A stretch of 64,000 bases of DNA from Pasteurella multocida subsp. multocida OH4807 (GTDB taxonomy: Bacteria; Pseudomonadota; Gammaproteobacteria; Enterobacterales; Pasteurellaceae), in NCBI GenBank assembly GCA_000973525.1, contig CP004391.1, positions 1,388,001-1,452,000 of the forward strand. Direction: 5' to 3'. Both the position numbers and the translations under genes were made by a program. Below are positions 1-64,000 of the stretch, one piece after another; the stretch's first letter is position 1, and each line of letters starts with the position of its first letter. The notes under the pieces are model-generated. The model ran no database searches. It was not told where the DNA came from and saw nothing but the letters and a program-made list of their open reading frames with translations.

Positions 1-173
1 TTTTTGCACTCTACTGCATTTCCAATCTTCTGCCTGAGAAACAAATCCACTCACAACAGGATTTTGATGGATATAATCTAATTTCTGGTCAAAATATTTT
101 TCGGGGTAAATTTCGATAGGTTGATTGTGATGTTGCCAAAACTAACAAAATAAATTCCCTCTGGATTATTCAT
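1..173 (-). pseudogene. Remnant of a REP-associated tyrosine transposase (RAYT, Y1_Tnp family)
   Basis: On the minus strand an ATG at 173 opens a short peptide, MNNPEGIYFVSF, that looks like the usual start of RAYT/IS200-like transposases. After about 36 bases the frame changes, and positions 141 down to 1 read FWQHHNQPIEIYPEKYFDQK, then LDYIHQNPVVSGFVSQAEDW. That is the typical C-terminal end of this family. The central part, including the HUH and catalytic tyrosine region, is missing, so this is an internal deletion with the join near 138-141. The C-terminus runs off the window edge. The family copies or moves REP hairpins, and REP-like hairpins lie next to it at 304-560. The gene is not functional as it stands. 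Confidence 0.75.
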
Positions 174-303
174 TTTATATTTTCTGCTCATTGCCCCAAT
201 CCCAATAAAAGTAAATAAAGAAACTCTAAGCAAAAATAGAAATTAAGCATTATTTTGGGGTTCATTTCTCGATCCAACTCACAAAATAAAAAAGAAAAAG
301 ATA

Positions 304-560
304 AAAAATCAGAAAGATAGTGCTCGTCTTTGACGAGTGCTTAGACTAATTTAGGTGTGACAAGGCACTCGTATGGATACGAGCGCAATCGGGAGGAAAA
401 AGACAGCAAAAATCAGAAAAATAGTGCTTGTCTGTGACGAGTGTTTAGACTAATTTAGATATGACAAGGCACCCATGTGGACACGGGCGACATCAGGAGG
501 TGCACCATCGGGGGGGGGGATGAAAAAACACTCGTGAGAACACGAGTGCCATCAGAGGGG
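304..560. repeat. REP-like hairpin array (two 104-base units plus partial units)
   Basis: Two direct repeats with a 104-base period start near 304 and 408. Each holds two small hairpins built on the words CTCGT and ACGAG. In unit 1 the stems are 323-328/332-337 and 368-374/377-383. In unit 2 they are near 425-444 and 472-478/481-487, the latter with one mismatch. A further perfect 8-base stem lies at 529-536/541-548. Each second hairpin is followed by a purine-rich tail such as CATCAGGAGG, and one tail has become a run of ten G (510-519). The arrangement resembles paired REP elements (BIMEs) mobilised by a RAYT, and a RAYT remnant lies beside it. The array ends 17 bases from the stop codon of the AIPR gene and could also end its transcript. 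Confidence 0.7.
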
Positions 561-577
561 ATATTCAATTATAGATC

Positions 578-2305
578 CTAAGGAGCTATTATTTTTGCTT
601 TAAAATCACTAAATATAGAAGTGTTATATTTACTTGTTGATTTAACTAGAGAATTAAACATAGCCACAGCTTTCTCAATTTCTGCATTATTAGTTAAACC
701 AGATTTAATAGCTGGATTTAAATGTTCAACAAATGGTAATAGAACATCTAGAATATTAGCCCAAATTTGTCTAGCTATCACTGGAGAGCATTCTTTTCCA
801 AAAGATATTCTAAATAAATTTGGAATAGAACGTTCTAATATGCTTTCTAGGCTATATGAGATAGCGTATGTTACTAAATATATAGCACCACGCTGACGTA
901 AGAATGATAATAATTTTTCCTCATCTCTAGTTAAATTTGTCTTATATTGTAGATTTTTCTTTTTTTCTTCAATAGCTTTTACTAAACTATAGCAACAAAC
1001 TATATGAGCAGCTTTAGTATTATCATTAAAAAGCTTATCGTATATTTTGTTATTAATCCAAATTCCAGCTTTCTTATTATATGCTGTTATCGGTTCGCCA
1101 TGGAAAGCTGCTAGAGCTTGTCCTACCGCATAGGAACCTAATAAATTTGGTTTTCTACGAATAATATCACTAGAACTTCCGCGTCTTCCTCCTTCATATT
1201 CTGCTTCTGGTATATGATTAAACTCCTCTTTTAACCGTCTTTGAACCTTATCTGTACTTCTAAAATCTGCAGCTTCAACTTTATTTTGACTATTATTATA
1301 TCTAATAATATTATCTATTAGATTTATAGATGAGTCAGTAACAGCAATTATCCTAGCTTGTACTAATGCTTTATTATCTGGTAGTTTTTTTAAAGAGCCG
1401 ATTGCACCCGTTGTTTGTGCTCCATTTACAATAGATATTCCTTGAAGTTTTATGCTCTTGTTCTTAATTTCATAAGAGTGAGTTAAAATGGTTAATCCAT
1501 TGTTATATACCCAAAAATTATTTGAATCTTCTTCAGCTGTTTTCTTAATTCCATTATTAATATTAGAATCTGACTTGCGAGATCCTAAATAATCTCTAAT
1601 ATTAGCAGAAAACATTTTTGTTTTATGCTTTTTATACAAACTAGCCAACTGCCTTAACTGTATAGCAGTTGAATAAGACTCCCAAGTATCTTGCTTTATT
1701 TCATATCCACCATTAATAGTAAGATCTATCTCATCACTTATCAATATAGGAGTTTCACACCTTTCATACCAAGTTTGTAATGTATTATGACCAACTTCTT
1801 TTGAAATAGTTTGGATATTTATACTAGGAAATTCTTGAGACAGAATAGTTATTGCAGTTTGTTCTACTGTAATTAGTTCATTTTCAACATAATGTGATTC
1901 TGAAAGATTATGAACATACCATAAATATAACCTATCAATATGATTCTGTTTAATTGCGTTACGCAAATTTATTGCTGCTGATTTAATTCTTTCGGGTACT
2001 TCATCAATATTTCTTTGTAATAACCAAGCTAAACCTGTATTTAAGTCACTAGCTTTATTAGATGGAGCAGACTCCTTCTCTTTTTTGCTGAAATAGCATT
2101 GTGCTATAACAGCATAGTTTTCTTCAGTATTGATAAAAATCATATCAAGTTTTTTATCATCTGCACCATCCGTTATTGCATCAGCTCCAACACTAGCTAG
2201 ATCATCTACTCCAAAATTTAATCCTAATGCAAATAAACCTAAAGCATTATCTCCATATTCATCTAATTCATTTAAAGCTTTATATGCTGAAAGCCAATTG
2301 GACAT
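578..2305 (-). CDS. AIPR-family protein (abortive infection/phage resistance type)
   Basis: 575 residues. The central block has the AIPR signatures: FSANIRDYLG near 232-241, FWVYNNGLTIL at 264-274 and IVNGAQTTGAI near 292-302. AIPR proteins were named from lactococcal abortive-infection phage resistance; the biochemical activity of this one is unknown. The N-terminal part (about 42-75) has an acidic strand-turn pattern ending in Q69, which could be a worn PD-(D/E)XK-like fold (inference only). The start is supported by AAGAGG seven bases before ATG. The gene is very AT-rich and lacks uptake words, unlike purL 92 bases upstream on the same strand. It sits between purL and a REP/RAYT patch. No partner gene, toxin pair or methylase is adjacent, so it would have to act alone. 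Confidence 0.85.
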   Translation of the reverse strand: MSNWLSAYKALNELDEYGDNALGLFALGLNFGVDDLASVGADAITDGADDKKLDMIFINTEENYAVIAQCYFSKKEKESAPSNKASDLNTGLAWLLQRNIDEVPERIKSAAINLRNAIKQNHIDRLYLWYVHNLSESHYVENELITVEQTAITILSQEFPSINIQTISKEVGHNTLQTWYERCETPILISDEIDLTINGGYEIKQDTWESYSTAIQLRQLASLYKKHKTKMFSANIRDYLGSRKSDSNINNGIKKTAEEDSNNFWVYNNGLTILTHSYEIKNKSIKLQGISIVNGAQTTGAIGSLKKLPDNKALVQARIIAVTDSSINLIDNIIRYNNSQNKVEAADFRSTDKVQRRLKEEFNHIPEAEYEGGRRGSSSDIIRRKPNLLGSYAVGQALAAFHGEPITAYNKKAGIWINNKIYDKLFNDNTKAAHIVCCYSLVKAIEEKKKNLQYKTNLTRDEEKLLSFLRQRGAIYLVTYAISYSLESILERSIPNLFRISFGKECSPVIARQIWANILDVLLPFVEHLNPAIKSGLTNNAEIEKAVAMFNSLVKSTSKYNTSIFSDFKAKIIAP

Positions 2306-2397
2306 ATATACCTCTTATAAAGATAATCTAATATTGTTAAATTTAATGAATAAAAATATTTACTATTGTAACTAATGTTACTTTAATTTAGTTTTAG

Positions 2398-5300
2398 TTA
2401 CCCCAATACCACTCTTGCATTACGGAACAATCTCATCCATGCCCCATCTTCACTCCAGTCTTCTGGGTGCCAAGAGTTAGATACAGTGCGGAATACACGT
2501 TCTGGGTGTGGCATCATGATAGCGACACGTCCGTCTTGGTTAGACAACGCGGTGATACCTTCTACTGAGCCGTTCGGGTTGGCTGGGTAGATTTCCGTTG
2601 GGTTGAGGTTGTTGTCGATGTATTGTGCAACGATTAAGTTTTGATCTTTTAACATCGGTAACTGTTGATCGTGTTTGAACTCAACGCGACCTTCACCGTG
2701 TGAAACTGCAATTGGCATATGTGAGCCAGCCATACCTTGGAACCAAACAGAGTGAGTGTCATTGATACGTACAAGTGCCGCACGAGCTTCGAAACGCTCA
2801 GATTTGTTACGTACAAAACGTGGCCACGCTTCTGTACCTGGAATGATTTCTGCTAGGTTAGAGAGCATTTGACAACCGTTACATACCCCTAATGCTAAAG
2901 TATTTGGGTTAGCAAAAAATTCACTGAATTGCTCGCGTAACATTGGGTTAAATAGGATTGATTTCGCCCAACCGCCACCCGCGCCAAGTACGTCACCATA
3001 AGAGAAACCTCCACAAGCCACTAATGAATTGAAGTCTTTTAAGTTGTAACGAGCATTATGTAAATCGCTCATATGCACGTCGATAGCATCAAAGCCTGCG
3101 CGGTCAAACGCAGCTGCCATTTCATAGTGGCTGTTTACACCTTGCTCACGTAAAATCGCAATGCGTGGTTTCTTGCCAGTTGCAATGTAAGGTGCAGCGA
3201 TATCTTCATTAATGTCGTAAGTTAAATGCGCTGAGAAACCTTTGTTTTCAGGATCTTTCTTCGCTTCAAATTCTTGATCTGCACATTCTGGGTTATCACG
3301 TAAACGTTGCATTTGATGCGTTAATTCAGCCCAAATGCCACGTAATTCAGAGCGTTTTTCGCTGAATAATAATTTCGTGCCACGGGAGATTTCAATACAA
3401 TCTTCAGTGGTCACTTCACCTAATTCTTTGGTTAAATGAATTAAACCATGTTGCGATAGCACATCACGAACATAGCTTAAATCGCTTTCGCGTACTTGAA
3501 TGACCGCACCTAATTCTTCGTTGAATAACACCTCAAGATCGTTATCGCCCAACGCACTAATATGAATAGATAAACCGCAGTTACCCGCAAACGCCATTTC
3601 TGCAAGAGTTGCGATTAAACCACCGTCTGAACGGTCGTGGTAAGCCAATAATTTTTGCTCTGCCACAAGAGCTTGCATTGCATTGAAGAAGTTTTTCAAG
3701 TTTTCAACGTTAACAACGTCTGCTGGTTTATCACCAAGTTGTTTATAAACTTGTGCAAGTGCGGTCGCACCTAAGCGATTTTTGCCTTCACCTAAGTCGA
3801 TTAATAATAAGCGGCTATGACCTTTGTCTGTACGTAATTGTGGTGTAACTGTTTTGCGGACATCTTCAACACGCGCAAAGGCACTGATGACTAAAGATAA
3901 TGGCGCAGTAACTGTTTTTTGTTCACCGTTTTCGTTCCAAGTGGTTTTCATTGACATTGAGTCTTTACCCACTGGGATAGTTAAACCAAGTTGTGGACAC
4001 AACTCTTCGCCCACGGCTTTTACTGCTTCGTATAAGCCCGCATCTTCACCAGTGTGGCCTGCTGCTGACATCCAGTTTGCAGATAATTTAATGCGTTTTA
4101 GATCGCCGATGTTTGTTGCGGCAATATTGGTGATCGATTCCGCCACTGCTAAACGGGCTGAAGCGGCGAAATCTAATAAAGCCACTGGCGCACGTTCGCC
4201 CATTGACATTGCTTCACCGTGATAGCTGTCTAAACTTGCAGTGGTAACTGCACAGTCTGCCACAGGGATTTGCCAAGGACCAACCATTTGATCACGTGCC
4301 ACCATACCTGTTACTGAACGGTCACCGATAGTAATTAAGAAGGTTTTTTCTGCGACAACAGGTAAACGTAATACACGATGGAACGCCTCTTTTAAATCAA
4401 TTTCAGATTGATCGATTGCACTACCTTCAACCGTTTTTGATTCAACATTACGTGTCATTTTCGGTGTTTTACCTAATAACACATTCATTGGTAAATCAAT
4501 TGGGTTATTGCCAAAATGCGCATCGTGTAACGTTAAATGTTCTTGTTCTGTTGCTTCACCAATTACTGCAAATGGCGCACGTTCACGTTCACAAAGTGCG
4601 GTAAATAATGCTAATTTTTCTGGTGCTACGGCTAATACATAACGCTCTTGCGATTCATTACACCAAATTTCAAGCGGACTCATTCCACGTTCATCGCTCA
4701 GAATGTTGCGTAACTCAAATTTACCGCCACGACCACCATCGTGTACAAGCTCAGGCATTGCGTTTGATAAGCCACCCGCACCTACGTCGTGAATAAATAA
4801 AATTGGGTTGTCATCACCTAATTGCCAGCAACGGTCAATAACTTCTTGGCAACGGCGTTCCATTTCTGGGTTATCACGTTGCACAGAAGCAAAATCTAAA
4901 TCTTCTTTTGATTTACCTGATGCCATTGAAGAGGCCGCACCGCCACCTAAGCCGATATTCATCGCAGGGCCACCCAATACGATTAATTTTGCACCGACAG
5001 GGATTTCACCTTTTTGAACGTGTTCCGCACGGATATTACCGATACCGCCCGCTAACATAATGGGTTTGTGGTAACCACGTACTTCTTCACCAGCAAAGCT
5101 GTTTACTTTTTCTTCATAAGTACGGAAGTAACCTAATAATGCAGGGCGACCAAATTCGTTGTTAAATGCCGCACCACCTAAAGGGCCTTCAATCATAATA
5201 TCTAATGCGGAAGCAATACGGCTTGGTTTAGATACAGGATTTTCCCAAGGTTGTTCAAAACCTGGGATCACTAAGTTTGATACAGAGAAACCGACTAAAC

Positions 5301-6291
5301 CTGCTTTTGGTTTTGCACCACGACCCGTTGCGCCTTCGTCACGAATTTCACCGCCTGAACCTGTTGCTGCCCCAGGGAATGGCGAAATCGCAGTTGGGTG
5401 GTTGTGAGTTTCGACTTTCATTAAGATGTGCGCATCTTCATTGTGATAACGGTATTGACCGTCTTGATCTGGGAAGAAGCGACCAACTTTTGAGCCTTCC
5501 ATTACTGCGGCATTGTCTTTATAAGCTGACAATACGTAATCAGGGGTTTTCTCAAACGTATTTTTGATCATTTTAAACAAGGATTTTTCTTGTTTATCGC
5601 CGTCGATAATCCAATCTGCGTTAAAAATTTTGTGACGGCAGTGTTCCGAGTTTGCTTGTGCGAACATATAAAGTTCGATGTCATTTGGGTTGCGACCAAG
5701 TGCGGTGAAATTTTCGACTAAATAATCAATTTCATCTTCTGCAAGCGCAAGCCCTAATTCAACGTTCGCCGTTTCTAATGCTTTGCGACCGCCAGTTAAA
5801 ACATCGACTGTCGTAAATGGTTTTGGTTCTTGTTGGTCAAATAACACTTTCGCATCTTCTGCGTTGCGAATAATGCCTTCTAACATTCTGTCGTGAATGT
5901 GTGAAACCAATTTTTGTTGTTCCTCACTCGATAAAGTGCGGTCAAATTCAAAATAAAAGGCTAATCCACGTTCCAAACGTTCTACTTTATTTAAACCACA
6001 ATTATGTGCAATATCAGTCGCTTTAGATGACCAAGAAGAAATCGTGCCAACACGTGGAATCACGATAAAACATTCACCAACAGGTTCATGTTCTGCAAGG
6101 GTTGGACCATAATGTAACAACTGATCTAATTTAGCGTTTTCTTCTTCCATTAATGCTTCTGTTAACTTAGCAAAATGTAAGTATTCTGCATAACAGGATT
6201 TAACTGGTAACGCTGACTTTTGAAAAGCCGTTGCGAGTTGGTTTAAGCGAAATTCAGAAAGTGCTGGAGAACCACGAAAAATTTGTAACAT
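2398..6291 (-). CDS. purL: Phosphoribosylformylglycinamidine synthase
   Basis: 1297 residues, the full length of the single-chain PurL of gammaproteobacteria. It makes FGAM from FGAR, ATP and glutamine in de novo purine synthesis. The N-terminal FGAM synthase half carries the nucleotide-binding blocks, including [20 protein letters not shown] and the glycine-rich [17 protein letters not shown]. The C-terminal class I glutamine amidotransferase domain has the nucleophile in GVCNGCQML near residue 1137 and a HPERVFR block close to the end. The frame is intact and several uptake words lie inside it. Expression is probably repressed by PurR through the box at 6360-6375. Confidence 0.98.
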
Positions 6292-6336
6292 AAGGATTAG
6301 CCCTGTTGAGTTAAATAAGTAAAAAAATTTGCGGCT

Positions 6337-6375
6337 ATTATAAAGGAAATCTGTACGAAACGAAAACGTTTGCGT
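6337..6375 (-). promoter_or_regulatory. purL promoter region with PurR operator
   Basis: The minus strand at 6375-6360 reads ACGCAAACGTTTTCGT, matching the PurR consensus. A TATAAT -10 lies downstream at 6342-6337, and the operator overlaps the poor -35 position (TTTCGT). Repression by hypoxanthine/guanine-bound PurR is expected from the E. coli regulon. Confidence 0.85.
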
Positions 6376-6465
6376 AGATATTTACGTGGAAAAATGTCCA
6401 TCGCATGTGTACATAATTTTCAGTAAGGTGAAATAAGAAAAGAGAAGATCGTTGCTTGAATTAAG

Positions 6466-6495
6466 CAAAAGAAAAAGGCGAACTTCTGTTCGCCT
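6466..6495 (-). terminator. Intrinsic terminator after dusB-fis
   Basis: An 8-base stem, AGGCGAAC (6476-6483) with GTTCGCCT (6488-6495), has a 4-base loop and a U-rich run on the minus-strand side. It lies downstream of fis. Confidence 0.85.
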
Positions 6496-6532
6496 CATCT
6501 AACTAAAAAACCATGTTCAATTTCATGGTCAA

Positions 6533-6832
6533 TTAACCCATCCCGTATTTTTTGAGTTTCTTACGTAAAGTACCACGGTTAATACCGAGCATTGTTGCTG
6601 CACGAGTTTGATTGCCACGCGTATATTGCATAACCATATCTAACATAGGGTGTTCAACTTCCGCCAGTACTAATTCATACAGTTCGTTAACATCTTGACC
6701 ATCTAATTGTGACAAATAGTTTCTCAATGCTTGTTTCACTGAATCACGCAATGGTTTATTTGTGACTTGAGATTGTGAATTTAATACTGATACGGTTAAT
6801 GCATCAGCCGGATTACGTTGTTGTTCTAACAT
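6533..6832 (-). CDS. fis: DNA-binding protein Fis
   Basis: 99 residues from MLEQQRN, the usual family length; an in-frame ATG four codons earlier is less likely. Fis is a small nucleoid protein that bends DNA, activates rRNA and tRNA promoters and assists site-specific recombination. The C-terminal helix-turn-helix is clear ([20 protein letters not shown]). The chosen start overlaps the end of dusB by 20 bases, the conserved dusB-fis arrangement, so the two are co-transcribed. The shared promoter has a GC-rich discriminator, consistent with growth-rate and stringent control. Confidence 0.97.
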
Positions 6833-7811
6833 TGTTCTCTTCATCCATCAGAATCAAATTAAAAAAACCTTCTAAAGCAATCAATTGTTCTTTGGGATCA
6901 GTAATTGCGTTAAAAGCCTGTCTAAAAACGGGATTAGCTTGAAGTCCCTTTAAATACCAAGCAACGTGTTTACGTGCAATACGACATCCTTTTTCTGCGC
7001 CATAAAAATGATGCAAGTCTTGGATATGCTGTAAAATCACATTACATTTCTCGTTTAAACTTGGCTCTAAAACAATCGAGTCTTTTTCAATTAAGCTTTC
7101 CATCACTTGGAAAAGCCACGGATTGCCTAATGAACCACGTCCGATCATTATTGCATCTGCGTTGGTATAGCTAAGCACATACTTTGCTTTTTCAGCAGAA
7201 GTAATATCGCCATTTGCTATGACAGGAATAGAAATTTGTTGTTTCACCGCTTTGATATGGTCGTATTCTGCCTCACCTTCAAACATACAAGTCCTTGTGC
7301 GTCCATGAATGGTTAACGCTTGAATACCACACTGCTCTGCAATCTTTGCGATTTCTACACAATTTCGATGTTCTTGATCCCAACCAGTACGAATTTTTAA
7401 GGTCACTGGTACATTAACAGCATTGACAACCGCATCAAGAATACGCTTAACCAAATCGGGATATTGTAAAAGCGCAGAGCCTGCCATTTTACGATTTACT
7501 TTTTTGGCTGGGCAGCCCATATTGATATCAATAATTTCTGCCCCATAGTTGACGTTGACTTGAGCGGCTTTCGCCATTTCTTCAGGATCACACCCAGCTA
7601 TTTGCACAGCATTTATCCCTGCCTCATGGTGATGAGCCAATCGCAGTTTCGATTTTTCTGTATGCCAAACTCGCGGATTTGTTGACATCATTTCGGAAAA
7701 TGTCAAACCTGCACCATAATTTGCACAGATTCGCCGAAATGGTTGATCGGTAATACCTGCCATTGGGGCTAAAAGAATGCGATTTTTAAGTTGATAAGAA
7801 CCTATTCGCAT
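6813..7811 (-). CDS. dusB: tRNA-dihydrouridine synthase B
   Basis: 332 residues. It is a flavoenzyme that reduces specific uridines in the tRNA D-loop to dihydrouridine. The N-terminal TIM barrel opens with [13 protein letters not shown]. The family motif [11 protein letters not shown], with the catalytic cysteine, and the FMN-binding GRGSLGNPW block are present. It is first in the dusB-fis operon and overlaps fis at its 3' end. An ATG start at 7811 fits the family length. Dus subfamily assignment rests on linkage to fis as well as on sequence. Confidence 0.96.
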
Positions 7812-7878
7812 TTAACTACCTCTCAAATTAAATCCCAATATATCGGTTTGGCATCCACCCTAATCGACAAGGGTCGCT

Positions 7879-7906
7879 ATAATACGCACTTTTGACCAAT
7901 TTGCAA
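7879..7906 (-). promoter_or_regulatory. Putative dusB-fis promoter
   Basis: On the minus strand TTGCAA (7906-7901) and TATTAT (7884-7879) are 16 bases apart. A GC-rich stretch (GCGACC) follows directly, as expected of a stringently controlled fis promoter. Start-site position is not proven. Confidence 0.5.
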
Positions 7907-8041
7907 AGCATATTTTTTAGACAAAACGCATTTTTTTATATTTTTTGATTTTTATTAAGAATAATCGTGTTTCTTTGCTCAAAATTTCAATAAAACTTGA
8001 TAATTTATTATTCAGGTCAATTTTTATGCCCTAAAATGCAA

Positions 8042-8926
8042 TTATTCTTTAATTTGCCCAGTAATTCGACACCACTCTTCACGCTCTTCGACTGGCAATA
8101 AATCGAACTTTTGAGCATAAGTGTCACAAACTGATTGAGCTTGCGTGGCTAAAATACCAGAAAGTCCTAACACGCCATTTGGGTTAACTAGTTGATGAAT
8201 AATCGGATACAATTCTTTCAGCGGACCCGCGAGAATATTGGCGACAACTACATCGGCTTTTAAATCTTTGGGTTTCTCTTCTGACAAAAATAACTGGAGT
8301 TTATCTGCGACACCGTTTTGTTCCGCATTGTTACTACTGGCTAAAATTGCTTGAGGATCGATATCAATTCCGACCGCACTTTTCGCTCCTAATTTCAACG
8401 CGGCAATCGCCAAAATGCCCGAGCCACAACCAAAATCGATCACGGTTTTATCTTTAAGATCGAGGCTATCCAACCACTCTAAACACAGTGCAGTGGTCGG
8501 ATGAGTCCCTGTACCAAAAGCTAAACCTGGATCAAGCATTACATTGACTGCATTTTGGTCAGGTACCTCACGCCAACTTGGACAAATCCATAAACGTTTA
8601 CCAAATTGCATAGGATGAAAATTATCCATCCAGGCACGTTCCCAATCTTTGTCTTCAATCTGTTCAATTTTATATGCCGTAGTATTGTCTAAATATTTCT
8701 CGGTTTTTAATAAATCCACAATCTGCTGCATATCCGTTTCAGCATCAAACAACGCCATGACATCAGTATTTCCCCATAAACGCGTTTCTCCCGGTAAAGG
8801 TTCAAAAATAGGTGTATCTTGACTATCCATGAATGTCACAGATACAGCGCCTATTTCTTCTAAATAATCACTCATGCGCTCTGCTTGTGTATTAGTACTG
8901 TTAATTCTGATTTGAATCCAAGCCAT
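8042..8926 (-). CDS. prmA: Ribosomal protein L11 methyltransferase
   Basis: 294 residues from MAWIQIRIN; an upstream in-frame ATG at 8971 falls inside a structured leader and is rejected. PrmA trimethylates lysines and the N-terminus of ribosomal protein L11 using S-adenosylmethionine. The N-terminal substrate-recognition domain is followed by a class I methyltransferase fold with the SAM loop [20 protein letters not shown] (about residues 160-180) and an NPPY-like [19 protein letters not shown] precedes the start. It lies downstream of panF, separated by 237 bases that contain a likely structured RNA and promoter. Confidence 0.96.
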
Positions 8927-8941
8927 CTTGTTTTCCTTTTG

Positions 8942-9060
8942 ATATAAAAAATAATCCCCCGAGTAAGTCACTTAAGCTAAAAGGCTTTTCATAAGGAGTT
9001 AACCCATTCTTATAAAAACGCTTCCAAAGAAACTTATTCGGGGTGATGTTACACTTCTGT
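8942..9060 (-). ncRNA. Putative structured leader RNA or small RNA between panF and prmA
   Basis: The minus-strand sequence can fold into a long rod. The outer helix pairs 9043-9033 with 8967-8957 (11 pairs, one G-U). The inner helix pairs 9021-9009 with 8995-8984 (12 pairs, one bulge), with a 13-base loop containing GGGTTAAC. The distal strand of the outer helix ends in GGGGG followed by ATTATTTTTT, so the fold could act as a terminator or attenuator before prmA. A candidate promoter lies directly upstream. I do not recognise an Rfam family. It could be a prmA leader, a processed 3' end of the panF transcript, or an independent small RNA. Confidence 0.45.
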
Positions 9061-9067
9061 TACTGGC

Positions 9068-9095
9068 ATATTATGTAAATAACATCTGTGCTCAA
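9068..9095 (-). promoter_or_regulatory. Putative promoter upstream of the prmA leader
   Basis: On the minus strand TTGAGC (9095-9090) and TAATAT (9073-9068) are separated by 16 bases. The predicted transcript would begin just before the structured RNA at 9060-8942. Confidence 0.4.
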
Positions 9096-9163
9096 TGATA
9101 TAAAGTGTACGGTACAATGTTTGTTAAACGCACTAAATTGTATACCGCTAGATGAAAAATCTG

Positions 9164-10594
9164 TTATGCTTGCGCGCGTTTCTCACCTAATTTATTACCC
9201 ATTAAAAATGCCACAAGACCAAAGACCAATGATGGCACAATCGCATGGAAACTAAAGAGTTTAATTGAGAAAGAAGTCAATAAAATATAACTCCCTAATC
9301 CCACTACCATCGAGCTGATTGCACCATAAGCATTGGCTTTATCCCAATATAGTCCGAGGATTATGACCCATAAAAATGCCGCTTCAAGCCCACCAAACGC
9401 AAATAAATTTAGCCAAATGATCATATCAGGTGGATTTAAGGCTGCAAGAATCAAGAGGGCAGTTAATATCAGTGTAATAATGGATGAAAACCAACTAATT
9501 TTACGCTGATTATTTGCCATTTCAGGTTTAGCGGATAAATACAAATCTTTGACAAAAATAGACGACGACTGAATTAGTTGTGCATCAATTGTTGACATAA
9601 TCGCAGACATTGGAGCCGCCAAAAAAATCCCCGCGACAATAGGAGGAAGCACTTGTAACATTAAACTTGGGATCACCTGATCAGGAATGGTTAAATCAGG
9701 TAAAATGACACGCCCTAATGCCCCCGATAAATGCATACCCAGCATCACAATACTCAATACCACGGTACCAATTAGCATACCATTATGTAATGCTTTGCTA
9801 TCTTTAAATGCCATACAGCGTACTGCCGTATGAGGTAATCCAACGACGCCAAAACAAACCAGGATCCAGAATGATGCCATGAATTGAAAATCTAACATTT
9901 CATTCGGTCCATAAGGGCTAACTAAGTCAGGATTAATTTCTGTTAATTTTTGTACCGCGCTTTCCACACCCCCAGCGGCATAAATGACTCCGCCGAGTAG
10001 AATAAACGTTCCTAAAATCATCACTGTACCTTGAATCGCATCAGTTAAAACAACGGCTCGGAACCCCCCAATAAAAGTATAAATCCCTACCGTTAAAGCA
10101 AAAATCAATAATGCTGAGCGATAATCAATCCCGATTGTACTCTCTAATAGGCGGGCCCCACCAATGAACTGTACGGTCATCGCAGCAAAAAAAGCAATTA
10201 ACAATGCAATACTCGCCACCCAAACTAAATATTTATTTTTATAGCGGTGTAATAACAAGTCATTGATTGTTAATGCTTTGCTTTCACGAGAAAGTAAGGC
10301 GAATTTTTTACCTAATGCGCCTAATGCAAGCCAAACAGCAGGCACTTGAATCATCGCCAACAATACCCAACCTAAACCGAATTTATACGCAGCACCTGGC
10401 CCACCAATAAATGAGCTGGCACTGGCATAGGTTGCAGCCGTTGTCATCGCTAAGACAAAACCAGTCATGGAGCGGCTGCCTACATAATATTCAGTTAAGA
10501 AATCGCCTTTTTGACGTTTCACATACGCATACACTGCCGCACCAAACACAAAAGTTAAATAAATCACTAGAGGGAGAACAATACCTAAATTCAT
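9164..10594 (-). CDS. panF: Sodium/pantothenate symporter
   Basis: 476 residues, a sodium:solute symporter (SSS) family inner-membrane protein with about twelve to thirteen hydrophobic segments. PanF imports pantothenate, the vitamin precursor of coenzyme A, with Na+. The N-terminal VGSRSMTGFVLAMTTAATYA segment and the IGGFRAVVLTDAIQG block are typical of the family. The start codon overlaps the yhdT stop codon as ATGA, so it is translationally coupled to yhdT, as in the E. coli accBC-yhdT-panF-prmA order. Specificity is assigned mainly from this conserved context. Confidence 0.94.
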   Translation of the reverse strand: MNLGIVLPLVIYLTFVFGAAVYAYVKRQKGDFLTEYYVGSRSMTGFVLAMTTAATYASASSFIGGPGAAYKFGLGWVLLAMIQVPAVWLALGALGKKFALLSRESKALTINDLLLHRYKNKYLVWVASIALLIAFFAAMTVQFIGGARLLESTIGIDYRSALLIFALTVGIYTFIGGFRAVVLTDAIQGTVMILGTFILLGGVIYAAGGVESAVQKLTEINPDLVSPYGPNEMLDFQFMASFWILVCFGVVGLPHTAVRCMAFKDSKALHNGMLIGTVVLSIVMLGMHLSGALGRVILPDLTIPDQVIPSLMLQVLPPIVAGIFLAAPMSAIMSTIDAQLIQSSSIFVKDLYLSAKPEMANNQRKISWFSSIITLILTALLILAALNPPDMIIWLNLFAFGGLEAAFLWVIILGLYWDKANAYGAISSMVVGLGSYILLTSFSIKLFSFHAIVPSLVFGLVAFLMGNKLGEKRAQA

Positions 10595-10851
10595 TGTATT
10601 TTCTCCTCTTCATTATCGTCTTCTAAACTAATATCTTGATAAACGATCTTGATCACCCAATAAGCCAAGACGATAAATAAGACAGGTAAGTAAATACAGG
10701 CGAGCTCAAACCAGAGAGGGAAACCGATAGGACCAGTTGTACCTTTCGGTAAATACGCACATAAACACCAACCAATAACATATAAAATTGTTAAGCCTAA
10801 CGCCCAACGAGCTTCCTTCGCGGACTGCTTATAACGAGACTGTTTGCTCAT
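10591..10851 (-). CDS. yhdT: YhdT family small membrane protein (DUF997)
   Basis: 86 residues from MSKQSRYKQ; upstream ATGs at 10863 and 10920 extend into the accC terminator and are less likely. It has two transmembrane helices around residues 18-40 and 48-72. The family pattern is visible in KEARWALGLT, FPLWFE and DISLEDD near the C-terminus. The function is unknown, but it is almost always encoded just before panF and here overlaps it by four bases, so it may be an accessory subunit of the pantothenate carrier (inference). Confidence 0.9.
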   Translation of the reverse strand: MSKQSRYKQSAKEARWALGLTILYVIGWCLCAYLPKGTTGPIGFPLWFELACIYLPVLFIVLAYWVIKIVYQDISLEDDNEEEKIQ

Positions 10852-10861
10852 AACATCATCC

Positions 10862-10892
10862 ATATAAAAAAAAGTGGATTGCTCCACTTTTT
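10862..10892 (-). terminator. Terminator between accC and yhdT-panF
   Basis: A 10-base perfect stem (10869-10878 with 10883-10892) has a 4-base loop and is followed on the minus strand by T-rich sequence. It lies 20 bases after the accC stop and would reduce read-through into yhdT-panF. Confidence 0.75.
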
Positions 10893-10912
10893 GTTTGACA
10901 CAAGCATGATTA

Positions 10913-12259
10913 TTAATCACGCATACCTAGTTTTTTCTCAAGGTAGTGAATATTTGTCCCACCTTTTTGGAAATTTTCATCGGCTAAAATTAATTCATGT
11001 AATGGAATATTCGTTTTTATTCCACTAATAATCGTTTCACCTAAGGCATTTTGCATACGGCGAATAGCAACATCACGATTATCACCATACGTAATTAATT
11101 TTGCAATCATTGAATCATAATGTGGAGGAACTGTATAGCCGCCATAGACATGAGAATCCCAGCGCACACCTAAACCACCTGGTGAATGTAAATGCTCGAC
11201 TTTACCTGGTGAAGGTAAAAATGTTTTAGGATCTTCCGCATTAATCCGACATTCCATTGCATGACCACGTACTTTCACATCTTCTTGTTTGATAGAAAGC
11301 GGTAAACCCGCTGCAATACGCAATTGCTCTTTCACCAAATCCACCCCAGTGATCATTTCTGTCACCGGATGTTCAACCTGAATACGTGTGTTCATTTCAA
11401 TGAAATAGAACTCGCCGTTTTCATATAAAAATTCAAATGTACCTGCACCACGATAGCCAATTTCAACACAGGCTTTCGCACAACGCGTACCAATATCACG
11501 ACGCACCTCTTCAGAAATCCCTGGAGCAGGTGCTTCTTCAACCACTTTTTGATGGCGGCGTTGCATTGAGCAATCGCGTTCTGCAAGATAAATTGCATTA
11601 CCATGCGTATCAGCAAGCACTTGAATTTCAATATGGCGTGGATTTTCTAAATATTTTTCCATATACACCATATCATTATTAAATGCTGCTTTTGCTTCTG
11701 CTTTGGTCATCGCAATCGATTCTTCTAACGCGCTTTCTTCACGCACAACACGCATACCACGACCACCGCCACCACCAGAAGCTTTAATGATCACAGGATA
11801 ACCGATACGCTTAGCGATTTCTTTATTTCTCGCCATATCAGTTCCAACAGGACCATCCGAACCTGGTACGCAAGGTACACCTGATTTTTTCATTGCTTCA
11901 ATAGCCGATACTTTATCGCCCATTAAACGAATCACATCCGCTGTTGGACCAATAAAAGTAAAACCTGAACGTTCTACCTGTTCAGCAAAATCCGCATTTT
12001 CAGACAAGAAGCCATATCCTGGGTGAATCGCATCGGCGCCTGTAACTTCCGCCGCCGCAATAATCGCGGGAATATTGAGATAACTTTTAGTTGAAGGCGC
12101 TGGACCGATACAAACGGTTTCATCAGCGAGTAAAACGTGTTTGAGTTCTCGGTCTGCCGTGGAATGCACTGCAACGGTTTTAATGCCTAGTTCTTTGCAA
12201 GCGCGTAAAATACGTAATGCAATTTCACCACGATTGGCAATAACAACTTTCTCTAACAT
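10913..12259 (-). CDS. accC: Acetyl-CoA carboxylase, biotin carboxylase subunit
   Basis: 448 residues. It is an ATP-grasp enzyme that carboxylates the biotin carried on AccB with bicarbonate and ATP, the first half-reaction of malonyl-CoA synthesis. The glycine-rich ATP loop [12 protein letters not shown], the catalytic [14 protein letters not shown] block and the N-terminal [10 protein letters not shown] are all present. It is downstream of accB, separated by about 100 bases that include a terminator-like hairpin. The frame is intact and length is normal for the family. Confidence 0.98.
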
Positions 12260-12314
12260 AAGAAAATTCCACTTGTGAGTTAAATAGTTCGCGACTATTT
12301 AAGAATAAATTAAT

Positions 12315-12345
12315 ATGAAAAATAAGCGATGTGACATCGCTTATT
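12315..12345 (-). terminator. Intercistronic attenuator between accB and accC
   Basis: An 11-base perfect stem (12321-12331 with 12335-12345) with a 3-base loop is followed on the minus strand by TTTTTCATATT. This is a plausible partial terminator that would leave accB in excess over accC. Confidence 0.65.
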
Positions 12346-12360
12346 TAGAATCGTCTTTTA

Positions 12361-12831
12361 TTATTCAATAATGATTAGTTTTTGGTCAAACTCAACTGGT
12401 TCACCATCATTGATTAAAATCGCTTTCACGACACCCGCTTTATCGGCTTCAATACGGTTCATCATTTTCATCGCTTCAACGATACAAAGCGCATCGCCAA
12501 CTTTAACAGTTTGTCCCACTTCAACGAATGGTTTCGCTTCTGGGCTTGGGCTACGGTAGAAGGTACCTACCATTGGTGAACGAATTGCGTGACCAGACAT
12601 TTCTTCTGCGCTTGCAGCTGGTGCTGTCGCCGCTGGTGCAGCTACTGGGGTCGATGCAGCGGTTGCAGGAGCTGCAACAGGCGCATGTACAGGCACACTA
12701 TATTGTACTGCGGTTGGCACAGCTGAGCCACGATTAATACGAACTGACTCTTCCCCTTCAGAGATTTCCAGTTCCATAATGCCTGATTCTTCTACTAATT
12801 CGATAAGCTTTTTAATTTTACGAATGTCCAT
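12361..12831 (-). CDS. accB: Biotin carboxyl carrier protein of acetyl-CoA carboxylase
   Basis: 156 residues from [13 protein letters not shown] lies seven bases before this ATG, while the ATG two codons earlier sits too close to it. The layout is classic: an N-terminal assembly segment, an Ala/Pro/Thr-rich flexible linker (about 40-80), then a biotinyl domain with EAMKMMN carrying the biotinylated lysine. The protein shuttles carboxybiotin between AccC and the AccA/AccD carboxyltransferase. It is upstream of accC on the same strand. Confidence 0.98.
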
Positions 12832-12983
12832 AATCATGTCCTAAATTATTATTTTTTGACCGCACTTTCTATCACGGTATTCGGATAGTGGAGTACAAAT
12901 TGGTTAATTCTACATCTCGTGCGAGAGATTACCTGAAAATCAGCAAGTTTGCGATAAAATTCTACAATTTTATGCCATTTTCT

Positions 12984-13442
12984 TTAATCTGCTGTACATT
13001 CTCGCAAAAAATCTCGCGCAAACTGTAAGGCAAACTCATATCCTTGTGCGCCTAAGCCACAAATCACCCCCTCAGCCACATCACTAAAATAAGAATGATG
13101 ACGAAAAGGTTCTCGCTTATGAACATTAGACAAGTGCACCTCAACAAAAGGAATTGACACCGCTAATAACGCATCACGTAATGCCACGCTAGTATGCGTG
13201 AAGGCTGCAGGATTAATCACAATAAAATCCACCTGCTGAAAGCTCTGGTGAATCTTATCAATCAGTTTTTCTTCACTATTTGCTTGAAAACATTCTAACT
13301 GTAACTGGTATTCTGCTGCCAATTGTTGTAAGCGTTGCTCAATCATGGATAAAGACAACTTGCCATAATGCTTTGGTTCTCTTGCTCCTAACATATTTAA
13401 GTTAGGTCCATTCAACAGCAAAATACGTGATGTATGCGGCAT
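12984..13442 (-). CDS. aroQ: 3-dehydroquinate dehydratase, type II
   Basis: 152 residues. It dehydrates 3-dehydroquinate to 3-dehydroshikimate in the shikimate pathway. Type II motifs are present: [16 protein letters not shown] with the catalytic flexible-loop region, [30 protein letters not shown] and [18 protein letters not shown]. It lies upstream of accB on the same strand with 150 bases between, which resembles the aroQ-accBC order common in this group. Length is normal. Confidence 0.97.
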
Positions 13443-13510
13443 AATGTGTTCCTAATTCGAGTAAAAATTATAACTATTTTTTCTGAAATAACAGCAGTTC
13501 TGTGGTCTTA

Positions 13511-14497
13511 TCAGTCAATGTTGACTTTTTCGACTAATGGAGAATCCAACTTAACAACAGGCAATGACGAGCCTGGCCAAGTTCTCACTACTTGATAGTC
13601 CATCAAATCTAGCGTATCTAAACCAGGTACTGTATCAGGTGTATATTGTTGAGCAATACGTGCTAACTGAGTTAATCCAAAACTACTTTCGATTGAAGAA
13701 CTGATCACTGCTTTTAACCCACACTGGTGTGCCTGTTCAATGAGTTGGACACAACGTTGTAATGACCCCACCAAAGTAGGCTTAATCACAATCGCCACTA
13801 AGTGCGGTTGTTTCTCAACACAAAAATCGGGGTCACGCACTGTTTCATCCCATGCAATTGCAATCCCAGTTTCTTCGGCAAACTGCAAGCTTTCTGCTGG
13901 TGTTTTGCAAGGCTCTTCTAAAAACTGAATGCGAGCACGGTGTTCTGGCTTAACATATTTGGCAAACATCTGGGCTTTTGCGGGTGTCCAGCTACGGTTC
14001 GCATCTAAGCGTAAGTGCAAATCTGGAATGGCTTCAAGTAGCATATCTGCAATCAATCCATCACGATTCGCTTCATACATGCCCACTTTAATTTTGGCGA
14101 CTCTTTCGCCTTGCATGTGATTTAATGGTTCGTACAGTTCGTCTGGATCCCCGTAGCAAAGAGGAGCGACTTGATAATTGCCTTCTTGGTTCAACTGCCC
14201 TTTCATTTCTGCCAATGCACAACTTAAACCAAATGCAACAGAGGGATAAAGTTGCTCCAACGGTAATTTACCTGTTGCCACTGCCCATGCTTTTAACCAC
14301 GCAACTGTTTGCTCAAGCGCTTGTTCTAACGTTTCTTCACTAAACTCAGGCAAAGGGGCAATTTCGCCCCATCCTTGAGCATCATCACAACATACTTGAA
14401 CCAGCAATCCTTCACGTTTTTTTAAAAAACGATGACGTAAAACCAGTTGGCTATCAACGGGAATCGTATATTTATATAACTGAAATGTTCTAATCAT
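13511..14497 (-). CDS. menC: o-Succinylbenzoate synthase
   Basis: 328 residues, an enolase-superfamily enzyme that forms o-succinylbenzoate by dehydrating SHCHC in menaquinone synthesis. The pattern of metal and acid/base residues is visible in [32 protein letters not shown] and VIKPTLVGS. The start follows the stop of a 56-codon membrane protein gene by two bases, so translation is probably coupled. menB follows in the same direction upstream, at 14726-15583. Menaquinone fits the anaerobic fumarate-based metabolism suggested by aspA. Confidence 0.95.
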
Positions 14498-14499
14498 TC

Positions 14500-14670
14500 T
14501 TATTTTTCACAAGTTTGCGTCACATCGTTATAGTGACCACCATAATCGAGGCATCTATCTTTGGCATCATGACTTAAAAAAAACATCCCAACTGCGAAGA
14601 CGGTGACCACAGTTAAAACCATCATTAAGCTATAAAAACACACTTTTTTCCAAGAAAACATAGACATCAT
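14500..14670 (-). CDS. Small membrane protein, 56 residues, unknown function
   Basis: This short gene reads from ATG at 14670 (a second ATG follows directly) to TAA at 14502-14500. AAGGA sits just upstream of the tandem ATGs, a convincing ribosome site. One hydrophobic helix spans about residues 12-32, led by a basic N-terminus. The short outside tail holds two cysteines in [17 protein letters not shown], which suggests a disulfide-bearing periplasmic tail. The stop is two bases before the menC start. I do not recognise the family firmly; similar CLDxGG...C tails occur in small enterobacterial envelope proteins. The function is unknown. Confidence 0.7.
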
Positions 14671-14725
14671 TCCTTATGTAGTAAAACGCATGATGAACTG
14701 ATTCAAGATTAGTTCACTATCACGT

Positions 14726-15583
14726 TTATGGATTACGTTTAAATTTACTAAAATCTGGCGCACGCTTTTCATTAAATGCGTTACGTCCTTCTTGACCTTC
14801 TTCGGTCATATAGAACAACATTGTGGCATTACCTGCCAGCTCTTGTAAACCAGCTTGTCCGTCACAGTCCGCATTTAGTGCAGCTTTTAAACAACGTAGT
14901 GCAATTGGGCTATTACGTAACATTTCGCGACACCAACGTACAGTTTCTTTTTCTAAATCAGCATAAGGTACAACCGTATTCACTAACCCCATTTCTAATG
15001 CTTCTTTGGCATCATATTGACGACATAAGAACCAAATTTCACGTGCTTTTTTCTGCCCAACGATGCGTGCCATATAGCTTGCTCCCCAGCCACCATCAAA
15101 AGAGCCTACTTTTGGTCCTGTTTGACCAAAAATCGCATTTTCTGCCGCAATTGTTAAATCACAAATCATATGTAATACATGACCGCCACCAATTGCATAC
15201 CCTGCCACCATCGCTACCACTGGTTTTGGACAAGTACGAATATCACGCTGAAAATCCAATACATTTAAATGATGAACGCCGCTCTCGTCTTTATAGCCGC
15301 CGTAATCGCCACGCACTTTCTGATCGCCACCTGAACAAAAGGCTTTTTCGCCTTGACCCGTTAATACAATCACCCCCACATTTTCATCAAAACGTGCATC
15401 TGAAAACGCTTCAATCATCTCTTTTACTGTTTGAGGGCGAAAGGCATTACGTACTTCTGGGCGATTGATGGTAATTTTCGCGATTCCATCTATCGATTTA
15501 TGATACAGAATGTCAGTATAGCCTTCACTACAATCTTGCCATTCAATGGGTGCATAAAGTACATCATCTTTTGGATTTTGCAT
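14726..15583 (-). CDS. menB: 1,4-dihydroxy-2-naphthoyl-CoA synthase
   Basis: 285 residues, crotonase superfamily. It cyclises o-succinylbenzoyl-CoA to DHNA-CoA in menaquinone synthesis, two steps after MenC. Family features include the oxyanion-hole segments [16 protein letters not shown] and [16 protein letters not shown], the catalytic block [19 protein letters not shown], and the C-terminal [10 protein letters not shown] tail. It lies upstream of the 56-codon gene and menC on the same strand, with a 55-base gap. The frame is intact and length is normal. Confidence 0.97.
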
Positions 15584-15675
15584 CGTAACTTCCTTTAAAT
15601 TGATTTAATTGAGTTAAAAAGTGCGGTCATTATAACGGAACTTTTTGTACTCCGTCATAAATTCTTTATCCCGAT

Positions 15676-16944
15676 TCAACTCAGCGATGATTTGCTCACT
15701 GACTTGAATAAGTCCTGATGTTTTTGCGTTAACCTTGCAATATCCGCAGGTAATGTCAACGCATTCGACGCTCGTTCAAGTGCTTGTGTTGCCATTGTAA
15801 AGGCAGCCTGCGACACCGCTTTTTCTTCTGCATTGCGCCAAATACTGGCTAACACTTTTTGCATCACTAAATTCACTTCTAGAATCGCGGCTCCATCACG
15901 AGAAATAGGTGAAAATGCATCACGAATCCATTCATTACAATCCAATGCAATTATCGATAAACGATCATATTGCACTTGTGGTACAGATTCTTTTTTCGTT
16001 TCTTTTTTCACCAACAACCCCATCATCATCGCCATAATATTCATCGCAGTACCAGGATCATTCACCGCAGGCGATAACGCCCGTTGAGCCGCCTCGCTCA
16101 ATACCACAAAGCCCCAACTTGGATCTTGTTCAAACGTACGACTTTTTGCCAAAATAAAACACTGGCACAACACCTCAATTTCCACGTCCTCCTGTACATC
16201 AATACTACATAATAGTGTGTCTGGCGAAATTAATTCACCTGGGCGAACATGAATATGAATGTAACCGTTTGCAGTTTCTGCAATTTGCTGCAAACGTTGC
16301 ATATCAATATGCGTTAAATACCCACTTGATAACGCTTCCACTTGTTTTGCTTGTGCGCTTAATTGATGGGTTGATGACGCATTCATCATGGGTGAAAGAC
16401 GATACTGTCGCAAGGATTTTTCTGTGACTTGTTCAATTTTTTCCAACGTATTGCCTAATCGCCCTAATTGCGACAGGGTATAAACCCAGCGGATTAAGGT
16501 AATGATCAGATACAAGAGTACCGCAATCGTACTAATAAACAGTATAAAACGACCATTTTGCTCATAAAACGCCATTCCTAACGCGGTTTTAGCAATAATC
16601 GCGTAAATAAAAGCACAAATAAAACTGGTAATCGCAGTACGTGTGGTGCTGTCAGCCATCACTAAATCCGTCGCGCGTGGTGTAGCACCACTTGATGCAG
16701 AGGCAAAAGCTGAAACCATGATAGATAAAGAAAAGGTGGTAACCGCTAACATACTGGAAGCTATCACATCCAGTAAACTCTCCACTGTTTCCTGCTCAAT
16801 ATTCGGTAACGAACCGACTTCAATTGTTCGTGCGCCAAGCCGTAATGAGAACACAAAAATCGCTGTCACTAACGCCCATGTCGCCGCAGTAACCCACAAT
16901 TTATTACTCGGCTTCTTTAATGCAAGTAACCATTTATAATTCAT
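15676..16944 (-). CDS. DUF2254 family inner-membrane protein
   Basis: 422 residues from MNYKWLLAL; AAGGAAGG lies five bases before this ATG. The N-terminal half has about four transmembrane segments (residues 18-37, 60-85, 108-130 and 134-158) with the family-typical TFSLSIMVSAFASASSGATPR. The C-terminal half is soluble, with a His/Val-rich GYIHIHVRPGELIS and SEAAQRALSPAVNDPGTA. DUF2254 proteins are widespread in proteobacteria without an assigned activity; a transport or mechanosensitive role has been suggested only by topology. It is a single gene, divergent from glyQ. Confidence 0.85.
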   Translation of the reverse strand: MNYKWLLALKKPSNKLWVTAATWALVTAIFVFSLRLGARTIEVGSLPNIEQETVESLLDVIASSMLAVTTFSLSIMVSAFASASSGATPRATDLVMADSTTRTAITSFICAFIYAIIAKTALGMAFYEQNGRFILFISTIAVLLYLIITLIRWVYTLSQLGRLGNTLEKIEQVTEKSLRQYRLSPMMNASSTHQLSAQAKQVEALSSGYLTHIDMQRLQQIAETANGYIHIHVRPGELISPDTLLCSIDVQEDVEIEVLCQCFILAKSRTFEQDPSWGFVVLSEAAQRALSPAVNDPGTAMNIMAMMMGLLVKKETKKESVPQVQYDRLSIIALDCNEWIRDAFSPISRDGAAILEVNLVMQKVLASIWRNAEEKAVSQAAFTMATQALERASNALTLPADIARLTQKHQDLFKSVSKSSLS

Positions 16945-17190
16945 CTGACCTTCCTTTATACAAAACAATACACTATGCAGTGTACATTAAAAGAACAGAA
17001 TCCACATACCCTCAGCACAAAAAATGATAAAAAATCTCACTCGAGCTGAGCGCATGTGAACGCTTTTTTCTCCATGTGCACGCAAACCTTGCGTAATCCA
17101 GAGAATACTCTTTATCCGCTCCTCACTTTCCCCTATAATAAGGCGTATTTTTCGAACTATTTTTAATCTCATTTTGATAAAGAAAATATT

Positions 17191-18093
17191 ATGACAACAT
17201 TCAATGTAAAAACTTTCCAAGGTATGATTCTTGCCCTACAAGATTATTGGGCAAAACAAGGGGCAACCATCGTCCAACCATTCGACATGGAAGTAGGTGC
17301 AGGTACATCGCATCCAATGACCGCACTTCGCGCGTTAGGCCCTGAACCAATGGCATTTGCTTATGTACAACCATCACGCCGCCCAACAGATGGTCGTTAC
17401 GGCGAAAATCCAAACCGTTTACAACACTACTATCAATTCCAAGTAGTGATCAAACCTTCACCAGATAACATCCAAGAATTGTATTTAGACAGTTTAAAAA
17501 TGCTCGGTTTCGACCCAACACAAAACGACATTCGTTTCGTGGAAGATAACTGGGAAAACCCAACTTTAGGTGCGTGGGGCTTAGGCTGGGAAGTGTGGTT
17601 AAACGGAATGGAAGTGACCCAATTTACCTATTTCCAACAAGTGGGTGGCTTAGAATGTAAACCAGTGACAGGCGAAATCACCTACGGCTTAGAGCGTTTA
17701 GCAATGTATATTCAAGGCGTGGATAGCGTGTACGATCTCGTTTGGTCTGACGGTCCACTTGGCAAAACCACTTACGGCGATGTATTCCACCAAAACGAAG
17801 TAGAACAATCTACCTACAACTTTGAATACGCAAACACAGATTTCTTATTCTACTGCTTCGACCAATACGAAAAAGAAGCAAGCGAATTATTAGCGTTAGA
17901 AAAACCGTTACCATTACCCGCTTACGAACGTATTTTAAAAGCCGCTCACAGCTTCAACTTATTAGATGCACGCAAAGCCATCTCGGTAACCGAACGCCAA
18001 CGCTACATCTTACGCATTCGTGCCTTAACCAAAGGTGTTGCTGAAGCTTACTACGCAAGCCGCGAAGCGTTAGGTTTCCCAGGTTGTAAATAA
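17191..18093 (+). CDS. glyQ: Glycine--tRNA ligase, alpha subunit
   Basis: 300 residues. It is the catalytic class II subunit of the bacterial alpha2beta2 glycyl-tRNA synthetase. Motifs are [19 protein letters not shown] near the N-terminus, [20 protein letters not shown] and [13 protein letters not shown]. Length equals the E. coli protein. Its partner glyS is not adjacent here: about 3.4 kb of other genes, all on the plus strand, lie between them. An uptake word follows the stop codon. Confidence 0.98.
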
Positions 18094-18122
18094 AGTGCGG
18101 TCAATTTTTAGGAATTTTCACG

Positions 18123-18386
18123 ATGAGCAAACCCGTTTTATTCTTCGCTAGCCTCTGCCCAGACACGACTCCGTTTGTGGCAGAACTAAACCGCTTAAAT
18201 GTGGAATATGAAGCGGTGGAAATTATGTCGTCAATGGTAAATTTTAAACGTTTCCTAAGATTGCGTGATAACCATTCTGCATTTGAAGAAGCAAAAGCAA
18301 ATGGTTATATCGGTATTCCAGCGTTGTTATTAGCAGATGAAACTGTGATTTTAGATATCAACCAGCTACAAGGCATTTTCGGCTAA
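18123..18386 (+). CDS. Glutaredoxin-related protein (COG4545 type)
   Basis: 87 residues with a thioredoxin-like fold. The N-terminal strand is followed by CPDT at residues 12-15, where a glutaredoxin would have CPYC. The second cysteine is therefore replaced by threonine, and a cis-proline segment GIPALLL lies near 64-70. It may act through a one-cysteine mechanism with glutathione or be non-catalytic. It is placed 29 bases after glyQ and 16 bases before a glutathione S-transferase gene, so a shared thiol-related role is plausible but unproven. Confidence 0.8.
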   Translation: MSKPVLFFASLCPDTTPFVAELNRLNVEYEAVEIMSSMVNFKRFLRLRDNHSAFEEAKANGYIGIPALLLADETVILDINQLQGIFG

Positions 18387-18402
18387 AAATGAGGAGCAAA
18401 AA

Positions 18403-19026
18403 ATGAAACTCTGGCATTCCAACACCAGCCCTTATGTACGCAAAGTGATGGCGGTGATTAAACATCACCAGCTTGAAGATCAAATTGAGTTACAAACTAT
18501 TCAATCGTCTTTTGCTCCAAACTCGCCACATAACCAAGATAACCCGCTTGGCCGTATCCCTGCGTTACAAATGGATAACGGTGAATGGCTATATAACAGC
18601 CATGTGATTTGTGAATACCTTGATCATCTCGGTGCACAAAACCAGCCAGAGCGTCATTTATTGCCTCGCGACAGCCGACGTTGGAGCGTGTTACAACTTC
18701 ATGCCTTAACGGATGGCATTATGGAAAACTCAATCCCCATTCTTGTCGAACGTATGCATCGTCCTGAAAGTGAATGGTGGATAACTCGCCACCAACAATT
18801 AATCGAACGTAATATCCGCAGTTTCAAAGAATTAGAACGCTATCTTGCTCAATTCGGCGATGAGTTAAATCTTGGTACCATTTCTGCGGTTTGTTTAATT
18901 GATTGGTATGCCGTGCGTAGAGAAAAACTCAGTCTCAATCTTCACGACATCGTACCGCACTTAGCACAATGGGCAGTGAAAATGAACGAAAAATATCCTG
19001 AATTAAAAACGACTCAGCCACATTAA
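18403..19026 (+). CDS. Glutathione S-transferase family protein
   Basis: 207 residues. The N-terminal thioredoxin-like domain (1-80) opens with KLWHSNTSPYVRKVMAVIKH and has the cis-proline/glutathione contact block NPLGRIPALQMDNGEWLYNS, followed by an all-helical C-terminal domain. It resembles E. coli YibF and other small proteobacterial GSTs. The substrate is unknown; it probably conjugates or reduces electrophiles using glutathione. GAGGA precedes the start. It is co-directional with glyQ and the glutaredoxin-like gene, with 16-base spacing, so they likely share a transcript. Confidence 0.88.
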   Translation: MKLWHSNTSPYVRKVMAVIKHHQLEDQIELQTIQSSFAPNSPHNQDNPLGRIPALQMDNGEWLYNSHVICEYLDHLGAQNQPERHLLPRDSRRWSVLQLHALTDGIMENSIPILVERMHRPESEWWITRHQQLIERNIRSFKELERYLAQFGDELNLGTISAVCLIDWYAVRREKLSLNLHDIVPHLAQWAVKMNEKYPELKTTQPH

Positions 19027-19042
19027 CAAAGAGGAACACAAT

Positions 19043-19429
19043 ATGAAACTACGTCATTTTTTATTCTCTACAATATGCTTAATCCCAATGGGAACCATGG
19101 CAAGTGATGCTTGTAGTCATTTTATGACATCTTATGACCGCACCTACTGTGCATCTAAGTTATTTATAGAATCAGATAAAGAATTAAATGATGTCTACAA
19201 AGAGTTAAAAAAACAGCTGAAGCCCAATACAGCGAAGTCGCTAGTGTATACTCAACGTGATTGGTTGAAGTACCGTAATTCAGCTTGTGAGCAAGATGGC
19301 ACAATTAATGTAGATTGCAATTACGAAGTGAATAAAGAACGTACCGAATATTTACGTGACCGTTTACGTGAATGTAAAACAGGGAATTGCCGAGATAGCG
19401 ATATCATCCGCCACGCTTGGGAAAATTAG
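19043..19429 (+). CDS. LprI/DUF1311-like periplasmic protein
   Basis: 128 residues with a signal peptide (basic KLRH, hydrophobic core, probable cleavage after TMA near residue 20). The mature part carries the DUF1311 (PF07007, lysozyme-inhibitor LprI-like) pattern: an early cysteine pair, a helix with ESDKELNDVYKELKKQL, and QRDWLKYRNSAC. Paired cysteines suggest disulfides in the periplasm. The family includes a mycobacterial lysozyme inhibitor, but most members are uncharacterised. It is 16 bases after the GST gene with a GAGGA ribosome site. Confidence 0.82.
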   Translation: MKLRHFLFSTICLIPMGTMASDACSHFMTSYDRTYCASKLFIESDKELNDVYKELKKQLKPNTAKSLVYTQRDWLKYRNSACEQDGTINVDCNYEVNKERTEYLRDRLRECKTGNCRDSDIIRHAWEN

Positions 19430-19567
19430 TTATAGCTGACCTGATATAGTGTTGTGCTCTTAACGAATGAGGGTAAAGCAAAAATATTTGTAGAAAAACG
19501 AGCAATATCTGAAATATAGAAGCAAAGCTAAATTAACTTAGACGAAATAGCAAATTAGATTAAAAAA

Positions 19568-21532
19568 ATGAAAGGTTTTACATTTATAGATTTATTCGCA
19601 GGTATAGGTGGTTTTCATATAGCTATGGAAAGTTTAGGAGGAAAATGTGTTTTCGCATCAGAAATTGATGCTTATGCTCGTCTTACTTATGAACATAATT
19701 TTAAAAAAATAAATCCTGAATTATTCAGTAATGATTTATTTAATGATGATATCCGAAAAATAACTCCATCTGAACTACCTGATTTTGATGTATTATGTGC
19801 TGGATTTCCTTGTCAACCATTTAGTCAAGCGGGATATAAGAGAGGCTTCGAAGATACCCATCGTTCTGAAAGAGGAAATTTGTTTTTCAATATCGTTGAG
19901 ATTTTAGAAGCAAAACAACCCAAAGCATTTTTTCTGGAAAATGTGCGGGGAATTATTAATCATGATAATGGAAAAACCTTTAAAATTATTCAAGATATTT
20001 TAAGAAATGAATTGGGTTATAGTTTTTATTTTCAGATTATCAAAGCTTCTGATTTTGGTTTACCCCAACTAAGACCTAGAGTTTTTATGATTGGTTTCAG
20101 AAATGAACAATTATTGAGTAGTTTTTCTTTTCCTCAACCTATACCATTAAAATTCACAATGTCTGATGTCTGGGGGGGAAAGTGTGATCGAGATATTGGG
20201 TATACATTAAGAGTAGGTGGTCGAGGATCTAAAATTGGTGATAGAAGAAATTGGGATCAATATTTAGTTGATGGGAAAATTCGCCAAATAATGCCAGAAC
20301 AGGCTAGAAAAATGCAAGGCTTCCCTGATAGTTTCGAATTTCCAGTACCCAAATCACAGGCAATGAAACAGCTAGGTAATAGTGTCGCAGTCGATGCAGT
20401 AAGAGCTTGTGGAGAAAGAATGATTGAGTATATGAACTTTTTGGATCATATCAACAGAGAAGATGAAATGAAACAAACTAAAAATAAAGGTGAATGGACA
20501 GAACTTTATACTTTCTTAAAGTTATTAACAGATCAAAGAATACATTTAGCGGATAAAGATCTTAATTCAAAACAAGATTTCTTCAAAATAAATAAAGTAA
20601 CAACTCTTAATATTCAGCAGGACTGTTATTTGTCAGAAAATGATGTTGTTAAAGTAGAAAATAAAAAAACTGGTGAAGTGCATCGAATAAAAACATCTTC
20701 ATTCTTAAATCAAACTGTATTAAATACGCTTGCAGAATATATAAGAAATGGACATAAAACCTTTGATATTCCTGAATTTCATATTATTAGTAGTCAGTTA
20801 GGAGTTACTCTCATTAAGGGGGGAACCTCTAATCAAAAAGCGGATATTGTATTAGATATAGAGAATGAAACTGAGCAATATAAAGAGCACGGATTTGATA
20901 TTAAATCTTATTTAGGTAACTCCCCAACTCTACTAAATGCTTCTGGAAATACTAATTTTATTTATAAAGTAAAGAATTTATCTAGTGATTTATTAGATGA
21001 AATCAATGCTATTGATACCAGAACTAAACTAAAAGACCGTATATCTACTATATATCAAAAAGGTGGTTATTTAGAATTTGAACGAGTTGAACAAACAACT
21101 ATGGGTTATAATCTTGATTTAGTTGACAGCATTATGCCTAGACTAGTAGCAGAGATGTTGCTTGAATTTCACAAAAATAGAACAAATACTCTTGATGAAA
21201 ACTTAAATTCTATTTTTAAACGAAGCCCAACCTTGTTTATCACAGATTTAGACGGCTTAAGAATTAAAGTCAAAAAACTACTAGTAGCGATTTTACTGGG
21301 ATTTTTTGCAGGCACAAAATGGAATGGACAATATCTTGCGAAGGGCACAATCGTAGTAAAAAACGATGGTTCGCAACTTGCTTATCATATAACTGATTTG
21401 GAAAGTTTAGAAAATTATCTGTATGAAAATATTCGCTTTGATACACCTTCTACAACTCGCCACAGATATGGTTCATTGATTGCAGAAAATAGAGAACTTT
21501 ACTTTAAATTAAATCTACAGCTTAGATTTTAA
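19568..21532 (+). CDS. Fused C5 cytosine methyltransferase - HpaII-family restriction endonuclease
   Basis: 654 residues in one frame. Residues 1-300 are a complete C5 methyltransferase: SAM loop DLFAGIGG (8-15), catalytic Cys82 in PCQPFSQAG, ENV (124-126), QLRPR (about 167-171), a short target-recognition region, MQGFPD and QLGNSVAV (268-275). Residues 301-654 match the HpaII-type endonuclease family: KGEWTELYTFLKLL, a PD-(D/E)XK-like pair D426 and D444-I-K446, and SPTLLNASGNTNFIYK. HpaII cuts CCGG, so that target is inferred. In the HpaII system the two enzymes are separate proteins. A GAGAAG five bases before the ATG of Met301 could also give free endonuclease. The gene is AT-rich, without uptake words, and ends 19 bases before glyS. 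Confidence 0.9.
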   Translation: MKGFTFIDLFAGIGGFHIAMESLGGKCVFASEIDAYARLTYEHNFKKINPELFSNDLFNDDIRKITPSELPDFDVLCAGFPCQPFSQAGYKRGFEDTHRSERGNLFFNIVEILEAKQPKAFFLENVRGIINHDNGKTFKIIQDILRNELGYSFYFQIIKASDFGLPQLRPRVFMIGFRNEQLLSSFSFPQPIPLKFTMSDVWGGKCDRDIGYTLRVGGRGSKIGDRRNWDQYLVDGKIRQIMPEQARKMQGFPDSFEFPVPKSQAMKQLGNSVAVDAVRACGERMIEYMNFLDHINREDEMKQTKNKGEWTELYTFLKLLTDQRIHLADKDLNSKQDFFKINKVTTLNIQQDCYLSENDVVKVENKKTGEVHRIKTSSFLNQTVLNTLAEYIRNGHKTFDIPEFHIISSQLGVTLIKGGTSNQKADIVLDIENETEQYKEHGFDIKSYLGNSPTLLNASGNTNFIYKVKNLSSDLLDEINAIDTRTKLKDRISTIYQKGGYLEFERVEQTTMGYNLDLVDSIMPRLVAEMLLEFHKNRTNTLDENLNSIFKRSPTLFITDLDGLRIKVKKLLVAILLGFFAGTKWNGQYLAKGTIVVKNDGSQLAYHITDLESLENYLYENIRFDTPSTTRHRYGSLIAENRELYFKLNLQLRF

Positions 21533-21551
21533 AAATCAATAAGAGAAAACA

Positions 21552-23621
21552 ATGACAACACAAAACTTCCTCGCCGAGATCGGCACTGAAGAGCTGCCAC
21601 CGAAGGCGCTCAAGAAATTAGCGACTGCATTTGCAGAGAACGTGGAATTAGAGTTAAACCAAGCGGGTTTAACCTTTGACAAAGTAGAATGGTTTGCGGC
21701 GCCACGTCGTTTAGCTGTGAAAGTGTTAGCTTTAGAGACTGCACAACCCAGCAAAGAAATTGAAAAACGTGGTCCAGCGGTGTCTGCAGCATTTGATGCG
21801 GAAGGCAAGCCAACTAAAGCTGCAGAAGGTTGGGCGCGTGGTTGTGGAATCAGCGTTGAACAAGCTGAACGTATCGCGACTGATAAAGGCGAATGGTTAG
21901 TTCATCGTGCCACTATCGAGGGTCAACCCACCAAAAACTTACTCAAAGATATCGTTGCAAATGCGTTAGCGAAATTACCTATTCCAAAACCAATGCGTTG
22001 GGCGGACAAAACGGTTCAATTTATTCGTCCCGTTCATACGGTAACGATGTTACTTGGTGATGAATTAATCGAAGGCGAAATTTTAGGTGTCGCAAGTGGC
22101 ACAACGATTCGTGGTCACCGTTTCCTTGGTGAGCGTGAATTCCAAATTTCACACGCGGATCAATACCCTGTGCTATTAAAAGAAAAAGGCTCAGTTGTGG
22201 CTGATTTCAATGAGCGTAAAGCGTTGATTTTGGCAAAAGCACAAGAAAAATCGACCGCACTTGGTGGCGTGGCTGATATTGAAGAAGACTTACTTGATGA
22301 AGTGACTTCACTTGTGGAATATCCAAATGTCTTGGCGGCGAAATTTGAAGAACGTTTCCTTGCTGTACCTGCGGAAGCGTTAGTTTACACCATGAAAGGC
22401 GACCAAAAATATTTCCCAATTTATGACAAAGACGGAAAATTATTACCGCACTTTATTTTCGTGTCGAACATCAATCCAGAAGATCCAAGCAAGATTATCG
22501 AAGGAAATGAAAAAGTGGTTCGCCCACGTTTAACTGATGCGGAATTCTTCTTCAAAACCGACTTAAAACAACGTTTAGAAGATCAATTACCACGTTTAGA
22601 AACCGTATTATTCCAACAACAACTTGGCACATTACGCGATAAAACAACTCGCATTGAGCAACTTGCTGGCGAAATTGCGAAACAAATCGGTGCAGACGAA
22701 GCGAAAGCAAAACGTGCAGGCTTATTATCAAAATGTGACCTAATGACCAATATGGTATTTGAGTTTACGGATACGCAAGGAGTAATGGGTATGCACTATG
22801 CACGTCACGATGGTGAAGATGAAGAAGTCGCGGTTGCATTAAACGAGCAATATATGCCACGTTTCGCAGGCGATGAATTACCAAAATCACCAGTGGCAAG
22901 TGCAGTTGCCTTAGCAGATAAATTTGACACATTGACGGGGATTTTCGGTATTGGTCAACAGCCAAAAGGTAGCGCTGACCCATTTGCTTTACGTCGTGCG
23001 GCATTAGGGGTGTTACGTATTCTCGTTGAGAAAAACTTACCACTTGATCTTGAAGAAATGGTGAAAAAATCAGCCGCACTTTTCGGCAACAGACTCACCA
23101 ACGCAAATGTTGTAGAAGAAGTTGTCGACTTTATGCTTGGTCGTTTCCGCGCGTGGTATCAAGACGAAGGCATTGCAGTGGATGTAATCCAAGCGGTATT
23201 AGCTCGTCGCCCTACTCGCCCAGCGGATTTTGATGCGCGTGTACGTGCAGTTTCTCACTTCCGTACGTTAGATGCGGCAGAAGCATTAGCGGCAGCAAAT
23301 AAACGTGTAAGCAATATTTTAGCGAAAGTAGAAGGTGAATTACCGGCAACTATTGATGTTGCATTATGCGTTGAAGCAGCAGAGAAAGTGTTAGCAGAGC
23401 AAGTGCTTGCATTACAAGCTGAATTAGCACCATTATTTGCTAACGGTGAATATCAAGCAGCATTAGACCGTTTAGCAGCGTTGCGTGAGCCTGTGGATAC
23501 GTTCTTCGATAATGTCATGGTGAACGCCGAAGATCAAAAATTACGTCAAAACCGTCTAGCAATCCTAAACAATCTACGTAATTTATTCTTACAAGTTGCT
23601 GATATTTCCTTATTACAATAA
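21552..23621 (+). CDS. glyS: Glycine--tRNA ligase, beta subunit
   Basis: 689 residues, the normal length for GlyS. It binds tRNA-Gly and works with GlyQ. The N-terminal [15 protein letters not shown] is the family hallmark, and the C-terminal region has the HD-like and anticodon-binding domains. The codon choice and base composition match the backbone, in contrast to the AT-rich gene just upstream. The ribosome site (AAGAGA) lies within the 19 bases after the methyltransferase-endonuclease fusion, so part of its transcription may now come through that gene or from a promoter within it. Confidence 0.98.
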
Positions 23622-23632
23622 GCATAAAAAGT

Positions 23633-23666
23633 AAAAAAATAGCGCACTCAATGCGCTACTTTTTTC
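23633..23666 (+). terminator. Terminator after glyS
   Basis: The stem TAGCGCA (23640-23646) with TGCGCTA (23652-23658) is flanked by A-run and T-run sequence. It works best for glyS on the plus strand and may be bidirectional. Confidence 0.85.
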
Positions 23667-23675
23667 GATATCATC

Positions 23676-23711
23676 AAAAAACCGCACTATCATCTTCACA
23701 ATCGTGCGGTT
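23676..23711 (-). terminator. Terminator after aspA
   Basis: The stem AACCGCAC (23680-23687) with GTGCGGTT (23704-23711) has a 16-base loop and a T run on the minus-strand side. The arms resemble, but do not fully match, the uptake word. Confidence 0.7.
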
Positions 23712-23730
23712 AACTCTAAAACCCCTTGAA

Positions 23731-25149
23731 TTATTTATTCAATTTCGCTTTGTAGGTCGGGTTCATTAGGTTTTCAACTGATAAAATGTCATCAAGTTGT
23801 TCTTCTGTCAGTAACCCTTTCTCTAACACAACTTCTTTGACACCGCGACCCGTTTTCGCACAGATTTTACCCACTAAATCACCATTGTGGTGACCAATAA
23901 ATGGATTCAAATACGTCACAATACCAATTGAGTTAAAGACATAGTTTTCACAGATTTCTTTATTCACAGTGATACCGTCGATACATTTATCACGTAAGTT
24001 CACACAAGCATTTGTTAAGATATCAATAGACTCAAACATTGCCTGTCCAATCACAGGTTCCATTACGTTTAATTGTAATTGTCCTGCTTCTGCGGCAAAA
24101 GTCACTGTTGTATCATTACCAATCACTTTGAAACACACTTGGTTTACGACTTCTGGTACAACTGGATTCACTTTTGCTGGCATAATAGAAGAGCCTGCTT
24201 GTAGTTCAGGTAAATTAATTTCATTCAAGCCTGCTCGAGGTCCCGAAGATAATAAACGTAAGTCGTTACATACTTTGGATAATTTCACAGCAGTACGTTT
24301 TAATGCCCCGTGTACCATGACATAAGCACCACAGTCGGATGTTGCTTCAATTAAGTTTTCCGCTAAAGAACAAGGTAATCCCGTGACTTCAGACAAGTAT
24401 TTCACTGCTAATGGTGCGTAACCTTGTGGGGTATTTAATCCAGTTCCGATTGCCGTCGCACCTAAGTTCACTTCTAATAACAATTCTGCGGTACGTGTTA
24501 AATTGCGTACTTCCTCATCTAATAATACGGAGAACGCTTTAAACTCTTGACCCACTGTCATTGGTACCGCATCTTGCAATTGCGTCCGCCCCATTTTTAA
24601 GATGTTGGAAAACTCTTTTGCTTTGTTTTCAAAACCTTGTTGTAAATACAGTACTTTAGCGATCAATTTCATGATGCTGTTATATACCGCGATACGGAAT
24701 CCTGTTGGATAAGCATCATTAGTTGATTGGCTAGCATTGACATGATCCATTGGATCAAGATATTGGTATTCCCCTTTTTTATGCCCCAAAATCTCTAATG
24801 CAAGATTAGCAACCACTTCATTCGTGTTCATATTCACAGACGTACCTGCACCACCTTGATAGACGTCTGATGGAAATTGATCTAAACATTTACCCGTCGT
24901 TAAAATTTCATCACAAGCGGCAACAATAGCTTTTGCAATTTTATCAGGGATCGCACCAAGTTCACCATTCGCTAATGCAGTCGCTTTTTTAACCATTACC
25001 ATTCCACGAACAAACTCTGGAATATCTGAAATCACTGCATTTGAAATATTAAAATTCTCTACCGCTCTTAAGGTATGAATGCCCCAATACGCATCTGTTG
25101 GGACTTCACGCTCACCAAGTAAATCCACTTCTTTTCTTGTTGCTGTCAT
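23731..25149 (-). CDS. aspA: Aspartate ammonia-lyase
   Basis: 472 residues from [11 protein letters not shown], with GGAGG seven bases upstream; an in-frame ATG 81 bases earlier has no such site. AspA deaminates aspartate to fumarate and ammonia, feeding fumarate respiration. The fumarase/aspartase signature [16 protein letters not shown], the N-terminal [14 protein letters not shown] and [10 protein letters not shown] are present. A CRP-like site lies 67 bases upstream, which agrees with CRP/FNR control of aspA in E. coli. It is divergent from an AbgT-type transporter gene. Confidence 0.97.
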
Positions 25150-25215
25150 TTTAATCCTCCATTTCGAGTCCTGAACAAGTTGTCGCATATTATAGGAAAA
25201 TGACTGTGCTAAAAA

Positions 25216-25231
25216 TTTGATCACAGTCACA
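25216..25231. promoter_or_regulatory. Putative CRP site in the aspA-abgT divergent region
   Basis: The 324-base gap between the two divergent starts is AT-rich and must hold both promoters. At 25216-25231 the sequence reads TTTGA, six bases, TCACA: one perfect and one near-perfect CRP half-site, 67-82 bases upstream of the aspA start. Nothing else distinctive was seen in the gap. Confidence 0.4.
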
Positions 25232-25474
25232 TTTTAATGATGTGTCCCCACGACATATTTTTATCTTTCAGATTACTTTTTCTAATCTAAAAGATAATAT
25301 CAGCCTCATACACACCTTAAATTTAATAAGGATAACAGAAATCAAAACAAAATAATTTGATCTTGTTAACACTTTGTTAAAAATCTTGTTTGAATATTAT
25401 ACACTCCATGATAGATTTCTTGTGGGCAAACTCATCATAGCCCTTGTATCATGATTAAAATAGAAGGACTAAAT

Positions 25475-27043
25475 ATGAATACAACACAACAAAAGAAAGG
25501 CAGTAAATTTCTTCATACGGTTGAATGGTTGGGGAATATGCTTCCACACCCAGTTACGCTTTTTATGATTTTTATTGTTTTGCTATTAATTTCTTCCGCA
25601 CTAGGTGAATATTTTGGCTTAGCCGTACCAGATCCTCGCCCAGAAGGAACTAAAGGTCGCGCCGCAGATGGCATGATCTATGTTGTCAGCTTACTCGATG
25701 CTGACGGATTAAGTAAAATCTTAACCAACTTAGTGAAAAACTTTACTAACTTTGCCCCATTAGGCACGGTATTGGTTGCATTACTCGGGGTCGGGATCGC
25801 TGAGAAAGCAGGCCTACTCTCTGCTGTCATGCGTTTATTAGTGACAAAATCACCGCGCAAATTAACCACATTCACCATTGTATTTGCGGGTATTCTATCT
25901 AATACAGCCTCTGAATTAGGTTATGTTGTGCTCATTCCATTAGCCGCCATCATTTTCCACTCATTAGGTCGCCATCCATTGGCAGGCCTTGCTGCTGCAT
26001 TTGCGGGGGTATCTGGTGGGTATTCGGCTAACTTACTATTAGGTACTATCGATCCACTTTTAGCGGGTATTACACAACAAGCGGCACAAATTATTGACCC
26101 GACCTATACTGTTGGACCTGAAGCGAACTGGTTCTTTATGGCAGCCAGTACTTTCGTTATTGCTTTCATTGGTTATTTCATCACTGAAAAAATTGTTGAA
26201 CCACAATTAGGTCCTTATAACAGTCACCTCTCGCAGGAAGAACTTGATTTGCAACATTCTAACGAAGTGACGCCGTTAGAACGCAAAGGCTTAAAATACG
26301 CAGGCTTCGTCTTTTTGATTATGTGTGCGTTACTGGCTTGGACAATCGTGCCAGCCGACGGTATTCTACGTGATCCGAAAACTGGCTTAGTCACGGGTTC
26401 ACCTTTCTTAAAATCTATCGTGGCGTTCATCTTTATCTTATTCGCGATTCCTGGTGCCGTGTATGGTATTGTCACGAAAAGTATTCGCAGTGAAAAAGAT
26501 GTGGTGAATGCGATGGCTGAAGCAATGAGCACATTAGGTTTATATCTTGTTATTATCTTCTTTGCTTCGCAGTTCGTCGCATTCTTCAACTGGACCAATA
26601 TTGGTCAATATATTGCCGTGAAAGGCGCAAACTTCTTAAATGAAGTGGGACTACATGGTGGCATACTGTTCATGGGCTTTATCATCATTTGTGCATTCAT
26701 TAACTTAATGATTGGTTCTGCCTCTGCACAATGGGCAGTTACCGCACCAATCTTTGTTCCAATGTTGATGTTAACGGGCTACTCACCTGAAATTATCCAA
26801 GCTGCCTACCGTATCGGTGACTCTGTGACAAATATCATTACACCGATGATGAGCTACTTTGGTTTAATTATGGCGACTGTATTGAAATATAAAAAAGATG
26901 CAGGTGTTGGTACCCTAGTGTCAATGATGTTACCTTACTCGGTTGCCTTCTTAGTCGCTTGGTCGGCGTTATTCTTTATTTGGGTATTTGTGTTAGGTTT
27001 CCCTGTCGGTCCAAATGCTCCGATGTTCTACCCTGCGCAATAA
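25475..27043 (+). CDS. AbgT family transporter
   Basis: 522 residues from MNTTQQKKG, preceded by AAGGA; the ATG eight codons earlier lacks a good ribosome site. About eleven to thirteen hydrophobic segments. The N-terminal VEWLGNMLPHPVTLFMIF, the paired re-entrant hairpin regions with NTASELGYVVLIPL and GSASAQWAVTAPIFVPM, and the C-terminal DSVTNIITPMMSYFGL are characteristic of AbgT. Family members import p-aminobenzoyl-glutamate or export sulfonamides and related folate-pathway compounds; which applies here is unknown. It is divergent from aspA and has its own terminator. Confidence 0.92.
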   Translation: MNTTQQKKGSKFLHTVEWLGNMLPHPVTLFMIFIVLLLISSALGEYFGLAVPDPRPEGTKGRAADGMIYVVSLLDADGLSKILTNLVKNFTNFAPLGTVLVALLGVGIAEKAGLLSAVMRLLVTKSPRKLTTFTIVFAGILSNTASELGYVVLIPLAAIIFHSLGRHPLAGLAAAFAGVSGGYSANLLLGTIDPLLAGITQQAAQIIDPTYTVGPEANWFFMAASTFVIAFIGYFITEKIVEPQLGPYNSHLSQEELDLQHSNEVTPLERKGLKYAGFVFLIMCALLAWTIVPADGILRDPKTGLVTGSPFLKSIVAFIFILFAIPGAVYGIVTKSIRSEKDVVNAMAEAMSTLGLYLVIIFFASQFVAFFNWTNIGQYIAVKGANFLNEVGLHGGILFMGFIIICAFINLMIGSASAQWAVTAPIFVPMLMLTGYSPEIIQAAYRIGDSVTNIITPMMSYFGLIMATVLKYKKDAGVGTLVSMMLPYSVAFLVAWSALFFIWVFVLGFPVGPNAPMFYPAQ

Positions 27044-27061
27044 CCCCCTAAACTAACAACA

Positions 27062-27096
27062 TAAAGCTCACAGTATTCCTGTGAGCTTTATTATTT
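27062..27096 (+). terminator. Terminator after the AbgT transporter gene
   Basis: A 12-base perfect stem (27062-27073 with 27079-27090) with a 5-base loop is followed by a T-rich tail. Confidence 0.88.
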
Positions 27097-27182
27097 ATTT
27101 TTTACTTGAGCTTGAAATTTAACGAAGTAGATACCATTTATCACGTATTAATTTATGCCCATACGCAATAAGGAATATATTC

Positions 27183-27647
27183 ATGCCTCTTTTACTCTTT
27201 ATGCTGATTGCATTTCTCTTTATTTATATCGAGCTATCACTTCTCGTCTCGATAGGTTCAGCAATCGGTATCTTCGGTTTAATCGCATTGCTGATTTTAT
27301 CCTCTGTATTGGGTTTGCTGATGATTCGAGCACGAGGCTGGTATACTTTATTAAATGTACAAAAACAGCTTTCACGTGGTGAAATTCCTGCACGCTCATT
27401 ATTAAAATCAGGCATTTGGATTGTGGCAGGTGTCCTCTTCTTTGTCCCAGGTTTTTTAACCGATCTCCTTGGACTGTTACTATTAACCCCTATCACAAGT
27501 CTGTGGATTGAAAAGCTGATTGTGGACAAAATTCAATTTTTCCATGCACGATTCTTTTCCAAAACAGACCGCACTTTTCACACGGAAGGAGAGGTATTTG
27601 AGGCAGAATATGAAAAACAAGTGGATGACGATAAAAGAATAAAATAA
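27183..27647 (+). CDS. fxsA: FxsA family membrane protein
   Basis: 154 residues. It has about three to four hydrophobic segments in the first 110 residues followed by a charged cytoplasmic tail. The family pattern ARGWYTLLNVQKQLSRGEIP between helices and FFVPGFLTDLLGLLLLTP are clear. In E. coli, overproduction of FxsA relieves F-plasmid exclusion of phage T7; its normal role is unknown. Position directly upstream of groES is conserved in related bacteria. An uptake word lies near its 3' end. Confidence 0.93.
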   Translation: MPLLLFMLIAFLFIYIELSLLVSIGSAIGIFGLIALLILSSVLGLLMIRARGWYTLLNVQKQLSRGEIPARSLLKSGIWIVAGVLFFVPGFLTDLLGLLLLTPITSLWIEKLIVDKIQFFHARFFSKTDRTFHTEGEVFEAEYEKQVDDDKRIK

Positions 27648-27660
27648 TTTTATTTTTGCC

Positions 27661-27688
27661 CTTGAAACCCCAAAAAAAACCCACATAT
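27661..27688 (+). promoter_or_regulatory. Sigma-32 heat-shock promoter of groESL
   Basis: CTTGAA (27661-27666), 13 bases, then CCCACATAT (27680-27688). This matches the sigma-32 consensus CTTGAA/CCCCAT with normal spacing, 51 bases before the groES start. Confidence 0.8.
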
Positions 27689-27739
27689 TAGGGAAACGTT
27701 TAATTTTAATAACACATTTTTTTATGAAGGAGTAATTCA

Positions 27740-29688
<1,949 letters not shown>

Positions 29689-29704
29689 CCCCTGCCCAAT
29701 AAAT

Positions 29705-29740
29705 AAAAAAGGATTGAGTTTCGGCTCAATCCTTTTTTTT
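29705..29740 (+). terminator. Terminator after groEL
   Basis: The stem AAAGGATTGAG paired with CTCAATCCTTT has a 6-base loop and eight T residues. It is a strong intrinsic terminator. Confidence 0.92.
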
Positions 29741-29844
29741 ATTTAAAATGAATACATTGTGATTTGTCTTCAATTAATTTCGATATATTAAAAAATATAT
29801 AATGATATGATATAGTAATACTCTATTCTACCAAGGAGATTACA

Positions 29845-30582
29845 ATGAAAAAATTACTCGCGCTTTCTGCATTAATACTAGCTGCCATGTCTGCACAAGC
29901 TGCAGAGTTACATCTTTATGCCGGTGCGGGTCTCAAAGAGCCCGTAGAAAAAATTATTAACCAATTCGAACAAGAAACAGGCAATAAAGTTACCGTTGAA
30001 TATGGGGGGTCAGGACAATTACTTGCGCGTTATCATACTGTTAAAACTGGGGATTTATATTTACCTGGCTCGAGTGATTACGTTGAGAAATTGGAGAAAA
30101 CAGGCGATGTAAAAATGTCAGCACCATTAGTATTACATATTCCTGTTATGGCTATCCGTAAAGATAAAAGTGCTGGCATTGATTCGTTTAAAGCATTGGC
30201 GGAAAGTCATTTACGTTTAGGAATTGGTGATAGCAAAGCAATGGCTCTCGGTAAAGGGGCGGAAAAAATGATCGAATTATCAGGCTATCAACAACAATTA
30301 AATGACAAAGTTGTCGTCAAAGCAGCCACAGTCAAACAACTCATGTTGTACTTATTAAACGGCGATGTCGATGCCGCGATCGTAGGGCGCTCTGGTGCTT
30401 GGAAAGTACGTGATAAAGTCGATTTATTGCCAAATCCAGCTGGCACACCAGAAGAAAAAGTCACGATTGCTTTACTTGCAACAACAAAACACCCGACTGA
30501 AGCGAAACAATTACTCAATCTTTTTAAATCAGAACAAGGTATAAAATATTTTGTCGATGAAGGCTTCTTACCTGCTAAGTAA
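29845..30582 (+). CDS. ABC transporter substrate-binding protein, molybdate/tungstate type
   Basis: 245 residues with a signal peptide (KKLLALSALILAAMSAQA, cleavage near residue 19-20). The mature part is a type II periplasmic binding protein related to ModA: LHLYAGAGLKEPVEKIINQF and EYGGSGQLLARYHT near the N-terminus. It presumably binds an oxyanion; the adjacent ATPase and modD point to molybdate or tungstate, but the exact ligand cannot be read here. AAGGAG precedes the start. The 3' end overlaps the permease gene by 26 bases. Confidence 0.85.
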   Translation: MKKLLALSALILAAMSAQAAELHLYAGAGLKEPVEKIINQFEQETGNKVTVEYGGSGQLLARYHTVKTGDLYLPGSSDYVEKLEKTGDVKMSAPLVLHIPVMAIRKDKSAGIDSFKALAESHLRLGIGDSKAMALGKGAEKMIELSGYQQQLNDKVVVKAATVKQLMLYLLNGDVDAAIVGRSGAWKVRDKVDLLPNPAGTPEEKVTIALLATTKHPTEAKQLLNLFKSEQGIKYFVDEGFLPAK

Positions 30583-31354
30583 AAGTACAAGCGTAAAGCT
30601 CGCACTATTTCCATTGACACTCCTATTATTTGTCGTGGTAGGCTCAGTGCTGTCTTTAATTGCCCAGTTAGACAGCCATTTTTTCAGGATCGTGCTTACG
30701 GATCCCGAATTACATTTTGCGCTCATGATGTCATTAGGCACTTCATTACTATCATTATTTCTCGCACTATGTATTGCCATTCCTGCAGCCTGGGTCATGA
30801 GCCAAGTGCGGTTACCTTTTCAAAAATGGATTGATACAATACTTGACTTACCGATGGTTCTGCCACCTCTGGTTACTGGGTTAAGTTTATTATTGTTGTT
30901 TAACTCACAAGGTATCATGAACCAACTTGTTCCTTTTATAAGTCAATGGATTTTTAGTCCCATAGGGATCATCATTGCGCAAACCTATATTGCTAGCTCA
31001 ATTATGTTACGTAACGCACGTGGTACTTTTGCAGCGTTAGACCCTGGTTATCGACTAGCAGCGTACAACCTCGGGCTTTCCCCTTTCAAGACACTACTCA
31101 AAATTGAATTACCTATGTGCTGGAAACCGCTTCTTTGCGGTGCAATTCTGGCTTGGTCAAGGGCAATTGGGGAATTTGGCGCGACGTTAATGCTAGCGGG
31201 GGCAACACGCTTTAAAACGGAAACCTTACCGATGGCGATCTATCTGAATATTGCTAGTGGTGACTTCGAAATTGCTGTTGGAGCATCACTATGGTTATTG
31301 TGTATCTCCGCCTGCTTGTTATTTTTATTGCGAACACTCAATCGGAATATTTAA
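30557..31354 (+). CDS. ABC transporter permease, molybdate/tungstate type
   Basis: 265 residues from the ATG at 30557, overlapping the end of the binding-protein gene; no clear ribosome site, so translational coupling is likely and a slightly later start cannot be excluded. Five to six membrane segments. The cytoplasmic EAA loop, which docks on the ATPase, is visible near [20 protein letters not shown], and the end [20 protein letters not shown] is typical of ModB/CysT permeases. One uptake word lies inside. It forms a complete importer with its two neighbours. Confidence 0.88.
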
Positions 31355-31355
31355 T

Positions 31356-31955
31356 ATGTTAAGCATTTCTCATCTCTGTGCAGGCATCTTAAATCAGGTG
31401 AATTTACAGATTAGCAAAGGCGAGTGTGTGGCGATTGTTGGACAATCTGGCAGTGGAAAAACAACACTATTGAATGCCATCGCTGGTTATATTGATTATC
31501 AAGGTGACATAACACTCGCACAGCACTCTATGCAAACTGTACCGCCTTGGCAACGAAATTGCCGTTATTTAAACCAACGCCTCTATTTATTTCCCCATCA
31601 AACAATTGCAGGAAATTTATCACTCGCCAGCCCAACGACATGCCGTACCGAACAACTGGCGTTGTTACATAAATTAAAAATAGCACATTTAATTGACCGC
31701 TATCCCCACCAACTTTCAGGGGGCGAACAACAACGTGCAGCATTAGCACGAGCATTGATCCGCCCACCACATTTACTGTTATTGGATGAGCCATTTTCAT
31801 CACTGGATTGGGAAACCAGAAGACATATTTGGAGTATGCTCAAACAGTTAATTCAAGAATATGAAATGACAACGTTATTCGTGACACATGAACCCAAAGA
31901 AGCCGCTTATTTAGCACATCGTCAAATCCACTTACATCAAGGAAAACTTGTCTAA
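31356..31955 (+). CDS. ABC transporter ATP-binding protein, molybdate/tungstate type
   Basis: 199 residues from MLSISHLC, one base after the permease stop. Walker A is GQSGSGKTT (about 29-37), the signature is [15 protein letters not shown], Walker B is [12 protein letters not shown], and the H-loop is FVTHEPKEA. It lacks the C-terminal molybdate-binding (TOBE) domain of ModC, so it is a short-form ATPase resembling ThiQ-type ATPases in length. This suggests the importer is not regulated through a ModC-like cytoplasmic ligand site. Confidence 0.88.
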
Positions 31956-31973
31956 ACAACGAGGAACACCACT

Positions 31974-32819
31974 ATGATCTATTTTTCAGACAACGAACTA
32001 GATGATTTCTTACTCGAAGATATCTATCGTGGCGATCTGACTACCCACGCTTTAGGACTTGAAAAGATCCCCGCAACCATTCAATTTAAACGTCAAAATG
32101 CAGGAATTGTGGCGGGTATTTCAGTCGCCGAAAAATTATTGAAAAAACTTGATATCACGCCCGTTCTCGATGTCCAGGAAGGACAATATGTTGAGGCAGG
32201 AGCCGTATTGATTCGTGCGGAAGCGAGTGCAGACAAATTGCACCAAGCATGGAAAGTCGTACAGTTAGTATTAGAATGGTCTTGTGGCGTAGCACAATAT
32301 ACAGCAGAGATGATAAGCAATGCGAAGATGATAAATCCTAATGCCGTCGTTGCCTGTACACGCAAAAGTATTCCTAGCACCAGAAAATTAGCAACGAATG
32401 CAGTACTCGCAGCAGGGGGACACATCCATCGACAAGGGCTGAGTGAAACATTGTTAGTTTTTACTAATCACCGCCGTTTATTAGATAAACCTGAGGATTG
32501 GCAATCTATTGTAACGACCCTAAGACGTGAAGCCCCCGAAAATAAAATCACACTCGAAGCAGATAACCTGGCTCAGTTTGAACAGATGCTCAGTGCAGAA
32601 CCCGATATCATCCAACTAGATAAATTTTCACCAGAAGAAGTACAACGAGCACTGCATTTACTCAAACTATCGCACAAAGCAACCGCCTTATCGGTTGCAG
32701 GCGGAGTAAATAAAAACAATGTGGCAGACTATGCTAAATTAGGGATCAATTTATTCATTACTTCCGCCCCTTATTATGCTGCTCCTGAAGACATAAAAGT
32801 GGTGATTGAAAAACAATAA
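31974..32819 (+). CDS. modD: ModD protein (quinolinate phosphoribosyltransferase-like)
   Basis: 281 residues. It is homologous to NadC but of the ModD subfamily found with molybdate transport genes. The conserved [16 protein letters not shown] opening, [23 protein letters not shown] (cf. TRKTTPG in NadC) and [13 protein letters not shown] are seen. Its reaction is not established. GAGGAAC precedes the start, 18 bases after the ABC ATPase gene, so it is the last gene of a four-gene transcript ended by a terminator. Confidence 0.9.
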
Positions 32820-32854
32820 GCGATCTGCTCTATACTTTCTCGTCTAGCAAAAAA

Positions 32855-32885
32855 TTGAGCGCGGGATTCACCGCGCTCAAAATTA
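32855..32885. terminator. Bidirectional terminator between modD and deaD
   Basis: The stem TTGAGCGCGG paired with CCGCGCTCAA within 32855-32880 is flanked by A-rich and T-containing sequence. The two genes converge here. Confidence 0.8.
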
Positions 32886-32904
32886 TTATCATCATGTATT
32901 TTTA

Positions 32905-34719
32905 TTATTTACTGCGTTCTCGACGCTCTCTGCGAGGACGCTCATTAAATGAACGACCGCCTTTTTCTTTGAATTTACGCTCTTCACGACCGAAGCGAGG
33001 TTCATCTCCACGACCTTTACGTTTTCCGCCACGACGGTCTTCACGATCGCGATTTCCTCCACCATTTACTGCACTTACAAACGACATTTGCATCTGTTTG
33101 TTCATCACACGAGTTTTACCAAAGACATGTAATAATTCTTTTGGCATCCCTTGTGGCAACTCAATGGTTGAATAATCATCATAAAGTTTGATGTGGCCAA
33201 TATAACGGCTATTGATATCACCTTCATTCGCAATTGCACCCACGATATGACGCACTTCAACACCGTCTAAACGACCCACTTCGATACGGTATAAATCCAT
33301 TGGTTGTGGGTTACCATAACCACGACGTTCAGCTGAACGTGGGTTTTCACCACCACTACGCTCACGACGTTCACCACGTGAAGTTTTACGATCAATAATC
33401 GGATCTGGTGGAAGAATTAACTTTTGCTTACCTTGTAAAAGCATCAACATTGCCGCGGCAATATCTTCTTGATCTTGGTCTGCGGTAAACATATCTTCCA
33501 ATAAGCTACGATAACGTTCTAAATCGTGATGCTCAAGTTGTACGGTAATTTTCGCTTTAAATTTTTCACGACGACAAGCTTGTAATACTTCGTGATTTGG
33601 TACTTCAACTTCAGTGATTGGTTTCTTCGTTAAATGCTCAATGTTGCGTAATAAACGACGCTCTCTTGGCTCAACGAATAATAATGCACGACCTGTACGT
33701 CCCGCACGACCTGTACGACCGATACGGTGAACATAAGACTCAGCATCCAATGGAATATCATAGTTCACCACTAAGCTGATACGTTCAACGTCTAGACCAC
33801 GTGCAGCAACGTCTGTTGCAACAAGAATATCTAAGCTACCATTTCTTAAGCGATCTAATGTTTGCTCACGTAATTGCTGAGTCATATCACCGTTTAATGC
33901 TGCTGCACGGAAACCGTGTTTTTCAAGCAATTCGGTCACATCAAGCGTACCAGTTTTAGTACGGGTGAAAATAATTGCCGCATCAAAGTTTTCGACTTCT
34001 AAAAAGCGCAATAAGGCGTCATTTTTACGGAAACCGTGCACATACCAACAGCTTTGTGTGATATCTGGATTCGTTGTTTGGGTTGATTTAATTTTGATCT
34101 CTTTAGGATCTTTCATAAAACGTTTTGTGATGCGACGAATTGGCTCTGGCATGGTTGCAGAGAAAAGCGCTGTTTGATGCGCCTCGGGTAATTCTGCCAT
34201 GACCGTTTCAACATCGTCAATAAAGCCCATACGTAACATTTCGTCAGCTTCATCTAACACCATAAAACGTAAATTAGATAAATCTAATGTGCCACGACGG
34301 ATGTGATCTAAAATACGTCCAGGCGTACCCACAACCACTTGTGCGCCTTGTTTTAACGCACGTAATTGAATGTCATAGCGTTGACCACCATAAAGGGTCA
34401 CAATTTTTGTATTTTTTGCATATTTGCAGAATTGTTCACAAGCATCAGCTACTTGAATAGCAAGCTCACGTGTTGGTGCCATCACCAACATTTGTGGATA
34501 TTTCTTATCTAAATCAATTTGTGCTAATAAAGGAAGAGAAAACGCAGCAGTTTTACCACTTCCGGTTTGTGCCATACCAAGCACATCGTTACCATCTAAA
34601 AGGTATGGGATACAAGTTTGTTGAATTGGAGATGGGGTCTCGAAACCGAGATCAGATACAGCGTTAAGTAAAAATTCAGGCAAGCCTAAATCGTTGAAAG
34701 TCATTGTTGTTTCAGTCAT
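32905..34719 (-). CDS. deaD: DEAD-box ATP-dependent RNA helicase DeaD (CsdA)
   Basis: 604 residues. It is a cold-shock and ribosome-assembly helicase. The helicase core shows [19 protein letters not shown] with the Q-motif, [17 protein letters not shown] near residue 160, FSATMP and [20 protein letters not shown] DbpA-like RNA-binding domain follows (about 480-560, [21 protein letters not shown]), then a basic Arg/Gly-rich tail (565-604). nlpI and pnp lie upstream on the same strand, the E. coli pnp-nlpI-deaD order. A hairpin at 34735-34763 separates it from nlpI. Confidence 0.97.
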
Positions 34720-34734
34720 TAAAATACTCGAATA

Positions 34735-34763
34735 TAAAAAGAAACTTCACTCTACAGTGAAGT
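34735..34763 (-). terminator. Hairpin terminator between nlpI and deaD
   Basis: The stem ACTTCACT (34744-34751) with AGTGAAGT (34756-34763) has a 4-base loop and a T-rich tail on the minus strand (TTCTTTTTAT). Confidence 0.7.
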
Positions 34764-34822
34764 AGTGTAATAAATGTTGTTCGTTTTCACGTTTTACAAC
34801 AGCCCATGACATATTTATGTCA

Positions 34823-35719
34823 TTATTGGTTTGAACGTTGCTTCAATCTCAAAAGTTCAAACATCGCAAAACGATACTCAACGAAGTTATATACTTGGTT
34901 TGCAGTAGCCAACTTAAATAGCGTTTCCGCGTCATTAATCCGCTCTGAATTGAGCTGTAGTTTTGCTAAATAAAAATAGGTTTCAGTTAAAATTTCAGCA
35001 TATTTTGCCCTATTTGCTCCTGCAAACTGTTCCGCTTTTGCAAATAATGTTCTAACTGATATGTGTCCTAAATAGTATTGGACAAGATATGTTCCCCAAT
35101 ATTCATCAGAAAGCCCTTGAGCGCGCTCTGCGAGATGCTGTTTGGCCTCCTGTGGATTCAGCTTTAATTCATTTAAATATAACCATAAAGTGCGGTAAGG
35201 ATCTGATTTATCTGCTTGATAAAATTGAAGAAAATCCCGCTGTGCTAATTCATAACGTGCAACGTAATGAAAGTTTAGCCCTCTATTGAGAAATGCATAT
35301 TCGTAATTAGGATCCAATTCAAACAGCGCATTAAACACATCTAATGACGCACTATATTCCTGTTCCAACAAAAAATACAATCCTAAATAATTTAACGCTG
35401 CAACCAGTTTTGGATACAACATAAGAGCTTGATCAAAATCATAACGTGCTAATGCCCACATGCCTAAGCTGTCATAAAGCACACCCCGTTCAAAGTGTAA
35501 AATCGCCCGTTCTTCTTTTTTCAATCCCTTAACAAGTAACAATTGGCTAATTCGAGCAACCATGATTTCATGCTCAATATGGCTGTTTGGGCTTCGCTCT
35601 GCTAATAATATCTTCTCTTTGGAAATGAATATATCTTGATAGCTAGTACACGCTGTCAAAAACATTATCCAAAAAGGGAAAAACAGTATGAAATTTAACA
35701 ACTTATGAGGTTGCTTCAT
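34823..35719 (-). CDS. nlpI: Lipoprotein NlpI
   Basis: 298 residues from MKQPHKLLN (AAGG upstream); the ATG seven codons earlier is less likely. A lipoprotein signal ends in LTAC with the lipidated cysteine near residue 24. The rest is tetratricopeptide-like repeats (for example HFERGVLYDSLGMWALARYD and ALNYLGLYFLLEQEYSASLD). NlpI is an outer-membrane adaptor for murein endopeptidases and the protease Prc. It lies between pnp and deaD, as in enterobacteria. Confidence 0.93.
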   Translation of the reverse strand: MKQPHKLLNFILFFPFWIMFLTACTSYQDIFISKEKILLAERSPNSHIEHEIMVARISQLLLVKGLKKEERAILHFERGVLYDSLGMWALARYDFDQALMLYPKLVAALNYLGLYFLLEQEYSASLDVFNALFELDPNYEYAFLNRGLNFHYVARYELAQRDFLQFYQADKSDPYRTLWLYLNELKLNPQEAKQHLAERAQGLSDEYWGTYLVQYYLGHISVRTLFAKAEQFAGANRAKYAEILTETYFYLAKLQLNSERINDAETLFKLATANQVYNFVEYRFAMFELLRLKQRSNQ

Positions 35720-35754
35720 CTCGAAAGCCTTAAAGTACAAATTGCACTTGTTAA

Positions 35755-35788
35755 AACAAAATTACAGCTCTCAAAATAAGAGCTGTAA
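35755..35788 (-). terminator. Terminator after pnp
   Basis: A 10-base perfect stem, TTACAGCTCT (35762-35771) with AGAGCTGTAA (35779-35788), is followed on the minus strand by ATTTTGTTTT. Confidence 0.85.
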
Positions 35789-35803
35789 TTCTATTTATAT
35801 TAA

Positions 35804-37948
35804 TTATGCCTGTTCTTCTGTTGTCACATCTTCAAGAACATCTGCAGGAGTTTCTTGCTTAGGAGCAATATCTTTCATTGTTAAACGAATACGCCCCTGA
35901 CGATCAATTTCAACCACTTTCACGGTGACCTCTTGACCAACTGCAAGGTAATCACTCACTTTTTCAACGCGCTCTTCTGCAATTTGAGAAATGTGAACAA
36001 GTCCTTCCTTGTTACCAACAATAGAAACAAATGCACCAAAATCCGCTAAGCGAGTCACCTTACCTTTGTACACTAATCCCGCTTCAACTTCAGCTGTAAT
36101 GTCTTCAATACGCGCCATTACGTCTTTTGCAGAATTACCATCTACAGCAGCAATCTTCACCGTGCCGTCATCATCGATATCAATTGATGTGCCCGTTTCT
36201 TCAGTTAAGGCACGAATGGTTGCACCACCTTTACCAATCACATCTTTAATTTTCTTCGGATCGATCTTCATAGTGTAAATACGTGGAGCAAAGTCAGAAA
36301 TATCTGCACGTGGTGCAGGAATGGCTTGTTCCATGACACCTAAAATGTGTAAACGCGCGCTTTTCGCTTGGTTCAAGGCAATTTGCATAATTTCTGCTGT
36401 GATACCTTCAATTTTGATGTCCATTTGAAGTGCAGTCACACCTTGACGTGTACCAGCTACTTTAAAGTCCATATCACCTAAGTGGTCTTCATCACCTAAG
36501 ATGTCTGAAAGTACTACGAATTTTTCATCTTCTTTCACTAAGCCCATTGCGATACCCGCAACTGCCGCTTTAATAGGTACACCCGCATCCATTAATGCTA
36601 ATGACGCACCACAAACTGACGCCATAGAAGATGAACCGTTTGATTCAGTGATTTCAGATACAACACGTACCACGTATGGGAACTCAGCCAATGCTGGCAT
36701 TACCGCTGCCACACCACGTTTTGCTAAACGACCGTGACCAATTTCACGACGTTTTGGTGAACCGATCATACCCGTTTCACCCACAGAATACGGAGGGAAG
36801 TTGTAGTGGAATAAGAAGTGATCTGAGCGCTCACCTGTTAATTCATCAATAATTTGTGCATCACGTTCAGTCCCTAACGTCGCGACTGCTAATGCTTGTG
36901 TTTCACCACGAGTGAAAATTGCAGAACCGTGAGTACGTGGTAATACGCCTGTACAAATATCTAATGCACGTACGGTATCTACTGTACGACCATCAATACG
37001 AGGTTCGCCATTTAAGATACGACCACGCACGATTTGGCTTTCAAGTGCGGTGAAAATATCAATAATTTTGCCTTCGCTAACTTCTTCGCCTTCTGCTACT
37101 TCAGATGTGATTTGTGTGATCACATCTGCTTTGATTGCATCGATTTGCTCGTAGCGAGATTGTTTTTCAGTAATGCGATATGCTTCGCCTAAACGCGCTT
37201 CAGCGATGGCTTTTACTTTTTCAATTAATGCGGTATTTGGTTCTGGTGCAACCCAATCCCAACGTGGTTTACCTGCTTCAGCGGCAAATTCTTTGATTGC
37301 TTCAATCACAACTTGTTGTTGCTGGTGACCAAATACTACTGCGGCTAACATTTGTTCTTCAGTTAACACGTCAGCTTCAGATTCAACCATCAATACCGCT
37401 TTATCTGTACCTGCAACCACTAAGTCTAAACGGCTTTGTTTTTGCTCGTTCATGGTTGGGTTAAGTACGAATTGGTTATCAATGAAACCAACACGTGCAG
37501 CACCGATTGGACCATTAAATGGCACGCCTGATAATGAAAGTGCAGCAGATGCACCAATCATCGCCACTAAGTCAGGGCAGATTTGTGGGTTAACAGAAAC
37601 CACTGTTGCCACGATTTGGATTTCGTTATAGAAACCTTCTGGGAAAAGTGGACGAATTGGACGGTCGATTAAACGTGCGATTAATGTTTCGCCTTCAGAT
37701 GGACGACCTTCACGTTTGAAGAAACCACCCGGGATACGACCAGCTGCGTAAGTACGCTCTTGATAGTTAACAGTTAATGGGAAGAAGTCTTGACCTTCTT
37801 TCACATCTTTTTTTGCAACAACAGTGACAAAAACTGTCGTGTCATCCATACTCGCCATTACTGCTGCTGTTGCTTGACGTGCAATAGCGCCTGTTTCTAA
37901 CGTGACAGTATGTTGACCGTATTTAAATTGTTTTACAATTGGATTCAC
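35804..37948 (-). CDS. pnp: Polyribonucleotide nucleotidyltransferase (PNPase)
   Basis: 714 residues. It is the 3'-5' phosphorolytic RNA-degrading enzyme of the RNA degradosome. Two RNase PH domains with the linking helical domain are followed by a KH domain ([16 protein letters not shown]) and an S1 domain ([18 protein letters not shown]). Length is normal. It is upstream of nlpI and deaD on the same strand, so RNA turnover genes cluster here. Its long leader contains an AU-rich hairpin that may serve RNase III-dependent autoregulation. Confidence 0.98.
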
Positions 37949-38045
37949 AATGTTTTCCTTTTAAATGAACCGCGTTAATAAATCTTAAATAATTCATTAA
38001 CAATAAGAATTAAAACGTTGTTTTATTTTCCAAATTGCGACTAGC

Positions 38046-38098
38046 AAAAATAATCTTTTTCTTTTACACGCTTTGTTCCCAAAAGGAAAATTACTTTT
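38046..38098 (-). promoter_or_regulatory. AU-rich hairpin in the pnp leader
   Basis: The 273 bases between pnp and tRNA-Ala hold no gene. At 38046-38065 and 38081-38098 two AT-rich arms can pair over about 18 bases with a few mismatches and a 15-base loop. E. coli pnp is autoregulated through an RNase III-cut leader hairpin; the same role here is inference. Confidence 0.4.
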
Positions 38099-38221
38099 GA
38101 TAGCCGCACGCTAATACAGAAAATAAAACTTGCTTATTATACAGGCTTTTCTAAGCGAATGGTAATTTATTTTCAGAGATAAAAAAGGCTACATACAGAA
38201 TGCCACTTAGGGCCTAAAAGA

Positions 38222-38299
<78 letters not shown>

Positions 38300-38385
38300 A
38301 TTAGAAATGTCGTGGCGGTAATGATAAATTCCGCCACGCAAGCTGTCAATATCAAATTCATGATATTGCAATGCCAGCTTAAATA

Positions 38386-39828
38386 TTAAGCAGTTTGATT
38401 GTTAATAAAATCAATCGCTTTTTGAATACGTGCAAGTGTGCGTTCTCTGCCGATACCGACCAATGTGATATCCATTGACGGAGATTGACCTGAACCTGTC
38501 ACGGCAACACGTAATGGCATACCTACTTTACCCATACCCAGCTCTAACTCAACGGCAGTTTGTTCAATTGCTTGATGCGTGCTGTGTAGATCCCAGATTT
38601 CAAGTGCGGTCAATTTTTCTTTCACTTTTTCAAGTGGCTCAACGGCTGCCGCTTTGAAATGCTTTTTCACTGCAGCTTCGTCAAAGTTATCAAATTCTTC
38701 AAAGAAATAACGGCTTGCAGCTGCCATTTCTTTTAAGGTTTTACAACGTTCTGCCAACATTTTCACGATGTCTTCTAATGCAGGGCCATTTGAAGTATCA
38801 ATACCTTGATGTTGATAATGCCATGCTAAATACTTCGCCACATATTCAGCTGGCAATTCACGCATATAATGGTGGTTTAACCAAAGTAATTTTTCTGTAT
38901 TGAAAGCACTTGCTGATTTACTTACGCTTTCAAGCTCAAATAAGTTAATCATTTCTTCAATAGAGAAAATTTCTTGGTCACCGTATCCCCAACCTAAACG
39001 GACTAAATAGTTGAGTAAAGCCTCTGGTAAATAACCGTCATCACGATATTGCATTACGCTTACTGCACCATGACGTTTTGATAATTTTTGACCATCATCA
39101 CCTAAAATCATGGAGACGTGAGCATAAGTTGGAATCGGCGCACCTAATGCTTTCAAAATATTAATTTGACGAGGGGTGTTATTAATATGGTCTTCACCAC
39201 GCACAACGTGTGTAATCCCCATATCCCAGTCATCTACTACTACACAGAAATTATAAGTCGGTGAGCCATCAGTACGACGAATAATTAAATCATCTAATTC
39301 GCTATTACTGATTTCAATACGACCACGCACTGCATCTTCAAAGACGACCGAGCCCTCTGTTGGATTTTTGAAACGCACGACGTGTGGTTGGTCTGGTGTA
39401 TTATGATGATCATGTAAGCAATGACGGTCATAACGTGGTTTTTGTTTATTTTGTTCTTGTGTATGGCGTAAATCTTCTAAGCGTTCTTTTGAACAATAAC
39501 AACGGTAAGCTAACCCCTGTTCGATCATTTGATCAATGACTTGATTATAACGATCAAAACGTTTGGTTTGGAAATATGGTCCGTGCTCCCAACCTAAATT
39601 TAACCACGCCATTCCTTCTAAAATAGCCGCTGTCGCTTCTGGCGTTGAACGCTCTAAATCAGTATCTTCAATACGTAATACAAATTCACCTTTGTGATGT
39701 TTGGCATATAACCAGGAATACAATGCTGTTCTTGCTCCGCCCACATGTAAATAGCCTGTTGGACTTGGCGCAAAACGCGTACGCACTTTTACATTGGGAT
39801 CTAAATTAAATAATGCTTCTAATTTCAT
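38386..39828 (-). CDS. gltX: Glutamate--tRNA ligase
   Basis: 480 residues, class I synthetase charging tRNA-Glu. The HIGH-type motif is [17 protein letters not shown] near the N-terminus and the KMSKS-type motif is KLSKRHG near residue 250. A zinc-binding-like segment around residues 105-130 has cysteines in YRCYCS and a later CLHDHH. Length is typical. It lies between tRNA-Ala(GGC) and the tRNA-Val cluster; tRNA genes next to gltX are a common arrangement. Confidence 0.98.
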
Positions 39829-39966
39829 GTTATAACCTTTATCTGACTTTCATTTTATCAAGAAAAATTTGTGCGATATTGTACTATGAGTTTAAATAAT
39901 TCCGAATAAAAAATGTGATTTTATGCCTACTTTTAAAACAATTGATTATTTTTTTGCAAAAACTTG

Positions 39967-39994
39967 TTGACTGAATAGAACTAATAATTATAAT
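39967..39994 (+). promoter_or_regulatory. Promoter of the tRNA-Val cluster
   Basis: TTGACT (39967-39972) and TATAAT (39989-39994) are 16 bases apart. The first tRNA starts 18 bases after the -10, and a GC-containing discriminator (GCCACC) follows it, fitting a strong stringently controlled tRNA promoter. Confidence 0.85.
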
Positions 39995-40011
39995 GCCACC
40001 TCACAACATTT

Positions 40012-40087
40012 GGGCGATTAGCTCAGTTGGGAGAGCACCTCCCTTACAAGGAGGGGGTCACTGGTTCGAGACCGGTATCGCCCACCA
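40012..40087 (+). tRNA. tRNA-Val(TAC), copy 1
   Basis: 76 bases with encoded CCA. The anticodon stem CCTCC/GGAGG encloses CTTACAA, anticodon UAC. It is identical to the three copies that follow. Confidence 0.97.
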
Positions 40088-40135
40088 CTTTTCAATACCA
40101 TTGAGAATGTGAGTCCAATGTTGTACATATAACGA

Positions 40136-40211
40136 GGGCGATTAGCTCAGTTGGGAGAGCACCTCCCTTACAAGGAGGGGGTCACTGGTTCGAGACCGGT
40201 ATCGCCCACCA
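40136..40211 (+). tRNA. tRNA-Val(TAC), copy 2
   Basis: Identical to copy 1, with a 48-base spacer. Confidence 0.97.
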
Positions 40212-40261
40212 CTCTTAAGTGCACTACATCGTTATATGACCCAAGATTTTAAGTCTCAAGT

Positions 40262-40337
40262 GGGCGATTAGCTCAGTTGGGAGAGCACCTCCCTTACAAG
40301 GAGGGGGTCACTGGTTCGAGACCGGTATCGCCCACCA
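40262..40337 (+). tRNA. tRNA-Val(TAC), copy 3
   Basis: Identical to copies 1 and 2, with a 50-base spacer. Confidence 0.97.
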
Positions 40338-40447
40338 CTTAGACTTAAAATAATCTTCATTAATTTCAATTGTCGACAAAATAAAAAGCGGAGAAATATG
40401 ATTTTCGCACAAATCTGTTTTTTCTGTCGTCAATATGAAAGTTTGAA

Positions 40448-40523
40448 GGGCGATTAGCTCAGTTGGGAGAGCACCTCCCTTACAAGGAGGGGGTCACTGG
40501 TTCGAGACCGGTATCGCCCACCA
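40448..40523 (+). tRNA. tRNA-Val(TAC), copy 4
   Basis: Identical to the first three copies, with a 110-base spacer. I saw no clear terminator in the 136 bases after it, apart from short T-rich stretches. Confidence 0.97.
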
Positions 40524-40659
40524 TTTCATTTTTCGCTTTCTAATTCTAGTTTATCCCTTGTTTATAAATAAAATGGATGATACTTAATAAGCATTTTGTT
40601 CTTTTTTGTATAAAATGATAAAGTAACGCCATGACTTCATTCAACATGGCAATTTCCCA

Positions 40660-41448
40660 ATGTATAAACCTGTTAAATATAAAAATCTTATTTTAGCCGC
40701 TAATGGTTTGACCCGTTTACTTGGCAATATTGTGAAAACGTTAAGCTACCCTTTCCATTTTGTCTTCCCGAAAAAACGCTTTACGATTCCTAAATTTGAT
40801 CCCGCTCGCCGCCAATCGCCTAAAAAAACAAAAATTAACCGTGTCATTTGGCAAACGAATTACAGCAATAACGTTACCCTACCGATTTATTGTAACTACT
40901 TATTCAACCGTTTGCTGTCCAGGAGCTATGACTATCGCTATGTCAGTACAGAAGAACGTGCAGAATATATTAAAGCCAATGCGGATGAGCGCACATTCAA
41001 TGCTTATAGCAAATTAACGGATGGTGCGGCACAAGCAGATTTTTGGCGCATCTTCACGTTATATAATGAAGGTGGCGTTTATATGGATATTGATGGGCAT
41101 CTCGTTTGGTGTTTAGACAGTATTATTGATGAAGAAGATGACGAAGTTGTCATTGCACGCCGTGGACAATATACCAACTTCTTTTTAGCCAGCAAAAAAG
41201 GCAATGCGTTCCTCAAAGAAACATTAGAGATTATTATTGATAATATTGAACAAGAACGTATCAGCGGTGGCGTCTTTAGCTTAACGGGTCCCAAAACGTT
41301 AATCAAAGCTTTAGAAAACAAAGATGTCAATTCGCGATTAGATAAACTGACCTGTTCCCAAGGAACATTCACAAACGAATACTTCCAATATATTGATAAA
41401 AAACGTGGGAAATGGATCCACGCCAAAAATGAAGACTTATTGAAGTAA
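40660..41448 (+). CDS. Glycosyltransferase family 32-like (DXD) protein
   Basis: 262 residues. The core reads [11 protein letters not shown], then [20 protein letters not shown] and YMDIDGHLV, where the DXD metal/nucleotide-sugar motif sits. This is the Gly_transf_sug (GT32) pattern. Such enzymes add sugars to lipopolysaccharide or capsule; the donor and acceptor cannot be read from sequence. No signal peptide; the hydrophobic-basic N-terminus may associate with the membrane. No clear ribosome site precedes the ATG, so the start is uncertain. It stands alone between the tRNA-Val cluster and argE and shares a bidirectional terminator with argE. Confidence 0.85.
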
Positions 41449-41457
41449 ATACGCGAG

Positions 41458-41508
41458 AAAGTGCGGTCTCTTTGCTAAAAATAGCCTCTAAAAGACCGCA
41501 CTTTTTCT
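41458..41508. terminator. Bidirectional terminator built from an inverted uptake-word pair
   Basis: AAAGTGCGGTCT (41458-41469) and AGACCGCACTTT (41493-41504) form a perfect 12-base stem followed by T-rich sequence, between convergent genes. Both arms contain the uptake word AAGTGCGGT. Confidence 0.85.
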
Positions 41509-41509
41509 T

Positions 41510-42655
41510 TTAAGCACAAAAATGCCAAATGATTTTACGCAATAGCGCCTGAGTTGGCTCAATAAACTCCATCGCTAAAAACTCATCTGGCTGATGAGCC
41601 TGCTCAATGGAGCCAGGTCCTAAAACCAACGTTGGGCAAAGCTGCTGAATAAAAGGCGCTTCTGTACAATAATTCACAACATCACATTTTTCACCCAGTA
41701 ATTTTTCCACCACTTGCACCACTTGTGCGGAATGTTCACATTCATAACCCGGTATTGGCTCATGTAACGCCTGTAATGAAATACGATTCCCCCATTTCTC
41801 AAACATCGGCGTTAATTTTTCTTGCAACATCTCATTTAAATCTTGCAAACGTAAATTAGGTAAAGGACGAATATCAAAATGCAATTCACAACAAGCACAG
41901 ATTCTGTTCACAGCATCCCCGCCAGAAATCGCACCGAAGTTCATCGTAGGATACGGAATTTCAAATGCCGTATGATGATATTTTTCTCGTAATTCATTAC
42001 GCATTTGCATTAAATATCCTGTTGCTTCATGCATCAATTCAATCGCATTAATTCCTTTACTTGGATCGCTAGAATGACCACTTTTTCCTATGATACGTAA
42101 AGCTTCACCAATATGTCCTTTGTGTGCACGGATCGGTTTTAAAGATGTAGGTTCACCAATGATGGCACAGTCTGGGCGAATATGTGCATGTTGAATAAAC
42201 GTTCTGGCACCCAACATCGTGGTTTCTTCATCAGCTGTAGCTAAAATACGCAATGGTTTCTTTAATGCTGATAACTCTAACTGACTGATTGCCTCAATAA
42301 CAAAGGCAAAAAATCCTTTCATATCTGCGCTGCCTAATCCATAAAGCTTGCCCGCTTGCTCAGTCAATTTAAATGGGTCAAATGTCCAACGTCCTTCATC
42401 GAACGGAACTGTGTCAGTGTGCCCAGCGAGTAACAGCCCCCCCTCTCCTTCACCATAAGTTGCCAAGAGATTAAACTTATCTCGACTGCCCTCAATCGCA
42501 ATGATCTCAGTACGAAAACCCAAGGTCGTCAGCCAACTTGCTAATAATTCAATAAGCGTACGATTAGATTGATCAAAGTTTGGATCGACGCTACTAATGG
42601 ACGGGGATGCAATCAATTGTTGATACATCTGTAAAAAAGAGGGCATTTTTTTCAT
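41510..42655 (-). CDS. argE: Acetylornithine deacetylase
   Basis: 381 residues, M20 family zinc peptidase fold. It hydrolyses N-acetylornithine to ornithine in arginine synthesis. [17 protein letters not shown] holds the first metal-binding histidine; [16 protein letters not shown] and [16 protein letters not shown] carry the bridging aspartate and catalytic glutamate pair. ATG at 42655 has a weak ribosome site; an ATG three codons in is an alternative. It is divergent from argCBH, the same layout as E. coli. Confidence 0.96.
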
Positions 42656-42700
42656 GGGATAAGCCTATTCAAGAGAAATAAAGATTGCCTTTTAAATATT

Positions 42701-42743
42701 TATGCACAATAATAGCATAATTAATCATTGAATCATACTCAAT
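42701..42743. promoter_or_regulatory. Possible ArgR (ARG box) operator between argE and argC
   Basis: Two short dyads lie about 25 bases apart: TATGC...GCATA (42701-42719) and ATTGA...TCAAT (42727-42743). Paired ARG boxes between argE and argC are known in E. coli. The match to the consensus is only partial, so this is a suggestion. Confidence 0.35.
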
Positions 42744-42766
42744 TACACGATCAGGTACAATACAAT

Positions 42767-43774
42767 ATGCAAAAAGCCATTATCATTGGTGCAAGTGGTT
42801 ATACTGGGGCGGAGCTAGCACGTATTTTAACCATGCATCCCAAGTTTGATTTAACAGGATTATATGTGTCTAGTCAAAGCCAAGATGCCCATCGTCCTAT
42901 TTCTGCCCTTTATCCTCAACTTAAACAAGTCGTGGATTTACCCTTACAGCCCTTACCAGATAATTTGGTCCCTCTTGCTCAACAAGTAGATCTAGTATTT
43001 TTAGCCACGGCACATGAGGTCAGCCATACGCTTGCACCGATTTTTTTACAACAGGATTGTAACGTGTTTGATCTATCTGGGGCATTTCGTGTTAATAATA
43101 CGGCATTTTATCCTGAATTTTACGGCTTTTCTCACCAATATCCTGACTTATTAGAACAAGCGGTATATGGGCTAGCGGAGTGGAATCACAGCAAATTACA
43201 AAATGCGAATTTAGTTGCCGTTGCGGGCTGTTATCCGACAGTATCACAACTTTGCCTAAAGCCACTCATTGAAAAAAATCTGCTCGACTTAAGTCAAGTA
43301 CCGATTATCAATGCGGTCAGCGGTGTGAGCGGTGCAGGACGAAAAGCGTCACTGAACAGTAGTTTTTGTGAGGTCAGCCTCAATGCTTATGGCGTATTTA
43401 ATCACCGCCACCAACCAGAAATTGCGACACACCTTGGGACAGATGTGATTTTTACTCCTCATTTAGCTAACTTCAAACGCGGTATTCTCGCTACGATCAC
43501 GGCAAAACTTCACGCTCATGTCACCGATGAACAGATCATGCTCGCGTATCAACATGCTTATGCCAATAAGCACTTAGTACGCCTTTACCCACAAGGCTTA
43601 CCAAGCATTAAAGCCGTTGAATTTACGCCTTATTGCGATATTGGCTTTGCGACTAAAAATAATCATATCATTATTGTTGGTGCCGAGGACAATTTGCTAA
43701 AAGGTGCCGCCGCACAAGCCGTACAATGTGCCAATATTCGTTACCGTTTCCCAGAAACATTAGGATTACTTTAA
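42767..43774 (+). CDS. argC: N-acetyl-gamma-glutamyl-phosphate reductase
   Basis: 335 residues from [11 protein letters not shown]; the longer reading starts at a TTG and is not supported. It reduces N-acetylglutamyl phosphate with NADPH. The Rossmann opening [17 protein letters not shown] and the active-site cysteine in AGCYPT near residue 154 are clear. argB begins on the base after its stop codon, so the two are coupled. Confidence 0.97.
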
Positions 43775-44548
43775 ATGAACCCTTTAGTCATTAAATTAGG
43801 CGGTGTACTACTTGATACGCCAGCTGCTATGACCAATTTATTTACTGCCCTTGCAGATTATCAACAGCATTTTGACCGTCCATTAGTCATCGTTCACGGT
43901 GGCGGTTGTATCGTGGATGACTTAATGCAACGTTTACATCTCCCAGTCAAAAAGAAAAATGGTCTTCGAGCCACGCCGAGTGACCAAATTGAAATCATCA
44001 CGGGGGCATTAGCGGGTATTGCTAACAAAACATTGGTTGCACAAGCAGCAAAATTTCAATTAAATCCTGTTGGTTTATGTTTAGCAGATGGTAATCTGAC
44101 TCATGCAATACCACTGGATCCTGAACTAGGTCATGTCGCAACCGTTACCCCAAAAAACCCAACCCTATTAAATCATTTGCTTGGCGAAGCGTTCTTGCCT
44201 ATTATTAGCTCAATTGCAGTGGATTCAGAAGGGGTGTTGATGAATGTGAATGCTGATCAGGCCGCCACCGCTATCGCAGCATTAATTCATGCTGATTTAG
44301 TGATGTTATCTGATGTGGATGGTGTATTAGATGCCAAAAAACAACGTTTATCTGAGTTAAATACTGCACAAATTAACCAATTGATAGCTGATAATGTCAT
44401 CACAGATGGTATGGTGATTAAAGTACAGGCTGCACTTGAAGCCGCCACAATTCTAAATCGTGGTGTAGATATCGCAAACTGGAAATATCCTGAAAAGCTC
44501 ACTGCACTGTTTGGTGGGGAAATCATTGGTACAAGAATTAAACCTTAA
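43775..44548 (+). CDS. argB: Acetylglutamate kinase
   Basis: 257 residues, amino-acid kinase family. It phosphorylates N-acetylglutamate. The segments [10 protein letters not shown] and [14 protein letters not shown] bind ATP and substrate, and [13 protein letters not shown] is the family block. Length is that of the arginine-insensitive enterobacterial type. It directly abuts argC and is 16 bases before argH. Confidence 0.97.
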
Positions 44549-44564
44549 ATATTAAGAGGAAACT

Positions 44565-45938
44565 ATGGCACTTTGGGGTGGTCGCTTTACACAAGCGGCG
44601 GACAAACGTTTTAAAGATTTTAACGACTCACTACGTTTTGACTATCGTCTAGCAGAACAAGACATTGAAGGTTCAATTGGCTGGTCAAAAGCCTTGGCGA
44701 GCGTTGAAGTATTAAGTTGTGCAGAGCAACAACAACTTGAACAGGCATTAAACGAACTCTTGATTGAAGTACACTCAAATCCTCAAGCGATTTTACAAGA
44801 TGATGCGGAAGATATTCATAGTTGGGTTGAAAGTAAACTGATCGATAAAGTGGGCAATTTAGGTAAAAAATTACACACAGGGCGTAGCCGAAATGACCAA
44901 GTTGCACTCGACATTAAAATGTGGTGTAAACAACGTGTACACGAACTCCAAGGTTCTGTTCGCGAATTACAACGTAAACTGGTCACAACGGCAGAACGTA
45001 ATCAACATGCCGTTATGCCTGGGTATACGCATTTACAACGTGCACAGCCTATTACTTTCGCACACTGGTGTATGGCGTATGTTGAAATGTTGGATCGCGA
45101 TCACTCACGCCTGAACGACGCATATCAACGGATGAATGCTTGCCCTCTTGGTAGTGGAGCACTGGCGGGGACGGCTTACGCGGTTGATCGTGAACAACTT
45201 GCTCAAGATTTAGGCTTTTCATTCGCAACACGCAACAGCTTAGACAGCGTATCGGATCGTGACCATATTGTTGAATTACTTTCTACTGCGGCACTTAGCA
45301 TGGCACATTTATCTCGTTTTGCAGAGGACATGATCATTTTCAACAGTGGAGAGGCAAACTTTGTTGAATTATCCGATCGCGTGACATCTGGCTCATCCCT
45401 AATGCCACAGAAGAAAAACCCTGATGCGTGCGAATTGATTCGTGGTAAAGCTGGTCGAGTCATGGGTGCTCTCACAAGTATGTTGATGACATTAAAAGGC
45501 TTACCTTTAGCATATAACAAAGATATGCAAGAAGATAAAGAAGGCATTTTTGATGCATTAGACACCTGGCAAGATTGTCTTGATATGGCAACCTTGGTGT
45601 TAGACGGTATTCATGTGAATGTCGAACGGACCAAAGAAGCAGCACTGAAAGGTTACTCAAACGCCACAGAATTAGCGGATTACTTAGTTGCTAAAGGAGT
45701 ACCGTTCCGTGATTCACACCATATTGTTGGTGAAACTGTAGTCTATGCGATTCAACAACAAAAAGCCCTAGAAGCCCTTACGGTAGCAGAGTTTAAACAA
45801 TTTAGTGATGTAGTAGAAGAAGATGTTTATGACATTCTCTCTCTCCAATCGTGTTTAGACAAGCGTTGTGCGAAAGGAGGTGTCTCACCATTACGCGTTG
45901 CAGAAGCAATCGCTGAGGCCAAATCCCGATTAGCATAG
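44565..45938 (+). CDS. argH: Argininosuccinate lyase
   Basis: 457 residues. It splits argininosuccinate to arginine and fumarate. The superfamily signature [20 protein letters not shown] is present, with [14 protein letters not shown] and [25 protein letters not shown] precedes the start. It ends the argCBH transcript at a strong terminator. Confidence 0.98.
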
Positions 45939-45957
45939 CCGTAATACTCCGAAGCAA

Positions 45958-45991
45958 GAAAAACGCAATCGTACTATGATTGCGTTTTTTA
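45958..45991 (+). terminator. Terminator after argH
   Basis: The stem AAAACGCAATC paired with GATTGCGTTTT has a 7-base loop and a T run. Confidence 0.9.
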
Positions 45992-46015
45992 TACTTGACT
46001 GATAATCACATCAAT

Positions 46016-46309
46016 TTAGAGTTTGGCACCTAAACTGCCGATTTTGATACCTAAAAAGCCCATATTGACTGGATCTAGATAGTCGCCAAGGAATTTGAAA
46101 AGTTCGCTTAAATCGGTAAAAGTGCGGTTGATTTTGACTTGATCTTCTACTTTACGTGTAAATTCATAACAAATTTTATCACCCGTAATATGTGCTTCTA
46201 AAGTGATATAAATCGTTTCAAAAAAGTGACTGTGCGCTCCTTCTTCACCTGGATCACTAATTCTTACATTCCAATTGTTACTAAATAAAAGTTCGGTTTG
46301 CATAGTCAT
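46016..46309 (-). CDS. Conserved-looking protein of unknown function
   Basis: 97 residues. GAGGT seven bases before ATG supports the start. It has no signal peptide and no membrane segment; it looks like a small soluble alpha/beta protein (SNNWNVRISDPGEEGAHSHF at the N-terminus). An uptake word inside the gene suggests long residence in the genome. It lies 19 bases after the arfA reading frame, but the terminator inside arfA would limit read-through, so a promoter within arfA or partial read-through is needed. I do not recognise the family with confidence. Confidence 0.75.
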   Translation of the reverse strand: MTMQTELLFSNNWNVRISDPGEEGAHSHFFETIYITLEAHITGDKICYEFTRKVEDQVKINRTFTDLSELFKFLGDYLDPVNMGFLGIKIGSLGAKL

Positions 46310-46327
46310 AAATTTACCTCGCTGAGT

Positions 46328-46597
46328 TTAAATGAGTTGCATCTTGATTGTTGAACATGTGGTTATAAAAAACCCGATGATAAAATCTTTCACATCAAAA
46401 ATTTTATCATCGGGCTTTTCAAAATATCTTCCCATATGTTTTGCTTTTCGCTGGTAACTGCCTTTTCCTTTACGTTTTTTCTCAATTCGCTGACGGAATA
46501 ACGGATCGTGTAATAATGCACAAATGGCATTATCTTTAATCGTGCCACGTTTGTGCTGATAAGGCTGAGCACTTTGTGGTTGCTGTTTTTTTGCCAT
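46328..46597 (-). CDS. arfA: Alternative ribosome-rescue factor ArfA
   Basis: The frame has 89 codons, but only about the first 76 are likely to be in the mRNA. The conserved core is [20 protein letters not shown], then [20 protein letters not shown], matching ArfA, which recruits RF2 to ribosomes stalled on messages without a stop codon. A 14-base hairpin with a U run lies inside the frame, so the transcript ends before the stop codon. This is the known ArfA control: the nonstop message is tagged by tmRNA, and ArfA accumulates only when tmRNA fails. GAGGAAAAATT precedes the start. Confidence 0.93.
46367..46414 (-). terminator. Intrinsic terminator inside the arfA reading frame
   Basis: A perfect 14-base stem (46401-46414 with 46373-46386) with a 14-base loop is followed on the minus strand by six T. 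It falls at codons 61-77 of arfA, before the stop, and makes a nonstop mRNA. Confidence 0.92.
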
Positions 46598-46624
46598 AAT
46601 TTTTCCTCATAAAATAATTAACAT

Positions 46625-46656
46625 TTGCCCGTTTATTTTCATTAACAAACGGGCAA
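46625..46656. other. Inverted repeat between the ArsC-like gene and arfA
   Basis: A perfect 10-base stem, TTGCCCGTTT (46625-46634) with AAACGGGCAA (46647-46656), has a 12-base loop. No U run follows on either strand, so it is a weak terminator, a processing site or an operator. Confidence 0.5.
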
Positions 46657-46671
46657 CATTATAAAACGAAA

Positions 46672-47022
46672 TTAGAGAATCTCAAGTACAGATTCTGGTG
46701 GTCTGCCGATTTTCGCTCGCTCGCCACTGACCACGATTGGGCGTTCTAACAATGCTGAATGTGCCACTAAAGCCGCTAACAATTGTTGTTCTGTCACATT
46801 AGGTTGATTTAAACCTAAAGTAGCAAACAGTTCATCTTTGGTTCTCATCATTTCACGTAAACTTTTCACGCCTAATTTTTTTGCCAGTGATTGCAATTCT
46901 TCCGCTGTAAATTGATGTTCTAAATAGATTTGTACATTCAGCTCACATTGTTTTTGTTCTAAAAGTGCTAAAGTTTCACGGCTTTTAGAGCAACGTGGAT
47001 TGTGGTAAATCGTGATCGTCAT
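46672..47022 (-). CDS. ArsC/YfgD family protein
   Basis: 116 residues with the glutaredoxin-dependent arsenate-reductase fold. The nucleophile is in NPRCSKSRETL (Cys11), and the C-terminal block RPIVVSGERAKIGRPPE holds the oxyanion-contact arginine. No ars operon (arsR, arsB) is nearby, and its position next to arfA matches a housekeeping YfgD-type copy rather than an arsenic-resistance gene. The physiological substrate is uncertain. Confidence 0.88.
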   Translation of the reverse strand: MTITIYHNPRCSKSRETLALLEQKQCELNVQIYLEHQFTAEELQSLAKKLGVKSLREMMRTKDELFATLGLNQPNVTEQQLLAALVAHSALLERPIVVSGERAKIGRPPESVLEIL

Positions 47023-47100
47023 AGAATTTCCTCGCTTAATGATATGCTCCGTTTAGATTTTACCTTATAATCGTTCAAAATGTCGAATTGAGGAAATATC

Positions 47101-48180
47101 ATGTTTGAAATGTTGAAAAATTGGTATAACAACCGCTTTAGTGATCCTCAAGCAATGGGCTTGTTTGCTATTTTGCTGTTTGGTTTTATTTCTATTTATT
47201 TTTTCAGCCATTTAATTGCTCCACTATTGATTGCGATTGTGCTTGCTTACCTTTTAGAATGGCCAATCCGTTTTCTTTCATACAAAGTCAAGCTCCCTCG
47301 TTTACTGGCAACCGCACTGGTATTTGGTGGTTTTTTAGGTCTGATTTTAGTCATTGTATTAATCCTCATTCCGACATTATGGACACAAACGGTCAACTTA
47401 GTCACCGATTTGCCACATATGTTTAATAATCTGAATGAATGGTTACTTTCATTACCAGAGCATTATCCTGAATTAGTGGACTATCAAACGATTGATTCCT
47501 TGCTAAAAACGGTGAGAGAAAAAATCTTAGCTTTCGGTGAATCTGCACTAAAATTTTCATTGACCTCTTTACTCAGTTTAGTGACCTTGGGAATCTATGC
47601 GTTTTTAGTACCACTCATGGTATTTTTCTTATTAAAAGACAAAGAGGAATTAATTAGAGGCGTGAGTCGTTTCTTACCACGTAACCGTACACTTGCTTCA
47701 AATGTTTGGCAAGAAATGCAATTACAAATCGCAAATTATATTCGAGGTAAGCTCATTGAAATCATTATTGTTACAATTGTTACTTATTTCATCTTCTTAT
47801 TATTTGGTCTGAATTACGCTTTACTCTTAGCGGTTGCCGTAGGACTCTCTGTACTTGTTCCTTATATTGGCGCAGTATTAGTGACGATTCCTATTGCGCT
47901 CGTGGCGGTCGCTCAGTTTGGCGTCACTCCAACTTTTTGGTACTTACTCTCAGCCTATGTGATCAGCCAGATTCTTGATGGTAACTTATTAGTGCCGTTT
48001 TTGTTTTCCGAGGCAGTTAATTTACATCCACTCTGGATTATTATTGCCGTTCTGATTTTTGGGGGATTATGGGGGTTTTGGGGTGTCTTTTTTGCAATCC
48101 CTCTCGCGACATTAGTGAAAGCTGTCGTAAATGCTTGGCCATCAAATGAACAACAGGAAAATACACATTCATTACTTTAG
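47101..48180 (+). CDS. AI-2E family transporter (PerM-like permease)
   Basis: 359 residues with about seven to eight membrane segments: two N-terminal hairpins, a soluble loop with [20 protein letters not shown], then a C-terminal bundle including [20 protein letters not shown] and [20 protein letters not shown]. These are hallmarks of the PerM/TqsA family. Substrate unknown; members export signalling molecules or act as Na+/H+ antiporters. The gene is divergent from the ArsC-like gene and ends at an uptake-word terminator. Confidence 0.88.
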
Positions 48181-48195
48181 CAATAAATATCCTAT

Positions 48196-48227
48196 AAAAA
48201 AGACCGCACTAAGTGCGGTCTTTTTTT
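48196..48227. terminator. Bidirectional terminator built from abutting uptake words
   Basis: AAAAAGACCGCACT and AAGTGCGGTCTTTTT form a near-continuous palindrome ending in a T run, between convergent permease and efflux genes. Confidence 0.88.
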
Positions 48228-48239
48228 GACAAGTTTAGC

Positions 48240-51200
48240 TTAACGAATAGAGTCTTCTGTTAATGGCTTAATACTTTCATCAAATTCTGGTAAAGGTTTA
48301 TGTTCCGTTGCCATGTAACTATAAATCACAGGAAGTACAAACAGCGTAAACAAGGTTCCGATTGTCAAACCAGAGGCAATCACGATACCAATACTAAAAC
48401 GAGATACCCCACCTGCACCTGACGCATAGAGTAATGGAATCACCCCAGCCACCATTGCAGCCGTCGTCATTAAAATTGGACGTAAACGTACTTTCGCAGC
48501 TTCCATAATCGCTTCAATACGATTTTTACCATGATTTAGCTGTTCTTCTTTCGCTACTTCACACATCAAAATACCATGTTTTGTGATTAATCCCACTAGC
48601 GTGATCAGACCTACTTGTGAGTAAATATTTAATGTTGTGCCTGGGAACGTAGTCACAATGCCAAAAATTCTTAATATACCTGGTAACGTACTGCTTAAGA
48701 AATTCAGTGTGAGTAATGCGCCACTTACCGCTAATGGCACCGAAATCATAATTACCAATGGATCACGCAATGACTCAAACTGGATTGCTAGCACTAAGAA
48801 AATAATAATCACCGCTAAAATAAAGGTCATTGCTAACGCATTCCCTTCTTGAACTAACTGACGCGCCTCGCCAGTAAAGTCATAATTATAGCCTTGTGGT
48901 AAATGTTCTTTTGCTGCAGATTTTAACCATTCCACTGCTTCACCTGTACTTTTTGTCGGTAACGGTACCGCACTGATGACTGCCGAGTTCAATTGACTAA
49001 AACGGGGTAACGAAGTCGGCTGAGGCTCTAACGTCATGGTTAAAAAGCTACTTAAAGGCACGGATTTCCCGTTACTTGCCGTCACATAATAGTTATTCAA
49101 GCTTTCTGGCGATAAACGTTGGTCACGTTTTACTTGCATAATAATGCGATAGGCTCGACCATCGATATCTACTCGTTCAATTGTCGCAGCAGATAAGAAA
49201 CCTCCTAACGTTGCACTAATTTGTTGCATCGTTACGCCATACGTCCCCGCTTTTTCTTTATCCACTTTAATACGCATTTGTGCTGTATCGAATTTTAAAT
49301 CCAGTGCCGTATAAACAAAGTTCCCTGATTTTTTCATTTTCTCTAAAAAGTCACCCGCAACATTGGCTAAATCTTTATAGTCACTTGCAGTACTGATCAC
49401 AAAACCAATCGGAGGTCCTTGCTCACCCGTATTAATTTCAGGGAAGTTAAACCCCGTTAACGCAATTTCTGGAATATGCGCGGCTTTTTTATTTAATTCA
49501 CTCAACACTTCGGCTTGAGTACGCTCACGTTCATTCCAATCTTTTAATGTCACGACACTGAAAGATTGATTACTCCCCATTGCGCCAGAAATTACCATCG
49601 AAAAATCCACTTCTGGTGTGTCTTTTAGGATTTGTTCAAATTCTTTCATCGCCTCTTGGACATAATCCACATTCACATTAGCAGGTGAACGACCAACCAC
49701 CATGAATGCCCCTTTATCTTCTGCAGGGGTCAATTCATGTGCCAATGAATTAAATAAGAAAGGTAACGTTGCAAAAATGACTGCAGCAAATACCAACATA
49801 CATTTACGGCTTGCCATCACAAGATTTAAGGCATAGTTATATCCATTGTTCATTTTGGTTAACATATGCTCAATACATTGCTCTAACTTGGTGGGATCCG
49901 TATGAGGTTTTAGCAACTTACTACTCATCATCGGTGAAAGTGTTAATGCCACAATACCCGAAATAAATACCGCACCTGCCAGCGTTAATGCAAATTCTTT
50001 AAAGAGAGATCCTGTTATGCCTTCCATTAATGCCATCGGTGAATAAACTGCCATTAAGGCAATCGTCATCGAAATAACGGGGACCGCAATTTCTCGCGTA
50101 CCAATAATCGCGGCACGGAATGGTGTTTCCCCTAATTTAATATGACGGTCCACATTTTCAAGCACGACAATCGCATCGTCCACCACCAATCCGATGGCTA
50201 AAATCAATGCGAGCAAAGTCATTAAGTTAATGGAGAAATCAAATGCTTGTAACAGCATAATTACACCGATTAACGAAATAGGTATCGTGATCACAGGGAT
50301 GAAAATAGCACGTAATGAACCAATAAACAGCGTAATAACCACTAAAACGATAATCGTTGCTTCTAAAATTGTCTTCACAACTTCATCAATTGAACTATTA
50401 ATCGCAATCGTTGTGTCATACAGAATTTCAGCACTCATACTGTCTGGCAAATTCTGTTTAATTTGCTCATATAACGGACGGACGTTTTCTGCTACAACTA
50501 ATGGATTGGCGGAAGAAGTCGGATTAATCGCTAATACCACGGACTCAAAACCATTAGCTACGGCCCGAGTACTGTCACTGGATTTATTGAGCTCTACTTC
50601 AGCAATATCACGTAAACGAACTAATTTATTGCCTTTTGCCGAAATAATCAGGTTACTCAGTTCTTCCACAGATTTGGTCGTGGTTTCCACTTTATTTTTA
50701 TATGTCACATAAAAACCATTGTCATTCCCTGCTGCTGTTTGTACGTTATTGGAAGACAACGCATTTCTCACTGCCATCGCTGATAGATTCTGCGCCGCCA
50801 TTTTGGCAGGATCCAACCAAATTCGTAACGCATAATCCGATGCACCGAAAATTTGGACTTCAGCCACCCCTTCTACCGTAAAGAATTGTGGTTTAATGAC
50901 TCGTTCAATGTAGTCTGTTACTTGACTCGCGTCCAATTTAGTCGAGCTAAATTGAACATACATCATCCCAGTTCCCCCTGTTGACGAGGTAATCACAGGA
51001 TCATCAATACCTCTCGGTAATTGAGAACGTACGGAATTCACTTTTGCCAACACGTCCGCAAGGGCAGCATTCGGATCCGTATTCAACTTCATTTTGATCG
51101 TAATTAATGAGCTATTTGGCAAGCTTTTTGATGACAAATAGTCAATGTTATCCGCTTGGGCAACCGCTTCTTCAAGCTTAGAGGTCACAAACGCTTGAAT

Positions 51201-51374
51201 TAAACTAGCATCCGCCCCAGGATAAACAGTTGAGACATTAATTACCGTTGTGGTCATTTTGGGATATTCACGCACCGCTAATTTCGCAATTGCCTGCAAT
51301 CCTAAAATAATGATCAACAAGCTAATCGAAATTGCTAATATCGGGCGTCGAATAAAAATATCGGTAAATCGCAT
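48240..51374 (-). CDS. acrB: RND efflux pump, inner-membrane transporter (AcrB-type)
   Basis: 1044 residues, the full length of HAE1-family pumps. Twelve membrane segments in two homologous halves with large periplasmic loops. The proton-relay aspartate pair is in LAIGLVVDDAIVVLENVDR near residues 392-402. The pump uses proton flow to expel hydrophobic drugs, dyes or bile salts through a TolC-like channel. acrA and a TetR regulator are upstream in the same operon, but a methionine-sulfoxide reductase gene lies between acrA and this gene. No outer-membrane channel gene is in the window. Confidence 0.95.
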   Translation of the reverse strand: MRFTDIFIRRPILAISISLLIIILGLQAIAKLAVREYPKMTTTVINVSTVYPGADASLIQAFVTSKLEEAVAQADNIDYLSSKSLPNSSLITIKMKLNTDPNAALADVLAKVNSVRSQLPRGIDDPVITSSTGGTGMMYVQFSSTKLDASQVTDYIERVIKPQFFTVEGVAEVQIFGASDYALRIWLDPAKMAAQNLSAMAVRNALSSNNVQTAAGNDNGFYVTYKNKVETTTKSVEELSNLIISAKGNKLVRLRDIAEVELNKSSDSTRAVANGFESVVLAINPTSSANPLVVAENVRPLYEQIKQNLPDSMSAEILYDTTIAINSSIDEVVKTILEATIIVLVVITLFIGSLRAIFIPVITIPISLIGVIMLLQAFDFSINLMTLLALILAIGLVVDDAIVVLENVDRHIKLGETPFRAAIIGTREIAVPVISMTIALMAVYSPMALMEGITGSLFKEFALTLAGAVFISGIVALTLSPMMSSKLLKPHTDPTKLEQCIEHMLTKMNNGYNYALNLVMASRKCMLVFAAVIFATLPFLFNSLAHELTPAEDKGAFMVVGRSPANVNVDYVQEAMKEFEQILKDTPEVDFSMVISGAMGSNQSFSVVTLKDWNERERTQAEVLSELNKKAAHIPEIALTGFNFPEINTGEQGPPIGFVISTASDYKDLANVAGDFLEKMKKSGNFVYTALDLKFDTAQMRIKVDKEKAGTYGVTMQQISATLGGFLSAATIERVDIDGRAYRIIMQVKRDQRLSPESLNNYYVTASNGKSVPLSSFLTMTLEPQPTSLPRFSQLNSAVISAVPLPTKSTGEAVEWLKSAAKEHLPQGYNYDFTGEARQLVQEGNALAMTFILAVIIIFLVLAIQFESLRDPLVIMISVPLAVSGALLTLNFLSSTLPGILRIFGIVTTFPGTTLNIYSQVGLITLVGLITKHGILMCEVAKEEQLNHGKNRIEAIMEAAKVRLRPILMTTAAMVAGVIPLLYASGAGGVSRFSIGIVIASGLTIGTLFTLFVLPVIYSYMATEHKPLPEFDESIKPLTEDSIR

Positions 51375-51395
51375 TTTTGTTTCCTACTTTTTAAC

Positions 51396-51827
51396 TCAGA
51401 TAAGTGCGGCACATTTTTCTAAAAACTCAACATCTTGTGCAGAGAAACGGGCTAAACAAGGTGAGTCCACATCCAACTCTGCAATCATTTCCCCGTCTTT
51501 AAAAATGGGAACCACAACTTCAGATTGTGAAGCACTATCGCAAGCAATATGACCTTCAAATTGATGGACATCGTCAACCACTGTTGTTTTTCCTGTTTGC
51601 CATGTATAGCCACACACGCCTTTACCAAAACCAATATCGGAACACGCAACTTTGCCTTGAAAAGGGCCCACTTTTAACACGCCATCTTTCACAATATAAA
51701 ACCCAACCCAATTTAAGTCAGGCATATGTTCATAAATAAAAGCCGAGGTGTTTGCCATTCTCGAAATCAAATACGTTTCAGGTGCTAAAATTTCTGCTAA
51801 CTGTTTTAATAATAATGAATAATTCAT
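51396..51827 (-). CDS. msrC: Free methionine-(R)-sulfoxide reductase (GAF domain)
   Basis: 143 residues forming a single GAF domain. Cysteines 62, 72 and 96 keep the exact spacing (10 and 24) of the E. coli fRMsr catalytic cysteines, in VACSDIGFGKGVCGYTWQ and GHIACDSASQSE. The enzyme reduces free methionine-(R)-sulfoxide with thioredoxin. It sits between acrA (26-base gap) and acrB (21-base gap) on the same strand, so it is embedded in the efflux operon and should share its TetR control. Confidence 0.92.
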   Translation of the reverse strand: MNYSLLLKQLAEILAPETYLISRMANTSAFIYEHMPDLNWVGFYIVKDGVLKVGPFQGKVACSDIGFGKGVCGYTWQTGKTTVVDDVHQFEGHIACDSASQSEVVVPIFKDGEMIAELDVDSPCLARFSAQDVEFLEKCAALI

Positions 51828-51853
51828 TTTATTTTCCTATTTTCTGACCGCAC

Positions 51854-53065
51854 TTATAGGTTATTTTTCTTCGCGGGCTGCATAGCACCAACACCGACTT
51901 TATCTGCAACCAGTACTAAGCTTCCATTACTTAAATTTTGTTGCCCACCCGTTACGATTTTATCGCCCACTTTGACTTCCTCACCTTTTAGCTGTGCATA
52001 CACACCTTGGCGATCTTTTGTGAAAACCGTAATTTGTTTCGCGCGATAAGTACGTGATAAATTATTCGGATCAAAATCTTGACGATTCGCTAATGTCTGA
52101 CGCTCCTCTTCAGAAAGAGGGACTAAAACATACGCAATTTCGCCATACATGTTGTAACTTACCGCCACCTGTGGCACCACTACTTGATCATATTCTGTCG
52201 GTAATGCAACACGTAAACGTGTAAACATCCCTGATAACAATTTACGTCCATCTTCTGCTTCAAAGGTTGCTTGCGCATCAATCAATCCTGTTGCAGAGCT
52301 AATCGCAGGCTCAATGGCTGTAATTTTAGCAGCAAACGTTTCACCTGTTCTCGCATCTGCTGTTGCTGTGACTTTTTGTCCAAGATACAAATTCTCAAGT
52401 TGAGTTTGTGATAACGCAAAGTCAATCTTCATACTGCTCGTATCTTCAACACGCACAATTTCCATACCAGGATTAACATATTGCCCAACGTTAACTTTCA
52501 CGATACCCGTTTTTCCATCAAATGGAGCGATAATCTGGCGACGCTCAATCCCTGCTTTTAAGGCGGCAATATTAGCTTCTAGGGCTTCATAAGCAGACTT
52601 TGCATTATCCAATTCTTGTTGTGAAACACTCTTGGTTTTAAATAAACTTAAATAACGTTGATAAGTCGCTTTAACTGAGGCTAGTTGCGCTTGTGATGCC
52701 TGTAAACTACGTTGTTCAACAGCACTGTCTAACACCACTAAGACCTCTCCTTTTTTCACGTCTTGCCCTGATTGGACAAGTACGTTTGTCACAGTACCCG
52801 CAATTTGTGCACTTAACATAGCACCTTGATTAGGGCGCACAAGCCCTGTGGTTTCAATAACTGGGGTCCATTGTTGTGGTTGAATATCAATAGCGGTCAC
52901 GGGATAAATTTTCTCCCCCATTCCTGCAATCGCTTTTTCAATCATCTTGTCTTTGATTACATTAAATGCAATAACCATGATAAACAAAAACACAATCAGC
53001 CCTAAGGTTAGTTTCATGATCACCGAATGCGAACGCTTAGGTTGGTTTGCTTGAGTTCCACTCAT
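51854..53065 (-). CDS. acrA: RND efflux pump, periplasmic adaptor (AcrA-type)
   Basis: 403 residues from MSGTQANQPK, with GGAG eight bases upstream. The longer in-frame extension overlaps acrR and is rejected. One N-terminal membrane anchor (KLTLGLIVFLFIMVIAFNVI) is followed by the lipoyl-like hairpin (GTVTNVLVQSGQDVKKGEVL), a coiled-coil alpha hairpin (about 110-165) and a beta-barrel. It is an anchored adaptor rather than a lipoprotein, since no lipobox is seen. It bridges AcrB to an outer-membrane channel. Confidence 0.94.
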   Translation of the reverse strand: MSGTQANQPKRSHSVIMKLTLGLIVFLFIMVIAFNVIKDKMIEKAIAGMGEKIYPVTAIDIQPQQWTPVIETTGLVRPNQGAMLSAQIAGTVTNVLVQSGQDVKKGEVLVVLDSAVEQRSLQASQAQLASVKATYQRYLSLFKTKSVSQQELDNAKSAYEALEANIAALKAGIERRQIIAPFDGKTGIVKVNVGQYVNPGMEIVRVEDTSSMKIDFALSQTQLENLYLGQKVTATADARTGETFAAKITAIEPAISSATGLIDAQATFEAEDGRKLLSGMFTRLRVALPTEYDQVVVPQVAVSYNMYGEIAYVLVPLSEEERQTLANRQDFDPNNLSRTYRAKQITVFTKDRQGVYAQLKGEEVKVGDKIVTGGQQNLSNGSLVLVADKVGVGAMQPAKKNNL

Positions 53066-53096
53066 ACAAAAACTCCGTAAAATATCAAAACGTAAA

Positions 53097-53660
53097 TTAT
53101 TTCTGCATCGCGCGCCATGTGCGCTGAATAACAGATTCAAGAATCTCGACAGAAAGTGATTCATTGAAATACACTTTCTTCCATGCAAGTTGAATTGCAC
53201 TATCTAAGCCTAACGTGAACAAGACTTTTATCGGAAGATGGCATAATTCACCCGCAGCCTGTGCTCGCTCACAAAATGCACTCCAGTGACCAGTATCCCA
53301 CTCTTTAATCACCGTATCAAATCCCGGTAAAGAGCGATATTGGTGCATATTTAACAATATGCTGGGATTCTCTTCTAAAAAATGCCAAATATTCCACCAC
53401 ATTTGGCGATATTGCTCAAAAAAACACTGATTTTCATCATAGTTTTTCTCAAGCGCACGCTGAAAACGTGCAAATACATGCCGAGCAAACTGTTCCAGTA
53501 ACTGTTCCTTACACTTAAAATAAATGTAAATCGTACCTGGCGAAATGGTCGCAGCCTTGGCGATTTTATGCATAGATAAATTATGCAAACCCTCTTTTGC
53601 CATGAGCTGATCAATCGCCATAAAAATATGCTCGGTCATATCTAAATCAGACTGACGCAT
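53097..53660 (-). CDS. acrR: TetR/AcrR family transcriptional regulator
   Basis: 187 residues from MRQSDLDM, preceded by AGAAG; the frame extends two codons further to a GTG. The N-terminal helix-turn-helix reads MHKIAKAATISPGTIYIYFK (about 32-51), typical of TetR repressors, followed by a helical ligand-binding domain. It is the first gene of the acrR-acrA-msrC-acrB operon. The palindrome at 53723-53740, about 60 bases upstream, is the likely operator, giving autorepression that drug ligands would relieve. Confidence 0.93.
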   Translation of the reverse strand: MRQSDLDMTEHIFMAIDQLMAKEGLHNLSMHKIAKAATISPGTIYIYFKCKEQLLEQFARHVFARFQRALEKNYDENQCFFEQYRQMWWNIWHFLEENPSILLNMHQYRSLPGFDTVIKEWDTGHWSAFCERAQAAGELCHLPIKVLFTLGLDSAIQLAWKKVYFNESLSVEILESVIQRTWRAMQK

Positions 53661-53722
53661 AATCACTTCTTATATTAAATTGATTAAAGATAAGGTGGGT
53701 TACAAACAGACAAACACAACTG

Positions 53723-53740
53723 AATGAACGTTCGTTCATT
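53723..53740. promoter_or_regulatory. Palindromic operator for the TetR-type regulator
   Basis: AATGAACG-TT-CGTTCATT is a perfect 8-base dyad with a 2-base centre. TGAACG/CGTTCA arms are common in TetR-family operators. It lies upstream of acrR. Confidence 0.75.
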
Positions 53741-53773
53741 TTAAAGTGTTTTTATATTTACGCAAGCTTAAAA

Positions 53774-53802
53774 ACAAAAAACGTGGAAAAATTATCCACG
53801 TT
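53774..53802 (-). terminator. Terminator after ftsN
   Basis: The stem AACGTGGA (53780-53787) with TCCACGTT (53795-53802) is followed by a T run on the minus strand. Confidence 0.85.
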
Positions 53803-53823
53803 TTTCTCTCATCACGATGTCAT

Positions 53824-54609
53824 TTACATACCAATCACAACACAACTTGCTATAGATTTCGCTTTTTCTTGTGCTTTGACGGCTGCGGCACGCTCTCCAA
53901 TTGGTCCAACAACGACTCGATTCCATTCTGCACTTGAGTTGACACGTGCATTTAATCCTGACATTGCAAGACGGGCTTGCAGATTTTCTGCTTGTGTTCT
54001 GTTCTTAAAAGCCCCACATTGTAATCCATATTTACGTTCTGAGGCCGTTACATTCACAACCTCTACTTTCTTCACGGGCTCAACTTTTACAACCTCTTTA
54101 GTAGGCTCTGATTTTTTTTCTTCAACAACCGCAGAAGGTTTATGTGCTGATTTAGTTGATTCTGCCTTCGTACTGCTTGTTTCACTCGATGGAAGTGCGG
54201 TCTCTTTTTTAACACTTTCTTCTGCTTTTTTTAGCTCTTCTTGTTTTAAACGTGCTTGTTCAACCTGTTTCTGTTCTTGTTCCATCGCTAACAAAATTTT
54301 CTTTTGTTCTTCTGTCAGACGCATATTTTTTTCTAATGATTGAGGATCGTCATTAACGGGCACAGTTCGTGTTTCTAATGCTTGAATATAACTCCATACT
54401 TCTTCTGGACGACTAGGTAATACACTTTTAGGCTGCGCTGTCTCAACTTTAGGGGACACTACAACTTTTTCTGGTGCTTTTTCCTTAATCAAGAATAAAC
54501 CAATAGCAAAACCCACGATAACCAGTCCTGCGCTCAGTACTAATACGAGCTTATTTGTTCCTTTTTGCTTTTTCTTACTGCCACGACGGGCATAATCTCG
54601 TCTTGCCAC
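53824..54609 (-). CDS. ftsN: Cell division protein FtsN
   Basis: 261 residues if started at GTG 54609, which gives VARRDYARRGSKKKQK, the usual FtsN opening (compare MAQRDYVRR in E. coli). An AGGAATAGG lies upstream. The frame runs on to an ATG at 54651, but that extension is unlike the family. A single membrane helix lies near residues 21-42, then a long Lys/Glu-rich periplasmic linker (45-185) and a C-terminal SPOR domain (YGLQCGAFKNRTQAENLQAR) that binds denuded septal glycan. priA lies upstream on the same strand, as in E. coli. Confidence 0.9.
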   Translation of the reverse strand: MARRDYARRGSKKKQKGTNKLVLVLSAGLVIVGFAIGLFLIKEKAPEKVVVSPKVETAQPKSVLPSRPEEVWSYIQALETRTVPVNDDPQSLEKNMRLTEEQKKILLAMEQEQKQVEQARLKQEELKKAEESVKKETALPSSETSSTKAESTKSAHKPSAVVEEKKSEPTKEVVKVEPVKKVEVVNVTASERKYGLQCGAFKNRTQAENLQARLAMSGLNARVNSSAEWNRVVVGPIGERAAAVKAQEKAKSIASCVVIGM

Positions 54610-54686
54610 GCTAAAACCTATTCCTAAAAATAATTTGTCAAATTCGTACAATTTTACTGAAAAATCCGACTTAACTCAAACTCAAG

Positions 54687-56891
54687 CTAACTTAAATCAA
54701 GCGGATCAACATCTAAAACACAACGTACCTGACCATATTTGACTGGCTGCGCTTGTTGAAATGCGGTTAATGCCCGTTGTAATTGAGCACGAGAAGGATG
54801 CTGTAACAATAATTGCCAGCGGTATTGTCCCGCTTTTTTACTAAACGGTGCGGCGATAGGTCCTAAAATCGAGAGGTCATGAAGCGATGTTTTTTCACAC
54901 CATTGATAAAAATAATCGGCAATACGTTGTAAAACCTGTTCAGCCTCTTCACTATGACGACTTTGCGCTTTAAATAAGGCTTGTGCACTAAAAGGGGGAA
55001 GCCCCATATTTTTACGTAACATCAAAGATTGAGCGGCAAAAGTATCATACCCTTGAGTCAATAATGCCTGTAAAAGTGGGTGGTCTGGATAATGTGTTTG
55101 CAATACAACCTCTCCCTGTTTTTCTACACGCCCTGCACGACCTGCCACTTGAATATAAAGTTGAGCTAAACGCTCTTCCGCTCTAAAATCGACTGAAAAT
55201 AACGCACTATCCACATTCACTAACACCACCAAGGTCACATCAGGAAAATGATGCCCTTTTGCAAGCATTTGCGTCCCAATCAGAATCTGACTTTTACCCT
55301 GTTGAATTTCAGCTAAATAATGTTCTAATTTGCCTTTACGCGCAGTGCTATCGCGATCAATACGCGTCACTTGATATTGTGGAAAATGCGTTTTTAATGT
55401 CATCTCTAATTGTTCTGTTCCCAATCCCGTGGTCAGCAAATGTGTAGAACCACAATGCCCACATTGCATTGGAATCGATTTTTGAGCTGAACAATGATGG
55501 CAACGTAACACACGTTGATGTTGATGATAAGTGTATGGCTTATCACAATGTGGGCACTCTGCAATCCACCCGCATTCATGACAAAGTAGCACAGGCGCGA
55601 AACCACGCCGATTTAAAAACAACAAAACCTGATTACCCTTTTGCAAATGGTTCGCCATACGCTGTAATAACGTTTCAGACAAACCATGATGTAATTTTTG
55701 CTGTTTCAAATCAATAACAGAATGATAAAGTGCGGTAGAATTTCCTGCTTTTTTAGATAAAACTAGGCGATGATATTTCCCATGAGCAACATTATTTAAA
55801 CTTTCTAAACTAGGCGTTGCCGAGCCCATTAATACTGGAATCGCCAACTGTTTCGCCAAGACAATAGATAAATCACGTGCATGATAACGAACACCATCTT
55901 GTTGCTTGAACGATGCATCATGCTCTTCATCAATAACTATCAAACCTAAATCAGAAAATTGAGTAAAAAGTGCGGATCGTGTTCCTATAATAATCGCACT
56001 TTGCCCTGTCCGTGCACGCTGCCATACTTGCAGCCGCTGAGTATCATTCAAATGAGAATGTAAAACATCAATTGCAACATGAAAACGGGCAGTAAAGCGC
56101 TGCACAGTCTGAGGCGTTAAACCAATTTCAGGCACTAACACTAAAATTTGTTTTCCTTTATTTAAAACATGTTCAATAACTTGCAAATAAATCTCTGTTT
56201 TTCCTGAACCCGTTACTCCATCTAACAACCATGCTGCAAAACCTTCATGGAAAACCAGCTGGCTAAAAGCAAGAGCTTGTTGCTTATTTAGCGTTAAACG
56301 ATTTTCTGCCTTGACTATCGGCAAGGCTCCCAGCCTGTCCCGCCAAGGTTGTGGCATCGGTTCTACCCTGACTTCCTCAATATATTGCTTCTGTTTTAAT
56401 GCCGACAATATGGCACGGCTAAATGTTGCTCTCCCTTTTTCTAATGGACCAGCCGCTAACACGTTTAATACTTCCGCTTGTCTTTTCGCCCTTTTCAACT
56501 CACCTTGATGCAGGGCTTGCTCTCCCAACTGGGTTAGTCGCCAAAATATTTGACTTGTTTCAAGCGCACTTTCTCCTTGTCTTAATTTAGTTGGTAATGC
56601 TTGAAACAAAACTTCACCTAATGACGTTTGATAATAATTTGCCGCCCAATATAAGAGCTTCCAGGTTTCTGGATGAAATAAACTCCTTTGATCCAACACC
56701 TCAATTACGGACTTTAACTGTTGAGCGGCAACATCTGTTTGAGAGGGAAAATCGACCACAATCGCAACGCGCTTTTGCGTCCCAAAAGGCACAATAACTC
56801 GCCCACCGATTACAGCATAAACATCATCAGGTAAAAGATAATCAAAAAAACGAAATAAAGGCACTGCAAGTGCCACGCGGATGAATTGCAT
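54687..56891 (-). CDS. priA: Primosomal protein N' (replication restart helicase PriA)
   Basis: 734 residues. It reloads the replisome at stalled forks. The helicase core has DGVTGSGKTEIY near residue 230, IDEEHDASFKQQD, and eight zinc-binding cysteines between about 443 and 483 (CHECGWIAECPHCDKPY, RCHHCS, QCGHCGS). Length matches the family. It is upstream of ftsN and divergent from rpmE, the standard gammaproteobacterial neighbourhood. Confidence 0.97.
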   Translation of the reverse strand: MQFIRVALAVPLFRFFDYLLPDDVYAVIGGRVIVPFGTQKRVAIVVDFPSQTDVAAQQLKSVIEVLDQRSLFHPETWKLLYWAANYYQTSLGEVLFQALPTKLRQGESALETSQIFWRLTQLGEQALHQGELKRAKRQAEVLNVLAAGPLEKGRATFSRAILSALKQKQYIEEVRVEPMPQPWRDRLGALPIVKAENRLTLNKQQALAFSQLVFHEGFAAWLLDGVTGSGKTEIYLQVIEHVLNKGKQILVLVPEIGLTPQTVQRFTARFHVAIDVLHSHLNDTQRLQVWQRARTGQSAIIIGTRSALFTQFSDLGLIVIDEEHDASFKQQDGVRYHARDLSIVLAKQLAIPVLMGSATPSLESLNNVAHGKYHRLVLSKKAGNSTALYHSVIDLKQQKLHHGLSETLLQRMANHLQKGNQVLLFLNRRGFAPVLLCHECGWIAECPHCDKPYTYHQHQRVLRCHHCSAQKSIPMQCGHCGSTHLLTTGLGTEQLEMTLKTHFPQYQVTRIDRDSTARKGKLEHYLAEIQQGKSQILIGTQMLAKGHHFPDVTLVVLVNVDSALFSVDFRAEERLAQLYIQVAGRAGRVEKQGEVVLQTHYPDHPLLQALLTQGYDTFAAQSLMLRKNMGLPPFSAQALFKAQSRHSEEAEQVLQRIADYFYQWCEKTSLHDLSILGPIAAPFSKKAGQYRWQLLLQHPSRAQLQRALTAFQQAQPVKYGQVRCVLDVDPLDLS

Positions 56892-57106
56892 AGTTTGGTC
56901 AATGAATGGTCAGGCTCTCCGAAATTCACAGAAATATAGCACTCCTGAATATCTTTGTCTATTTAGGTAATTTGGCTTGAATATTCGATCATTTTTTTGT
57001 AGAATTTGCCACCTTACACATAACTTGCCATTTTGGCGTAATATTAACTACACGCGGTGTCAGTCTTTGAACTCGATAGCGGCGTGGCTTCAAATCGAGG
57101 TTTTCC

Positions 57107-57319
57107 ATGAAACAAGGTATTCACCCTAATTATGTAGAAGTTACAGCAACCTGTTCTTGCGGTAACGTTATTAAAACTCGCTCAACAGTGGGTAAAGATT
57201 TAAACTTAGACGTTTGTGGCAAATGCCACCCATTCTATACTGGTAAACAACGTGTTGTTGATACTGGCGGTCGTGTAGAACGCTTTAACAAACGTTTTAA
57301 CATTCCTGGTACTAAATAA
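57107..57319 (+). CDS. rpmE: 50S ribosomal protein L31 (zinc-binding form)
   Basis: 70 residues. Cysteines at 16, 18, 37 and 40 (CSCGN and CGKCHPF) mark the zinc-containing form, usually replaced by a Cys-less paralogue under zinc starvation. The start is at ATG 57107. A terminator follows within 15 bases. Confidence 0.98.
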
Positions 57320-57331
57320 TAAGTTTAAATA

Positions 57332-57356
57332 ATACCCTGCAAATGCGGGGTATTTT
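57332..57356 (+). terminator. Terminator after rpmE
   Basis: The stem ATACCCTGC (57332-57340) with GCGGGGTAT (57345-57353), one mismatch, is followed by TTTATT. It lies directly before the GT8 gene start. Confidence 0.75.
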
Positions 57357-57372
57357 ATTGCTATATAAAAAT

Positions 57373-58290
57373 ATGAATATTGTTTTTAATGCTGACAACA
57401 ATTATGCACCATACCTTGCAATTGCAATTCTTAGCATAATAAAAACCAATACTGCGCCCATTAATTTTTATGTCCTAGATTTAGGAATAAATGAAATATC
57501 TAAAAATAAAATTAAGGAAATAGTCCATAGCTCTAGAAATAATGTTGAGTTCATTATTATCAAGGAAAACGAACTTAAAGGGCCACCACAGACAATTGAC
57601 TATATCCCACCTATAACATATGCAAGGTTGAAGATTGCAGACTATCTTCCTGAAAATATAGAAAAAATCATCTATTTAGATACTGATATTTTAGTAAACG
57701 AAAGTCTACAATCATTATGGGAGACAAAACTACAAGACAATTGGATAGCCGCATGTTTTGATCCGTTTATAGAATATAATAAAAAAGATTATAAGTCTAA
57801 AATAGGCTTATCTTCAAACCAACACTATGTAAATGCAGGAGTGCTATTAATTAATCTTTCAAAATGGCGTTCAAGCAATATTTGGAGAAAAAGCATTAAT
57901 TTTTTTAAAGACTTTCCAGCAGCCGAATACCAAGATCAAGATATTATTAATTTTCTATTTAAAGGAAAAATATTATATATTGATAATCGATATAATTTTT
58001 CAATAAATCATAAGAATAGAATTAAGAGAAAAATAAAAAATCACAATATAACTTTACATCCCTTAGAAAAAACCACAATGCCAGTTGCAATATTCCATTA
58101 TGTTGGTCCAACTAAGCCTTGGCATTCAACTTGCACAATGTCTAAAGTAAACAAATTTCAACAGCTCTTCTCTGAAATTGAAAATCCCCCTATAGAATGG
58201 ATAAAGAAAATACAGCTACAAAATACTAAACAACATATACTATCTATTGTTAGAGACTTGAAAGATAAGTATTTTTATAAAATTTATTAG
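57373..58290 (+). CDS. Glycosyltransferase family 8 (LgtC/WaaJ-like)
   Basis: 305 residues from MNIVFNADNNYAPYLA. GT8 features are clear: IIYLDTDILVNESLQSLW with the DXD motif, HYVNAGVLLINLSKW, EYQDQDIINFLF and the C-terminal IFHYVGPTKPWH. Such enzymes usually add galactose or glucose to lipooligosaccharide; the basic C-terminal end may attach to the membrane. It is strongly AT-rich compared with rpmE and mutM, has no uptake word and no recognisable ribosome site. It starts only 17 bases after the rpmE terminator, so it is probably an acquired, weakly expressed outer-core enzyme. Confidence 0.9.
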   Translation: MNIVFNADNNYAPYLAIAILSIIKTNTAPINFYVLDLGINEISKNKIKEIVHSSRNNVEFIIIKENELKGPPQTIDYIPPITYARLKIADYLPENIEKIIYLDTDILVNESLQSLWETKLQDNWIAACFDPFIEYNKKDYKSKIGLSSNQHYVNAGVLLINLSKWRSSNIWRKSINFFKDFPAAEYQDQDIINFLFKGKILYIDNRYNFSINHKNRIKRKIKNHNITLHPLEKTTMPVAIFHYVGPTKPWHSTCTMSKVNKFQQLFSEIENPPIEWIKKIQLQNTKQHILSIVRDLKDKYFYKIY

Positions 58291-58292
58291 CT

Positions 58293-59108
58293 TTATTTAT
58301 TCTGTTGACACATTGGACAATAAAAACTATTTCGTTGTCCAATAACTAAACTTTCAATTATTGTGGCACATTTTTGACAAGGCTTGCCTTTGTTACCATA
58401 GACTAATAATTGTTGTGCAAAGTAACCTGGGCGTCCATCAGGTTGAAGAAAATCTTTTAACGTTGTGCCACCTTGTTGAATTGCCCGAGTCAATACGCAT
58501 TTAACCTGCTCAACAAGCTGTGAACATTGTGATTTAGTTAAGCTACCAGCCGTTTTTTGTGGATGTAAACCACACAAAAATAGGATTTCATTTGCATAAA
58601 TGTTCCCTACGCCAACTACTACTGCATTATCCATTAGAAAGGTTTTAAGTGCGGTTTGTTTTTTGCGGCTTTTTTGCCATAGATAGTCTGCATTAAATTC
58701 ATCAGAAAGAGGCTCTGGTCCCAATTTTAAAAAAAGATGAAACTCTGCTAGATTGTCAGTCCATAACCATGCACCAAAACGACGAGGATCGTTATAACGC
58801 AAGATCTTACCGTTATTCATCACGATATCGATATGATCATGTTTATCGATCGTATCTTGTTCAGATACAATACGCAATGAACCAGACATTCCTAAGTGCC
58901 CAATTATATGCCCTTTCTCAGTGTGAATGATTAAATATTTAGCACGACGACTCAACGCAATCACTTTTTGTTGAGAAACATACTGTAACGCTTCGCTCAC
59001 CATCCAACGTAATTTAGGTTGTCGAACCACTATTTTCTCAATAATGAAACCCTCAAGATAAGGGCTAATTCCATTTTTTGTGGTTTCAACTTCTGGTAAT
59101 TCTGGCAT
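58293..59108 (-). CDS. mutM: Formamidopyrimidine-DNA glycosylase
   Basis: 271 residues. It removes 8-oxoguanine and formamidopyrimidines from DNA. The start PELPEVETT provides the catalytic proline and glutamate. [20 protein letters not shown] is the helix-two-turn-helix, and the C-terminal zinc finger is [10 protein letters not shown]...CPMC. It is at the end of the rpmB-rpmG-mutM cluster; a hairpin separates it from rpmG. Confidence 0.97.
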
Positions 59109-59130
59109 ATTCTCCCCAAAGTTAAGTTAT

Positions 59131-59154
59131 AAAAAAACCCGAACAATGTCGGGT
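59131..59154 (-). terminator. Terminator between rpmG and mutM
   Basis: The 6-base stem ACCCGA/TCGGGT (59137-59154) with a short loop is followed on the minus strand by seven T. Confidence 0.75.
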
Positions 59155-59174
59155 CTTTCAAAATAGCTTTAAAA

Positions 59175-59345
59175 TTATTTAATTTTAGCTTCTTTATAAA
59201 CAACGTGTTTACGCACAACGGGATCGTATTTTTTGATTTCCATTTTTTCAGGCATATTACGTTTGTTTTTTGTTGTAGTGTAAAAATGACCAGTTTCAGC
59301 AGTTGAAACTAATTTGATTTTCTCACGAGGTCCTTTAGCTGCCAT
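59175..59345 (-). CDS. rpmG: 50S ribosomal protein L33
   Basis: 56 residues, translated directly from the sequence: [20 protein letters not shown] at the start and [17 protein letters not shown] at the end. This is the cysteine-free form of L33. AAGGAG precedes the start, and rpmB lies 11 bases upstream in the same operon. Confidence 0.97.
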
Positions 59346-59356
59346 ATTTTAGCTCC

Positions 59357-59593
59357 TTAGATTTTCTCGCCACGAGCACGGATATCAGCTAAAACTGCAT
59401 CAATGCCTTTTTTATCAATAATACGCATACCTTTCGCAGTTAAGCGTAAAGTTACGAAACGTTTTTCACTCTCAACCCAGAAACGGTGAGTGTGTAAGTT
59501 TGGAAGAAAACGACGACGAGTCGCGTTCATAGCGTGTGAACGGTTGTTACCAACTGTTGGACGCTTGCCTGTTACTTGACAGACTCTAGACAT
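59357..59593 (-). CDS. rpmB: 50S ribosomal protein L28
   Basis: 78 residues from [12 protein letters not shown]; the ATG four codons earlier is unlike the family. [20 protein letters not shown] is diagnostic. It is the first gene of rpmB-rpmG, with a strong promoter about 140 bases upstream. Confidence 0.98.
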
Positions 59594-59735
59594 ATTAATC
59601 TCCAATAAATCAAATATAAGCTCGAGCTTAGGGTTCGGATTACTTCAAAATTGTATCAAGTATTATCTTATCAATTTTGATAGCTACCTCGTCAGGTCGC
59701 TGTAACCGACCCGCATACTATATTAAAGGTGGTGA

Positions 59736-59764
59736 ATTATACTCACTTTATGTTTTATTCTCAA
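59736..59764 (-). promoter_or_regulatory. rpmB-rpmG promoter
   Basis: On the minus strand TTGAGA (59764-59759), 17 bases, TATAAT (59741-59736). The roughly 140-base leader that follows contains short GC-rich dyads such as CAGCGACC near 59692-59712, possibly a regulatory leader. Confidence 0.8.
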
Positions 59765-59836
59765 GCCTAAATACACTATTTCCCTAAATAAATATGAAAA
59801 TTTTGTAGAGGAAATCCTTATTGAATTGAAAAGAAA

Positions 59837-60502
59837 CTACAACAATCCATTCTCAGCAAAAGAGTAATAGTTCCCCTTTCCGATCACAAAATGATCTAAG
59901 ATTCTGATTTCGACTAGCTCAGCCGCCTCTTGTATTTTTCGTGTGATTTGTTTATCTGACAAACTCGGTTCTGCATGACCCGAAGGGTGATTATGTGCCA
60001 AAATTAAAGCTGCTGCATTACAAGATAACGCACTTTTAATAATTTCACGAGGATACACCGAAGCTGTATTTATTGTGCCTAAAAACATCTCTTCTTGTTT
60101 AATTAAACGATGCTGGTTATCCAGAAATAACACCACAAATACTTCTCGTTCTTTCTGCTCCAGTGAGGTTTGTAAATACACACGCACATTTTCTGGACAT
60201 AGAAAGGCGTGACTTCCCTTTAATTGTTCCAATAAGTAGCGTTTTGTCATTTCAGTGCACGCTTGTAATTGAATAAATTGTGTGACACCAATGCCTTTCA
60301 CTGCACAAAACTCTTGTTGAGTTGCTGAAATTAACCCTCTCAATGAGCCAAAATGCTGTAGCACTTGTTGAGATAACATCATAACAGGACATCCTCGTAT
60401 ACCCGTTCTCAAAAAAATCGCCAGCAGTTCTTCATTAGTGAGGGTGTTTGCACCAAATCTCAATAGTTTTTCGCGAGGCATCAACATTCTCTCTATATCC
60501 AT
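59837..60502 (-). CDS. radC: RadC family JAB1/MPN protein (YicR)
   Basis: 221 residues. An N-terminal helix-hairpin-helix region (FCAVKGIGVTQFIQLQA) precedes a JAMM metalloprotease-like domain with the zinc motif AHNHPSGHAEPSLSDKQITR near residue 168. The link to recombination repair has been questioned; activity is unknown. It is upstream of rpmB, as in E. coli. Confidence 0.94.
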   Translation of the reverse strand: MDIERMLMPREKLLRFGANTLTNEELLAIFLRTGIRGCPVMMLSQQVLQHFGSLRGLISATQQEFCAVKGIGVTQFIQLQACTEMTKRYLLEQLKGSHAFLCPENVRVYLQTSLEQKEREVFVVLFLDNQHRLIKQEEMFLGTINTASVYPREIIKSALSCNAAALILAHNHPSGHAEPSLSDKQITRKIQEAAELVEIRILDHFVIGKGNYYSFAENGLL

Positions 60503-60683
60503 GTTATACCATTGTGTTTGATGAACTGTACTTTATGCTTAGTTTACCCAGACGCTAAATCAAGAATTCTAGATAAGGTATACTTTTGGAAAGCAGATCG
60601 CAAAATATCATTCTTTCTTAGGAAAAATTACAGTAAAATAATGCGTTCATTTATTGAATAAAAATTCGGCATGAGGATCCACA

Positions 60684-61889
60684 ATGCAACAACTTCAATC
60701 AAAACGAATTGTCGTCGGAATCACGGGGGGGATTGCAGCTTACAAAGCGATCGAATTAATCCGTTTATTACGAAAAATTCATGCAGAAGTACGTGTAGTA
60801 TTAACGCCAGCAGCCACTGAGTTTGTCACCCCACTAACGTTGCAAGCCATTTCAGGTAATGCTGTCGCACAATCGTTATTGGATCCTCAAGCTGAACTGG
60901 CTATGGGACATATTGAACTAGCCAAATGGGCAGATGCGATTATCATTGCCCCTGCGAGTGCCGACTTTTTAGCCCGTTTAACCGTTGGTATGGCAAATGA
61001 CCTCTTATCCACGCTTTGTTTAGCGACGACAGCACCTATTCTTCTTGCTCCAGCAATGAACCAACAAATGTTTGCACAAACAATAACACAACAAAATCTG
61101 ACCGCACTAATACAACGCGGGATGCACATTATTGGTCCCAATCGTGGTGAGCAAGCCTGTGGCGATATTGGTTTAGGAAGAATGTCAGAGCCAACTGAAA
61201 TTTTTGACGCAATGTGCGATTTATTCGCAAACAAGCGAGATCTAGATCAACTCTCTGTTGTGATTACCGCAGGTCCTACTCAAGAAGCCATCGATCCTGT
61301 TCGCTATATTAGCAATCACAGTTCAGGCAAAATGGGCTTTGCAATCGCACAAGCTTTCGCGGAAAGGGGCGCCAATGTCACCTTAATCACAGGTCCCGTC
61401 AATTTGCCTACCCCACCTAAAGTCCAACGAATTAATGTCACTTCAGCACAAGAAATGCATAAATATGCATTACAACATGCGGTAAAACAGGATATTTTTA
61501 TTGGTTGTGCCGCGGTAGCAGACTACCGAGTTGCTCATATTGCCGAGCAAAAAATCAAAAAATCAGATGATGAAATACATCTCACATTGATCAAAAATCC
61601 TGATATTATCGCAGATATCGGGCATTTAATTGAACATCGTCCCTTCACTGTAGGTTTTGCCGCGGAGACACAACAAGTTGAACAATACGCACAAGACAAA
61701 CTACAGCGTAAAAAGTTAGACATGATCTGTGCAAATGATGTCTCGGGGGGACAAGTCTTCGGACAAGATCAAAATAGCTTGCACCTTTTTTGGCAAGGTG
61801 GCGCGCATAAACTTGCACTTGCGACCAAGACCAACTTAGCTAAACAATTAGTCAACTACATTGTCGAACGTTATCGCCAAATTCAATAA
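60684..61889 (+). CDS. coaBC: Coenzyme A biosynthesis bifunctional protein CoaBC (Dfp)
   Basis: 401 residues. The N-terminal flavoprotein (CoaC, phosphopantothenoylcysteine decarboxylase) starts [20 protein letters not shown] and has [10 protein letters not shown]. The C-terminal CoaB synthetase has [20 protein letters not shown], then SGKMGFAIA. It makes phosphopantetheine from phosphopantothenate and cysteine, a later use of the vitamin imported by panF. dut follows 20 bases later. Confidence 0.97.
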
Positions 61890-61909
61890 CGGATAAAAAG
61901 GAAAAAAGA

Positions 61910-62365
61910 ATGAAAAAAATTGATGTTAAAATTCTCGACCAACGCATTGGTTCTGACTATCCCTTACCGACTTATGCGACGTCTGGTTCCGCGGGTCTTG
62001 ATTTAAGAGCATTAATTGAAACGCCACTGACTGTTGCTCCTGGAGAAACAGTTTTGATTCCCACAGGACTCTCTATTTATATTGCGGATCCTAACTTAGC
62101 CGCAGTCATTCTACCGCGTTCTGGCTTAGGGCATAAACATGGGATCGTATTAGGCAATTTAGTAGGATTAATTGACTCAGATTACCAAGGCCCATTGATG
62201 GTTTCACTTTGGAACCGCAGTAACACGCCATTCAATATCGAAGTCGGTGATCGAATTGCACAACTCGTGTTTGTTCCTGTTGTACAAGCTGAATTTAATC
62301 TTGTGAGTGATTTTGCACAAACAGATCGTGGGGCAGGCGGATTTGGGCATTCAGGTAAAAAATAA
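61910..62365 (+). CDS. dut: Deoxyuridine 5'-triphosphate nucleotidohydrolase
   Basis: 151 residues, trimeric dUTPase. It hydrolyses dUTP to dUMP to keep uracil out of DNA. The five motifs are visible, including [44 protein letters not shown], and the C-terminal [11 protein letters not shown]. slmA starts 3 bases after its stop, so they are coupled, as in the coaBC-dut-slmA cluster of relatives. Confidence 0.98.
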
Positions 62366-62368
62366 ACC

Positions 62369-62968
62369 ATGGAAAAACCAATAAAACGTAGTCTGCAAGA
62401 ACGACGCCAACAAGTCCTCACTGTTCTCACACATATGCTCCATTCTGAAAGAGGAATGGAGCGGATGACAACTGCACGCATTGCAGCAGAAGTAGGCGTA
62501 TCTGAAGCCGCCCTTTATCGTTACTATCCAAGTAAAACTAAGATGTTTGAGGCGCTCATTGATAATTTAGAAAGTCATTTATTTACACGTATTACCCAAT
62601 CTGTAAAAAATGAAACGAATACTGCAGCACGCGTGCATAACATCATGCAGATGATTCTCGATTTTGCTCGTAAAAATCCTGGTCTAACCCGTATTTTGAC
62701 TGGGCATGCATTAATGTTTGAAGAACCTCAATTACAAGCGCGCGTAGCACAATTTTTTGATCGCTTAGAACTGCAATTTGTCAATATTTTGCAAATGCGC
62801 AAATTACGTGAGGGAAAAGGATTTCAATATGACGAACGCATTATTGCAGCTCATTTAGTCAGTCTATGTGAAGGGCATTTTATGCGCTATGTTCGTTCTA
62901 ATTTCCGCCATTCTCCTAACCAAAGTTTTGAGCAGCAGTGGCGATTAATTGAAACGCTATTTGCATAA
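62369..62968 (+). CDS. slmA: Nucleoid occlusion factor SlmA
   Basis: 199 residues, TetR fold. It binds DNA sites spread over the chromosome and blocks FtsZ ring formation over the nucleoid. The helix-turn-helix [20 protein letters not shown] is diagnostic, and length equals the E. coli protein. It is coupled to dut. Confidence 0.97.
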
Positions 62969-62989
62969 AATGTAAATTTAGGTAAGAAT

Positions 62990-63208
62990 ATGATTATTCC
63001 TTGGCAAGAATTGGAAGAAGAAACGCTCAATAATATTGTTGAAAGTTTCATTTTACGAGAAGGCACTGATTACGGTATGCAAGAGCTTTCTTTAGCACAA
63101 AAAAAACAAAATTTAATTTCTAAAATCCAGCAAGGTAATGCCGTGATTGTGTGGTCAGAACTACACGAATCCATTGATATAAAAGACAAAATGGACTTGA
63201 TCAAATAA
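62990..63208 (+). CDS. yheU: YheU/UPF0270 family protein
   Basis: 72 residues. [20 protein letters not shown], the [10 protein letters not shown] loop and [13 protein letters not shown] near the C-terminus match the UPF0270 family. Function unknown. It lies between slmA and crp on the same strand, 42 bases before crp. Confidence 0.92.
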
Positions 63209-63250
63209 TTCTACTTTGTCGGAAACAAAATTAGTTTATGGAGGTCTTCC

Positions 63251-63892
63251 ATGCAAGAGCAAATGCAAACAACTCAGTCGATAGATCCCACATTAGAATG
63301 GTTTCTATCTCACTGCCATATTCATAAATATCCGTCTAAAAGTACATTAATTCATGCTGGAGAAAAAGCAGAAACGCTGTATTACTTAATTAAAGGATCT
63401 GTTGCTGTCTTAGTCAAAGATGAAGACGGTAAAGAAATGATACTCACCTATTTAAGCCAAGGCGACTTCTTCGGGGAAGCAGGGCTTTTTGAAGAGGGTC
63501 AATTACGCTCAGCTTGGATTAAAGCGAAAAGTCCCTGTGAAATTGCTGAAATTTCGTATAAGAAGTTCCGTCAACTTATTCAAGTGAATCCTGATATTTT
63601 AATGCATTTGTCTGCCCAACTTGCTCGCCGTTTACAAAACACATCTCGACAAGTAAGTAACTTAGCATTTTTAGATGTGACAGGGCGTATTGCACAAACA
63701 TTATTAAATCTTGCCAAAATGCCAGAAGCCATGACCCACCCAGATGGCATGCAAATTAAAATTACTCGTCAAGAAATTGGTCAAATGGTGGGATGTTCAC
63801 GTGAAACGGTTGGTCGTATTCTCAAAATGTTAGAAGATCAACACTTGATCTCGGCACATGGTAAAACCATTGTCGTTTACGGTACTCGATAA
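63251..63892 (+). CDS. crp: cAMP receptor protein (catabolite activator)
   Basis: 213 residues from ATG at 63251, with GGAGG seven bases upstream. The N-terminal cAMP-binding beta-roll has [20 protein letters not shown], which contacts cAMP. The C-terminal winged helix has [23 protein letters not shown] is the global activator of carbon metabolism and of competence genes in this family. It ends at an uptake-word terminator. Confidence 0.97.
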
Positions 63893-63903
63893 AATCTTAG
63901 CGT

Positions 63904-63937
63904 AAAAAGTGCGGTCAATATTGACCGCACTTTTTCA
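63904..63937 (+). terminator. crp terminator built from an inverted uptake-word pair
   Basis: AAAAAGTGCGGTCAA and TTGACCGCACTTTTT form a perfect 15-base stem with a 2-base centre and T-rich end. The remaining 63 bases of the window show nothing recognisable. Confidence 0.9.
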
Positions 63938-64000
63938 CATTCATATCACGCTTAATCTTCATTTGTATTTCAATCTGAAAATGCCAATCTATTAACATCA

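Follow-up and report, generated by a model that had tools for sequence, protein, structure and literature searches.

A predicted single-chain C5 methyltransferase and HpaII-type endonuclease from Pasteurella multocida, with CCGG as its likely target

The window, which is the whole stretch of 64,000 nucleotides of Pasteurella multocida subsp. multocida OH4807 that was analysed, carries on its forward strand a gene that probably encodes a complete Type II restriction-modification system as a single chain, directed at CCGG. The two activities, the exact target and the identity of the methylated cytosine are what we infer for it. Restriction-modification must protect ahead of cutting, and many of the solutions studied place the two functions in separate genes whose expression is timed. 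A single-gene solution, conserved and moved between phyla, would offer a clean test of how host DNA is kept safe by one polypeptide or by a gene that has a second start within it. CCGG recognition would also be shown to have been built from two methyltransferase lineages with one nuclease family.

The reading frame, its domains and its place

The list of open reading frames in the window has a single uninterrupted frame of 654 residues at 19568-21532 (+). A complete C5 methyltransferase followed by a full-length HpaII-like endonuclease had been predicted there, and Pfam finds both: PF00145 at 257 bits in two stretches, the best being residues 4-193, and RE_HpaII (PF09561) at 330 bits on residues 306-654, covering profile positions 1-359 of 359 (cut-off 25). 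The endonuclease domain searched by itself against PF09561, a check proposed with the original prediction, gives 332 bits against the same cut-off of 25 and again covers the whole profile, 1-359. The features are as follows.

19568..21532, + strand: M-R fusion ORF (C5 methyltransferase plus HpaII-type endonuclease), 654 aa, from Pfam and homologs
19568..20437, + strand: C5 methyltransferase domain, residues 1-290, with motifs I, IV (Cys82), VI (ENV), VIII (QxRxR) and X (GNSV), from Pfam
20183..20275, + strand: short target-recognition region, residues 206-236, TLRVGGRGSKIGDRRNW, common to solitary and phage-contig methyltransferases
20438..20482, + strand: hypervariable linker, residues 291-305, from the alignment of fused loci and the structure model
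20468..20470, + strand: candidate internal start codon, Met301, five residues ahead of NKGEW
20483..21529, + strand: HpaII-type endonuclease domain, residues 306-654, from Pfam, with E309, E312, D426 and K446 invariant
21552..23621, + strand: glyS, so named by us from its sequence, downstream of the fusion ORF

The C5 methyltransferase motif set (I, IV PCQ, VI ENV, VIII QxRxR, X GNSV, in our assignment of the numbers) is complete. DLFAGIGG lies at 8, FPCQPF at 80, ENV at 124, QLRPR at 167 and GNSVA at 270, so the Cys82, ENV and GNSV elements named in the original prediction are all present; NKGEW opens the nuclease at 306. The motif columns are kept across 40 aligned fusions. NCBIfam matched the methyltransferase, and none of its models matched the nuclease part. 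The closest solved relative of the methyltransferase half in a sequence search of solved structures is M.HhaI, and the same kind of search with the nuclease half returned nothing better than E 0.8. The window ORF is thus confirmed, as far as sequence can tell, as a real single-chain C5 methyltransferase and HpaII-type endonuclease.

In the nuclease half, N306, G308, E309, W310, E312, D426, K446 and S447 are invariant in 35 aligned nucleases, both fused and separate. Two of the three residues originally singled out, D426 and K446, are among them. The third, D444, is an aspartate in the window copy and a glycine in 51 of the 55 fused loci, and was discarded as a catalytic or family active-site residue. 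The structure model has a pLDDT of 93.8 over the nuclease domain and below 50 at linker residues 298-301. Foldseek alone, with an E cut-off of 0.001, gave no match to the nuclease model. In a structural second look the model (window 20483-21529) appears to resemble MspI and HinP1I, at 8-14% identity. The isoschizomers HpaII and MspI may, on this modelling, share a fold.

The GC content of the fusion gene is 31.2%, against 39.6% for the window, which is consistent with horizontal acquisition. Promoter- and terminator-like sites at the locus are no more numerous than in shuffles, and the only repeats are short, two-copy ones. Of the six genomes of the genus, this one included, the five congeners all have other genes in the slot ahead of glyS, with four different contents.

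G107, L334 2-1327: dCTPase-type defence gene (522 bits, PADLOC), its start lying outside the stretch examined
G110, L336 358-1428: 356-aa gene, preceded at L336 212-259 by a 48-bp near-copy of the start of glyS
G106, L335 2477-2986: 169-aa gene
G108 and G109, L337 and L338 2477-2857: related 126-aa gene

The slot looks like a hotspot for cargo or defence genes.

A fused family and its two methyltransferase lineages

A sequencing error joining two frames is excluded: the best 120 of 7997 scored homologs all have both Pfam domains, at 60-100% identity, with 119 of them longer than 640 aa, and fused loci recur across a scan of species. That scan, made in six frames with one genome per species, gave 80 loci, to which seven from whole genomes were added. 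The 87 were sorted into 59 with a methyltransferase in frame, 16 that lacked one under a motif rule, and 12 whose motif was unreadable or whose nuclease was too short. On re-inspection L029 and L056, both from the group of 16, proved to be in-frame fusions. The linker tests described below use 55 fused loci including the window, after removal of five loci that repeated sequences already present and of L101, a fusion unlike the others, and with broken or cut-off fused-type copies (for example L066, L069, L076, L077, L083, L085 and L086) set aside. The matches listed for the nuclease part as query include fused pieces and nuclease-only entries. Two of the latter, P0123 and P0128 (356 aa, 57-59% identity to the fused nuclease), have as first residue the methionine of the internal start; they are real free nucleases or else broken fusions.

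PF09561 occurs in 8 of 140 Pasteurellaceae genomes (two fused, four separate, two remnants) and in 10 of 398 genomes of a Pseudomonadota sample, the present one counted. The remnants are HpaII-type nuclease pieces at L009, L010 and L011 in G018 and G012; L010 adjoins a Vsr-like gene. The fused nucleases come from records labelled Pseudomonadota, Bacteroidota, Cyanobacteriota, Campylobacterota, Altimarinota and Deferribacterota, many of them metagenome bins. Five plasmid and three phage records match 80% or more of the length of the fusion, with identities of about 36%. Those from plasmids carry an annotation as HpaII-family nuclease, to which four of the five add methyltransferase; those from phages are unannotated. 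Viral contigs searched with the nuclease query gave no confirmed relative. A Vsr-like gene adjoins some separate-gene systems (L003, L004 and L005); the flanking DNA examined at the 64 loci L024-L087 showed none, and Vsr had no match in the present genome.

In the nuclease tree 44 fused rows form one clade (95/99), recovered in 92% of 200 bootstrap trees. The fusion is a conserved, old and widely shared family with one origin on that tree, and not unique to the window. The methyltransferases fall into two lineages. Separate-gene systems mostly have methyltransferases with a GGMGRERN recognition region, which we take to be M.HpaII-like, and L099, missed by that pattern, groups with them. The fused loci have a short TLRVGGRGS...DRRNW region wherever it is readable. 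In the methyltransferase tree the fused and separate-gene lineages are far apart, and solitary methyltransferases are intermixed with the fused ones. Two separate-gene cases, L094 and L102 (SAR86, on a long branch), fall on the short-region side. The deep order of the trees is unsure because of the long branches of L102, L099 and L094, and many of the sequences are from metagenome bins. The original prediction had set the single chain beside the two-protein HpaII system; simple stitching of an HpaII-like pair is ruled out for the methyltransferase half by its recognition region and by the methyltransferase tree. Two further arrangements were seen. At L094 (3136-5164, Amylibacter) a methyltransferase with the short recognition region overlaps a separate HpaII-type nuclease gene, which perhaps resembles the pre-fusion state. 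At L101 (2951-4753, Clostridiales) a methyltransferase of the other type is joined to an HpaII-type nuclease whose frame is then broken.

Natural fusions of a C5 methyltransferase to an HpaII-type nuclease were not found described in print in the open-access literature searched, and the family is a variant, not previously found described, of the combined restriction-modification kind. The separate-gene HpaII-like systems (L003-L006, L012, L014, L088-L092), which presumably target CCGG, share its nuclease Pfam family and have the nuclease directly downstream of the methyltransferase gene. They make two proteins, with the longer GGMGRERN region in the methyltransferase, whereas the window has one chain and the short region. 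The fusion therefore lacks both the separate M and R genes and the recognition region of the HpaII system proper. The HpaII-type nuclease family cuts inside CCGG. Type IIC enzymes such as BpuSI, MmeI and BtgZI have both activities in one chain, as is expected of the fusion, here by architecture only. Most of them combine an N-terminal PD-D/EXK nuclease with a gamma-class methyltransferase and cut outside their site, and BtgZI has an alpha-class methyltransferase (PMC4081073). In BtgZI the order is methyltransferase first and nuclease last, as in the fusion, but in the fusion the methyltransferase is of the C5 class and the nuclease belongs to a family cutting within the site. In Type IIG, by definition, a gamma-class methyltransferase shares one recognition module with the nuclease (PMC4081073). 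The fusion falls outside that class, its methyltransferase being of the C5 class. Eco29kI has a C5-class methyltransferase and a GIY-YIG nuclease. Its engineered fusion, RM.Eco29kI, is described as fully functional (PMC3039593). Like the natural fusion, whose activity is predicted, it joins a methyltransferase to a Type II nuclease in one working chain; unlike it, RM.Eco29kI is man-made, has the nuclease first and targets CCGCGG.

CCGG as the likely target

Expected counts were calculated with the maximal-order Markov formula. The present genome has CCGG at 0.26 of expectation (137 observed, 519 expected, 464 kb sampled). The other fused carrier in Pasteurellaceae (G089) is at 0.11, and five fused carriers of a second family are at 0.09-0.21. 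These seven measured carriers include one with a shortened 523-aa fusion (G332), and one carrier (G409) was left out. Five non-carriers of the present genus are at 0.33-0.74. In the second family, same-genus non-carriers are at 0.29-0.37 (g145, four genomes) and at 0.98 and 1.06 (g190, two genomes). Carriers are therefore lower in CCGG than non-carriers within all three genera that have both states, the lowest non-carrier of the present genus (G106, 7 of 21) being measured on 21 expected sites. Within each family, though, some non-carriers are as poor. Among 19 Pasteurellaceae non-carriers the range is 0.10-1.23, with three (G013, G132 and G047) at or under 0.26, and among 12 non-carriers of the second family it is 0.00-1.16, with one below 0.26 (G289, 0 of 27 expected). 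Genomes without PF09561 may hold other CCGG systems. Separate-gene carriers are at 0.09, 0.73, 0.87 and 0.96 in Pasteurellaceae, three of the four not depleted, and at 0.11 and 0.20 in the second family; G016, with 611 bases only, was left out of the comparison. When the DNA around 61 fused-type loci, some of them broken, is pooled, CCGG is the scarcest of the 16 palindromic tetramers (55 of 429, or 0.13) and GGCC the second scarcest (0.22). In the pooled separate-gene loci CCGG ranks third scarcest, at 0.43. CCGG is the likely target of the fusion. The original prediction had drawn this target from the nuclease family, and depletion in the seven measured carriers makes it likely, although some non-carriers are equally poor in CCGG. 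Its statement that every tRNA-Val gene contains CCGG also holds: all four do, and they account for 4 of the 14 CCGG sites in the window.

It is unlikely that the differing methyltransferase recognition region marks a change to another site which the nuclease followed. Besides that region, unlike the one in separate-gene systems, such a change could draw on the scarcity of GGCC (0.21 in the present genome) and on GAATTC. Many non-carriers are poor in GGCC as well, which makes CCGG the more informative tetramer. Of the palindromic tetramers compared, 16 for the present genus (against G107 and G108) and five for the other two genera, only CCGG is lower in carriers in all three genera, and GGCC overlaps. 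Very unlikely is a fusion that serves solely as a protecting or regulatory methyltransferase, with a nuclease domain inactive in its own strain. The aspartate at 444 of the window copy, where 51 of 55 loci have glycine, would fit an inactive nuclease, but the domain is full-length with all the residues invariant in 35 nucleases, and the depletion of CCGG suggests restriction pressure, past or present.

GAATTC is at 0.11 of expectation in the present genome (464 kb) against 0.56 in G107, and CATG is at 0.01 in G089 (140 kb), hinting at more restriction systems, present or past. The EcoRI family had no match in the present genome, but its control was also without signal. The genome has one further C5 methyltransferase (G000:C1:875333-876580, 432 aa), of another type. 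Deamination products were uninformative as to which cytosine in CCGG is methylated.

Possible internal initiation and host protection

Near the end of the linker, an ATG occurs within 12 codons ahead of NKGEW in 44 of the 55 fused loci, against 9.4 expected from other segments of the same ORFs. Position -5 is methionine in 34 of the 55, whereas the commonest residue at any position from -11 to -6 occurs in 15 at most. The 11 loci without an ATG include several with non-start codons. Of nine clusters without methionine at -5, about 4.5 have an ATG at another codon of the stretch, where the fraction expected by chance is 0.16. A possible start lies near the same place in separate HpaII-like nucleases (MLTGNKGEW, MAITGNKGEW).

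A synonymous-codon test that pooled all taxa, fixed the position at -5 and scored ties against the site gave no signal (mean rank 0.56). The loci were divided by taxon names into Shine-Dalgarno (SD)-using and other taxa after that result had been seen; the starts of flanking genes independently confirm a difference in SD use between the groups. In the SD-using taxa (28 loci, 24 with an internal start) the mean anti-SD energy at the internal start is -4.41, with an own-shuffle rank of 0.245. It is stronger than at flank-gene starts (-3.53, n=47) and at the ORF's own start (-2.69, n=17). For these taxa the Wilcoxon p is 0.0002 by locus and 0.006 over 10 clusters. In the other taxa (27 loci, 24 candidate starts) it is -1.01, with rank 0.456 and flank-gene starts at -0.35 (n=58), and the site ranks worse than the remaining in-frame ATGs (0.645, p 0.085). 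A second synonymous-codon test, in which ties counted half and the nearest start was used, gave rank 0.365 (p 0.016) in the SD-using taxa, where 96 control ATGs are at 0.564, and no signal in the other taxa (0.482). The Met301 site of the window has an anti-SD energy of -2.9, the ORF's own start being weaker (+0.4); it ranks 0.2 against other in-frame ATGs, and 0.375 and 0.42 against its own shuffles. Internal initiation thus appears supported for part of the fused family, with a weak signal in the present genome.

It is a serious possibility, somewhat short of probable, that one ORF gives two products, a free nuclease from internal initiation beside the M-R fusion, the two perhaps assembling together. 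The excess of ATGs, the methionine at -5, the anti-SD energies and codon control in SD-using taxa, and the first residue of P0123 and P0128 all speak for it. They have to be set against the null first test and the post hoc split, the ranks in the other taxa, the 11 loci without an ATG and the weak site in the window, and the internal ATG may be a relic of the nuclease gene before fusion. We tentatively suggest a natural class of fusion in which one frame gives, through a start retained in the linker, both a protecting-and-cutting fusion and a free nuclease. If so, the ratio of protector to cutter would be set by translation within one gene, and not by separate promoters or control proteins. 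The LysIME-EF1 endolysin works in the way proposed, though the protein is unrelated. An internal ribosome-binding site and start codon in its linker region yield a free C-terminal domain, as shown experimentally (PMC7098653).

For the self-contained single-chain system, the N-terminal C5 methyltransferase would methylate one cytosine in CCGG, and the C-terminal HpaII-type nuclease, on its short flexible linker, would cut CCGG lacking that methylation. The original prediction held that a single chain would need an internal means of putting methylation ahead of cutting; it did not foresee a second product. The simplest account of host protection on entry is that the methyltransferase acts alone as a monomer. 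For Type IIC chains, a monomeric stage that methylates without cutting is an idea stated in a review (PMC12707154). The scarcity of CCGG in the present genome, at about one quarter of expectation, would help, as would nicking of single strands in turn if the nuclease resembles MspI and HinP1I. Were the nuclease monomeric like HinP1I, the idea that a delay in dimer formation gives protection would fail. In part of the family, free nuclease made from the internal start may come in addition.

The neighbourhoods of solitary methyltransferases that share this recognition region gave no nuclease from which to read the specificity; plasmids had no match at E 1e-60. A viral contig (L104, 4983-5870), a close match, carries a methyltransferase with this region, beside which no nuclease was recognised by eye; it possibly protects phage DNA against the fused system.
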